Virus record (IMG/VR): IMGVR_UViG_3300037189_006221
Location: 1 to 37,580 of that record
Source of the DNA: a virus
Strand: one strand, 5' to 3'
Length of the DNA: 37,580 bases
The translations under genes were made by a program, and so were the position numbers. Shown one piece after another: positions 1 to 37,580 of this stretch. The notes beneath the pieces are model-generated. The model had not been told where the DNA came from and did no database searches. It saw only the letters and a list, made by a program, of their open reading frames with translations. Positions within the stretch are counted from its first letter, which is position 1. Each line of letters starts with the position of its first letter.

Positions 1-1002
1 AGTGCTTTTTAGTCGAATGCTAACAACTGGATAAAATGTATTCGCCGCAGCGGCTCTAATACCCGCTAATGGAGTTAGGATATTTTGCCCGATGCCTAAC
101 TTAACTGTGCTGCCATCAGAGATAAGCGAGTTAGAACCTTGCCATAAATAGTGCGTACCCGCTGCGCCTGTTGTGTTCTTAATTTCTAAGCGAATAGGCA
201 GGAATGGTGTTCTGCACCAAGGCGCGGTCTGTAAATTGGCTGAACTAAACGTTTGAACAGTGATAGGGTTACCGTCAATAATGAATTGGAAAATTACTTG
301 CCCCGCACCGTACCACTCATACTGCACATTGATTAACTGAATTGCTGCAGGATCGGCAGTAATACCACTAGCACCAGTGCCGTCTAATTTATCGCCATTC
401 CAATTAGCGCGTGTTACACGGTTGTACACCGTTGACCCTGAAGTGTTGCTAACAATTACGCAGGAATAAACCCCGCCATCGTCCTCAAAAAAGAACCCGT
501 TATTGCCGTCAAAAAGACCAAAGCGCCTACGAATCCCTACTACTGGGGTTTGTAAACGCACAGAAAAAGCTAATGAAGAGGAGCGACCAGGGATATACCG
601 CTGCACAATTAATGTCTGCCGAATACACTCAGAATTTGTAGTAGAAGTAACTGCCATTTGCACAGAGCTAGTAGCAGCTTCAAACGTGGCAGTACCCCCA
701 CTAACTGTGCTGGTTTCCCATACATCAGTCTCAAGGCCAAACTGAAATGTATTGAAAAAGATAGTCTGCGGATTGGTTACATGTAAACGTCCCCGGCTAT
801 CATAGGTGCCTACATACAGCGGATCAGCTTCAGTGCCAGCGGGAATGATGGTCGCCACAATCTGCCCTATCAGTTGGTCTAGTTGGTTGAAGTACAGACG
901 AAGGATATTAGCCATCTGATTAGTGGCTAGTTCGTTGTACTCTTTAGTAGCTAACGGGAGCGCAGGCGCCCGAAAGTTTTTAACAAGTGATAGTAGTCCC
1001 AT
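1..1002 (-). CDS. Phage structural (fibre-like) protein, 3' end outside window
   Basis: This reading frame stays open from an ATG at 1002 to the window edge, giving at least 334 residues with no stop, so the C-terminus is missing. The start overlaps the previous stop by one base (TGATG), which fits translational coupling. The N-terminus (about residues 1-60) is helical and resembles the region by which phage baseplate or fibre proteins attach. The rest is rich in Thr, Ser, Asn, Gly and aromatic residues, as expected for beta-sandwich receptor-binding or virion-surface proteins. I do not recognise a named family. Its place at the end of the late gene run, next to the tail/stabilisation protein, supports a tail or fibre component. 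Confidence 0.7.
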   Translation of the reverse strand, partial: MGLLSLVKNFRAPALPLATKEYNELATNQMANILRLYFNQLDQLIGQIVATIIPAGTEADPLYVGTYDSRGRLHVTNPQTIFFNTFQFGLETDVWETSTVSGGTATFEAATSSVQMAVTSTTNSECIRQTLIVQRYIPGRSSSLAFSVRLQTPVVGIRRRFGLFDGNNGFFFEDDGGVYSCVIVSNTSGSTVYNRVTRANWNGDKLDGTGASGITADPAAIQLINVQYEWYGAGQVIFQFIIDGNPITVQTFSSANLQTAPWCRTPFLPIRLEIKNTTGAAGTHYLWQGSNSLISDGSTVKLGIGQNILTPLAGIRAAAANTFYPVVSIRLKST

Positions 1003-2876
1003 CAACGTCGGCCATCAAGTTTGACATCGAGTCGTGGCGCACCTAGCTGCCACTGCACACCTAGCGCGCTAGATTCCACTTTAAACGCCATTTGGCGTCC
1101 ACGGACACGGATGTTAATCTGCCCAGTGAATTGGTCTACATAAGCGCTTGTGGCGGTTCTAGTGACTGTTCCTGAGCTACTGCCCCCTTGAGACTGCGGA
1201 TTGTTGTACCCTGAACCTGAGTTTTGCAATGGTAGCAAAGTCATGGTTACATTGGGACTGCTGGCAGTGGAGCTACGGAAGTTAATGTCCGGTAGTACCC
1301 GCCACACAAACCCAAAGTTATGACCGTCATCAATGTCAAATTCAGAAGATGTAATATACGCGGCAATTGGGGCTGGTGTTAGCGCAGCGTTATCGTCAAT
1401 GCCAGTTTCTTGGTAGATTAGGCGGCCATTATAATCAGCCGACACAGGTACACTAGACACCACGCTATCATCTACCCAAGCAGTACGGGCTAATGTGCCG
1501 TCATACCAAGCATTTTCTAAGTAGTTGTAAACCACATAGCGATTAATAGTATTGCTATCTGCAGTGCAGTAGAACCACCAAATTTCATTAAATTGCTCTA
1601 CCGTAGAGGCAAATACTTGCTGTAGCTGGCCAAAGTTAAAGTCGCTAAATACAGACGCTCTTAGATCACAATTTAATGTTTCAGTACGCCCGCTGTATTT
1701 ATAGAACTTCTCATCCCCCATCCAGTAAGTTACACCTGATGCAGTAGCCCATGCACGGTCACTAACGATAGAAATGTTGTCAGCTAGTAGCTGAGAACCC
1801 CAGACAATAGGCGCCCCTAGATACTGCAAAGAGTACATAGAGGTATCAGTCCAAATCAAAATTTCTTGACGTACCTGCGCTACAGCTTGGATGGATGAGC
1901 CATGTGATAATAGTAGGCTACCTGCCTGATTGGTAGTTTCGGGGTACCACTCAACTGCGTTTTCTTGGTCAGACCAGCGGATTAGCATTGGGCTTTTATC
2001 TACCGAATCATAAGGATTAGTGCCAAATGCCAACACAAATCTAGATGCGTCAGATACTAGGATGTTGTCTGCCATCAATGGCACAAATGAGGCTCCTGGC
2101 CGCGAGGACAAAAGCACTCCACGGCTGGCGAGTCCTGATGAAGCGGGCCAGTAATATAAGGCACCGCCCCTGGGTCCGTAGATTAGGTCGGTACCAAAGT
2201 TGTAAGCATTCCAGACACGAAGTGATGAATTAGCACCCACTTCTCCGATGCCCCAACCACCAGCACCCCAACCACCAGCACCCCAACCAATTGCGGGTAG
2301 TTGAATTGCAGCCCCAACATTTACTTGGTAAGCAGCAACAGTTGACCCGCCACCATTGCCTGAATCTGCGGACGTTGCATTAACAGCCGCAGTGATGGTA
2401 TAGGTATTTACTGTTAATACAGTAATTTGATATTCTTTGTTTAACACTGCGGCAGTGACATTCCCGCCCAGTGATACAGCCCCACTAAATGTAACAAAAT
2501 CACCAGTAATGCCACCGTGCGCTGTATTAGTTACAGTGATAACAGTGTTAGAGGAAATGTTAGCAGCAACACTGGCTGCAAAAGTTACTGCGCCTGCAGC
2601 CGTAGTAGTACGAATAGGTGTAATGTCGTAATACGCGCCGCTAAACTGAACGTAATACTTTAAATTAGTGCCTGTGCCGATGTAAACAGACCAGGGCCAT
2701 AAAGACCTACATACACCCAGGTATTGTGAATCAGAAATACGCTGCCATCCGCCGATCTTTTCGGGGGTGCCTTGACGGAATCTAACCTTGTCGCATTCAT
2801 ACCAACCGCCTTCGGTTGTGTAGCGGGTATTCTCTCGATTTACACCCGACTTAAATAACAACTTTTTTAGCGGCAT
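1002..2876 (-). CDS. Tail/DNA-stabilisation beta-propeller-like structural protein (P22 gp10-like, tentative)
   Basis: This 624-residue protein has the look of the P22 gp10-type packaged-DNA stabilisation or tail-hub proteins: an N-terminal stretch with RFRQGTPEKIGGW, many evenly spaced Trp/Tyr/Gly turns, and a C-terminal signature (RGRQMAFKVES then LGVQWQLGAPRLDV). Residues about 95-190 form a Thr/Val-rich Ig-like insert. Around residues 197-213 the tripeptide pattern GWGAGGWGAGGWG comes from a short DNA repeat near 2250-2290. Such proteins close the head after packaging and form part of the short tail. It sits directly after the holin gene. The family assignment is from remembered motifs; structural role is sure, the exact part is not. 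Confidence 0.72.
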   Translation of the reverse strand: MPLKKLLFKSGVNRENTRYTTEGGWYECDKVRFRQGTPEKIGGWQRISDSQYLGVCRSLWPWSVYIGTGTNLKYYVQFSGAYYDITPIRTTTAAGAVTFAASVAANISSNTVITVTNTAHGGITGDFVTFSGAVSLGGNVTAAVLNKEYQITVLTVNTYTITAAVNATSADSGNGGGSTVAAYQVNVGAAIQLPAIGWGAGGWGAGGWGIGEVGANSSLRVWNAYNFGTDLIYGPRGGALYYWPASSGLASRGVLLSSRPGASFVPLMADNILVSDASRFVLAFGTNPYDSVDKSPMLIRWSDQENAVEWYPETTNQAGSLLLSHGSSIQAVAQVRQEILIWTDTSMYSLQYLGAPIVWGSQLLADNISIVSDRAWATASGVTYWMGDEKFYKYSGRTETLNCDLRASVFSDFNFGQLQQVFASTVEQFNEIWWFYCTADSNTINRYVVYNYLENAWYDGTLARTAWVDDSVVSSVPVSADYNGRLIYQETGIDDNAALTPAPIAAYITSSEFDIDDGHNFGFVWRVLPDINFRSSTASSPNVTMTLLPLQNSGSGYNNPQSQGGSSSGTVTRTATSAYVDQFTGQINIRVRGRQMAFKVESSALGVQWQLGAPRLDVKLDGRR

Positions 2877-2883
2877 ATAGACC

Positions 2884-3267
2884 TTACTTGGTTACACCCT
2901 TGATTTTTTCAAAACTGCGCAACCCGCCTAACCCCAACATACCAAGCATAAGCTGCCATAGGTTATCATCAATCCCCGGCAGTGTGGGCCAATTATTTCC
3001 TGTGATGACCCCTACCCACATTAGCATGGGTCTAAAAATATACTGGAAAGCTAAAGCTAATGCACATACCCAGCCAATTGCAGGGCGCCATCCAGAGGTA
3101 AATGGGCTAGGATTACTTGCTTCTGCTTTGTTTATATCAAGCTGACCTTGGACAATAGCGACTGCAGCAGCTAACTGCGCAGCTTCCTGTGCTGATTTAT
3201 CAGGCCAAATTTTGTTAATAACTGTTGTGGCTAAGTCTACACCAGCAGTAAGAGGGTCTAAGGCCAT
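2884..3267 (-). CDS. Holin, 3TM GTA-type
   Basis: This 127-residue protein has an amphipathic N-terminus with an Ala/Gln-rich helix. A central SGWRPAIGWVCALALAF segment follows, then two more hydrophobic stretches (about residues 78-90 and 104-114). The motif NPSPFTSGWRPAIGW is typical of the holin family first described in gene transfer agents (three membrane helices). Holins form inner-membrane lesions that let the lysin out and time lysis. No endolysin is visible in the window. The gene lies seven bases upstream of the large tail protein and downstream of a fibre gene, an unusual place for lysis genes but common in environmental podoviruses. Confidence 0.85.
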   Translation of the reverse strand: MALDPLTAGVDLATTVINKIWPDKSAQEAAQLAAAVAIVQGQLDINKAEASNPSPFTSGWRPAIGWVCALALAFQYIFRPMLMWVGVITGNNWPTLPGIDDNLWQLMLGMLGLGGLRSFEKIKGVTK

Positions 3268-3299
3268 ATTATGTCCAAAGAGTTGATTTCATAAAGGTG

Positions 3300-4193
3300 T
3301 TAAGCTAACGTGATATTAGCCACCCGTGTCGTGCCATCACTCCCGCGTACACTAATACGTAAATTAGTATTGCTAGTTAGATTAAAAACCATCTGTTGGT
3401 TTGTTGCTAATGTAGGTGGTGTAGTTTGGGCAATTGGGATCATGTTCCCGCTGCTGTCAATCTGCATGCGCTCAAGTCCCGATGTGCCGAAAACCATTTT
3501 GGCACTGGACAAGTTAAAAATATAAGCATCATTAGCTGAGTTTTGTTGGATATTAAGACCCCCAACGCCCGGGGTATTATTGTTGGCAGCTAACTCCAAG
3601 CTTGCGGATGATGTTGACGCCGAACGAATTACTACCAGATTATTTGATGCGTTATAAACATCTAACTTATAGCCTGCTGTTGGCGCGGCCCCAATACCAA
3701 CATTCCCGCTAGCATCTTTATAAAGCTGCCCGCTACCTAAATTAACAACACCAGTGCCACCAGTGAATGTGCCGGTATAGCTTAGGTTAGTAATATTATC
3801 TACAGCTTCGCGGACGTTTGTACCGTCGCACAATACCACCATTGATTTACCGTTGGGGATGCTGACAGTTGTTCCAGACCCTATGGTTACAGTGATTGCG
3901 AACCCGCCAGTTGTATTGTTCCTAATAAAATACAGTTTACTCCTGGCCGGAATAGTTACAGTACCCGTCGCCGTAAGAGTACCAGTAACATTTAACATCA
4001 TACTACGAGCCTGGTTTGCCGCCCCATCTGTAGTAGTTAGAGTGGCCGCATTACTAGTAGTTGGTACACCTGTATACCCCGCAATAGCTGAATCAATTAA
4101 GCTGGTTGTGCCATTGTTTATAGTCGTGCCCCAGCCAGTATCACCGTCAGCGGGCAGAGTTAAACCTAATAGGGGGGTATAAGTGGCGGTCAT
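3300..4193 (-). CDS. Tail fibre/spike protein
   Basis: This 297-residue protein opens with YTPLLGLTLPADGDTGWG, the conserved start of many phage fibre proteins. It continues with beta-rich repeats of low complexity (Thr, Gly, Asn, Ser). In the middle is LYKDASGNVGIGAAPTAGYKLDV, a segment typical of trimeric fibre shafts that precede a chaperone or tip domain. The C-terminal 40 residues are a compact beta domain ending in VANITLA. No enzyme motif is visible, so receptor binding rather than depolymerisation is more likely. It lies between an adaptor/structural group and the holin. Confidence 0.78.
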   Translation of the reverse strand: MTATYTPLLGLTLPADGDTGWGTTINNGTTSLIDSAIAGYTGVPTTSNAATLTTTDGAANQARSMMLNVTGTLTATGTVTIPARSKLYFIRNNTTGGFAITVTIGSGTTVSIPNGKSMVVLCDGTNVREAVDNITNLSYTGTFTGGTGVVNLGSGQLYKDASGNVGIGAAPTAGYKLDVYNASNNLVVIRSASTSSASLELAANNNTPGVGGLNIQQNSANDAYIFNLSSAKMVFGTSGLERMQIDSSGNMIPIAQTTPPTLATNQQMVFNLTSNTNLRISVRGSDGTTRVANITLA

Positions 4194-4201
4194 AGTTTGT
4201 C

Positions 4202-4615
4202 TCAGCTAAAGCGGATTACAGCAGTTGTGGCAGAGCCTGGAGGAAAAGTAACTTTAAACGTCGCATTGGTCACAGACCTATCTGCGCCAAAATCAAGTAC
4301 AGCAATTGCTGTGTTACTTTGCGTGCTATCGTAGATCAATGCACCACGGGCTGTGATAGTAGCAAGCGGCCAGTAAACATCATCGAATGTGAGCCATCCG
4401 GTGTTACCAGAATATCCTGCAGTTCTGCCAGTTAAAGTCAGTCCACCAGCAGCATACCCAGAACCAACAATTTCACCACTTGATGTATACGCAGTAGTAG
4501 AACTACTTAGATTGGCTAGACTGGTGTATAAAGCAATCTTTAATACATCGGTTGTTGGTAGGCCCCGTAAAAACAGAGCATTGCCCGCGCCACATAGACC
4601 TTGAATAATTGCCAT
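4202..4615 (-). CDS. Small virion structural protein
   Basis: This 137-residue protein has the pattern LKIALYTSLANLSSSTTAYTSSGEIVGSGYAAGG followed by alternating beta strands and a GALIYDSTQSNTA segment. I recognise this as a common phage tail-region protein of unknown exact role, perhaps a fibre base or tail-tip part. Its start shares bases with the stop of the upstream adaptor gene (4615), so the two are likely translated in step. No signal peptide, membrane segment or catalytic motif is visible. Confidence 0.65.
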   Translation of the reverse strand: MAIIQGLCGAGNALFLRGLPTTDVLKIALYTSLANLSSSTTAYTSSGEIVGSGYAAGGLTLTGRTAGYSGNTGWLTFDDVYWPLATITARGALIYDSTQSNTAIAVLDFGADRSVTNATFKVTFPPGSATTAVIRFS

Positions 4616-5283
4616 TAGATCACCTGTGTACGCACTTGACCATTTCGGTAAGCATCTTGACGCAGCTTGCCATCAACCAGATTCTTAAACAGGGTAAGTG
4701 ACTGTTTGTATTGGTCCGCGTATAGAGCGACCATATCTTGCTCACCCTTCATAAAGCGGATAGCTTCTACCATTACCCCGTTGAATAACACAGAGTCAAA
4801 GTTGGTACTTAGCCAAGTAGACCCTGCAGTAACAATAGTCTCAGGATAATATGAATAAGTGAGTGTTGCAGAGCCGCCTGATGCTAATGCTGTGGTTGGT
4901 GTAGGGCCAAGAATAAACGCCGTCAGAAGCTGATTTGCAGCTTGCGGACCATTAACAGCATAGTATTTAGGAGTGCCAGTCGTAGCCGGTGTTGGGTACG
5001 CTTCATAGATGAAGTTGGCATCCTTATTTACCAAGTAGTTATAGGCACCTGTGGTATCAATAACCGCGAGAGAGAATGCGTTTAAAAAGTCAGACGGCGC
5101 ATTTAAAACGTTGCTACCCCCGGTAAGGGATAGTGATTGCGTCTTGCGCATAATTGGTAGCTGAACAGAGTTATAAATCTTCTGTTCAGCTAGTTGAGTC
5201 ATAGTGGCGAAGTCTACCGATGAAAACGTGTTTTCGGTGTAATCCTGTACAGCGACTTGTAATGCAGCGTAGTTCATCGCCAC
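4615..5283 (-). CDS. Head-tail adaptor-like structural protein
   Basis: This 222-residue protein begins with MAMNYAALQVAVQDYTENTF and continues through a helical section (FATMTQLAEQKIY), a beta-rich core around residues 55-150, and a C-terminal helix with MVEAIRFMKGEQDMVALYADQY. That layout matches the adaptor proteins of short-tailed phages (the SU10 adaptor type), which form a ring between the portal and the tail. The match is from memory of family motifs. It sits in the head-tail joining cluster, four genes away from a second adaptor-like protein (6081-6773), and overlaps the following gene by a single base. Confidence 0.65.
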   Translation of the reverse strand: MAMNYAALQVAVQDYTENTFSSVDFATMTQLAEQKIYNSVQLPIMRKTQSLSLTGGSNVLNAPSDFLNAFSLAVIDTTGAYNYLVNKDANFIYEAYPTPATTGTPKYYAVNGPQAANQLLTAFILGPTPTTALASGGSATLTYSYYPETIVTAGSTWLSTNFDSVLFNGVMVEAIRFMKGEQDMVALYADQYKQSLTLFKNLVDGKLRQDAYRNGQVRTQVI

Positions 5284-5289
5284 TCCTAT

Positions 5290-5505
5290 TTAGGCCATAG
5301 GGCCACGACTCATGGTGCCTTTGGTAGCTGCACCTGCACCGCGCATTTTGATGCCAGTTGTTTTGGGTTCATGCAAAGGACCGATGGTCACTGGAGTACT
5401 ACGACCCATCATGCTAGTACCACCTTTAACTTCAGTATGAGGTTCAGCATAAACAGCAGCATCACCCACTTCTTTACCCATCATTTTCTTGCTGAATTTA
5501 GGCAT
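5290..5505 (-). CDS. Small basic protein of unknown function
   Basis: This 71-residue protein is rich in Gly, Met, Lys and Thr and has no membrane segment. It reads MPKFSKKMMGKEVGDAAVY at the start and ends in RGAGAATKGTMSRGPMA, so it is positively charged and probably disordered. A GGAAAC ribosome-binding site lies just before the ATG, inside the end of the 41-residue gene upstream. It belongs with the other small Lys/Gly-rich proteins of this cluster. Similar small proteins occur between the adaptor genes of related phages, but I know of no function. Confidence 0.6.
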   Translation of the reverse strand: MPKFSKKMMGKEVGDAAVYAEPHTEVKGGTSMMGRSTPVTIGPLHEPKTTGIKMRGAGAATKGTMSRGPMA

Positions 5506-5507
5506 GA

Positions 5508-5633
5508 TTAGTTTCCTTGATTCTTAGCGCGAGAAAGATTGCGACCATATTTGGCACGATCATCCGTAGTAGGACCACCCGGCTTACCTTTGGGGGCTTT
5601 AACAGATTTGTCAATTGGAGCTTTTTTGTCCAT
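5508..5633 (-). CDS. 41-residue Lys/Gly-rich protein
   Basis: A short frame runs from an ATG at 5633 to a TAA at 5508-5510 and fills the only gap in this gene run. The 41 residues begin MDKKAPIDKSVKAPKGKPGG and end RAKYGRNLSRAKNQGN, strongly basic and low in hydrophobic residues. It is preceded by AAGGAAACATC, a reasonable ribosome-binding site, and stops two bases before the next start. These facts favour a real small gene. Function is unknown; the charge suggests binding to nucleic acid or to an acidic virion surface. Confidence 0.6.
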   Translation of the reverse strand: MDKKAPIDKSVKAPKGKPGGPTTDDRAKYGRNLSRAKNQGN

Positions 5634-5642
5634 GATGTTTCC

Positions 5643-6077
5643 TTAATTTTCAACAATATATTGTTGGGTTAAAAAGTTTAAATACAGAGAGTAAGTAAAC
5701 TCTCCCGCCGTTACAGCGCCAACTGCGCCGATTGCTACTAAATTGTTTGGGGTTAGTGAGTTTGCTGACCCACCACCTACGGGTGCCCATCCCCACTGGA
5801 AAATTCGGCTTCCCTCGCCAATTGAACCATTTGCGGTCGGGCCTGAAGTGAAGTAGCTGCGATCAGGTCTAGGGTTACGCAAAGCTTGGGGATCATCAAT
5901 CGGATACATACCCAACTGCAATTGAGGATGATCCATTTCCCAACACTGTCTACAGACCAGAATATTAACATTCTTGGTCTTAATAACCAGCCCTTTTAGC
6001 TCTTTAAGCTTAAAGCGAAAACCACATCGGTCGCATTCCGATATGGCTTTTATGCCATTTGCAAACCGATTGCCCAT
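5643..6077 (-). CDS. Zinc-ribbon virion-region protein
   Basis: This 144-residue protein carries an N-terminal zinc-binding pattern: C15-x2-C18 and C42-x2-C45, with His50 nearby (CDRCG and CRQCW). The middle contains a conserved-looking stretch, HPQLQLGMYPIDDPQALRNP, and the C-terminal third is a Gly/Ala-rich beta region. I recognise the family as one that accompanies podoviral adaptor genes, but no function is established. The mixture of a zinc ribbon and a beta tail would suit a small head-tail joining protein. It lies three bases before the next adaptor-like gene in the operon. Confidence 0.62.
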   Translation of the reverse strand: MGNRFANGIKAISECDRCGFRFKLKELKGLVIKTKNVNILVCRQCWEMDHPQLQLGMYPIDDPQALRNPRPDRSYFTSGPTANGSIGEGSRIFQWGWAPVGGGSANSLTPNNLVAIGAVGAVTAGEFTYSLYLNFLTQQYIVEN

Positions 6078-6080
6078 GAT

Positions 6081-6773
6081 TTATGAGATAAATTGTTGGC
6101 GTGGGACGAATCTTACCGCTGCCTTCTCACGGTCTTCGGTCGAGGCAAATTCCCAAGCTTCATCATATTGAGCTTTTAGAACTTGCATGCGATCTAAAGC
6201 GCCTGGAAGCTTCATTGACAAATAATAAGCTAATCCCGCTACCATGCAAGGTAAAAACCGGAATGGTACATCCATCGTATTAACGCCTGATCCAGCATCC
6301 TGAATGCGACGCAGACGCCAGTAAACAAAGGTGTATGTAGTACCTGCATCAGGTATTGGCCATACAGTAATGTTTGGGATAGGAGATTGGCGGTTAATAT
6401 AAACTTGGATCGGTCGAGCTTGGGTTAATTTATTTGGAATAGTTGCATAGGTAGAAACACTAATGCGGGTGATGTTTAAATCAGCCTGCGTAGATGCTAC
6501 ACCAGCACCAGTCCGAATTACATGCTCAAGTAGGTCTACGGTATCTGCGGGGAGATCATAAGTAGCCGTGCCTGCGACAAGAGTAATTGACCCTTGCTCT
6601 ACCGTCCAAAGATTGATGCCTTGGTTTGCCCAAGCTGCAAATAAAAGATTTAAAGACCTTCGTGCAGTTTTCAGGTCATAGCCTGTGCGTAACTCTGCAC
6701 CACACCGCTCAAAGGCTTCCTCTACTAACTCAGTGAGTTCTAAGTTAAATGCTGTGGTGCCTGAAGTTGCCAT
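6081..6773 (-). CDS. Head-completion/tail accessory protein (P22 gp4-like, tentative)
   Basis: This 230-residue protein begins with a helical domain (ELTELVEEAFERCGAEL, then LKTARRSLNLLFAAWANQG). A beta core follows with a YDLPADTVDLLEHV turn and FVYWRLRRIQDAG. The C-terminal helices contain FRFLPCMVAGLAYYLSMKLPG. This layout matches the gp4-type tail accessory factors that plug under the portal after DNA packaging. Together with the other adaptor (4615-5283) it would give the two-ring connector of short-tailed phages. The start overlaps the upstream or downstream neighbours by a base at most, so coupling is likely. Confidence 0.68.
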   Translation of the reverse strand: MATSGTTAFNLELTELVEEAFERCGAELRTGYDLKTARRSLNLLFAAWANQGINLWTVEQGSITLVAGTATYDLPADTVDLLEHVIRTGAGVASTQADLNITRISVSTYATIPNKLTQARPIQVYINRQSPIPNITVWPIPDAGTTYTFVYWRLRRIQDAGSGVNTMDVPFRFLPCMVAGLAYYLSMKLPGALDRMQVLKAQYDEAWEFASTEDREKAAVRFVPRQQFIS

Positions 6774-7012
6774 TATCTGTAACCTGCTGTTTTCTTAGCG
6801 ATGCGTTTAGGTTGTGCTACAAACTGTTTGCCTTCAGCTTTACCCTTGCGCTTTGCGGTTGTAGTGGCTGCGTATTCTGCTGGGGTTAATGCTTTGATGG
6901 CTGCGGATGGTAAGTAGCGTTCTCCAGTTTTAGAAGAAGGTTTGCCTGACTTAGTTCGCCATTCAGCGTCACCCCAAGCCTTTAAACTTTGCTGCTCTTT
7001 TCGCAATGCCAT
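6773..7012 (-). CDS. Small basic conserved phage protein (DUF5872-like, tentative)
   Basis: This 79-residue, strongly basic protein reads LKAWGDAEWRTKSGKPSSKTG near the N-terminus, then GERYLPSAAIKALTPAEYAATT, and ends KRIAKKTAGYR. The WxTKSGKPSSKTGxRYLP core is widespread in phages and giant viruses and resembles what is catalogued as DUF5872, of unknown function. It has no cysteine or membrane segment. The lysine/arginine content suggests DNA contact, perhaps packaged-DNA condensation or connector assembly. It ends directly on the first base of the next adaptor gene. Confidence 0.65.
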   Translation of the reverse strand: MALRKEQQSLKAWGDAEWRTKSGKPSSKTGERYLPSAAIKALTPAEYAATTTAKRKGKAEGKQFVAQPKRIAKKTAGYR

Positions 7013-7020
7013 GTTATAGC

Positions 7021-7305
7021 CTAGTCACGGTAAGAACCACCAGCAGCCTTGTACTTCTTAGCCACTAACTGTGCTTTACGCCCGCTCCATTCGCCTGCGT
7101 CTGTGGCTTGGGTAGCTGCGGCTTTAACTTGAGCTACGATGCGTTTACGCAGTTCAGGCTTGGTATAGTTGCCTGCAGCATTGACAGTGCCACCCTCCTT
7201 GTAGACATCTACAACGTTAGGGTTGTCCTTGCGCTTCACCTTTTTGCGTGAAGGCATTTTGTCTGGGTTGATGGCACCCATGCCTCGGCTAGCTAACATT
7301 AGCAA
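7021..7305 (-). CDS. Small basic virion-cluster protein
   Basis: This 94-residue protein has LASRGMGAINPDKMPSRKKVKRK at the front, a VYKEGG turn, and a C-terminal half built of helices (TKPELRKRIVAQVKAAATQ, then WSGRKAQLVAKKYKAAGGSYRD). It overlaps the end of the upstream gene by seven bases; an internal ATG would remove the overlap, so the start is uncertain by a few codons. The charge and the helical C-terminus are shared by many short-tailed phages at this place, but no function is known. Confidence 0.62.
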   Translation of the reverse strand: MLMLASRGMGAINPDKMPSRKKVKRKDNPNVVDVYKEGGTVNAAGNYTKPELRKRIVAQVKAAATQATDAGEWSGRKAQLVAKKYKAAGGSYRD

Positions 7306-8258
7306 ATCTTCCCTTTGGTTTTGCCCTTTTGAGCAATGCCGTCTGCTCGCTTAGAGGCCATACTAACAGAGCCGCCGGAAGCATATTTCTTTACCTTGCC
7401 GCCACGTTTAAATTCCATTCCTGTCTCATCTTCATTAAAACGAGTCCGGTTAGGTTTTTTAACGCCGCCAAAATCTTCTTTCTTTGGCATTTGGCGATTT
7501 TTTGCATTACTGCCACGCAGAATATCAAGAACCTCATCTGTTAAGCTCTTCTCTTCAGCCTTGCTGCCGGCAATTTGACGAGGAGCCAAAGGCTTTGCTT
7601 CAGCCTTGGCAAGCCTACCCAGGTCACTTCGCTCAATCTTTGCTGCGCCAGCTTCGATACGAGGAGCCTGCCGCATTCCAATCTGTTCAGCCGGGGTGAT
7701 ATTTTTAGCCCCACTACGGCCCAGAAATGTTAGGGGGGTATCACTGGTAACCAAACCCCGTTCAGCAGAACCAGCAGCCTCTGCGGCCCCTTTACGCCCC
7801 ATTAGCCCACGAAGACCGCCTCCAAGCAGCGCAGCCTCTGGATAAACACCTTCAATGGCATCCCGGCCAGGACGCATCATTTCGTCTTCGGCTGCTTTAT
7901 CCCTTGCCATCTTAGCTGCGCGCTCGATAGTTGGTCCAACCCGGGGACCGCTGCGGCTAACGGGAGCTTCTTCGTAACTACTGGGGAAACGACTGCTGTT
8001 ATCCGTATAAGCAGCATCACTATTGGTTTTGCGACGAGTTAAGCCACGCTCTTTATTTAAAAAATCACGCAGACTAAGACCAGAATCTTCTAACTCTTTT
8101 TTGCTAACAATGCGCTGCTTAGGCTTTGATGCTCCTCCTAGCATTGACCTAGCATAACTGCCAGAAGGGTCTTCCGGATCAGCAACAACATCACGACCTT
8201 CGGCAATTGCTTGCGCGTAGTCAGACATGCCGCCCTCGGCAAATTTACGCTTTTTCAT
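7299..8258 (-). CDS. Lys/Gly-rich protein with ADGIAQKGKT tail tag
   Basis: This 319-residue protein starts MKKRKFAEGGMSDYAQ. Its middle is low in hydrophobic residues and rich in Arg, Lys, Glu and Ala, probably mostly disordered. It ends KKYASGGSVSMASKRADGIA followed by QKGKTKGKIC. The C-terminal tag (ADGIAQKGKT) recurs in the next two genes, and the short pattern K-[F/Y]-A-x-GG appears at both ends. The upstream bases GGTGGTGTAAAC give only a weak ribosome-binding site. The family is known to me only as hypothetical phage proteins beside structural genes. A virion or assembly role is inferred from place alone. Confidence 0.6.
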   Translation of the reverse strand: MKKRKFAEGGMSDYAQAIAEGRDVVADPEDPSGSYARSMLGGASKPKQRIVSKKELEDSGLSLRDFLNKERGLTRRKTNSDAAYTDNSSRFPSSYEEAPVSRSGPRVGPTIERAAKMARDKAAEDEMMRPGRDAIEGVYPEAALLGGGLRGLMGRKGAAEAAGSAERGLVTSDTPLTFLGRSGAKNITPAEQIGMRQAPRIEAGAAKIERSDLGRLAKAEAKPLAPRQIAGSKAEEKSLTDEVLDILRGSNAKNRQMPKKEDFGGVKKPNRTRFNEDETGMEFKRGGKVKKYASGGSVSMASKRADGIAQKGKTKGKIC

Positions 8259-8260
8259 GT

Positions 8261-8635
8261 TTACACCACCTTACAGCGGGTTTTACCACGTTGAGCGCAG
8301 CCATCAGCGCGGCGTGAAACATTACCAATCATGCCGCCAGAAGCATACTTCTTAACGCTCTTGATTGGAATTTCATCCGGCACAAGAGGGTTCTTCCTGG
8401 TGTTCTTAGTTGGACCTTCATCCGGCATAGGAGGAATGCCCTTCTCTGCCGTATAAATGTCGTCGTATGAGTCTTCTGCCGGGACAGCTTTTGCTCCCTT
8501 GCCTCGGTTAGGCATTGGAGTGTCTTTAGGCATTGGGGTAACCTTAATGGCTGATCCCATCCTTGGGAGACGCTGCGTTCCAGGGCGTTCGCTGTCCGGC
8601 GCATCAGGTGTCAGGTCATTTACAGGTCTTGGCAT
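8261..8635 (-). CDS. Small Pro/Lys-rich protein with the shared tail tag
   Basis: This 124-residue protein is rich in Pro, Asp and Lys and is likely unfolded over most of its length. The last 32 residues read VKKYASGGMIGNVSRRADGC followed by AQRGKTRCKVV, closely matching the ends of its two neighbours. Proline-methionine repeats (TPMPKDTPMPN) mark the first half. Two bases separate it from the next gene. Function is unknown; the retained tail suggests that the tag, rather than the body, is what is selected. Confidence 0.58.
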   Translation of the reverse strand: MPRPVNDLTPDAPDSERPGTQRLPRMGSAIKVTPMPKDTPMPNRGKGAKAVPAEDSYDDIYTAEKGIPPMPDEGPTKNTRKNPLVPDEIPIKSVKKYASGGMIGNVSRRADGCAQRGKTRCKVV

Positions 8636-8644
8636 ATCAACCTC

Positions 8645-9049
8645 TCAGCATTTACCGCCACGGGTCATTTTAACCTGCATAGCCTTGGTCTTGCCCTTCT
8701 GAGCAATACCGTCAGCAACACGTGTAAAACCGCCTGTAGCCATCTTTTTAGCCATGCCACCACGCTTTAGTTCTAGCGAAGTACCCTTGCCGCCTTTATG
8801 CTCTTGGGCATCATGCTGCTTAAAAGCTTTCTTGATCATAGCTTTATCTTGGGCTTTATCCATCATGCCGCCTTCAGCCATCATTTTCTTAGTAGCCATA
8901 GTTTCACCGCCTTTTGCGAATTTACGGCCCTTGTCGGCCTTTTCAAAATCAGAGCCAACGCTCTGGGGGATACCCACCTTTTTGGCAAAAGCAGGTGAAT
9001 GAGATACTGCCAGCATGAAATTATGCTGCTTCTTTGTGCTACTCGGCAC
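8645..9049 (-). CDS. Small conserved phage protein with KQHNFMLAVSHSPAFAKKVG start and tail tag
   Basis: This 134-residue protein begins with a compact helical motif (KKQHNFMLAVSHSPAFAKKVG, then VGSDFEKADKGRKFAKGG) seen in many phages. A Met/Lys/Gly-rich middle follows, with MMAEGG and KMATGG turns, and the end is FTRVADGIAQKGKTKAMQ. It therefore joins a recognised small N-terminal domain to the same tail tag as the two genes before it. The start region overlaps the small membrane protein upstream by 11 bases. No catalytic residues are evident. Confidence 0.62.
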   Translation of the reverse strand: MPSSTKKQHNFMLAVSHSPAFAKKVGIPQSVGSDFEKADKGRKFAKGGETMATKKMMAEGGMMDKAQDKAMIKKAFKQHDAQEHKGGKGTSLELKRGGMAKKMATGGFTRVADGIAQKGKTKAMQVKMTRGGKC

Positions 9050-9230
9050 TTTTATTCTCCAAAGGTTTACCGTGGATTAATTTCTGCACCGTTGGGGTTT
9101 CGTAGATACGAATACCAGTCCAAACAATAGTAAATAGCGCAGCGATGGCAGGGAGCATATCCATAAGGGTGCCCGCTACTGTTAAAACAGACAGAGCATC
9201 TACAGTGTATTTGGTGGCTTCGTTACTCAT
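9039..9230 (-). CDS. Small membrane protein, possible second holin
   Basis: The 63 residues form one long hydrophobic region, about residues 13-42 (LSVLTVAGTLMDMLPAIAAL then FTIVWTGIRIYE), followed by a short charged tail. A Pro near the middle could split it into two helices. The pattern PAIAALFTIVWTGIRIYE recurs in short-tailed phages and is often labelled a T7-type (class II) holin. With the 3TM holin at 2884-3267 the phage would have two membrane-active proteins, perhaps holin and antiholin. This function is inferred from size and topology only. Confidence 0.6.
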   Translation of the reverse strand: MSNEATKYTVDALSVLTVAGTLMDMLPAIAALFTIVWTGIRIYETPTVQKLIHGKPLENKSAE

Positions 9231-9231
9231 T

Positions 9232-9492
9232 TTAACACCGCCAAGCTTTGAGAGATTTATTAACGCGACTGTTGGGGTCTTTGGCCGTCTTTGCGCTAGT
9301 AAGTTTCTTTTTTAAACCTTCCATCCGGGCACAGAATGAGTCCCTACGTGGGCCACCTTCAGGCTGCGGTGCTTTGAGTCCAGGTTTGCCAGGATTAGCC
9401 TTGTTGTAAGAAGCGCGTCCTTTGGCGTTCAAACCGCCCGTCTCGCTTTGGCCTTCAACCCTAGACCAAGCAGGGGTTTTGTGTTTCTTCAT
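9232..9492 (-). CDS. DUF6321-like small protein (rebuilt copy behind an HNH gene)
   Basis: The 86-residue frame from the ATG at 9492 reads MKKHKTPAWSRVEG, then GGLNAKGRASYN, KAPQPEGGPRRDSFCARM and ends VNKSLKAWRC. The PAWxRxEG, GGLNAKGR and SFCARM blocks are the hallmark of a small phage/bacterial family that I recall as DUF6321, of unknown role. The ATG overlaps the HNH stop codon (ATGA). A longer frame would start at 9522 but would run inside the HNH gene, so 9492 is preferred. A second, broken copy of its first codons lies on the far side of the HNH gene. Confidence 0.68.
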   Translation of the reverse strand: MKKHKTPAWSRVEGQSETGGLNAKGRASYNKANPGKPGLKAPQPEGGPRRDSFCARMEGLKKKLTSAKTAKDPNSRVNKSLKAWRC

Positions 9493-10205
9493 ACCGTTGC
9501 CCCAAGAATGCGTTTGCACCACATCAAAAGCTCTTTTTGAAGCAACTCTTGCTTCATGCGGTTAACAACATCGCATACAAATTGCACGTTACCGCGTACA
9601 TAGCCTACAGAACTATCAATCCGGTCAATGCTTATGTTGGTGTTGACACGCCCAGACCCCGCAATGTACGTCATTTCAACTCCAGACAAAGCACAGAAGC
9701 CTTGCTGTTTTGCGTAAATTTGAAGAAGGTAGACAAGATCGATATCAAACCCAAGATGTTGTTTGCGTTTTGCGGCGTGATTAAGGATTCCGGAGATAAA
9801 GTTTTTTGGACTTGACGACCGCCTTTGCGCTTTTGATGCGTAAGTTTTTGGGTGCTCTTGTTTTGCCCTTGTAAGTACGCAACTTTTGCATCGGCTACGG
9901 TATTTTTTTGTACCATCTGTAAAACAGCCATTTGCATAAAACTCTTTAAGCGGCTTGTCAACATTGCAAATTTTGCAAGTTTGTGCGTTTGCTGAAAGGA
10001 TAGCGGCATAAGCGGGCCTTGCCCAATTCTTTCTGCCCCCTTTAACGCGGCACTCTTTGCAATACGGACGATACCTTGTTGCTCCGTCCTGGCGCTTGCT
10101 GTGAGCATAGTATGCCGATGGCGGCTTGTCTTGTCCGCATTTGGCACAAAAAGCTGGAGAAGTATCCCCCGTTGCGCGGACAATGTAAGAGTTGAAGCGT
10201 TGCAT
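9489..10205 (-). CDS. HNH homing endonuclease with two N-terminal zinc ribbons
   Basis: This 238-residue protein has two tandem zinc ribbons: C20-x2-C23 with C49-x2-C52, and C77-x2-C80 with C106-x2-C109. A C-terminal HNH domain follows, with CALSGVEMT around 171, IDRIDSSVGYVRGNVQFV (192-209) and a closing Asn at 215. Such proteins cut intron-less or gene-free alleles and spread by repair. The gene sits between a broken start and a complete copy of the same small gene, the expected result of a homing insertion. In-frame stops directly upstream support the chosen start. The two ribbon modules are about 28% of the protein and probably set DNA site choice. Confidence 0.85.
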   Translation of the reverse strand: MQRFNSYIVRATGDTSPAFCAKCGQDKPPSAYYAHSKRQDGATRYRPYCKECRVKGGRKNWARPAYAAILSANAQTCKICNVDKPLKEFYANGCFTDGTKKYRSRCKSCVLTRAKQEHPKTYASKAQRRSSSPKNFISGILNHAAKRKQHLGFDIDLVYLLQIYAKQQGFCALSGVEMTYIAGSGRVNTNISIDRIDSSVGYVRGNVQFVCDVVNRMKQELLQKELLMWCKRILGATV

Positions 10206-10240
10206 GTAGCCATCTTAACACATCCATGAAAAACTTCAGC

Positions 10241-10279
10241 CTTGCCTTCTTTACGTTGCCATGCTGGAGATTTAGCCAT
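10241..10279 (-). pseudogene. Truncated start of the DUF6321-like gene, cut by the HNH insertion
   Basis: Three bases after the stop of the upstream gene an ATG opens MAKSPAWQRKEGK, after which the frame turns into unrelated sequence. This aligns with the first residues of the intact protein at 9232-9492 (KTPAWSRVEGQ), sharing K, PAW, R and EG. The two are quite different in DNA sequence, so this is not a simple duplication. It is best read as the original 5' end left behind when the HNH gene arrived, bringing a foreign start with it. Confidence 0.6.
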
Positions 10280-10281
10280 GA

Positions 10282-10572
10282 TTAAGCCCAACGACGACTA
10301 GGAGTTTTAGGGGTGACTACCCAAGCCTGTAGCTCCGGCATTTCTGCGGTGTGCCGTACATTTACATGCCAACCTTCGATAGGGGCCATTGCGGGCCAAC
10401 TGCCGTCTTCAGACTCAACCATTTTACCAGTGGGCTTATAAATAGCGCCAATAATATCAATGGCAGCGTACTTAGGCACCTTGTAGGTTTCACCGTCTTC
10501 AGACCGTTCGGTAAACAACACCGCATTAGCCTCTGCTTCGTCTTTAAACTTGAGGTTTAGATCGTAGTACAT
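10282..10572 (-). CDS. Small conserved phage protein
   Basis: This 96-residue protein (MYYDLNLKFKDEAEANAVLF, later KYAAIDIIGAIYKPTGKM and EGWHVNVRHTAE, ending TPKTPSRRWA) belongs to a family I recall from many marine and freshwater phages, always close to fibre genes. It is acidic and beta-rich, with no membrane or metal motif. It follows the fibre paralogue with a one-base gap and immediately precedes the HNH-disrupted gene. The function is not known; a fibre assembly helper is one guess. Confidence 0.65.
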   Translation of the reverse strand: MYYDLNLKFKDEAEANAVLFTERSEDGETYKVPKYAAIDIIGAIYKPTGKMVESEDGSWPAMAPIEGWHVNVRHTAEMPELQAWVVTPKTPSRRWA

Positions 10573-10573
10573 A

Positions 10574-11749
10574 TTAAGAGGTTAGAGCTTGGAGTTCAGA
10601 ATTGGTTAGACGCTTGGGGTAGTAAATGACACGCTGTAGGTAACCATTTAAAAATCCATCATCTGCCGCAGCGTTGGAACCTAGACGGAAATTAGTTACC
10701 GTTTGCGCGGTCGTGCCACTACTTGTACCAGCTACAGCACCATTGTCAACAAGGACAGAATCACTTGACTTACTGCCAAGCGCTAGTTTTCTGGTATTTG
10801 TAGTTACCCAAGAACCACCTGTAATTGTGGTGCCAAATACTACCGCAGTAGTCACACCAGTGCTTGCGCGGTAAGAACCAATTCTATTAGTGTTAGTACC
10901 ATCACTGAGTAAAGCTGTGTTTTGATTTTGGGTAGCAGACAACCCAATTAGCTGCACTTGTGCGTATACCGTGCCTTCAGTTGCGTTATACCAAGGGCTA
11001 AGGGTATTGATCGATGCTACGTCCGCTGCGCGGGTAGTCGGTGAACCAGAAGCAATAGTATCGATATAGCTAGTAGCAAATGCGCCCTCTTCAAGCTGCG
11101 GAAAAGCTAGATAGACTATAGGAGTATTAAGCGCAGTTGCAGTGTAGAAAAAACGAAAACGAGCAAATAGAGTCGTGTTAGTAGTTGTTGTAAGCGTAAT
11201 TCTATACCAAGAATTTTTATATGCGGATATGGTGGCAGACGTACCCGTAAAATTACCATCGTTAACAGCACTTGTTAACGTACCAGTAATAAGATTGAAA
11301 ATTGCTCTCCCGCGATTGGTTGTCGTGCCGTCATCTAAAGTCAAAGTGAATGATGATACACCGCCTTTAACCCAAAGACTTACTGTATATGTAATAGCAG
11401 TGGCAGTTTTATCTATTACATAAAACGCTTGAGGTATTGTACCTGCGCCACCAGTGGGAGCCATGCCAAAGGAGTAAATAGACCCAGCGGGATCAACACC
11501 CTCATAATAATCTATAGTACAGTTTGTAGGATACCAATAACCAGTATCAAGAGCGTACATAATTTGATTAGAACGCTGTTCTTCTACTAAAAATCCCAGA
11601 GGGGCTAGTGTTATTGGATCGTAGCTAAAACGAGGTACATCATATTCAAGTAAAAATGTAACATACCCATTACTATCTACATAGGTTGCTGCATAACTAG
11701 CCCGTGTAAACGTGATTAGGTTACTAAAAGTTGTATTAACTAATGCCAT
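10574..11749 (-). CDS. Fibre/head-spike protein, shorter paralogue
   Basis: This 391-residue protein begins with ITFTRASYAATYVDSNGYVT, then RFSYDPITLAPLGFLVEEQRSNQ. That is the start of a widespread phage spike module with a lectin-like (carbohydrate-binding) beta sandwich. A second beta domain runs about residues 100-230 and closes with FPQLEEGAFATSYIDT. The C-terminal domain (INTLSPWYNATEGTVYAQVQ to LQRVIYYPKRLTNSELQAL) matches the C-terminus of the next gene. It is probably a surface fibre contacting host glycans. Two bases separate it from its larger paralogue, pointing to gene duplication. Confidence 0.75.
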   Translation of the reverse strand: MALVNTTFSNLITFTRASYAATYVDSNGYVTFLLEYDVPRFSYDPITLAPLGFLVEEQRSNQIMYALDTGYWYPTNCTIDYYEGVDPAGSIYSFGMAPTGGAGTIPQAFYVIDKTATAITYTVSLWVKGGVSSFTLTLDDGTTTNRGRAIFNLITGTLTSAVNDGNFTGTSATISAYKNSWYRITLTTTTNTTLFARFRFFYTATALNTPIVYLAFPQLEEGAFATSYIDTIASGSPTTRAADVASINTLSPWYNATEGTVYAQVQLIGLSATQNQNTALLSDGTNTNRIGSYRASTGVTTAVVFGTTITGGSWVTTNTRKLALGSKSSDSVLVDNGAVAGTSSGTTAQTVTNFRLGSNAAADDGFLNGYLQRVIYYPKRLTNSELQALTS

Positions 11750-11751
11750 GT

Positions 11752-13827
11752 TTACACCGTTAGGGCTTGGAGTTCATAGTTAGCCATACTACGTGGGTAG
11801 TAGGTAATGCGCTGAATGTGGCCGTTAATAACATTTACTGCAGTGCCACTTGGGTCTGTGCCAATATTCATCTGCGTGAGTCCTACAGGCAACGCACCAG
11901 CCGTGCCAGCAACAATAGTCCCACCATTTCTATTGGCTCTAAAGTTGTCTACTGCGTAAGATGTAGCTACTTTATTTACCGTGCCAACAGTGCCAATGGC
12001 GCCTAACGAGAGGATAGCCACCGGGGCTGACCCAGAGTAATACACAGAGCGCATTAAACCACTATCATTATCAATATAAATTGAATTTTGCGCGGTTACA
12101 CCATTAGAAATATCCACATAAGCAGTGTAAGTGTTTGGTGACGCTTCAAACTGCGCAAACAACGTGCCTTGAGAACTATTGAACCAGGGGCTTAAAGTGT
12201 TAATAGCTACTAGGTCTGCTTCGCGGGTGACTGATGCGTTAGTGGAAACATCTGCTGAACGAGGGGCACCACCTACTGTACTGACATTGGGAATATAGCT
12301 GGTAGGGAGAGCGCCAGTGCTGGTTTCTGTTTGAGCACCCCAGACAATAAAAGTCTGCGCTGAGCCAGAGCTATTTGCGCGAATAAACCCGCGAACTGAT
12401 GTGGTGTCGGCAACGTATGTAAACCAATAGCGCCACCAGCCATTACCAAAAGCCTGTGACCCTGAGTTAAGAAGAGTGCCTGATGTGGCTGTAATCACAC
12501 CTGTAGAAGGGTTAAATACTATATGTCGGCCAGCCCCAGTGTCGTCCCGAAACATCATAGATGTTGCTGTACCTGCTTTGACAAAAATTGATTGAGAATA
12601 TGTTGTACTAATAACTGCTACAATACTTTGAAACACACCTGTATCTTGATTTGCTGTTACGGTATCAGCAGTTGTAGTTCCATCAGGTGCGACTGTTGTA
12701 TTTGCCGATACAGTTACTGCTACTGTGCTTTTAGTCCATACAGCATTATCAAACTGCTCTGTGTAAAGAAGGCGATTGGTTGCCGCCGCTTCTAATAGCA
12801 AAAATGGAGCCGCAGTTAAATTTTCTGGGTTATATTGGTATCTAGCCACGTTGATAGCCGCAGTTGCAATAAGCCCGCTTGAGTCTACGTAAGTAGCCGT
12901 ACTAGCTCTGCTGACAAAAGTAGGGATGGTGGGAATGTAGCTAGTAACAAATGCGCCTCTTTCTATTTGCGCACCCCACATTGTTAATGTAAGTGTTGCA
13001 GAAGTTGCGGTAGTCTCGTTTGCTGTAGAGTGGTTCATCTGCCAGCGGAGGCTAGTTGCAGACGCACCGGTAGTACGCACTACAGAACAGCGATACCACC
13101 CGTTACCATAGTTCTGAATGGTAGCGTTTGACATTCCTGTTTCTACACTGCCAATAGTCCCGCTAATTAAATTGAACCATGTTCTAGGAGTAGTAGAACC
13201 ATCAAACCCTGCAAGAATAACCCAGGTGCTAGTTCCGGCTTTAAAAAAGCCACTGATTACATAAGCGGTTGACGCTGCCGCCGAAACTGCTTGAAACATG
13301 CCCATAGCTCCACCACTCGCGCCAGTACCAGTGGTAAGGTCTGCGGAAGTCGTGCCATCCGGGGCAGTAGATACGTTAGCGGTTACTGTAACTCTTTGTA
13401 CACTCCAAGCGGCGTTATCAATTTGCTCTGAACAAAGAACTAAATTAGTGCGCGCTTCTTCAACCAAAAAGCCATTGGCAACTAGCGTTGTTGGGTTGTA
13501 GTCAAACCGTGGAGTGTTAGTTGTTGCGGTTTGTATTAGCCCATTACTACCTACAAACGTTCCCGCACTAGCCCGCGTGAAGGTAATAATGTCGCTAAAT
13601 GTCTTAGCTGTCAGCGCGCCTGTGGTGTTGTCCCATACAGAATACTGGGCAGGAAGTTGGTATTGCTGCGATAAGAAATTAAGGTCTAAAGACTGCCCTA
13701 CAAAAGTGCTGTCTACTGTAGGCACTCCTGTAAAGATTAAATCTAAAGTAGGCCCAGACTGCGTAAACGGCCCCACGTTAGGGGGGTTATCATACGCAGG
13801 GAACGCAAACGCAATACCAAGGGACAT
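11752..13827 (-). CDS. Large fibre/head-spike protein with two spike modules
   Basis: I start this 691-residue protein at 13827, where its ATG overlaps the previous stop (TAATG); an upstream ATG at 13872 would run inside that gene. Residues 1-70 are unique and may anchor the fibre. Two spike modules follow: FTRASAGTFVGSNGLIQ with RFDYNPTTLVANGFLVEEAR, and VSRASTATYVDSSGLIA with YQYNPENLTAAPFLLLEA. Each has a lectin-like beta domain after it. The last part resembles the C-terminus of 10574-11749 (NTLSPWFNSSQGTLFAQ, then HIQRITYYPRSMANYELQAL). No hydrolase residues are visible, so adhesion rather than cleavage is inferred. Confidence 0.76.
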   Translation of the reverse strand: MSLGIAFAFPAYDNPPNVGPFTQSGPTLDLIFTGVPTVDSTFVGQSLDLNFLSQQYQLPAQYSVWDNTTGALTAKTFSDIITFTRASAGTFVGSNGLIQTATTNTPRFDYNPTTLVANGFLVEEARTNLVLCSEQIDNAAWSVQRVTVTANVSTAPDGTTSADLTTGTGASGGAMGMFQAVSAAASTAYVISGFFKAGTSTWVILAGFDGSTTPRTWFNLISGTIGSVETGMSNATIQNYGNGWYRCSVVRTTGASATSLRWQMNHSTANETTATSATLTLTMWGAQIERGAFVTSYIPTIPTFVSRASTATYVDSSGLIATAAINVARYQYNPENLTAAPFLLLEAAATNRLLYTEQFDNAVWTKSTVAVTVSANTTVAPDGTTTADTVTANQDTGVFQSIVAVISTTYSQSIFVKAGTATSMMFRDDTGAGRHIVFNPSTGVITATSGTLLNSGSQAFGNGWWRYWFTYVADTTSVRGFIRANSSGSAQTFIVWGAQTETSTGALPTSYIPNVSTVGGAPRSADVSTNASVTREADLVAINTLSPWFNSSQGTLFAQFEASPNTYTAYVDISNGVTAQNSIYIDNDSGLMRSVYYSGSAPVAILSLGAIGTVGTVNKVATSYAVDNFRANRNGGTIVAGTAGALPVGLTQMNIGTDPSGTAVNVINGHIQRITYYPRSMANYELQALTV

Positions 13828-14084
13828 TAGTACACCCGCACGATGTTGGCTGCTGTGGTATTGGTAGACCACACTTGATCTACCTGCACAGGGATAACGC
13901 CCCCAGCAGGGACGTTAGAAAACACCACATCATCCCCTTGCGCAGTAGTTACCCGCACATTGCCCGCAGTGCCTACATAAATCACCGAAGGTGATGGGAA
14001 CATAACCGTGTCGCTAGGAGTAACAGCTACGGCCCCACCGGGGAACATGGGGAATGTCGGGCTAAAATTAGTCGCTTTTCCCAT
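13827..14084 (-). CDS. Small structural protein, possible decoration or fibre base
   Basis: This 85-residue all-beta protein has PSVIYVGTAGNVRVTTAQGDDV followed by VFSNVPAGGVIPVQVDQVW, a compact pattern found beside head-spike and capsid genes in many phages. Size and fold would suit a capsid-surface or fibre-attachment protein. Its stop shares a base with the start of the spike gene, so the two products are likely made in fixed ratio. I recognise the family only as hypothetical structural proteins. Confidence 0.65.
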   Translation of the reverse strand: MGKATNFSPTFPMFPGGAVAVTPSDTVMFPSPSVIYVGTAGNVRVTTAQGDDVVFSNVPAGGVIPVQVDQVWSTNTTAANIVRVY

Positions 14085-14095
14085 GATTTCACCTA

Positions 14096-14578
14096 TTACG
14101 AAGCAGCGCCGTAGGTGCCGTCAGCATTACGAACTACATAAATCAGAGTCAAAGTGCCCGCGCCAGAAGTAGCAGTAACGTTTGCCTGGGTGAAGGTAAT
14201 GATTGCGTCAGTAGTACCAACGTTATTACACAGCACAGCGCCAGCAGCACTGTTATTGCCAACTGGTAGATTTACCACGCCCGTATTTGTAAACACGCTA
14301 CCGTTAGCAGCCGTGTTAATTGCACTACCATTAACAAACAACGCATAAGTAGGCGTTGTAGTAGCGTAAGCAACGGTAGTATTAAAGAATGCTTGGAGAA
14401 TTTGTGACCCGGCAGGGATCGTAAACGCAACGGTGCCAGCAGTAATGTCTGTATACAGAACATCTTTAGACTGCATAGAAACAGTCGGACCCATATTGCG
14501 AATGGTGCCAGCGGTGGTGCCGGTAGTGTTAAGAACAGTACCCAGCAGCCAGGGGCCTAGACGAGAAGCAACACCCAT
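14096..14578 (-). CDS. Decoration-like structural protein
   Basis: The 160 residues begin MGVASRLGPWLLGTVLNTTG, then a beta-rich Thr/Ala/Gly body (SQILQAFFNTTVAYATTTPTY) and end LTLIYVVRNADGTYGAAS. It is the first gene after the capsid terminator and is served by a promoter candidate at 14665-14692. A GAGGAAATATC ribosome-binding site precedes the ATG. The composition fits capsid decoration or a virion surface protein made in large amounts. No enzyme motif or membrane segment is visible, and the exact role is not known. Confidence 0.65.
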   Translation of the reverse strand: MGVASRLGPWLLGTVLNTTGTTAGTIRNMGPTVSMQSKDVLYTDITAGTVAFTIPAGSQILQAFFNTTVAYATTTPTYALFVNGSAINTAANGSVFTNTGVVNLPVGNNSAAGAVLCNNVGTTDAIITFTQANVTATSGAGTLTLIYVVRNADGTYGAAS

Positions 14579-14664
14579 GATATTTCCTCAGATTGCACCT
14601 ACTGTCCTTGAGGGGAGGTCTGACCAAGAAACAGTCAGTAGGCTAAATAGCTTGGTATGCCCAG

Positions 14665-14692
14665 ATTAACACCTAAGTACAAGTATTGTCAA
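14665..14692 (-). promoter_or_regulatory. Promoter candidate for the decoration/fibre operon
   Basis: On the minus strand there is a perfect TTGACA (-35), a 16-base spacer, and GTTAAT as a -10 (four of six consensus bases). It starts a few bases after the capsid terminator and about 90 bases before the next gene. Its place between a strong stop signal and the next operon is the best argument that it is used. The -10 lacks the usual second-position A, so strength is uncertain. Confidence 0.5.
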
Positions 14693-14697
14693 GCAAC

Positions 14698-14722
14698 AAA
14701 AAAGCCCTCCGAAGAGGGCTTT
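14698..14722 (-). terminator. Rho-independent terminator after the major capsid gene
   Basis: Read on the minus strand, a perfect nine-base-pair stem (AAAGCCCTC / GAGGGCTTT) closes on a TTCG loop with a C-G closing pair, the very stable cUUCGg type. Six T residues run through and past the 3' arm. On the plus strand the run after the stem is weak, so it acts for the leftward transcript. It lies 27 bases after the capsid stop codon. Confidence 0.85.
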
Positions 14723-14749
14723 GTGTTGTAGTTACTAGTCCCCTTGGTG

Positions 14750-15661
14750 TCAACTGCTTCCAGGCGAACCGAAGATACCCAGCGGATCCGACACTCCAAA
14801 CGAATACCGCTCTCGCGCCTTATAGCGAATATTGCCAGTATCGAAGTCACCATCGCTTGAAGTTGACAGCGGCACGCGGATGAAGTGCTTCAGACCGTTA
14901 GGTACATCGGTGGTTAGATACCAGCCGTTGGGGTCGGTCAGGAAGTGGTTAACGGTGTAGCCTTCCGGGATGCTGCCATTGTTCTTGATGGCGTTGATGT
15001 CGTTGTCGGTGGTGCCGACACGCAGTGACGTCTCAAGCAGACGGGTGGCAACGAACATCAGGCTCGGGGGGACAATCAGCTTCTTTGGCTTTGCAGCGAT
15101 CAGCAGGCTGCGCTCATCGGTCCAAGCTGCAATCTGAATAACAGCCGATTCCAGCGAGGTTTCATTCAGGTCAGCAGCAGTCGCAGGACGATTGCTGTTG
15201 GTGCCACCAGAAACCAGCGGGTGAGCGGTTGAGAACAGTGAAACACCGTCGCCGTAGGTCACAGCATTGCTAAAGCCATTGTTTAGAATGGAAGCAGCCT
15301 TAACCTGTTTGGTGTAAGCCATACCACGGGCCAGAGCCTTGGTATAACGAGCCGACAGTGAGTCGTACAGGTTATCTTCCATTGCCTCTTCGGTGATGGA
15401 GAAGCCAAGAGCAATGGTTTCGTGATTGTAGCGAGCGGTCCAAGCTTCTTGGCCGTTGTCGTACTGAATCGCTTGACCTTCATTCTTCACCGGGGCGGCA
15501 GAGAAACCTGACAGCTTGGTTTCTTCTTCAAACGAACGCTCGGAAGTCTCGGTATCGTAGATTTCCTTGTGTTCTTCGCCGTAACGGGCGTACTCCAAAC
15601 CAAACAGGGCGTTAAGACCCGGCAGGAGTTCCTTCAGTAGTTGTGCGCGTGAAATAGCCAT
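14750..15661 (-). CDS. Major capsid protein (Mu gpT-like / HK97-fold)
   Basis: This 303-residue protein has the layout of the Mu-like head subunit family: N-terminal helix (MAISRAQLLKELLPGLNAL), an E-loop-like acidic stretch (YDTETSERSFEEETKLSG), a long spine helix (ITEEAMEDNLYDSLSARYTKA), and a conserved STAHPLVSGGTNSN turn. The C-terminal part contains KPKKLIVPPSLMFVATRLLE and ends SFGVSDPLGIFGSPG. It has a typical coat protein size and sits between scaffold-associated genes and a strong terminator, as expected for a highly expressed coat gene. The exact family is inferred from motifs, the coat role is well supported. Confidence 0.85.
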   Translation of the reverse strand: MAISRAQLLKELLPGLNALFGLEYARYGEEHKEIYDTETSERSFEEETKLSGFSAAPVKNEGQAIQYDNGQEAWTARYNHETIALGFSITEEAMEDNLYDSLSARYTKALARGMAYTKQVKAASILNNGFSNAVTYGDGVSLFSTAHPLVSGGTNSNRPATAADLNETSLESAVIQIAAWTDERSLLIAAKPKKLIVPPSLMFVATRLLETSLRVGTTDNDINAIKNNGSIPEGYTVNHFLTDPNGWYLTTDVPNGLKHFIRVPLSTSSDGDFDTGNIRYKARERYSFGVSDPLGIFGSPGSS

Positions 15662-15672
15662 GATTTAACTCC

Positions 15673-16497
15673 TTATGCGATGGAAGTACCAGCGTAATAC
15701 TGGTGCTGACCAAAGTTAATCTTTACAAGTAATTCAGGGTACTGGGTGAAAACCAGAGTGCCAGAAAACGTTGCATTAGGAGCTTGATTTAGGATAAACG
15801 AAGTCGCACCAGCAGAAGCGGCCGTATCCACAAACGAGCCCGATGAAATAAACTGACCATTTGCAGCGATAGAGCCAACATCAGTACCGACTGGCAGAGC
15901 AAACGGTAGCGCAGAGCAAGTCACCGTAGCTGTAGAAATGCTAGTATATGTAGCAGTCCCCAGACTCACAGCCGTATCATTAACCACACCCAACACACGC
16001 ACCGGCAGTGAGCTAGTGGTTGCAGGGGTATCGCTTGGTGCCAGCAAGGCATTAGCTGAGTTACCAGTATTAACGCTACCAGTGTTGTTGATACAAGCCA
16101 GATTCTGACCAATCATGGCGCGGGCACCTGATGCAACAACCGTAGTGGCAGAGCAAACAACGGCCTTAAACACAGTGTCAGGGTCATCAGAGACAATAGC
16201 GAGTGCATCGCCCGCCAGGGTGGAGGCAGGCCAATACTGCGAAAAGCGCTTCTGCTTTGTCACTGGGTCAGTGAACGAGCAGCCCAGGAAAATACCTGAC
16301 TGGTTACCAGCAGTGCCGGTTGTCACAGATAAACGCGCAATTTCACCACGGGTCAAACCAACATAATCTCCATAGAAAATGTTAGTAGAGTAGCCGTAGG
16401 GAATATTGTACATCCGCGTAGAACCCGCGAATACCTGACCGCCGATCAGATTGACCGGCTTTAGGCCATACGGGGCGTCGATAGTGGGGTAAGCCAT
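15673..16497 (-). CDS. Capsid-associated structural protein
   Basis: The 274 residues open MAYPTIDAPYGLKPVNLIGG, followed by YNIPYGYSTNIFYGDYVGL and later SDDPDTVFKAV. This family stands next to the coat gene in many environmental phages and is probably a major head component or decoration protein. The protein is beta-rich with a long Thr/Ala/Ser-rich middle and ends in LLVKINFGQHQYYAG. Eleven bases separate it from the coat gene, and they share one transcript. No catalytic signature is present. Confidence 0.7.
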   Translation of the reverse strand: MAYPTIDAPYGLKPVNLIGGQVFAGSTRMYNIPYGYSTNIFYGDYVGLTRGEIARLSVTTGTAGNQSGIFLGCSFTDPVTKQKRFSQYWPASTLAGDALAIVSDDPDTVFKAVVCSATTVVASGARAMIGQNLACINNTGSVNTGNSANALLAPSDTPATTSSLPVRVLGVVNDTAVSLGTATYTSISTATVTCSALPFALPVGTDVGSIAANGQFISSGSFVDTAASAGATSFILNQAPNATFSGTLVFTQYPELLVKINFGQHQYYAGTSIA

Positions 16498-16515
16498 TTA
16501 TCACTCCAATTTAAG

Positions 16516-16965
16516 TTAAGAACCTTTGCCAAAAGTCACCTTGCTGCTGCGCTCTTTAAATAGCGGCATACGAGGATCGTTTTCGCGCATGAAATTGTTG
16601 TCAATAGAATTCATCTGATTTTCCGCTTGCGCATTAAAATAAGCATCGCGTTGTTCAGTGAACTCCGTAGGTGTCTTGCATAGCATTAGCCCGCCAATTT
16701 CAACACTGTCTGGATAACGGGCATTGCCGCTTCCTGTCAGGTGAATCTCAGGGTGATCAGAAGCCTTGACTGGCTCCCAGCCTTCACGAAGTTTGGAAGA
16801 TACGTTCATTGGGTCTGCGGTGCCCAATGTGCTGGTACGTACCCAGCGGAATGAATACCCTGGTTCCGGGTTAGGAGAGGGAAGCAATTCAGGTGGCATC
16901 CACTTAGTAGGACGCTCTGTTTTTGCTCGGGTTTCAAGTTCACGGGGGGTGCGGGTATCAGCCAT
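16516..16965 (-). CDS. Small head-assembly-region protein
   Basis: I place the start at 16965 (MADTRTPRELETRAK), because AGGAAG lies at the right distance upstream; an ATG 57 bases earlier would run well inside the scaffold gene. The 149 residues are polar and include WVRTSTLGTADPMNVSSKL, REGWEPVKASDHPE and TEFTEQRDAYFNAQAENQM. It overlaps the scaffold end by eight bases. I know similar proteins only as hypothetical neighbours of scaffold and coat genes. A role in head assembly is inferred from this place. Confidence 0.68.
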   Translation of the reverse strand: MADTRTPRELETRAKTERPTKWMPPELLPSPNPEPGYSFRWVRTSTLGTADPMNVSSKLREGWEPVKASDHPEIHLTGSGNARYPDSVEIGGLMLCKTPTEFTEQRDAYFNAQAENQMNSIDNNFMRENDPRMPLFKERSSKVTFGKGS

Positions 16966-17905
16966 TATTCTTCCTAAAATCAGCAGCCACTTGTTTGGCA
17001 TAGGCTTCCAGAGGAACCCCAAGCCGCTTGGCGATATTTACTTGTGATTGAGTCAGCACGATTTTGCGCGGTGCTGTACTGCGAGTAGCGGATGCCACAA
17101 CTGTTGGTTTCTTCGGTTTTTCCGATTCCTGCTTTTCCGAGGTGAACGCATCTGGAAAAAGCTGGCGTACACGAGAGTTAATCTTCTCGTAATACTCATC
17201 ACTAGTTGGGTCAATCTTGCTTTCAACAAGCTTTTTGTGAACAGTTAATGCTACGGCGGTCATTTCGTCGTCTGAGCCAAACCAAGGATTTTCATCCTGC
17301 CACGCTCTTGCCCTGGTATCAACGACTGGTGATTGCTGCGTTTGTACTACAGGTTTAGTTTCTTGTAAAGGGGCCGGCTTAAAATTATTTACACGGTCAA
17401 GTTTAATCTTGGCGCTAGTAAGTTCTTCTTGAGCCTCAAGCAAAGCATCTGCGTCTCCAGATTCATAAGCAGCTTTATATCGGCGCTTTGCATCTTCAAT
17501 TTCAGACGAGACAACCTTCTTAGCTTGGTCAATTAAAGCAGCTTGCCCTTGACCTAGTGAGCCTTGAAGACGTTTATTTTCTTCAACAAGGCTTTGTGCG
17601 AGAGCAATTGCTTCTTCACGCTCACGTAAAGCAGCTTCTTTGGACCGGCGCTCTTCGTGGTAACCCTTGGTGAAGTGTTGAATCCGCTTCTTAACACTGT
17701 CGCTATATTGATCAAGCTCTTCTTCGGTTACATCAGCCGGAGCTTCCTTCATCGGCTTGCGATTACGATCTTCTTCAGGGGTGTCGTCCTGAACTTCAAT
17801 CTCAATCTTTTCGTCGTCGGGCTTAACAACGATATTCTCGTCGGGGAAGCTATAACTTTCATGCCCTTGATCGTTTTTACCTGCGCTAGGTTGTGTTTTA
17901 TCCAT
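16958..17905 (-). CDS. Scaffolding protein
   Basis: This 315-residue protein is acidic at the front (DEKIEIEVQDDTPEEDRN), with long charged coiled-coil helices from about 60 to 175 (KRIQHFTKGYHEERRSKEAA, then AKRRYKAAYESGDADALLEA). Its C-terminus is basic (QVNIAKRLGVPLEAYAKQVA, then ADFRKNNG). That order, an acidic helical body and a basic tip that binds coat protein, is the hallmark of phage scaffolds, as is its location between portal and coat genes. GGAGTAAAC precedes the ATG. There is no sign of an internal protease domain. Confidence 0.82.
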   Translation of the reverse strand: MDKTQPSAGKNDQGHESYSFPDENIVVKPDDEKIEIEVQDDTPEEDRNRKPMKEAPADVTEEELDQYSDSVKKRIQHFTKGYHEERRSKEAALREREEAIALAQSLVEENKRLQGSLGQGQAALIDQAKKVVSSEIEDAKRRYKAAYESGDADALLEAQEELTSAKIKLDRVNNFKPAPLQETKPVVQTQQSPVVDTRARAWQDENPWFGSDDEMTAVALTVHKKLVESKIDPTSDEYYEKINSRVRQLFPDAFTSEKQESEKPKKPTVVASATRSTAPRKIVLTQSQVNIAKRLGVPLEAYAKQVAADFRKNNG

Positions 17906-17914
17906 GTTTACTCC

Positions 17915-18319
17915 TTATGCACGGCTAATACCGCGGGGGTCTTCCACTACTGCCTCAACGCTGTCATCGTTAATGATGCGGCATTCCCGGCCATGAATTT
18001 TTACCCGCGTTCCAGAGTTTGGCCGCACCAAAACAAAATCTCCAACTTTGCAAGACGGCCCGCTAGGGAATCGAGTCTTGTCGGCATAACAGTCTGGCCC
18101 CATTTTTACAACAAACAATACTGGAGATAAAACCTCCTCAAAGTGCATCGTCTGACCAGATTTAACAATCCCACTATCATATTTTTCATCTGTCTCTGGG
18201 ATCATACAGAGAAGGTGGTAAGTAGATGGCTCAGGCAGTTGCTTTGCCTTATCCATAGTAACCTTTGGCAAGGTCGTGGGAATATCAAATAGGTTAGAAG
18301 CTAGCAAAATATCACTCAT
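17915..18319 (-). CDS. Phage GroES-like co-chaperonin
   Basis: Starting at 18319 (MSDILLAS, with GGAAG upstream) gives 134 residues. The core around 37-130 follows the Cpn10 order: a loop DEKYDSGIVKSGQT with the GIV triplet that contacts GroEL, then SPVLFVVKMGPDCYADK, the CKVGDFVLVRPNSGTRVKI barrel, and the closing strand IINDDSVEAVVEDPRG. T4 gp31 shows that a phage can supply its own co-chaperonin to fold its coat protein. Here the gene sits between portal and scaffold, which supports the same job. The annotation is by motif order; sequence identity to bacterial GroES is low. Confidence 0.75.
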   Translation of the reverse strand: MSDILLASNLFDIPTTLPKVTMDKAKQLPEPSTYHLLCMIPETDEKYDSGIVKSGQTMHFEEVLSPVLFVVKMGPDCYADKTRFPSGPSCKVGDFVLVRPNSGTRVKIHGRECRIINDDSVEAVVEDPRGISRA

Positions 18320-18503
18320 CGTTTTCTTCCATTTTACGCACAAGGTCACTTAAGGAAAGTTGAGCAAAGGAAAGACCCCGGATTTCCCCTACTAACTGCT
18401 TGTAATCTTCATAAGATTTTGCTGCCCCATTCGCAAGGGCATCTGCAATTTGCTTTTGACGATCAGCAAGGCTTTTATTTAGGTATTCTAAATACTTGTC
18501 CAT
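18312..18503 (-). CDS. Short helical protein before the portal end
   Basis: This 63-residue protein is probably all helix: MDKYLEYLNKSLADRQKQIADAL, YEDYKQLVGEIRGL, LSLSDLVRKMEENDE. It starts on the last base of the portal gene's stop and overlaps the co-chaperonin start by eight bases, so the three are coupled. Related small helical proteins occur at the same place in other short-tailed phages. Function is unknown; a small assembly factor or portal partner is possible. Confidence 0.65.
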   Translation of the reverse strand: MDKYLEYLNKSLADRQKQIADALANGAAKSYEDYKQLVGEIRGLSFAQLSLSDLVRKMEENDE

Positions 18504-20932
18504 TATTTACCTCCCGGCTTACTTGTTAAGCTTTTAATTAAATCAGCTTGGATTTTTTGATTATGCTGTTGTTGTTTAGCAACAGTTCGCATAACTTCTG
18601 ATTGGGTGTTTGTTTGAGCTTGTTTAGCTGCCTTCGCTGCGTCTAGTTGGACTCGCTGCGCATCAAGCTGTAAACGCTGTTGAGCGATTTGGTTGTCTGC
18701 TACGTCCTTTTGTTGCTTGCGCTGTAAATCCTGTTGTTGGATTTGAAGCTCTGCTTGCTGCATTTGGATGCGTGGGTCTTGCTGGGCTTGTTGAGCTTGT
18801 TGAGCCTGGGCCTGCCTCATGGCCTTCTGTTGGTTGATCTGCGCTAGTTGTTGCGATGCTTGAGCAACTAGACGAGAAAGCTGCACTTCGGTGTCTTCAT
18901 CAAGCTCTGCGTTTGGTGGTGTTAACGGTGCGCCTAGTTGTTTTTCAATATTTGCACGGTAGTTAAACGACAAATGCTCTGCAATGTGCGCCATGATTGC
19001 AGCTTGCATCTGTTGAGCCATTGGGCTTTGACCAATCATTTGCATAACTGATGGGTCTTGCAGCAAAGACATGTGAGATGCAATGTGGGCATCGTGGTCT
19101 TGATAAATAAACGCTTTGGTAGGTTTACCAACAATGAATGCCATGTTTTCACTAACCGGGTCTTTTGGTGTTTGATCATCCTCGACCGGGACCAGCTTTT
19201 CTGCGTTTTTGATACCTAGAACTTCTAGCATCTGACGATGAAGCTGCGGCAGGTCATAGATTTGTGGAGCGCCTTGTGCAAGCTGGATTGCAGCTTGGTA
19301 CTGCATGATCCGTTGAGCCATTGTGGCTGCATTGGGATCGCTGACTGGAATGACATCGGTTAGGTCATAGTCAGACTGTTTGACTTGACGGGTTGCGCCT
19401 TGCGGGTCATAGCTATAGCTTGTCGGGGTGAAGTCACGAATGATTTCTTTTAGAAGCTTAAACTCAATCCGCATAGACGCATGGACACGCGCCTGAACCG
19501 CAGACATTGTTTTAAGCGTCCGCTCAAGCAGGGCCAGCGTGGTCCCAACTGGAGCGTTAGAACTCAAGTCGCTAATATTCATGTCACTGATGGCGCCAAG
19601 CCGGCGACCTTCTTCAGTGATTTGATTTAAAAGCGCAAGCAGAGTTTGTGATGGCTCCTTATAAGGAAGCGGCATGATGTTGTCGCGGACGGTCCCGCTT
19701 GGAATGTCAACATCACGGAATTCGCCAGGGGCAATTGGGGTGTCATCCCCTTTAATGCGCAGTCCACGGGCCTTTAAACCACCGGGTAGGTTGCTTAACG
19801 ATCCTGCGTCCACCAACTGACGAATAAGAGAAGTCCCAGCACGAGCATACCCACCAATGAGATGAATAAGGCCCAGACCATAAGAGCCAAAGCCAGGGAT
19901 GTAAGTGTATTGTACAAAATGCTGCCTCTTTAAACGCTTTTTGTCGTCTTCATTCCAGTTACGACGAATTGCAAGGACAGTTTGAGTCCCGCGCTCAATG
20001 GTGATTACATAGGGTAGCGCAATACCATCTTCATCCTCAAAGCCTGGGAGGTCATAGTCTGCATGGATTTCAAGGAACTGATAACGATCATCATCAGTTA
20101 CAGAATAACCCTGCTCTTCTGCCTTCTTTTTCTCAACATCTGTAAAAATGCGAACAGGATCACCAAGATCAACATCCCGGTAGAAGCCTGCAACTTGTAG
20201 TTTGCGGACTTCATTCTCTGTTTTACGCATTACATGCGTTACACGTTCTGCGCTGTAGATGTTGCTTGCCCCATAGGGCATCACAATGTCTTCTGCGGGC
20301 AGGAAAATTGCAATTTGCCGGCCAATTGCTGGGTCTGAGTAGACCTTTTTAAACGCAGCGCCTGACAAACCTAAGCTGTACAGCATCCGCTCATGCTCAG
20401 GGCGGTACTCAACCATTACTTCGGTGAGTTGATAGTTCATGTCATCACGAACCCGCTCTGCAGCTTCTTCTTTTAGCTTGTCTATAGCCCCAACAATCTG
20501 CGTTTTGACTGGTCCTTGTGCCGGGAACGTCTCAGTAATCATTTCAGCTTGAAACCGAATAGCTGCTTCGGTCAAAAGCGTGGAATAGACGCCACAAGCC
20601 CCGTTCCAAGGCTCAGTGCGCTCCTCATACTTCATGCCAAGGACTTCTAAGCCCTTTACAAAAGCATCTACCCAGTCTTTTCGGCTGTTGATGTCTGCTT
20701 CAACAAGGTCAATTAGCTCATTTGCAATAGAAGCAAGATGGTTTTCATCAATGACTTCGGCCAGATTTTCATTAAAATCATCTTCTTCATCAGGAATGAT
20801 GGTCACTTCTAGGCCACCAATGCCAATACTGACCGATTCCGGGTCTTCAATCTCAATCTCAATGCCTGGATCACTGTTTACATCATCATCCATTGTAAAC
20901 GGTAGGGCTGCTTTATCAAAATTAGTAGGCAC
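18503..20932 (-). CDS. Portal protein (P22-type)
   Basis: This 809-residue protein is long, as are P22-type portals with an extended C-terminal barrel. The acidic N-terminus is followed by WVDAFVKGLEVLGMKYEERTEPW, a region typical of podoviral portals, then RPEHERMLYSLGLSGAAFKKVY and VQYTYIPGFGSYGLGLIHLIGG. The stretch EEGRRLGAISDMNISDLSSN lies near the middle. From about 695 to the end it is Gln/Ala-rich coiled coil (QQAQQAQQDPRIQMQQ), which would form the tube reaching into the head. It is the dodecameric ring through which DNA enters and to which the adaptors bind. It follows terL as expected. Confidence 0.9.
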   Translation of the reverse strand: MPTNFDKAALPFTMDDDVNSDPGIEIEIEDPESVSIGIGGLEVTIIPDEEDDFNENLAEVIDENHLASIANELIDLVEADINSRKDWVDAFVKGLEVLGMKYEERTEPWNGACGVYSTLLTEAAIRFQAEMITETFPAQGPVKTQIVGAIDKLKEEAAERVRDDMNYQLTEVMVEYRPEHERMLYSLGLSGAAFKKVYSDPAIGRQIAIFLPAEDIVMPYGASNIYSAERVTHVMRKTENEVRKLQVAGFYRDVDLGDPVRIFTDVEKKKAEEQGYSVTDDDRYQFLEIHADYDLPGFEDEDGIALPYVITIERGTQTVLAIRRNWNEDDKKRLKRQHFVQYTYIPGFGSYGLGLIHLIGGYARAGTSLIRQLVDAGSLSNLPGGLKARGLRIKGDDTPIAPGEFRDVDIPSGTVRDNIMPLPYKEPSQTLLALLNQITEEGRRLGAISDMNISDLSSNAPVGTTLALLERTLKTMSAVQARVHASMRIEFKLLKEIIRDFTPTSYSYDPQGATRQVKQSDYDLTDVIPVSDPNAATMAQRIMQYQAAIQLAQGAPQIYDLPQLHRQMLEVLGIKNAEKLVPVEDDQTPKDPVSENMAFIVGKPTKAFIYQDHDAHIASHMSLLQDPSVMQMIGQSPMAQQMQAAIMAHIAEHLSFNYRANIEKQLGAPLTPPNAELDEDTEVQLSRLVAQASQQLAQINQQKAMRQAQAQQAQQAQQDPRIQMQQAELQIQQQDLQRKQQKDVADNQIAQQRLQLDAQRVQLDAAKAAKQAQTNTQSEVMRTVAKQQQHNQKIQADLIKSLTSKPGGK

Positions 20933-20972
20933 GTTGCATCCTTTAGAAGATTGTAGAGTATAGCTTTACATT

Positions 20973-22469
20973 TTAATAGTATTCAACCCTGCGACGAGGC
21001 AAATCATACTCTGCTTCATCTGTGTCAATTGTGATAAATCCACCTTGTCTAAACCTAATCAATGCTTGACTAGAAGAGTCCACAAGGTCATCGTTATCAC
21101 CATTGGGAAAAGCTGCAAGTTCTTCCATCACTTCATCTGCCCATCTAGTCTCAGGGCACCAAACAACACCTGAAGCGAAAAGATCAGAAATAGCATTTAC
21201 ACGCGCAATCTTGTCATGTCCTTTGCCTGGGGTGTACTCAGACAATGGAATACCAATCTTCCTTAATTCATAAATCAAAGGGGCACCTGCAGCCTTCTTT
21301 TCAATAATTAAGGTATCAGGCTCCCATTCCTTCCACATATCAAACGCAGCCTTCTTAAGCTCAGGAAACTCCATTCGTTTCTTAAAAGCATTTAGCAAGA
21401 TGATATTTGGTTTTAAATTACCATACTTGTCAGGATGGTAAAAAACACCCCAAGTTGTACAAGCAGAGTAGTCAGCCCTGTTTGATTTTTCAAATGCTGT
21501 GTCCCAAGACTGAATAAGATAATCACAAGAGGGTGGGTCTTCTTTTTTCCAAATCTGCCATTGATCCCTCTTGATGATCGCACCCTCTTCTGAGGTTGGA
21601 TTTTGTTGGTACTGCGCTTCCCATTTGGATACAGGTAGTTCAGCCTTGAGGGCTTCTAGCTCTTCTTTACTCCAAAACGCAGGCCATAACGGAGTACCAG
21701 AAGGAAGGATTGCAGGGAACTCAATAACTTCCCACTCATTTACACCATCCTTCTCTGAGCCTTTAAGAATCTTTCCTGTTAAATCTCTGGTACTCCATCG
21801 AGTCATAACAACAACAATGGCCCCTCCAGGCTGTAAACGCTGACGGGGGCCTGATGTGTACCACTCATACACATTATCAAAGATTGCAGGATTGTTTTGC
21901 TTTGCTTCCTGTTCACTATGAGGGTCGTCAATAATTAAAAGATCAGCACCCTTACCTGTTACAGCACCACCTACACCAATAGCAAAATAATCACCACCTT
22001 TATTGGTATTCCATCGTCCTGCAGCTTTTGAATCACTAGATAGCTTTGTATCAAAAACTTTACTATATTGTTCAGAAGAAACTAGATTTCTAACTTTACG
22101 TCCAAAGCCTACAGCCAACTCCGCAGTGTGTGCTGTTTGAATAATCTTCTTCTCCGGGAACTTACCTAAAAACCATGAAGGAAGTAAAAAAGAAGCAAAC
22201 TCAGACTTAGTATGCCTAGGCGGCATGTTAATAATTAACCGCTTCAATTCTCCAGAAGCAACTCTCTCAAAAGCATCAGCCATGATCTTATGGTGTTTAC
22301 CTGAAATAAACACCGGCCACATCTGTTGAGTAAAGAACAAAAAAGACTCTTTACACCGTTCTACACGGTCAAGCTCCATTAAAGCAAATATCTTATTTCT
22401 CTCTGCTTCAGGAACTTGATCAACAATTGCTAAATAACTAGCAATCTCTTGTTTTGTCAAAAGACTCAC
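20973..22469 (-). CDS. terL: Terminase large subunit
   Basis: This 498-residue packaging motor has a variant Walker A (MPPRHTKSE, 82-90), Walker B (LLIIDDPHS, 177-185) and coupling motif (VVVMTRWS, 219-226). The C-terminal RNase H-type nuclease uses Asp323 (QSWDTAFEKS), Glu390 and the DDLVD Asp residues (461-464). It pumps DNA into the prohead through the portal and cuts the concatemer. The start overlaps the winged-helix gene by four bases. The PPRHTKS form of Walker A and the ALxG-free C-terminus are typical of P22-like and related environmental phages. Confidence 0.95.
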   Translation of the reverse strand: MSLLTKQEIASYLAIVDQVPEAERNKIFALMELDRVERCKESFLFFTQQMWPVFISGKHHKIMADAFERVASGELKRLIINMPPRHTKSEFASFLLPSWFLGKFPEKKIIQTAHTAELAVGFGRKVRNLVSSEQYSKVFDTKLSSDSKAAGRWNTNKGGDYFAIGVGGAVTGKGADLLIIDDPHSEQEAKQNNPAIFDNVYEWYTSGPRQRLQPGGAIVVVMTRWSTRDLTGKILKGSEKDGVNEWEVIEFPAILPSGTPLWPAFWSKEELEALKAELPVSKWEAQYQQNPTSEEGAIIKRDQWQIWKKEDPPSCDYLIQSWDTAFEKSNRADYSACTTWGVFYHPDKYGNLKPNIILLNAFKKRMEFPELKKAAFDMWKEWEPDTLIIEKKAAGAPLIYELRKIGIPLSEYTPGKGHDKIARVNAISDLFASGVVWCPETRWADEVMEELAAFPNGDNDDLVDSSSQALIRFRQGGFITIDTDEAEYDLPRRRVEYY

Positions 22470-22690
22470 AGGTCTTTCTCCACAACTTTTACAGAATAAA
22501 ACTTACGTTTTGTATATTCCAAATGACCAGACTCAACAAGCCTCATAACAATCCTGTGCATATTAGACCTTGATTTCATCTTAAAACCTTTTGCTAAAGC
22601 CTCATACGATGGACTAATACCATGTAGCTTGTTATAAGCTTTAATAAAGTCCAATACAGACTGCCATCGTCTAGTCAATTTTTTAGCCAT
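22466..22690 (-). CDS. LexA-type winged-helix protein without a peptidase domain
   Basis: The 74 residues follow the LexA DNA-binding domain order: LTRRWQSVLDFIKAYNKLHG, ISPSYEALAKGFKMKSRSNM as the helix-turn-helix, then VMRLVESGHLEYTKRKFYSV as the wing. The LexA catalytic half is absent, so it could not self-cleave. It lies between the terminase subunits and overlaps terL by four bases. Inverted repeats sit immediately upstream (22698-22733), so it may regulate its own transcript. A role as a packaging cofactor is an alternative. Confidence 0.75.
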   Translation of the reverse strand: MAKKLTRRWQSVLDFIKAYNKLHGISPSYEALAKGFKMKSRSNMHRIVMRLVESGHLEYTKRKFYSVKVVEKDL

Positions 22691-22965
22691 GATTACATTG
22701 TAAATACAAGTGTACGCACTTATTTTTTTACAAAAATATATATACCGGGGGGTATAGATTAAGAAAGTGATGGGGGGGGTGTTAAATATAAGATATTGTA
22801 ATGAGGCAAGTGGAAATTAGTGGATTAATTTGGGTAAGTATTAGTTTGAGTGGATTAGAGCGTTACTGTTGGACGGGTCACTGCTAACCACAAAGGGGTA
22901 TACCCCGGTGGGTGGGTCAAACCATATCCACATATTCACCCAAACCCTCTCCCCACATTTACACA
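22691..22965. other. Intergenic gap with AT-rich stretch and inverted repeats
   Basis: No gene is visible in these 275 bases. The gap is AT-rich near the winged-helix gene and contains poly-T, a run of eight G, and two related palindromes: TATACC-GGGG-GGTATA at 22741-22756 and GGGGTATACCCC at 22895-22906. The octamer GTGGATTA occurs at least twice in 22810-22860. It probably holds the leader and control sites of the winged-helix/terL transcript. I could not identify a convincing sigma70 promoter. Confidence 0.5.
22698..22733. promoter_or_regulatory. Operator-like nested inverted repeats before the winged-helix gene
   Basis: An inner palindrome AAGTG-TACG-CACTT (22708-22721) lies inside an outer pair TTGTAAA (22698-22704) and TTTACAA (22727-22733). 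The outer arms and inner arms are almost concentric. Such dyad symmetry a few bases before a DNA-binding protein's start is typical of an operator. Binding by the LexA-like protein is inferred only. Confidence 0.45.
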
Positions 22966-23562
22966 CTACGCCTTCTTCTTCGTGTTATCCAGCAGACGTA
23001 AATGCCCAGACAGTTCCTTCTTCAATTGATCGGCTGTCACGACTGGTGCTGTTTCGGATGTGGATTGTGTAAATACGCCTGATGCTTTGCCGAGTAATTC
23101 AAGGGCCTTTAAACGTGATCCTTCCTGTTTATCGTTCCGACTATGCGCAACCAACTCCCTCAGCACATACCTTCGTGCCGCCGCCAAGTCATCCGACAAC
23201 GCCTCTACTGTCTGTCCCCACGCATCATTTAACATTTGGGACACCCTCGGGTGCCGACTTAATTTGTACGCAGACGATGCGATTATTTGATCTGAGCTAG
23301 TGTCGTTTGGATAAGCAGCCTTATAGGCATCCTTCATTGTCATCCCTGAAATGATGTTGTTAATAAACGCCTGCTGTGCGATGGTCAGTGGGCGTTGTTT
23401 GGGTAACCCCCTTAGTGTTCCGTCTGATCTAGGTTTTGGTCCTGGTGCGAGACTAGCTAACTGTTCCACTTCAGACTTTTCCGCGTTTTCTAGATTTAAA
23501 TCATCCTCAGCGTCTTGACGGTCTAACTCTGCCAAATAATCTCTAATCGGTGCTTTGCTCAT
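22966..23562 (-). CDS. terS: Terminase small subunit
   Basis: I choose the ATG at 23562 (MSKAPIRDYLAELDRQDAED) because GAGGT stands eight bases before it; an earlier ATG lies in poorer context. The 198 residues contain LTIAQQAFINNIISGMTMKD, AYKAAYPNDTSSDQIIASSA and LSRHPRVSQMLNDAWGQ, the helix-turn-helix and linker typical of terminase_2-type small subunits. The end is helical and basic (LLDNTKKKA). It recognises the pac/cos site and hands DNA to TerL. It is the first gene of the leftward arm, next to the origin region, where its DNA target could also lie. Confidence 0.82.
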   Translation of the reverse strand: MSKAPIRDYLAELDRQDAEDDLNLENAEKSEVEQLASLAPGPKPRSDGTLRGLPKQRPLTIAQQAFINNIISGMTMKDAYKAAYPNDTSSDQIIASSAYKLSRHPRVSQMLNDAWGQTVEALSDDLAAARRYVLRELVAHSRNDKQEGSRLKALELLGKASGVFTQSTSETAPVVTADQLKKELSGHLRLLDNTKKKA

Positions 23563-23631
23563 TTTTGAAACCTCGTTTATGCGAACGACCATACCCTTAT
23601 CAGGATAGTGCTTTGTACGCAGTGTAAACCC

Positions 23632-23675
23632 TTGTCCACAGCTTGTCCACATACTCTATCCACATCTTATCCACA
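23632..23675 (+). promoter_or_regulatory. Left DnaA-box cluster
   Basis: Four nine-base sites occur at 23632 and 23643 (TTGTCCACA), 23656 (CTATCCACA) and 23667 (TTATCCACA). The last is the perfect E. coli-type DnaA box and the others differ at one or two positions. Spacing is 11, 13 and 11 bases, close to one helical turn, so DnaA molecules would stack on one face. Confidence 0.65.
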
Positions 23676-23720
23676 AGACGTAAGCACCCGGAGTCTGCCT
23701 GTAAACCCAGGGTAAACCCG

Positions 23721-23806
23721 AGTCTTCTATAAGACCTATTCCCACTCTTATATAAGACACAAGACTAGTCTTCTATAAGACCTGACCGCAGTCTTCTATA
23801 AGACCT
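23721..23806. repeat. Four 17-bp iterons at 23-bp period
   Basis: The sequence AGTCTTCTATAAGACCT occurs exactly at 23721, 23767 and 23790; a degenerate copy at 23744 (ACTCTTATATAAGACAC) matches 13 of 17 bases. All four starts are 23 bases apart. Each copy holds the dyad GTCTT-CTAT-AAGAC, so a dimeric protein could bind each. This is the pattern of initiator-binding iterons. Confidence 0.85.
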
Positions 23807-23807
23807 G

Positions 23808-23851
23808 TGTGGATAAACCTGTGGATAACTTATGTATAACCCTGTGGATAA
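23808..23851 (-). promoter_or_regulatory. Right DnaA-box cluster
   Basis: Three perfect copies of TGTGGATAA (the complement of TTATCCACA) start at 23808, 23820 and 23843. They face the left cluster, so the two sets point towards the iterons. The gap between the last two is again 23 bases, and the intervening TTATGTATAA is a possible degenerate box. Confidence 0.7.
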
Positions 23852-24232
23852 CTTCGTTGTATAAAAGAGACAAAACGCCTAGGATCGACGAACGGACCAC
23901 GGTTGATAGCACGGTAGCTATCTGACCATTAAACGCAGCCTGGGCCGTTTTAATGCGTTCTAGGGGCATGTATGTTTAGACAGTGCTTGTGCTTTACAGG
24001 CCAGTCCAGTCTAGGTGTTTACCCTAGTCATGCCTTTTTGGTCTTTTCTGGCACGGTGGTTGCTACGCGGGCGCGCACGGGCGCACGTTGGGTAGATTGA
24101 TTGATGCTTGTCGGTCTGACGCGAGAACGACCATCACTTAGGGTAAGCACCTAGGCTATCGTGTTTACAGTGCGCGCAGCAATCGATAGCATCGGGGCTG
24201 GTTTAACAGCCCATGATGGGCATGGAGTGAAA
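23852..24232. other. Leader region of the rightward arm
   Basis: These 381 bases contain no convincing gene. They hold a hairpin GATAGC/GCTATC (23905-23922), an AACGCA/TGCGTT pair around 23932-23960, a GC-rich direct repeat (GGGCGCGCAC, GGGCGCACG) near 24069-24085, and two long inverted copies at 24008 and 24139. The region probably includes the promoter for the SprT-like/AAA+ cassette and further origin-related structure. I could not place a promoter with confidence. Confidence 0.45.
24008..24157. repeat. Pair of 19-base inverted copies 112 bases apart
   Basis: AGTCTAGGTGTTTACCCTA at 24008-24026 and TAGGGTAAGCACCTAGGCT at 24139-24157 are reverse complements at 17 of 19 positions. Each is itself partly symmetric (TAGG...CCTA). 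They bracket the GC-rich leader before the rightward cassette and could be protein-binding sites or the base of a large cruciform. Confidence 0.6.
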
Positions 24233-24745
24233 ATGAACAGAGAGCAATGGTTAATGCAGGCGGTGGAAGAACTGCGCCCACTATTCCAGGCTGCTGGATA
24301 CTCTTTGCCCACCACTGTGCGGGTTACCTGCGGGTTCCCTAGCACTGCCCGACGCAGTGGCACGTTGGGTGAAACGTGGTCCGCAGCAGACTCTGCGGAC
24401 GGCGCCACGGAAGTGATGATCAGCCCGGTACTGGCCGGCGCTGCGGATGTGCTGGCGGTGCTGCTGACACAATTGTCAGTGGCCGCTGATGGGCGTAAGC
24501 ATGCCCAGGTGCTGTCGGCTGTCGGGTCCAATCCTGATGACTATGCCGGCCTGCTGGCGGACCTGGGCGACTATCCCCATGCTGCCCTGGCACTGCCCAC
24601 CAAAGCCACTCAGGTCACCCGCATGCTGAAGGCCTGCTGCCCCTCGTGCGGTTACACCGTGCGACTCACGCAGAAATGGGTTAGCAAAGGCCTGCCCATT
24701 TGCGGCACTTGTGGTGAAGGGTTTAAATTGGAGGCTGCAGAATGA
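24233..24745 (+). CDS. SprT-like zinc-ribbon protein lacking the HExxH active site
   Basis: The start at 24233 (MNREQW) has GGAG five bases upstream; the earlier ATG at 24161 lies in the leader. The 170 residues follow SprT-like phage proteins: YSLPTTVRVTCGFPST, LGETWSAADSADGATEVMIS, the active-site helix, and a C-terminal zinc ribbon (C136-x2-C139 and C157-x2-C160) with YPHAALA and TRMLKACCPSCGY. Where the family has H-E-x-x-H (residues 79-83) this protein has TQLSV, so it cannot bind zinc there or cleave peptides. It overlaps the AAA+ gene by four bases and probably acts with it. Family placement is by remembered motif order. Confidence 0.7.
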   Translation: MNREQWLMQAVEELRPLFQAAGYSLPTTVRVTCGFPSTARRSGTLGETWSAADSADGATEVMISPVLAGAADVLAVLLTQLSVAADGRKHAQVLSAVGSNPDDYAGLLADLGDYPHAALALPTKATQVTRMLKACCPSCGYTVRLTQKWVSKGLPICGTCGEGFKLEAAE

Positions 24746-26331
24746 GCCGCGCTATTGTTTCGATTCTCAAGCACCCTGCTAGCACTGTGCTGGCTGCCGC
24801 CCGCGCACTGGGCTACACCGGGGCAGACGACAAAATGACCGCCGCAGAATGGATCGTTGTTTGCGGGCATGTCCAGGCGTTTGAGGGGCTTGTCGCGTCA
24901 GCGCAGCCGGCGCCAATCCTGGCGTATAAACCCAGCACCGCGATGGCAGCACTGCCACCCGCAAAACCTGCTAAACCTGATCCGGTGTTTGTCCCGGTTG
25001 TCAATGACTGGGGGCAGAAAGCGATGTCGGCCATTACTGCGGTGGACAATCAACTCCAGGCAGTGGTGGTGGCTGTTGCTAAGCTCACGGGTGATCTGTC
25101 GGGCATCGATTCCCGCGCTGACAGCGCAAAGCTGGCCGCCGCTACTGCCCGTTCAGAGGCTCAACGCGCAGCAACGCAGGCGGGCGACATGGTGCAGCAG
25201 GCCCGCGCCGACATGCAAAAAACCGAGACCGAATTGCGCCGCGCTATCGCTGATGCGGTGGCCCAGTTGCAGGCCCGTCCCGCGCCTGTCATTGACCCTG
25301 CTGCAGTCGCTACGGAGGTCTCCCAGGCTGTCGCTGCTGCGTTTAAACCGTTTGCCCAGGCTGTGACTGATGCCGGCGCAGAATCGACCATCGGCGCGAT
25401 GACGTCAGCTAGCATTGTTGATCGGAAAACCGCAAAACAGGTTTTCGGAGTGAATGTTAATGACGCAAAGGGCAGTCCGGTAATGGTTGATATTTGGGAC
25501 CATCCCGGCGCCCCTGCGGTTGACCCGACCTTTATTTGGTCTAAACCCATTCTGCGGCACCTGCTGCTGTCGCAATCGACGGGCGAAAATGTTTGGTTTG
25601 GTGGAGATAAGGGCACAGGTAAGTCTGAGACTGCCCGACAATTTGCTGCACGCACGGGCCGTGGATTTACACGGATTAACTTTCACAAGTATTCCGCCCA
25701 GGAGGACTATCTCGGCGCGACTGGCCTTCAAGCCGGGTCTACCGCCTTCGAGCCGCAAGCCTTTTTGAAGGCTTACACAAGCCCTAGCACGGTCATCCTG
25801 CTGGATGAAGTGACTAACGCTGATCCGGGCAATCTGGCGCCCCTGAATGGCCTGCTGGAGCCCGGCGCTGCGGTTTCAATCGGTGGTCACGTTTGGAGGC
25901 GTGCCCCGGGCGTGCTTGTCTTTGCTGCAGACAATACCCTAGGCAGTGGAGATCAGTCGGGCCGGTATGCTGGCACCCGTGAGATGAATAGCAGTCTGAT
26001 TGACCGTTTTCCTCGGATTGTGCGGTTTGATTTTCTGCCCATGAAATCGGAAGTGGAAGCTGTCGTCCGACATACTGGGTGCGTGCCCGAGTTGGCAGAG
26101 CATATTCTGCAGGCAGTTAATATCGCCCGTCAAAAAGTCACTACGGGCGATATTGTGGACGCACCCTCGATCCGCTCGGTGATCGGTTTCATCCGTGCGC
26201 TGGCGATGATGCCAGTAGAGGATGCGTGGGCCTCCAGTATTGCCGCACGCCAGCCCGCTGAGTCTGCCCTGGCGCTGGAGGCTATCCGCACGGCATCAAT
26301 TGATGAATCTAAAATTAAAGGCTGGATTTAA
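24742..26331 (+). CDS. MoxR/CobS-type AAA+ ATPase
   Basis: This 529-residue protein has an Ala-rich coiled-coil N-terminal half (about 95-180: AKLAAATARSEAQRAATQAG) and a C-terminal AAA+ domain. That domain has Walker A GGDKGTGKSE (287-296), Walker B VILLDE (351-356), a sensor-1 Asn in VFAADNT and SSLIDRF with an Arg finger candidate. The closest types are the CobS/MoxR (AAA_5) enzymes that remodel a partner carrying a VWA domain. The next gene encodes just such a partner. Codon use is clearly more GC-rich than in the structural arm. The target is unknown. Confidence 0.85.
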   Translation: MSRAIVSILKHPASTVLAAARALGYTGADDKMTAAEWIVVCGHVQAFEGLVASAQPAPILAYKPSTAMAALPPAKPAKPDPVFVPVVNDWGQKAMSAITAVDNQLQAVVVAVAKLTGDLSGIDSRADSAKLAAATARSEAQRAATQAGDMVQQARADMQKTETELRRAIADAVAQLQARPAPVIDPAAVATEVSQAVAAAFKPFAQAVTDAGAESTIGAMTSASIVDRKTAKQVFGVNVNDAKGSPVMVDIWDHPGAPAVDPTFIWSKPILRHLLLSQSTGENVWFGGDKGTGKSETARQFAARTGRGFTRINFHKYSAQEDYLGATGLQAGSTAFEPQAFLKAYTSPSTVILLDEVTNADPGNLAPLNGLLEPGAAVSIGGHVWRRAPGVLVFAADNTLGSGDQSGRYAGTREMNSSLIDRFPRIVRFDFLPMKSEVEAVVRHTGCVPELAEHILQAVNIARQKVTTGDIVDAPSIRSVIGFIRALAMMPVEDAWASSIAARQPAESALALEAIRTASIDESKIKGWI

Positions 26332-26332
26332 A

Positions 26333-27910
26333 ATGAATCTCCAAACCATTATTGGCCGCCCGCAGGTGCTGGGCTGGGAATTGCGCACCGCAATCGAGCA
26401 GGCTTTGCCACGCATCACCCAGGCGCTGGCAATCAATCCTGTTAGCGTTTTTTGGGCGCCCGGCGCCACTACGGCATCCATCGGACAGTATGGTGACATC
26501 CGGCTTCCCATGGTCAGTGATGATGCCGTTATCGGTCGGTCTATGGTGACGCGGTACGTGGGTTATATCGTCCACGAGCTTCTGCACCGCAAATATACTG
26601 ACTTTAATGTAAACGCTCCAAACGAGTATTTGGCCCGCTTCCACAATGCCGTGGAGGACGTTTGGATTGAGCGTAGGGCTGTCTCTGCTGCTTTGCTGGG
26701 CAATATTGAAAACCTTTTGTCCGGTTTGGTTGACGGTATTGTTGGCGAAGCCCTGGCACAGACTATTGATTGGACAAACCCGGCCCAGTTTCCATTCTCT
26801 TTTGCGGTGTTTGGCCGTAAATACGTTTCCCGCAAAATCCCTGTCCCGGGCAATCTGCTGTCAATTTACATTGAAGCAGACAAGCGCATTGATTCCTGTC
26901 AATCATCCGCAGACACCCTAGAAGTGGCCCGCTGGATTGTGGATCAAATTGGGAAACAAGACAGCAAGCCAAACAAGCCCAGGGAGGCCCAGGGAGGCGC
27001 GCAGGGCGACGCACAGGGGGAAGCCCAGGGCGATGCACAGGAAGGCGATCAGGAAGCCCAGGGTGACGCGAAGGAAGGCGCCCAGGAAGCCCCTGATGCG
27101 GGGCAAAGCAAGCCCCTAAACGGCAAGCACGATACGGCAGTCGAAGTGGAACCCGGCCTGCCTGCTCGCCCTGGCGATAGGGGGACGTTCTGCCGTGGAA
27201 ATAGTGTTTTGCCTGATCGGATTCACACTCCCACATGGGCATCGTATAGGTTAGAAGATTCTGATGTTCCTGCAGCACTGCGGGTTGATATTCGGAAGCT
27301 GTTTGCCAACACAGCAAACGACGATTGGCAAATGCACCGCAAAACAGGGTCAATTGATACCCGTCAATTGGCGACTGGAGGCGCCAGCATGTTTAAACGT
27401 CGTCTGGAAACCTCCGGTGTTGATTCTTCGGTTGTTATCCTGCTGGATGTTTCCGGGTCTATGTTCCCTCGCCTGATTGGACCGGCTGCAGGTGCCTGCA
27501 TGGCCCTTATGTCTGCACTTGATGGTGCTGGAGTTGAATCCGCGCTGCTTACGTTCGGCGACGGTGTTTCGACGGTCAAACCGTTTGGCAAGAATAGTCG
27601 CCAAACAAAGCAACATCTTCAACATATAAACATGGGCGGAGGAACTGATGACTATGTTGCTTTGCTGCATGCGCATAGTCTTTTGCATACCCGCAAAACA
27701 GGCCGGAAGGTTTGTTTTGTAGTGACCGACGGAGAGGGCCGTGTTTCAGAGACTAGAGCGCAAGCAAAAATTGGCGCAAACCTGGGCATTACGACCATCG
27801 GTATCGGTATTGATAAAGATGTTTCATATATTTATAAACATGCCGTGATGGTGAGAAAAGTGTCCGACCTGGGCGCCGCGATGTTCTCAAAGATCAAAGG
27901 AGTTCTTTGA
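26333..27910 (+). CDS. CobT/DUF2201-like VWA protein with zincin motif
   Basis: Starting one base after the AAA+ stop, this 525-residue protein has an N-terminal metallopeptidase-like domain with HELLH (81-85) and a downstream VEDVWIE (107-113) that could supply a third zinc ligand. An acidic/Gln linker (219-256) of AQG[D/E] repeats follows. The C-terminal VWA domain has a full MIDAS: DVSGS (372-376), Thr438 in GGGTDD, and Asp466 in VTDGEG. The layout matches CobT and the DUF2201 putative metallopeptidase-VWA proteins. With the AAA+ protein it would form a MoxR-VWA remodelling pair. Whether it is a protease is inference. Confidence 0.82.
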   Translation: MNLQTIIGRPQVLGWELRTAIEQALPRITQALAINPVSVFWAPGATTASIGQYGDIRLPMVSDDAVIGRSMVTRYVGYIVHELLHRKYTDFNVNAPNEYLARFHNAVEDVWIERRAVSAALLGNIENLLSGLVDGIVGEALAQTIDWTNPAQFPFSFAVFGRKYVSRKIPVPGNLLSIYIEADKRIDSCQSSADTLEVARWIVDQIGKQDSKPNKPREAQGGAQGDAQGEAQGDAQEGDQEAQGDAKEGAQEAPDAGQSKPLNGKHDTAVEVEPGLPARPGDRGTFCRGNSVLPDRIHTPTWASYRLEDSDVPAALRVDIRKLFANTANDDWQMHRKTGSIDTRQLATGGASMFKRRLETSGVDSSVVILLDVSGSMFPRLIGPAAGACMALMSALDGAGVESALLTFGDGVSTVKPFGKNSRQTKQHLQHINMGGGTDDYVALLHAHSLLHTRKTGRKVCFVVTDGEGRVSETRAQAKIGANLGITTIGIGIDKDVSYIYKHAVMVRKVSDLGAAMFSKIKGVL

Positions 27911-27922
27911 CCCTAGCCGCTA

Positions 27923-27940
27923 GCCCTGGTTCGCCAGGGC
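27923..27940 (+). other. Perfect hairpin after the VWA gene
   Basis: GCCCTGG-TTCG-CCAGGGC forms a seven-base-pair perfect stem with a four-base TTCG loop, 13 bases after the VWA stop. There is no T run after it, so it is not a typical terminator. It could protect the 3' end of the cassette transcript or slow the polymerase. Confidence 0.6.
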
Positions 27941-27985
27941 GTGCGAGTGGGGCCACAGTGGCAACACATACCCGGATATAAAACA

Positions 27986-28309
27986 ATGTCAAACGACGAA
28001 CTGAACGTGCAGCAGGGCGCTGCATATGAAGCACTTCGCAACGCAATCGAAGCCGCAGTGGATGCCCTGGCAAGCGCTACAACCGCAGCCAACGTCTACG
28101 CCCATGTAGTGGCACTGCAGAGCGATGACCCTGCTCAGACCCTGGCGCAGTTAGCCTGGACGAACCGGGGAAGCTGGAGCGGTGGCCCGTTGGGCAAGAA
28201 CAATCTGCAGGAGAACCTGCTGCGCGAGGAGGCTCTGCAACTGATGGTGCGCGATGAGTGGATGCGCCGCCCCTTGCGCAAGCTGCGCCCCATGAAAGGC
28301 CCGCAATGA
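27986..28309 (+). CDS. Unrecognised helical protein after the AAA+/VWA cassette
   Basis: From the ATG at 27986 the protein is 107 residues: MSNDELNVQQGAAYEALRNA, then AAVDALASATTAANVYAHVV and a basic end (RRPLRKLRPMKGPQ). It is mostly helix, with no membrane or metal motif. The ribosome-binding site is weak, and an alternative upstream start at 27941 exists but would cover the hairpin. It shares the GC-rich codon use of the cassette and overlaps the following micropeptide by four bases. Confidence 0.55.
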   Translation: MSNDELNVQQGAAYEALRNAIEAAVDALASATTAANVYAHVVALQSDDPAQTLAQLAWTNRGSWSGGPLGKNNLQENLLREEALQLMVRDEWMRRPLRKLRPMKGPQ

Positions 28310-28389
28310 TGGAGGAAGTCTGGGATTTGCTGTTTGCCGCAGCACTGGGCGTGGCGGGTGCCTACCTGCTGGTGCTGTGGATAGCATGA
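28306..28389 (+). CDS. 27-residue membrane micropeptide
   Basis: The frame MMEEVWDLLFAAALGVAGAY followed by LLVLWIA is a single membrane helix with an acidic N-terminus. Its ATG overlaps the upstream stop (ATGA), so translation would be by re-initiation. No other gene occupies this stretch. It is one of several tiny membrane ORFs in the right half of the window. Confidence 0.5.
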   Translation: MMEEVWDLLFAAALGVAGAYLLVLWIA

Positions 28390-28444
28390 AATTAGTTACT
28401 GCTTAACGCGACATTTTTGCAATCATGTAAACGGAGATATTTAA

Positions 28445-28762
28445 ATGAACTTTATTAACTTGACCCCTCACGCCCTCACGATTGAGGGAATCGGCACCAT
28501 TGAGTCATCAGGCGTGGCCCGCGTCAATGTCACGGCATTCCCTAGCATCAGTGCGTCTGGTGTGCGAGTGATGAAGAATGTGTTTGGCAATGTGAGCGGG
28601 TTGCCTGCTCCTAAGACGAACACTGTTTATATCGTCTCGGCGATGGTATTGAACGCAATCGGAATCCGCGCAGGGTCTGATGTTTTTGCGCCTGATACTG
28701 GCGAAGATGCAGTCCGAAACGACAAAGGCCACATCGTGGCCGTGAAGGGTCTGGTGTTTTGA
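28445..28762 (+). CDS. Conserved small protein (INLTPH family)
   Basis: This 105-residue protein begins MNFINLTPHALTIEGIG and continues with ESSGVARVNVTAF, VRVMKNVFGNVSGLPAP, NTVYIVSAMVLNAI and SDVFAPDTGEDAVR. The pattern (INLTPH start, SG-x-AR, GLPAP, YIVS, DVFAPDT) is recurrent in phages and some bacteria, with no function that I know. GGAGATATTTAA before the ATG is a good ribosome-binding site. It is likely a small soluble beta protein. Confidence 0.7.
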   Translation: MNFINLTPHALTIEGIGTIESSGVARVNVTAFPSISASGVRVMKNVFGNVSGLPAPKTNTVYIVSAMVLNAIGIRAGSDVFAPDTGEDAVRNDKGHIVAVKGLVF

Positions 28763-28977
28763 TCAAGCTGGTCACAGACCGGCCTGCGATGATTAAAAAC
28801 GAAGTTAATATAAGACAATCACTGGTTTTCGCAAGCCTGTCGGAGATTAAAACAAACGAGGTTTACATATCTTTTATGGGGAGATGGTCAGTATATAGAA
28901 TGGATAAAGATAGAATACCCCGATTGTGCGGGCATTACCCCGACATTCAATCCGCAATGTTTAGAGCTAGGAGATAA
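28759..28977 (+). CDS. Small unrecognised protein, TTG start
   Basis: The 72-residue frame starts with TTG overlapping the previous stop (TTGA); an ATG at 28789 would give 62 residues. It contains NEVYISFMGRWSVYRMDKDR and ends DIQSAMFRARR. The composition turns AT-rich again here, unlike the cassette before it. It has no visible domain. The stop is one base before the next ATG. Confidence 0.5.
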   Translation: MIKLVTDRPAMIKNEVNIRQSLVFASLSEIKTNEVYISFMGRWSVYRMDKDRIPRLCGHYPDIQSAMFRARR

Positions 28978-28978
28978 T

Positions 28979-29122
28979 ATGTTGTTTGATGTATTTGATA
29001 ATGACTTCAAAAAGGTGGGGACCGTCCAGGCCCCTGACCCGATTACCGCACTTCAAAAGGCCAAGCAACAGTTTAAATATGTTGCCGCGCCGATGGTGCA
29101 AGAATCCAGAGACAAACAATGA
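28979..29122 (+). CDS. 47-residue small soluble protein
   Basis: An AGGAG ribosome-binding site lies five bases before the ATG. The product reads MLFDVFDNDFKKVGTVQAPD, then PITALQKAKQQFKYVAAPMV and QESRDKQ. The layout (beta hairpin, then helix with a terminal A-P) is common for small phage proteins of the 'ITALQKAK' type. It is too short for usual gene finders but has clear translation signals. Confidence 0.65.
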   Translation: MLFDVFDNDFKKVGTVQAPDPITALQKAKQQFKYVAAPMVQESRDKQ

Positions 29123-29184
29123 TTTTATGTATTGGGTTGTTGTTGGTACTCGCTGTTTTGTTTACAGTCTATGATGAATGGTAA
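29119..29184 (+). CDS. 21-residue membrane micropeptide
   Basis: MILCIGLLLVLAVLFTVYDE plus W is a single membrane helix with a short acidic end. The ATG overlaps the previous stop (ATGA) and the TAA is one base before the next start. The tight packing suggests it is translated, but size alone gives little certainty. Confidence 0.45.
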   Translation: MILCIGLLLVLAVLFTVYDEW

Positions 29185-29185
29185 T

Positions 29186-29386
29186 ATGAATACAAACACC
29201 AAGAGAAACGAGCACCCGTCCTGCGGTTGCACTTCATGCCGTCGAGGCGGAGCAAGCCACTGGGGGCAGTACATTCACACTGCCGTAAACCGTGCCATCC
29301 GGCGCCGAAACAAGGCCGCACTTAAAGCGATGAAGGACATTGACACCTATATGGCGCTTGTCAAATCAACACCATACACAGATTAA
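29186..29386 (+). CDS. Small Cys-rich basic protein
   Basis: Starting at 29186 gives 66 residues: MNTNTKRNEHPSCGCTSCRR, then GGASHWGQYIHTAVNRAIRR and RNKAALKAMKD. The CGCTSCRRGG motif with nearby His could bind zinc, and the Arg-rich helix could contact nucleic acid. I recall similar small proteins in other phages, without function. It is the last gene of the rightward cassette, ending at the terminator. Confidence 0.6.
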   Translation: MNTNTKRNEHPSCGCTSCRRGGASHWGQYIHTAVNRAIRRRNKAALKAMKDIDTYMALVKSTPYTD

Positions 29387-29387
29387 A

Positions 29388-29407
29388 AAAGGGGCTTAGG
29401 CCCCTTT
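29388..29407. terminator. Bidirectional terminator between convergent operons
   Basis: An eight-base-pair stem (AAAGGGGC / GCCCCTTT) closes on a four-base TTAG loop. On the plus strand it is followed by TGTTGTTTT, on the minus strand by a run of six T. It lies between the last rightward gene and the end of the leftward primase-helicase gene. Confidence 0.8.
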
Positions 29408-29413
29408 GTTGTT

Positions 29414-32161
29414 TTAAAACTTATCCACTAATTCAGAATACGTTCCTGCGGTTTTGTTATATAGCAAAGCCGTCTCGCCCTGGGTGCCAACCCATCTATA
29501 TCTGCACTTCCAGACTGCAATCTCTACCATCTTGTCTGCCCGGTGGACGGTAATACCGCAGTCTGTTTTGGCCCACCATGCCATTGAATTACCAGATACA
29601 ACAACCTTGCCATTCCTCCGCGTGATGTATGCGCCTGTCGATACAGTCAAGCAATACACCTTACCTGCGTAAGGTACAACAACCATATTTCGGGCGGGTT
29701 CAACCGTTCTTTCTTTTTCATTTCTGATCATTACGATATAACGGTCGTAATGATGAGACAGCGCCCCAGCGTAGGATGAAATGTGCGCCCACATACCAAG
29801 CTCAATACATAGCCTCTGCACATCGTCTGCAAGCTGCTTGCTGGCAGTGTGATAAGTCGTATACCCTGATTCTTGTACGCTTCCGTCCCCAAAAATCATC
29901 CCGTCAAGCAACGCCTTCTTTGCTTCAATGGAAGATGACCATATCAGATTTGGAAGCCGCTTATTGGCGCAGCCTTCACCACAGTTTTCAATAACAAATT
30001 TCTGAAGCTCAGGGTTAGATCGCTTAAACATCCTGTTAACCCACATTGGCTTTTCGTATTCGCGTGCTGATTTACGAACAACGCAAGAGGATTTGACGCC
30101 AAGAGCGCTTACAACTTCCCTTGGCAGACTAGAGTTCTCATCTACTTGGCAAACTGACAGTGCGCCCATAGACACATGCCCCTCCGCTATCCAAAAACCA
30201 ACGTACCACCAGAACGGGTGGAGCGCATAGCCGTGATCAAAGTTTAAATTAGTAGGCGACGAGGCTTGGACTGGATTGCCGACCATTGGAATAGACCAGC
30301 GTGATGTGGTTACATCCTCGCTATTGCAAAAATTAAATCCTTTACTCCAAGTGCATGGACGGCCCGTCTTTTTTGACCCCTTAGTCTTCTTCCGGCTAAA
30401 TGCAGGCTTAACCAACATTCTGTGGTTTGGAGTTATCAGGAAGTCGGTTCCATTACCAGACCAGTGATGCATTGGTCCGTCATGGTCGTATTCATGGATA
30501 TGCTCCGGCAGTTCATAAAAAACATCCTGGGTATCTGGATTGAAGACGGCAACCCTATCTTCGTAGGATACTTGAGAGTGGTTGACCCATCCCCTCATCG
30601 TCAAGACTTCCGTATCTGACGAATAACACCCGCTAATGCTCATTCCATCCGGCCTGGGTTGATCGACGCCTGAACGATTGACCTTACTAGGGTGAGCAAC
30701 GAAAAATGTGTGGACATCGAACGCCTTACAGAACTTTTGAATTCTGGTCAGCATGTTACTGATTGCTTCTGTTTCTGTAGTGTTGTCCCGGGGAAGCTCA
30801 AGATAGTTATAAGGGTCAATCACCAAACCCCGGATTCCCATACGCTTTACACCGACCCTTGCTCTGTCAAGGATTGAGTCTAGGGTCGATGGTTCCTCTC
30901 CGTTTGAGTCGATGAATAGGAAGTGGTCATTCACCCAGTCAAGCGCAGCAGACTTTTCTGAATGAGACATGCGGTCCTTACCCTCAAAGAACCGTTTACC
31001 CGTGTAAATCTCCATCAGCCGGGATATATGAATCTCGGGTTGATTCTCAAAGCTACAAACCGCAAACTTCCAGTCATCTTTCCTGGCAATGTTTACCATC
31101 ATTTGATCAACGAAATTACTTTTGCCCGATGACGGATAACCCGTCACGACCGTAAGCTGCCCAGGTGCAACTGTGTAAATCTGGTCAACCGAGGAATATC
31201 CAGTCGAGAATCCCTTGCCTGTTCCTTTGGCGTATAAATCATTCAGCCTGTCTTCATACGAGGCTGCGATGGTCAGGCCGGCGATTGGATACGGCGCGGC
31301 AGCATCAATAATTTCATTAACCCTGACCCTCCCCGTCCGTGATGGGTCATTCCGTGATGGGTCAAGGAAGACTTCATTCAGGTCTTTACTAGAGAACTTT
31401 GCAATCCTGCATTTCTCTTTGCCAATTCTGCGTGCCAGTTCTTCGGCTAACGCTTGGCCGGGACCATCCTGGTCTGTTGCTAATACTACATACGGTGCTG
31501 CGTCCAGTATCTCCCGCGCATTCCATACATAAGCAAACTTTTTATCCTCAGACGGCAGTACCTTTCCATCTGCGACTTTGATTGGCGCCCCGGAAGGCAC
31601 ACTAACTGCATTTAAAACTCCAGACTCAATCAATGTCAGGCAATCAATCTCACCTTCGACAATGATGATTGGCTTGCCTTTTTCTACAAGGTCAATACCA
31701 AAGAAGTCATGCGCACCCCCGGCGTCTTGTGTAAAATCCTTTTCAGGGAACGATCTATATTTGGCAGATACTAACGCCCCGTTCCTGAAATAAGGAAAAC
31801 CAATTGCATCTGCGGTTTTGTTTAGGCGACTAAAGAATTTATCCGCAGCAAATAACTGCATTTTGTCTGCGGTTTCTTTAGTTATACCCCTTGTAAGTAA
31901 ATAAGCATAATGTTTTTCTTCTAACTTATTACTGATAATTTCTTTAGTCACTATAGCTGCCAATTTAAACTCCCGTTTGGTCTTTGGTTGTATAGCGCCT
32001 GTCTCTTGACAGTGGTGACAGTAGTAAAGAACTGCCCCGTCACCCTTGCGGGTGAGCGTCATGTCTTTTGCCCTGCTGTTTTTTCTGTCTCCCGAGCATG
32101 CGGGGCAGGCTACTCTCGTTGATTCATTGAAGTCAAATTGCTCAATGAACTCAGGTGTCAT
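29414..32161 (-). CDS. T7 gp4-like primase-helicase with in-frame intein
   Basis: The 915-residue precursor has an N-terminal zinc site (C19-x2-C22, C48-x2-C51) and a Toprim domain with VEGEID (168-173) and DQD (230-232). Its RecA-type helicase has Walker A GYPSSGKSN (341-349), Walker B GLVIDPYNYLE and VAHPSK (488-493). A 347-residue intein (512-858) interrupts the helicase DNA-contact motif SISG|SMAWW. The spliced protein would have 568 residues, the usual size. It unwinds the fork and lays primers. It overlaps the upstream small HNH gene by four bases. Confidence 0.92.
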   Translation of the reverse strand: MTPEFIEQFDFNESTRVACPACSGDRKNSRAKDMTLTRKGDGAVLYYCHHCQETGAIQPKTKREFKLAAIVTKEIISNKLEEKHYAYLLTRGITKETADKMQLFAADKFFSRLNKTADAIGFPYFRNGALVSAKYRSFPEKDFTQDAGGAHDFFGIDLVEKGKPIIIVEGEIDCLTLIESGVLNAVSVPSGAPIKVADGKVLPSEDKKFAYVWNAREILDAAPYVVLATDQDGPGQALAEELARRIGKEKCRIAKFSSKDLNEVFLDPSRNDPSRTGRVRVNEIIDAAAPYPIAGLTIAASYEDRLNDLYAKGTGKGFSTGYSSVDQIYTVAPGQLTVVTGYPSSGKSNFVDQMMVNIARKDDWKFAVCSFENQPEIHISRLMEIYTGKRFFEGKDRMSHSEKSAALDWVNDHFLFIDSNGEEPSTLDSILDRARVGVKRMGIRGLVIDPYNYLELPRDNTTETEAISNMLTRIQKFCKAFDVHTFFVAHPSKVNRSGVDQPRPDGMSISGCYSSDTEVLTMRGWVNHSQVSYEDRVAVFNPDTQDVFYELPEHIHEYDHDGPMHHWSGNGTDFLITPNHRMLVKPAFSRKKTKGSKKTGRPCTWSKGFNFCNSEDVTTSRWSIPMVGNPVQASSPTNLNFDHGYALHPFWWYVGFWIAEGHVSMGALSVCQVDENSSLPREVVSALGVKSSCVVRKSAREYEKPMWVNRMFKRSNPELQKFVIENCGEGCANKRLPNLIWSSSIEAKKALLDGMIFGDGSVQESGYTTYHTASKQLADDVQRLCIELGMWAHISSYAGALSHHYDRYIVMIRNEKERTVEPARNMVVVPYAGKVYCLTVSTGAYITRRNGKVVVSGNSMAWWAKTDCGITVHRADKMVEIAVWKCRYRWVGTQGETALLYNKTAGTYSELVDKF
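29588..30628 (-). mobile_element. LAGLIDADG intein in the helicase
   Basis: The inserted segment begins CYSSDTEVLTMRGW (block A, Cys1) and has block B FLITPNH. It carries two LAGLIDADG-type helices (WWYVGFWIAEGH and LLDGMIFGDGS) and ends VYCLTVSTGAYITRRN then GKVVVSGN, with Ser as the first residue after it. Cys1, the terminal Asn and the +1 Ser are the catalytic residues for splicing. The usual penultimate His is Gly. The endonuclease acidic residues in the two helices are intact (E660, D760 region), so it may still be an active homing element. Confidence 0.9.
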
Positions 32162-32397
32162 TTCATAGACCCATCTGATTTTCTAGGGAATGATCGGTTT
32201 TTTGACGGCTTCTCCAGCCGTACCCCGTCTTTATTAAGCCCTCCTTTGGATAGGGCTTTTACGTGCGCAACATCTTTACCAGTTCGATCAACTCCTTTGG
32301 CATCGAGCTTTCGTCTAGCCCGCTGTCGCTCCATGCGGTCTTCATGCTCTCCTCTGGCGAGTTGAGTTGCGTATTCGGTTTTGTAATCTCTGGGCAT
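32158..32397 (-). CDS. Small HNH-like protein
   Basis: This 79-residue protein has a charged helix (HEDRMERQRARRKLDAKGV) followed by KDVAHVKALSKGGLNKDGVR then LEKPSKNRSFPRKS. The order (D)H, G-x-N, N-R-S-F is that of short HNH nucleases in phages, with Ala in place of the usual Asp before the His. GAGGA lies eight bases upstream of the ATG. It overlaps the primase-helicase start by four bases. It may be a nickase used in packaging or recombination, or inactive. Confidence 0.65.
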   Translation of the reverse strand: MPRDYKTEYATQLARGEHEDRMERQRARRKLDAKGVDRTGKDVAHVKALSKGGLNKDGVRLEKPSKNRSFPRKSDGSMK

Positions 32398-32450
32398 AGC
32401 AATTCCTCAAATGGAATCTCAAATGTTACCTTGTCTGCTGGGTCTTTCAT
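32259..32450 (-). CDS. 63-residue acidic protein overlapping the small HNH gene
   Basis: From the ATG at 32450 (AGGA seven bases before it) the frame reads MKDPADKVTFEIPFEELLCP, then EITKPNTQLNSPEESMKTAW and ends MPKELIELVKMLRT. It overlaps the HNH gene by 139 bases in another frame. The first 18 codons are outside that gene and look protein-like. It might be a true overlapping gene, a leader peptide or chance. The larger open frame extending up to 32837 runs through the structured RNA and is rejected. Confidence 0.4.
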   Translation of the reverse strand: MKDPADKVTFEIPFEELLCPEITKPNTQLNSPEESMKTAWSDSGLDESSMPKELIELVKMLRT

Positions 32451-32520
32451 AACAAATCCTGTTAATGATGTACAGAAACCCCTGTAGATTCTTATTATTG
32501 ATATTGACCACCTAAAGGCC

Positions 32521-32767
32521 CCCCTTCCCCATTGAAGGGGATCGGGGGAAGGTGCCACCGCCTTGCGGCATCTGCATGCTAGTCTCCTAGCCCCTGGGCT
32601 TGCAGATAAGTCCAGCCCCACGGATTGTAGGGTAGTTGCCCTTGCCTTTCGGCTACCGTGTACCCTGTTCTTCCACGCTGCCGGGTTCGCACTTGCTATC
32701 GGATGGAGTCCGAGGGGTGTCCCCCTGGGGTCGCACTGTAGCAGGCTGCGCGCAAAGTGCAAGCCCC
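32521..32767 (-). ncRNA. Candidate structured RNA before the primase-helicase operon
   Basis: The gap 32451-32868 is GC-rich and packed with hairpins. Read on the minus strand these are: an 11-pair stem 32756-32767 with 32727-32737; AGGGG-GACA-CCCCT (32713-32726); CGGA/TCCG (32700-32712); CACGG/CCGTG (32656-32660 with 32619-32623) enclosing GCC-GAAA-GGC (32644-32653); TCTGCA/TGCAGA (32601-32606 with 32571-32576) enclosing GCTAG/CTAGC with a GAGA loop (32578-32591); GCC-GCAA-GGC (32560-32569). It ends in a CCTTCCCC/GGGGAAGG stem. Three GNRA loops on one strand favour that orientation. It matches no class that I know. Confidence 0.55.
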
Positions 32768-32868
32768 TTTGTGTGTTGTATGTTGGCAACAAAGCCCATG
32801 ATGTGAGCCATATGTTTAAACACAGGTCTTGATACATTTAATTGTCTTTGCTACACTAGCCGTGCCGG

Positions 32869-33348
32869 CTACTCCCCCGGCTCCGGGTCGCAGGCTCTGT
32901 CTCCCCGGGTCTTAGCCCTCACCTTGCTTACGCTTGGTGGGGGCCTTTTTTTGGGCGCCACATCTTCCATAGGCTCGATCAGGATGTCCGTCCTGGGCGA
33001 CACAGGATCAAGATGCCAGTAGATGTGCTTCTCCTTTACCTGCCTGTCGTTGATGTAAACAACGTCTTGAAGTAGATCAAGAATCAAAGACTCATCTAGG
33101 TCAGGGCGTCTACTCGCATAGTAGATGTGCAAGGTCACCCGTACATCACAACTCAACAACGGGCTACATCGCTTGCACTGTCGTTTAAATGACTCAGAGT
33201 AGGTCAACGCCTTCTCTGACTTGATCAGTCTTGACATCCCGCCGTACCGCACCACACGACGACTGTTCGCCTTGCTGGCCGGCTCATCAAAAATTGTTTG
33301 CGATAGTGCTTGCGCGCCATCATTGCGTGTGCTATCGTCTAGGCTCAT
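32869..33348 (-). CDS. RusA-like Holliday junction resolvase
   Basis: From the ATG at 33348 the protein is 159 residues. It has the RusA order: EPASKANSRRVVRYGGMSRL, a helix, then VTLHIYYASRRPDLDESLIL, DLLQDVVYINDRQVKEKHIY and PRTDILIEP. The acidic residues of RPDLDES and INDRQ form the metal site, with the usual Asn of D-x-D-N replaced. RusA dimers cut four-way junctions made during recombination or replication. It stands back-to-back with the exonuclease gene (13 bases apart). The ribosome-binding site is weak, so the start is not certain. Confidence 0.82.
   Translation of the reverse strand: MSLDDSTRNDGAQALSQTIFDEPASKANSRRVVRYGGMSRLIKSEKALTYSESFKRQCKRCSPLLSCDVRVTLHIYYASRRPDLDESLILDLLQDVVYINDRQVKEKHIYWHLDPVSPRTDILIEPMEDVAPKKRPPPSVSKVRAKTRGDRACDPEPGE
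33310..33338 (+). promoter_or_regulatory. Weak promoter candidate for the recombination operon
   Basis: TTGCGC, a 17-base spacer and TATCGT (with TG one base upstream of it) occur just before the exonuclease gene, inside the RusA start. An inverted pair CGATAG/CTATCG (33301-33306 and 33332-33337) frames it and could be an operator. Consensus match is modest. Confidence 0.3.
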
Positions 33349-33361
33349 TGAAGGAGTTCTT

Positions 33362-34216
33362 ATGAAGGTGACCAACAAGCACAACGCACCAGCTACGCTG
33401 ATGACGTTGGCAACCACTGAATACTACAGCAAGGGTGCTGCGCAGTATTCTGTAACAGAGATCATGGGGCCACCCAAGATCAGGAGGCTAAGGGAGCAGT
33501 ACAACGAGCAAATCACTACCGACGTCTCAGACATGCTGTGGCAGCTTCTAGGCTCTGCCCTACATGTAGTGATGGAACGCGGACAGACCGAGAACCATAT
33601 CACCGAAGAACGCTTGTTCACTGTTGTAAATGGTGCAACCATCAGCGGGCAGATCGACCTCCAGGAAGTCACCCCTCAAGGGATCATCATCACCGACTAC
33701 AAGTTGACAAGTGGCTGGGCAGTGATGCAGAACAAAGCTGAGTGGGAAGAGCAGCTTAACATTTACAAATGGCTGGTCGAGGTAGCTAAGAAAGAGAAAG
33801 TCACTGCGCTTTACATCTGCGCTTTGATCCGGGACTTTGACAAGCACAGCAACAAAGAAGGTTATCCAGAAGCCCCGATCCACATGCTTAGTATCCCCAT
33901 GTGGACCGCTGGAAAGGCTCAGGCTCACGTAGAACAACGCATTGCCCTCCACAGTGCAGCCAAGGCAAAACATGAGCTTGGAGAGCCTTTAGACGACTGC
34001 ACAGACCAAGAGCGATGGATGTCTGAACCTGTCTTTGCTGTTAAGCGAGAAGGTAGGAAGACGGCCATCAAGTTGTTTACATCTAAAGAAGCAGCAGAGG
34101 AGTTGGCAATCAAAGAAAAAGGTTATGTTGAAACGCGCCTTGCAGAGCCTAAGCGATGCACAGGTAATTACTGCGGTGTCGCAGAGTGGTGTACTCAATA
34201 TCAGGAGTCAAAGTGA
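33362..34216 (+). CDS. PD-(D/E)XK exonuclease (RecB/Cas4-like)
   Basis: GGAGTTCTT precedes the ATG at 33362, giving 284 residues; the longer open frame upstream overlaps RusA and is rejected. The nuclease core is visible: His68 (GSALHVVME), Asp99 (SGQIDL), the Asp112-x-Lys114 pair (TDYKLTSG) and Gln131/Tyr135 (QLNIYKW). Near the C-terminus C266, C271 and C277 could, with C213, hold an iron-sulphur cluster as in AddB/Cas4 proteins. It would resect double-strand ends for the annealing protein encoded two genes downstream. Its stop overlaps the next start (GTGA). Confidence 0.85.
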   Translation: MKVTNKHNAPATLMTLATTEYYSKGAAQYSVTEIMGPPKIRRLREQYNEQITTDVSDMLWQLLGSALHVVMERGQTENHITEERLFTVVNGATISGQIDLQEVTPQGIIITDYKLTSGWAVMQNKAEWEEQLNIYKWLVEVAKKEKVTALYICALIRDFDKHSNKEGYPEAPIHMLSIPMWTAGKAQAHVEQRIALHSAAKAKHELGEPLDDCTDQERWMSEPVFAVKREGRKTAIKLFTSKEAAEELAIKEKGYVETRLAEPKRCTGNYCGVAEWCTQYQESK

Positions 34217-34482
34217 AAAAACTACTTGCAGATTTTAGTATGGCTTCCGGTTTGTTAATAAAGCATATCGGTGGTTTTCACCCATCATACAACCCTCTTC
34301 GCAGAGAAGTTGATGGGTTTACATATGACGAAGAGCTTCAAGAACCCGGCGTTATTAGCGCTGTAGCTACAACTTACACAAGTTGCGATTTGCGAGAATT
34401 TGCTGCAGCTTTTATTGAAGTTGCAGACTGGCTGGATAAGCGCGCAGAACTGGCGCAGCTTGAACTGGAGAAGTCGAAGTGA
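34213..34482 (+). CDS. Small protein between exonuclease and annealing protein, GTG start
   Basis: AGGAG lies five bases before a GTG at 34213 that overlaps the exonuclease stop (GTGA), giving 89 residues. It reads KKLLADFSMASGLLIKHIGG, then FTYDEELQEPGVISAVATTY and an acidic helical end (LDKRAELAQLELEKSK). I do not recognise it. Its place and coupled translation make a partner of the exonuclease/annealing pair possible. Confidence 0.6.
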   Translation: MKKLLADFSMASGLLIKHIGGFHPSYNPLRREVDGFTYDEELQEPGVISAVATTYTSCDLREFAAAFIEVADWLDKRAELAQLELEKSK

Positions 34483-35180
34483 ATGCCAATGATCTTTTGA
34501 AGCTCAATGTAAATGATCACGTTGAGAAGAAGAATGGCCTAAGCTATCTTTCATGGGCCTGGGCCTGGGCCGAGGCTTTGAAGGCTGACCCTACAGCAAC
34601 GTTCCACGTTGAGTCCTATGAAGTTGACGGGCAAACGCAGTGCTACATGGATGTAAACGGAACTGCGATGGTGTGGGTGCGGGTCACCATGTTTGGTAAA
34701 CCCATGACTTGTATGCTTCCGGTGATGAACTCAAAGAATGAACCCATCCCACTGATAGGACGGACGTTCAAAGACAAGTTTGGTAAGGATAAGACAGAGA
34801 GGGTTGATGCCTTCAATGTCAACTCCGCAATCATGCGTTGCATGACCAAGGCTTTGGCCCTACATGGTCTTGGCCTTTACATCTATGCCGGAGAAGACCT
34901 GCCGGAAGAAGATGACAAGAAGGAAGACAAGAAGGAAGACAAAAAAGAAGAGCGAAAAGTTGACGAAAAAGCAACAAAAGCCCCTAAGAGCGATGCTGAT
35001 ATTGAGTTGTTTGCTAAGAGCATGATCGAGTACACTCTTTTTTCAAAGACAGCAAGCGGACTGAATTCATTCTGGATTGCCAACAAAGCGCAGCTAGATG
35101 AACTGAAGGTGTCGCATCCCGGGTTGTATGCAACGGTTCTTGATTCTTTTAAGGCTGCTAAGGCCGCAATTGGAGAGTAA
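34479..35180 (+). CDS. Single-strand annealing protein (DUF1071/Sak3-like)
   Basis: The 233-residue protein starts with GTG (again GTGA overlap). Its N-terminal domain has YLSWAWAWAEALKADPTATF, VDGQTQCYMDVNGTAMVWVR, IPLIGRTFKDKFGKDKTERV and NSAIMRCMTKALALHGLGLY, the layout of DUF1071/Sak3 recombinases. A Lys/Glu repeat linker (KKEDKKEDKKED, about residues 145-160) leads to a helical C-terminal domain. Such proteins anneal complementary strands after resection. The exonuclease upstream and the SSB-like protein downstream complete a typical recombination operon. Confidence 0.85.
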   Translation: MNANDLLKLNVNDHVEKKNGLSYLSWAWAWAEALKADPTATFHVESYEVDGQTQCYMDVNGTAMVWVRVTMFGKPMTCMLPVMNSKNEPIPLIGRTFKDKFGKDKTERVDAFNVNSAIMRCMTKALALHGLGLYIYAGEDLPEEDDKKEDKKEDKKEERKVDEKATKAPKSDADIELFAKSMIEYTLFSKTASGLNSFWIANKAQLDELKVSHPGLYATVLDSFKAAKAAIGE

Positions 35181-35455
35181 TGATGGCAGATTTTGAACAA
35201 CAGGCCGACTCTGGCCGACTGATGGCAAACGCAACCAAGAAGACTCAGAAGTCTCCCGACTACTGGGGTGAGATTGCGATTGATCCCAAAGACTTGACCA
35301 ATGTGCAGGTGGTCAATGGTTTACATGTCTTCAAGCTCAGTGGCTGGAAGAAGACTAGCAAGTCAGGAGCGGTTTACTTGTCTGTCTCGGTGAATAGATA
35401 CGTTCCTGAAGGCACAGTTACTAAGCAAGACCAACAAGACGATGTTCCGTTTTAA
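35180..35455 (+). CDS. Small SSB-like protein with DDVPF tip
   Basis: This 91-residue protein has a short beta domain (SPDYWGEIAIDPKDLTN, NGLHVFKLSGWKKTSKSGAV, YLSVSVNRYV) and a flexible acidic end finishing QQDDVPF. The last residues mimic the D-D-[I/V]-P-F tip by which bacterial SSB recruits repair proteins. The core is smaller than an OB fold, so it may be a minimal ssDNA-binding protein or a decoy for SSB partners. It overlaps the annealase stop by one base; a second ATG directly follows the first. Identification rests on the tip and context. Confidence 0.65.
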   Translation: MMADFEQQADSGRLMANATKKTQKSPDYWGEIAIDPKDLTNVQVVNGLHVFKLSGWKKTSKSGAVYLSVSVNRYVPEGTVTKQDQQDDVPF

Positions 35456-35474
35456 TTAAAACTTGGATATAAAA

Positions 35475-35897
35475 ATGAAAAACTTTATTGTTATTGTTTT
35501 GGTATTTTCTGTTTCTGCATGTAGCTCTAAGCTTGCTTCGCAAGACATCGTAGACACAAACATGACTATCTCTCGCCTAAATGCTCAGAAAAATGCAAAT
35601 AGTTACTTGCCTCAAGCTTGGCCCGAAGGTTCTGTCCATCCACAATGGAACTCCAAGCCAACGCGCATTTTGATGCAGTCTGATTCAAGTATCACTGCGG
35701 AATGCCGATACGGCGATGGTTGGGCTTCAGGTGATCTGCAGTTTGAAAACGGCAGGTCCATCAAAATTAAGTGCCAAACAAATGGTGTTGGCAAAGGCAT
35801 CAATGGCTGCATGCAAGATGCAGAGTTTCAGACCAAAGCATACAAAGCCGAAGACGGCAAGTGCGCCAATCTTGATAAATTGGAGAAATTCCAATGA
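35475..35897 (+). CDS. Phage lipoprotein
   Basis: From the ATG at 35475 the 140 residues start MKNFIVIVLVFSVSACSSKL, a signal peptide with lipobox V-S-A-C, so Cys16 would be lipidated. A polar mature domain follows with a central beta part (TRILMQSDSSITAECRYGDG) and several Cys. In an early operon this could be a superinfection-exclusion lipoprotein; an outer-membrane lysis part is an alternative. Its stop overlaps the next membrane micropeptide (ATGA). Confidence 0.7.
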   Translation: MKNFIVIVLVFSVSACSSKLASQDIVDTNMTISRLNAQKNANSYLPQAWPEGSVHPQWNSKPTRILMQSDSSITAECRYGDGWASGDLQFENGRSIKIKCQTNGVGKGINGCMQDAEFQTKAYKAEDGKCANLDKLEKFQ

Positions 35898-35995
35898 TGG
35901 GAGACTTAGCAGCAGCTTTAATTTTTGTGTTTGGCTTAATTGTTGGTTGCATGCTAAACATTTTAGTAAAGCGATTCTTCGGCAAATTCAAATAA
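35894..35995 (+). CDS. 33-residue membrane peptide
   Basis: MMGDLAAALIFVFGLIVGCM, then LNILVKRFFGKFK, is one membrane helix with a basic C-terminal tail, so an N-out/C-in orientation is likely. The ATG overlaps the lipoprotein stop. The pairing with a lipoprotein suggests that the two act together in the envelope. Confidence 0.55.
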   Translation: MMGDLAAALIFVFGLIVGCMLNILVKRFFGKFK

Positions 35996-36001
35996 AGTTA
36001 T

Positions 36002-36388
36002 ATGCCAATGAACTTTGAATGCCTCAAGGTGGCGCTCAAGCAAGACCGCACAGGTTTTGTCTTGACGCTAAAGATTCACCCCGATGAAATCCCGGAAGCA
36101 CTTATCCGCGACTTTGTTGGTGCCCGGTATGGCTGCGCTTTAGTTCGTATAAATGACGACGAGACGCCGGTTGTTTACAACGACCGGGTAATGAGGGCAG
36201 CAACTCTCTGCAAAGACAAAGAGTTTCATGGATTCCTCGGTGTTCTTAGTGAGGATACTGCAGTAGAAGCTCTGTATAAATACTGTAGGATTTCTTCTAG
36301 GTCTGAGCTTAACGGTAATAAGAAAGCTCAGGATTTGTTTGATACCCTATTTGCAGAATACAAAGAAAGTCAAAATGACCCATTCTAA
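36002..36388 (+). CDS. Small conserved phage protein (IHPDEIPEALIRDFVGARY)
   Basis: This 128-residue protein contains FVLTLKIHPDEIPEALIRDF, then VGARYGCALVRINDDETPVV, a family I recall in the early regions of many phages without known function. The C-terminal half is helical (VEALYKYCRISSRSELNGNK) and it ends SQNDPF, another acidic-Pro-Phe end resembling the SSB tip. It may join the recombination proteins. A second in-frame ATG lies two codons on. Confidence 0.65.
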   Translation: MPMNFECLKVALKQDRTGFVLTLKIHPDEIPEALIRDFVGARYGCALVRINDDETPVVYNDRVMRAATLCKDKEFHGFLGVLSEDTAVEALYKYCRISSRSELNGNKKAQDLFDTLFAEYKESQNDPF

Positions 36389-36668
36389 ACTAAAGTCCTT
36401 CCTAGCTTATATTGAGCCAGAGTCATACGATGAGCTAAAGAAGTTTGCATTGGCTAATAAGATTCCAATGACAAGGGTTGCGCGAGAAGCAATTAACGCA
36501 CGGCTGTCTGGCAATGAACCTTACACAGCAGGATTTGATGAGGGCATTCAGCGGGCCATTGATTCTGTAAACAAGAATAAAGCAGCGCAGATGCGGTTTC
36601 CGAATGGCGAATCTGTTGCAGATTTAATTATCAAAGAGCTAAAAAATGAAATCATTGCCAAGCCCTGA
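36375..36668 (+). CDS. Ribbon-helix-helix-like protein
   Basis: Taking the ATG at 36375, 14 bases before the upstream stop, gives 97 residues. The N-terminal part (KLKSFLAYIEPESYDELKKF, then ALANKIPMTRVAREAINARL) has the strand-helix-helix pattern of RHH DNA-binding proteins. The C-terminal half is helical and ends IIKELKNEIIAKP. It may regulate the early genes. The assignment is by pattern only. Confidence 0.6.
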   Translation: MTHSKLKSFLAYIEPESYDELKKFALANKIPMTRVAREAINARLSGNEPYTAGFDEGIQRAIDSVNKNKAAQMRFPNGESVADLIIKELKNEIIAKP

Positions 36669-36723
36669 ACAACGCAGGGAGATTCGTTCTACAAAAAACA
36701 TCAAAAATCGAGCAAAGAAATGA
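36646..36723 (+). CDS. 25-residue basic peptide bridging two genes
   Basis: MKSLPSPEQRREIRSTKNIK, then NRAKK, starts inside the end of the ribbon-helix-helix gene and stops on the ATG of the next gene (ATGA). It is very basic. It could be a true small product or only a frame that passes ribosomes to the next start. Confidence 0.4.
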   Translation: MKSLPSPEQRREIRSTKNIKNRAKK

Positions 36724-37049
36724 AAAAGATTGATATGATCCGATCAGAGCTTGCCAAAGACATCAACCGCAGCGCAGCACTTATTGCAGAAATGACTGAT
36801 AGTCAACCGCAATATGTAAACATGATTCGCCGTAGGGTTAAAGCAGAGATTGCTAACACCACGTCAAAGGTGCTTGAAAAGCCTAAGCGTAAGTCGTCAA
36901 AGGCGGTGGGAATTGCAAGTTTATATCTGCCAAAGCCTGAGCCTGTGAAGAAAAAATTTTATAACACAGAGCATAAAAACTACTATTGGATTGGTGCCGT
37001 TTCAATTGTTTGTATCTTTGCTTATGTCATTTGGCATGCTGCGCAATGA
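36720..37049 (+). CDS. Tail-anchored membrane protein with helical head
   Basis: The 109 residues have a helical N-terminus (MIRSELAKDINRSAALIAEM then QPQYVNMIRRRVKAE), a basic linker, and a C-terminal membrane helix (YYWIGAVSIVCIFAYVIWHA). The front resembles a small helix-turn-helix, so it may be a membrane-tethered DNA-binding protein, perhaps tying phage DNA to the envelope. The function is not known. Its stop overlaps the next start. Confidence 0.6.
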   Translation: MKKIDMIRSELAKDINRSAALIAEMTDSQPQYVNMIRRRVKAEIANTTSKVLEKPKRKSSKAVGIASLYLPKPEPVKKKFYNTEHKNYYWIGAVSIVCIFAYVIWHAAQ

Positions 37050-37270
37050 TTATTGGCAAAGGAAAAGCTGGTAGGCCACCTAGTATTGGATGGTGGCCTA
37101 CTGGAGAACACACTCTGCGATGGTGGGATGGGGAGTTTTGGAGTTGGCCTTGCATAGACACAGACAAAGAGATTGATGTTAGGTACTACAGTGCAAAGCG
37201 CGACCCGGCGCAAGACAAGATTAAATGGTATCCGCGCCCAAAAAAATGGCCGGAAAGAAGCAAAACTTAG
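37046..37270 (+). CDS. Small Trp-rich protein
   Basis: Starting at 37046 (ATGA overlap) gives 74 residues: MIIGKGKAGRPPSIGWWPTG, then EHTLRWWDGEFWSWPCID and a basic end (KWYPRPKKWPERSKT). The WWPTGEHTLRWWDGEFWSW block resembles the DUF2510-type short Trp motif (WWDG...W) found next to membrane proteins. It lies directly after a membrane protein gene. Function unknown. Confidence 0.6.
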   Translation: MIIGKGKAGRPPSIGWWPTGEHTLRWWDGEFWSWPCIDTDKEIDVRYYSAKRDPAQDKIKWYPRPKKWPERSKT

Positions 37271-37279
37271 GAGTTAAAA

Positions 37280-37555
37280 ATGAATGCAGCAAGACTTGAC
37301 ATTACGCAGTCTTATCAGTTGATGGTCCTCGTTAAGGATGAGTTTGTAAGCTCCAACCTTAACGATGGTGAATTTGCGGAGTATGCCACAGATAAACTCA
37401 AGTTTCCTGTAAACAACGACCATGTAAAGACTCGGCGCAACGCACTGGGGATTGAACCAAAGTTACCAAAGAAAATTCTTGACCGCAATGCTGTTTTTGA
37501 ATTGATTCAAGAGCTTGAAGAGCGAGTTGCAAGGCTTGAGAGGATTTGCAAATGA
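37280..37555 (+). CDS. Small early protein with a coiled-coil end
   Basis: GGAGTTAAAA precedes the ATG. The 91 residues include QSYQLMVLVKDEFVSSNLND, FAEYATDKLKFPVNNDHVKT, RRNALGIEPKLPKK and a heptad-like end ELIQELEERVARLERICK. The middle could be a helix-turn-helix (YATDKLKFPVNNDHVKTRR) and the end a dimer coil, suggesting a small regulator. I recognise no family. Confidence 0.6.
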   Translation: MNAARLDITQSYQLMVLVKDEFVSSNLNDGEFAEYATDKLKFPVNNDHVKTRRNALGIEPKLPKKILDRNAVFELIQELEERVARLERICK

Positions 37556-37580
37556 GTGACGAAATGGACCCACTAAATAC
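37552..37580 (+). CDS. Start of a gene cut by the window end
   Basis: An ATG overlapping the previous stop (ATGA) opens MSDEMDPLN and runs off the window. The coupling to the gene before it is the same as elsewhere in this operon. Nothing can be said of its product. Confidence 0.4.

Follow-up and report, generated by a model that had tools for sequence, protein, structure and literature searches.

A conserved SprT-like, AAA+ ATPase and zincin-VWA gene cassette beside a putative replication origin in an uncultured podovirus-like lineage

Group 2.2 jumbo phages encode a MoxR AAA+ ATPase paired with a VWA-metallopeptidase (Iyer et al. 2021, PMC7824862). The pair is annotated as cobS/cobT in cyanophages, and cobST has been described across tailed viruses (PMC8651126). 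For the jumbo-phage pair, a role in virion assembly was proposed on the model of the MoxR-vWA pair needed for tail assembly of Acidianus two-tailed virus, and cleavage of host proteins was suggested for the metallopeptidases of these phages, including SprT-like ones (PMC7824862). Repeated reports have also treated CobS/CobT-like pairs as metabolic genes of phages, as an argument for a viral boost of host B12 synthesis; a cobalamin role has been proposed for phage cobS/cobT (PMC8651126, PMC5083919, PMC11288001), with viral cobST using the CobN of the host (PMC8651126). In pelagimyophages, sprT, cobS and cobT are reported as separate genes (PMC7029224).

The locus described here resembles several of these systems. 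As in the jumbo-phage and cyanophage pair, an AAA+ protein of the CobS group is accompanied by a VWA protein that has an HExxH domain at its N terminus. Unlike that pair, the locus always has a preceding SprT-family gene, whose product is predicted to be dead in the lineage of the window; one subclade encodes the zincin and VWA domains in separate genes, and a cluster of DnaA boxes adjoins the genes. AAA+ and MIDAS-bearing VWA domains are likewise found in NorQ-NorD, CbbQ-CbbO, RavA-ViaA and midasin. We know of no zincin fused to the VWA partners in these four systems. The SprT, SPRTN and Wss1 proteases, which remove proteins from DNA, are related to the first protein of the locus. Wss1 and SPRTN team with an AAA+ unfoldase, a conceptual parallel to the three genes considered here.

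The stretch analyzed (the window) is a complete IMG/VR viral record of 37,580 bases. Its relevant features are as follows.

23632..23851, strand not assigned: putative replication origin or control region, with 7 DnaA-box-like sites and spaced direct repeats
24233..24745, + strand: gene for the SprT-like protein, 170 aa, with a C-terminal zinc ribbon, predicted to be catalytically dead
24467..24481, + strand: decayed SprT active site, TQLSV at residues 79-83 in place of the HExxH of relatives
24742..26331, + strand: gene for the MoxR/CobS-type AAA+ ATPase (529 aa), variable in its N-terminal region
26333..27910, + strand: gene for the zincin-VWA (CobT-like) protein, 525 aa
26573..26671, + strand: gluzincin-type motif HELLH ... 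HNAVEDVWIE, residues 81-113 (conserved residues)
27446..27460, + strand: MIDAS core DVSGS, residues 372-376, with D372, S374 and S376 invariant in 25/25 sequences

The three genes are tightly packed, as an earlier sequence-only reading of this DNA had described them: all are + strand open reading frames, with a 4-nt ATGA overlap between the SprT-like and AAA+ genes and a 1-nt gap between the AAA+ and VWA genes. The SprT start at 24233 is supported by the relative L033: there, the frame upstream runs into a stop codon that overlaps the equivalent start, which rules out a longer SprT protein from the GTG at 24161.

The second gene product matches AAA_5 (1.1e-12), PHROG 249 (7.9e-37) and, far below the cut-off, NCBIfam CobS (2.9e-15). 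By sequence, it belongs to the AAA_5/MoxR/CobS group. Residues G288, G291, G293, K294, D355, E356, N398 and R422 are invariant across 36 sequences, and the family thus has the Walker A, Walker B, sensor and Arg finger elements. A profile of this family finds the structures of midasin, CobS, NorQ and CbbQ, which are the best sequence matches of the ATPase.

The third gene product matches VWA_2 (2.2e-11) and CobT_C (1.4e-8), and solved CobT structures are its top sequence matches. Its zincin domain is N-terminal, with an HExxH followed by a glutamate 23 residues on (pattern HExxH...NxxED...E), and residues H81, E82, H85, N105, E108, D109 and E113 are invariant in all 24 aligned sequences. The HELLH and the full MIDAS noted when the sequence was first read are present, and the identities assigned then to the ATPase and the CobT-like protein are confirmed; the SprT-like identity stands through aligned relatives. 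The zincin-VWA model (pLDDT 78, pTM 0.72) is structurally most similar to the VWA domain of NorD from NorQD complexes and to the MIDAS domain of human MDN1. With the AAA+ and MIDAS residues invariant and the VWA gene adjoining that of the ATPase, the locus may well encode a remodeling MoxR-VWA pair, as had been suggested. In 11 loci of a divergent subclade (L040, L043, L045, L048, L050, L053, L054, L056, L059, L060 and L065), the zincin and VWA domains are encoded by two adjacent genes, in the order SprT-ATPase-zincin-VWA, indicating that the domains are separable modules. Their fusion in the clade of the window argues that the two domains work together.

Among named subfamilies, CobS-CobT of the aerobic cobaltochelatase is nearest to both proteins by profile, and this similarity, together with the proposed cooperation of viral cobST with a host CobN, is the basis for regarding them as cobaltochelatase subunits that raise the cobalamin supply for DNA precursor synthesis. 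The ribonucleotide reductase carried by phage T5S1, which has the pair, would fit such a role. However, the NCBIfam scores are far below the equivalog cut-offs (CobS, 56 against 559 bits; CobT, 25 against 759 bits), and neither the intact HExxH zincin motif nor a SprT partner has a known role in a chelatase. A search of 27 trio contigs, of which many are fragments, found no CobN, while positive controls were detected in 5 genomes; a CobN encoded by the host is possible. Ribonucleotide reductase was likewise found on none of 24 trio contigs, many also fragments, with positive controls found. The conserved protease motif, the presence of a SprT partner, the lack of CobN and reductase genes on these contigs and the replication-gene context described below argue for a job other than B12 synthesis. 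We regard the chelatase explanation as very improbable, and the label of vitamin B12 genes for the pair is probably wrong.

The first protein has a single good match, PHROG 6361 (7e-29). It does not match the Pfam SprT-like family (PF10263). Of 50 aligned family members, 33 do match that model with an E of at most 0.01, although most of these scores fall short of the curated cut-off. Through these relatives, its sequence places it in the SprT family. The HExxH is kept in 44 of the 50 aligned members and is lost in the window and 5 of its 49 relatives: the site reads TQLSV in the window, AQLAV in L033, IQLCL in L034, AQLCH in L030 and GALAH in L035 and L036. The zinc-ribbon cysteines are still present in the window protein. 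The lack of HExxH had gone unremarked in the sequence-only reading. The AlphaFold model (pLDDT 89) gave no confident match in a Foldseek search against the PDB (best E 0.34), with minigluzincin 4jiu and Wss1 matched weakly. Thus, the likeness to SprT, SPRTN and Wss1 consists of the family relationship seen through relatives and the C-terminal zinc ribbon, whereas the HExxH and a confident fold match are lacking.

The gene itself is maintained. The SprT-like proteins of the window and L033 are 88% identical, and their genes differ by 60 synonymous and 31 nonsynonymous changes (dN/dS 0.129); dN/dS is 0.045 for the dead pair L035/L036 and 0.04 to 0.14 for pairs with an intact site. These low values indicate purifying selection on a gene without its catalytic site. 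The SprT tree allows a single loss of the site (support 58/93); on the ATPase tree, three changes are required, and well-supported branches force two or more of them. The zincin HELLH is intact in the window, L030, L034, L035 and L036, all with a dead SprT, and the L033 contig ends before the zincin. A conserved dead-protease subunit poses a clean question about roles of the SprT family besides cutting.

The co-occurrence of the trio was surveyed in 60 distinct viral contigs of one lineage. The SprT gene lies directly upstream of the ATPase gene in all 55 testable cases, and a zincin/VWA gene lies downstream of it in all 48, so that the neighborhood survey proposed earlier does recover the same trio in relatives, within a single viral lineage. 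The carriers form one uncultured podovirus-like lineage; wherever flanks are covered, the contigs have terminase (64-100% identity) or primase-helicase genes in common with the window, in the same arrangement. The trio is therefore a conserved core module of one clade, and not a recurrent independent association. The common flanking genes rule out many independent associations, which are also countered by the SprT genes of actinophages UtzChips and UNTPL and of contigs L062-L064, which have no ATPase/VWA pair nearby. Conversely, SprT is absent by profile from the pair-carrying phages ICP2 and T5S1 (complete genomes) and from 50 of the 57.7 kb of CRP-810. We found no description of the SprT-containing trio or of its dead-SprT form in the open-access literature searched. 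The suggestion that this is an undescribed system thus holds in part: the pair is already known (PMC7824862, PMC8651126), while the invariable association with SprT, the split form of the cassette and the lineage with a dead SprT are new as far as our searches reach.

The trio is the first operon of the rightward arm, with the leftward structural arm on the other side. Its placement next to an origin, proposed from the sequence, agrees with the cluster of DnaA-box-like sites upstream: the 220-base stretch at 23632-23851 contains four exact copies of TTATCCACA and three with one mismatch, and direct repeats of 38 nt lie at 23721-23804 and of 22 nt at 23810-23854. The window as a whole has 24 DnaA-box matches against 8.7 expected, a number that none of 100 shuffles reached. 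DnaA boxes upstream of the trio recur in many relatives.

A position at the head of this arm would suit an early machine that dismantles or degrades a host complex, such as RNA polymerase, nucleoid proteins or a defense complex, and the proposal that SprT-like and other metallopeptidases of jumbo phages cut host proteins (PMC7824862) points the same way. A host-specific effector would be expected to be patchy, but the trio is lineage-wide and the pair occurs in replication blocks of unrelated phages; no PADLOC match of note was obtained. We consider host takeover or counter-defense possible but rather unlikely. The gene for the terminase small subunit, just upstream on the opposite strand, could instead suggest a machine that chaperones capsid or tail proteins and processes them proteolytically, in line with the published analogy to the Acidianus virus pair. 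However, the trio is transcribed away from the structural arm, and in ICP2 and T5S1 the pair is located in the replication arm, where it precedes primase, helicase or polymerase genes, with the identifiable virion genes in the opposite arm. In S-PM2 and OspM_OC, it lies between gp46 and gp45 homologues. A role in virion assembly or maturation is thus a still weaker candidate.

Profile matches to the ATPase-VWA pair include S-PM2, OspM_OC, ICP2, SSU5 and others. In unrelated phages (S-PM2, ICP2, SSU5 and RHEph10), the pair is found without SprT, usually within blocks of replication genes. The order in S-PM2 is gp47-gp46-VWA-ATPase-gp45-gp44, and the pair of OspM_OC is near gp46/47, the sliding clamp and the clamp loader. 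The gene for Pol III alpha adjoins the pair in RHEph10, Nican01 and ANB28, and ligase and DNA polymerase genes flank it in SSU5. No clear replication neighbors of the pair were found in Gordonia phage Kvothe or mycobacteriophage Loadrie. Several of these phages are interrelated, and in ICP2 a core replication gene is found within 1 kb of 26% of all genes and within 2 kb of 35%; the context is suggestive. Of the two targets considered in the sequence-only reading, a host complex or replication proteins, this context favors the latter no less than the former. HExxH is absent from the CobT-like proteins of Nican01 and ANB28, indicating that proteolysis is not universal for the pair. Cultured phages with the pair (cyanophages, ICP2 and SSU5-like phages) make its role directly testable; the SSU5-like phage PhiR41_1, which has the pair, is recorded with E. 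coli K-12 as host.

The explanation that we favor, with a probability of roughly one half, is that the trio encodes an ATP-driven remodeling protease of the MoxR-VWA kind, which includes an adaptor derived from SprT and would act early, at or near replication. Gene order, motifs, conservation, the loss of the SprT site under purifying selection and the replication-gene context are observed; we infer complex formation, proteolysis, timing and target, and the mechanism is modeled on the MoxR-VWA machines CbbQO, NorQD and midasin. In this scheme, subunits of the MoxR-type AAA+ protein would assemble into a hexamer, on which the VWA protein would dock, gripping a target via its MIDAS. Once remodeled, the target could then be cut or trimmed by the gluzincin domain that is joined to the VWA domain. 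The SprT-family protein, with its SprT fold and zinc ribbon, would be an accessory that recognizes substrate or DNA; it may originally have been a second protease, surviving in the lineage of the window as a dead adaptor. Given the placement by the putative origin and replication genes, the target may be a protein bound to DNA or belonging to the replisome, which the complex might strip or process early, at or near the origin and fork.

This remodeling protease is favored by the fixed gene order, the invariant ATPase, zincin and MIDAS residues, the NorD and MDN1 matches of the model and the split loci, as well as by the retention of a dead SprT beside an intact zincin, the upstream DnaA cluster and the replication-gene context of the pair. 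The restriction of the trio to a single lineage, the occurrence of the pair without SprT elsewhere and the HExxH-less proteins of Nican01 and ANB28 count against a remodeling protease with a SprT adaptor, and Kvothe and Loadrie, together with the 35% baseline within 2 kb in ICP2, count against the placement at replication. A broader proposal, which we offer tentatively, is that phage 'CobS-CobT' in general is a replication-associated AAA+ remodeling protease, joined here by a SprT-family subunit turned pseudoprotease adaptor. The arrangement would mirror, in a virus, the eukaryotic p97-SPRTN/Wss1 partnership, which strips proteins from DNA.

Pelagibacter phage HTVC027P and phage DSL-LC04 have large terminases that share 55-59% identity with that of the window. 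A profile search of 25-29 kb near the terminases of these cultured relatives found no trio. The trio region of a 60,008-base contig (L002) is identical to that of the window. A single scan for cellular homologues, using one motif, returned only a 5.2 kb contig from a Burkholderiales MAG, on which a phage terminase adjoins the match. Recent horizontal acquisition of the trio, considered on account of its GC content (0.53-0.61 vs ~0.46), is ruled out, since most relatives have the same offset between trio and flanks.

The genes of the trio (SprT-like protein, MoxR/CobS-type ATPase and CobT-like zincin-VWA protein) have a GC content (24001-28000) clearly higher than that of their flanks. Since the same offset is seen again in most relatives, the viral contigs of this lineage that carry the trio, the raised GC is an enduring trait of these genes.

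The ATPase and the CobT-like protein also occur as a pair, without the SprT-like protein, in unrelated phages. Two phages with the pair encode CobT-like proteins that lack HExxH:

L077 2439-4520, CobT-like protein of Pseudomonas phage Nican01, no HExxH
L083 5983-7968, CobT-like protein of Stenotrophomonas phage ANB28, no HExxH

The motif is present in relatives of both proteins and missing from these two. Therefore, decay has also reached the zincin of the pair, in phages outside the window lineage.

Other genes of the window are as follows:

20973-22469, - strand, large terminase
22466-22690, - strand, LexA-type DNA-binding domain protein (PF01726, 2.2e-8)
22966-23652, - strand, small terminase subunit
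28445-28762, + strand, small protein (PADLOC Unk_01, 4.9e-17)
29414-32161, - strand, primase-helicase with a LAGLIDADG intein (residues 512-857)
33221-34216, PD-(D/E)XK nuclease, adjoining the Sak-type gene
34479-35180, + strand, Sak-type single-strand annealing protein (PF06378, 1.8e-39)

The small terminase diverges far faster (34-74% identity) than the large terminase of the same contigs (64-96%). The LexA-type gene, flanked by both terminase genes, is kept in most relatives. Among the contigs compared, the intein is limited to the window virus and its 60 kb sibling (a 60,008-base contig identical to the window over the trio), and the primase-helicase is unbroken at this point in about 28 other relatives. 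The Sak-type and nuclease genes likely form a recombination module. The Unk_01-matching gene, labeled by PADLOC as "unknown small protein, sometimes fused to CARF", lies a short way 3' of the trio in the window virus only.
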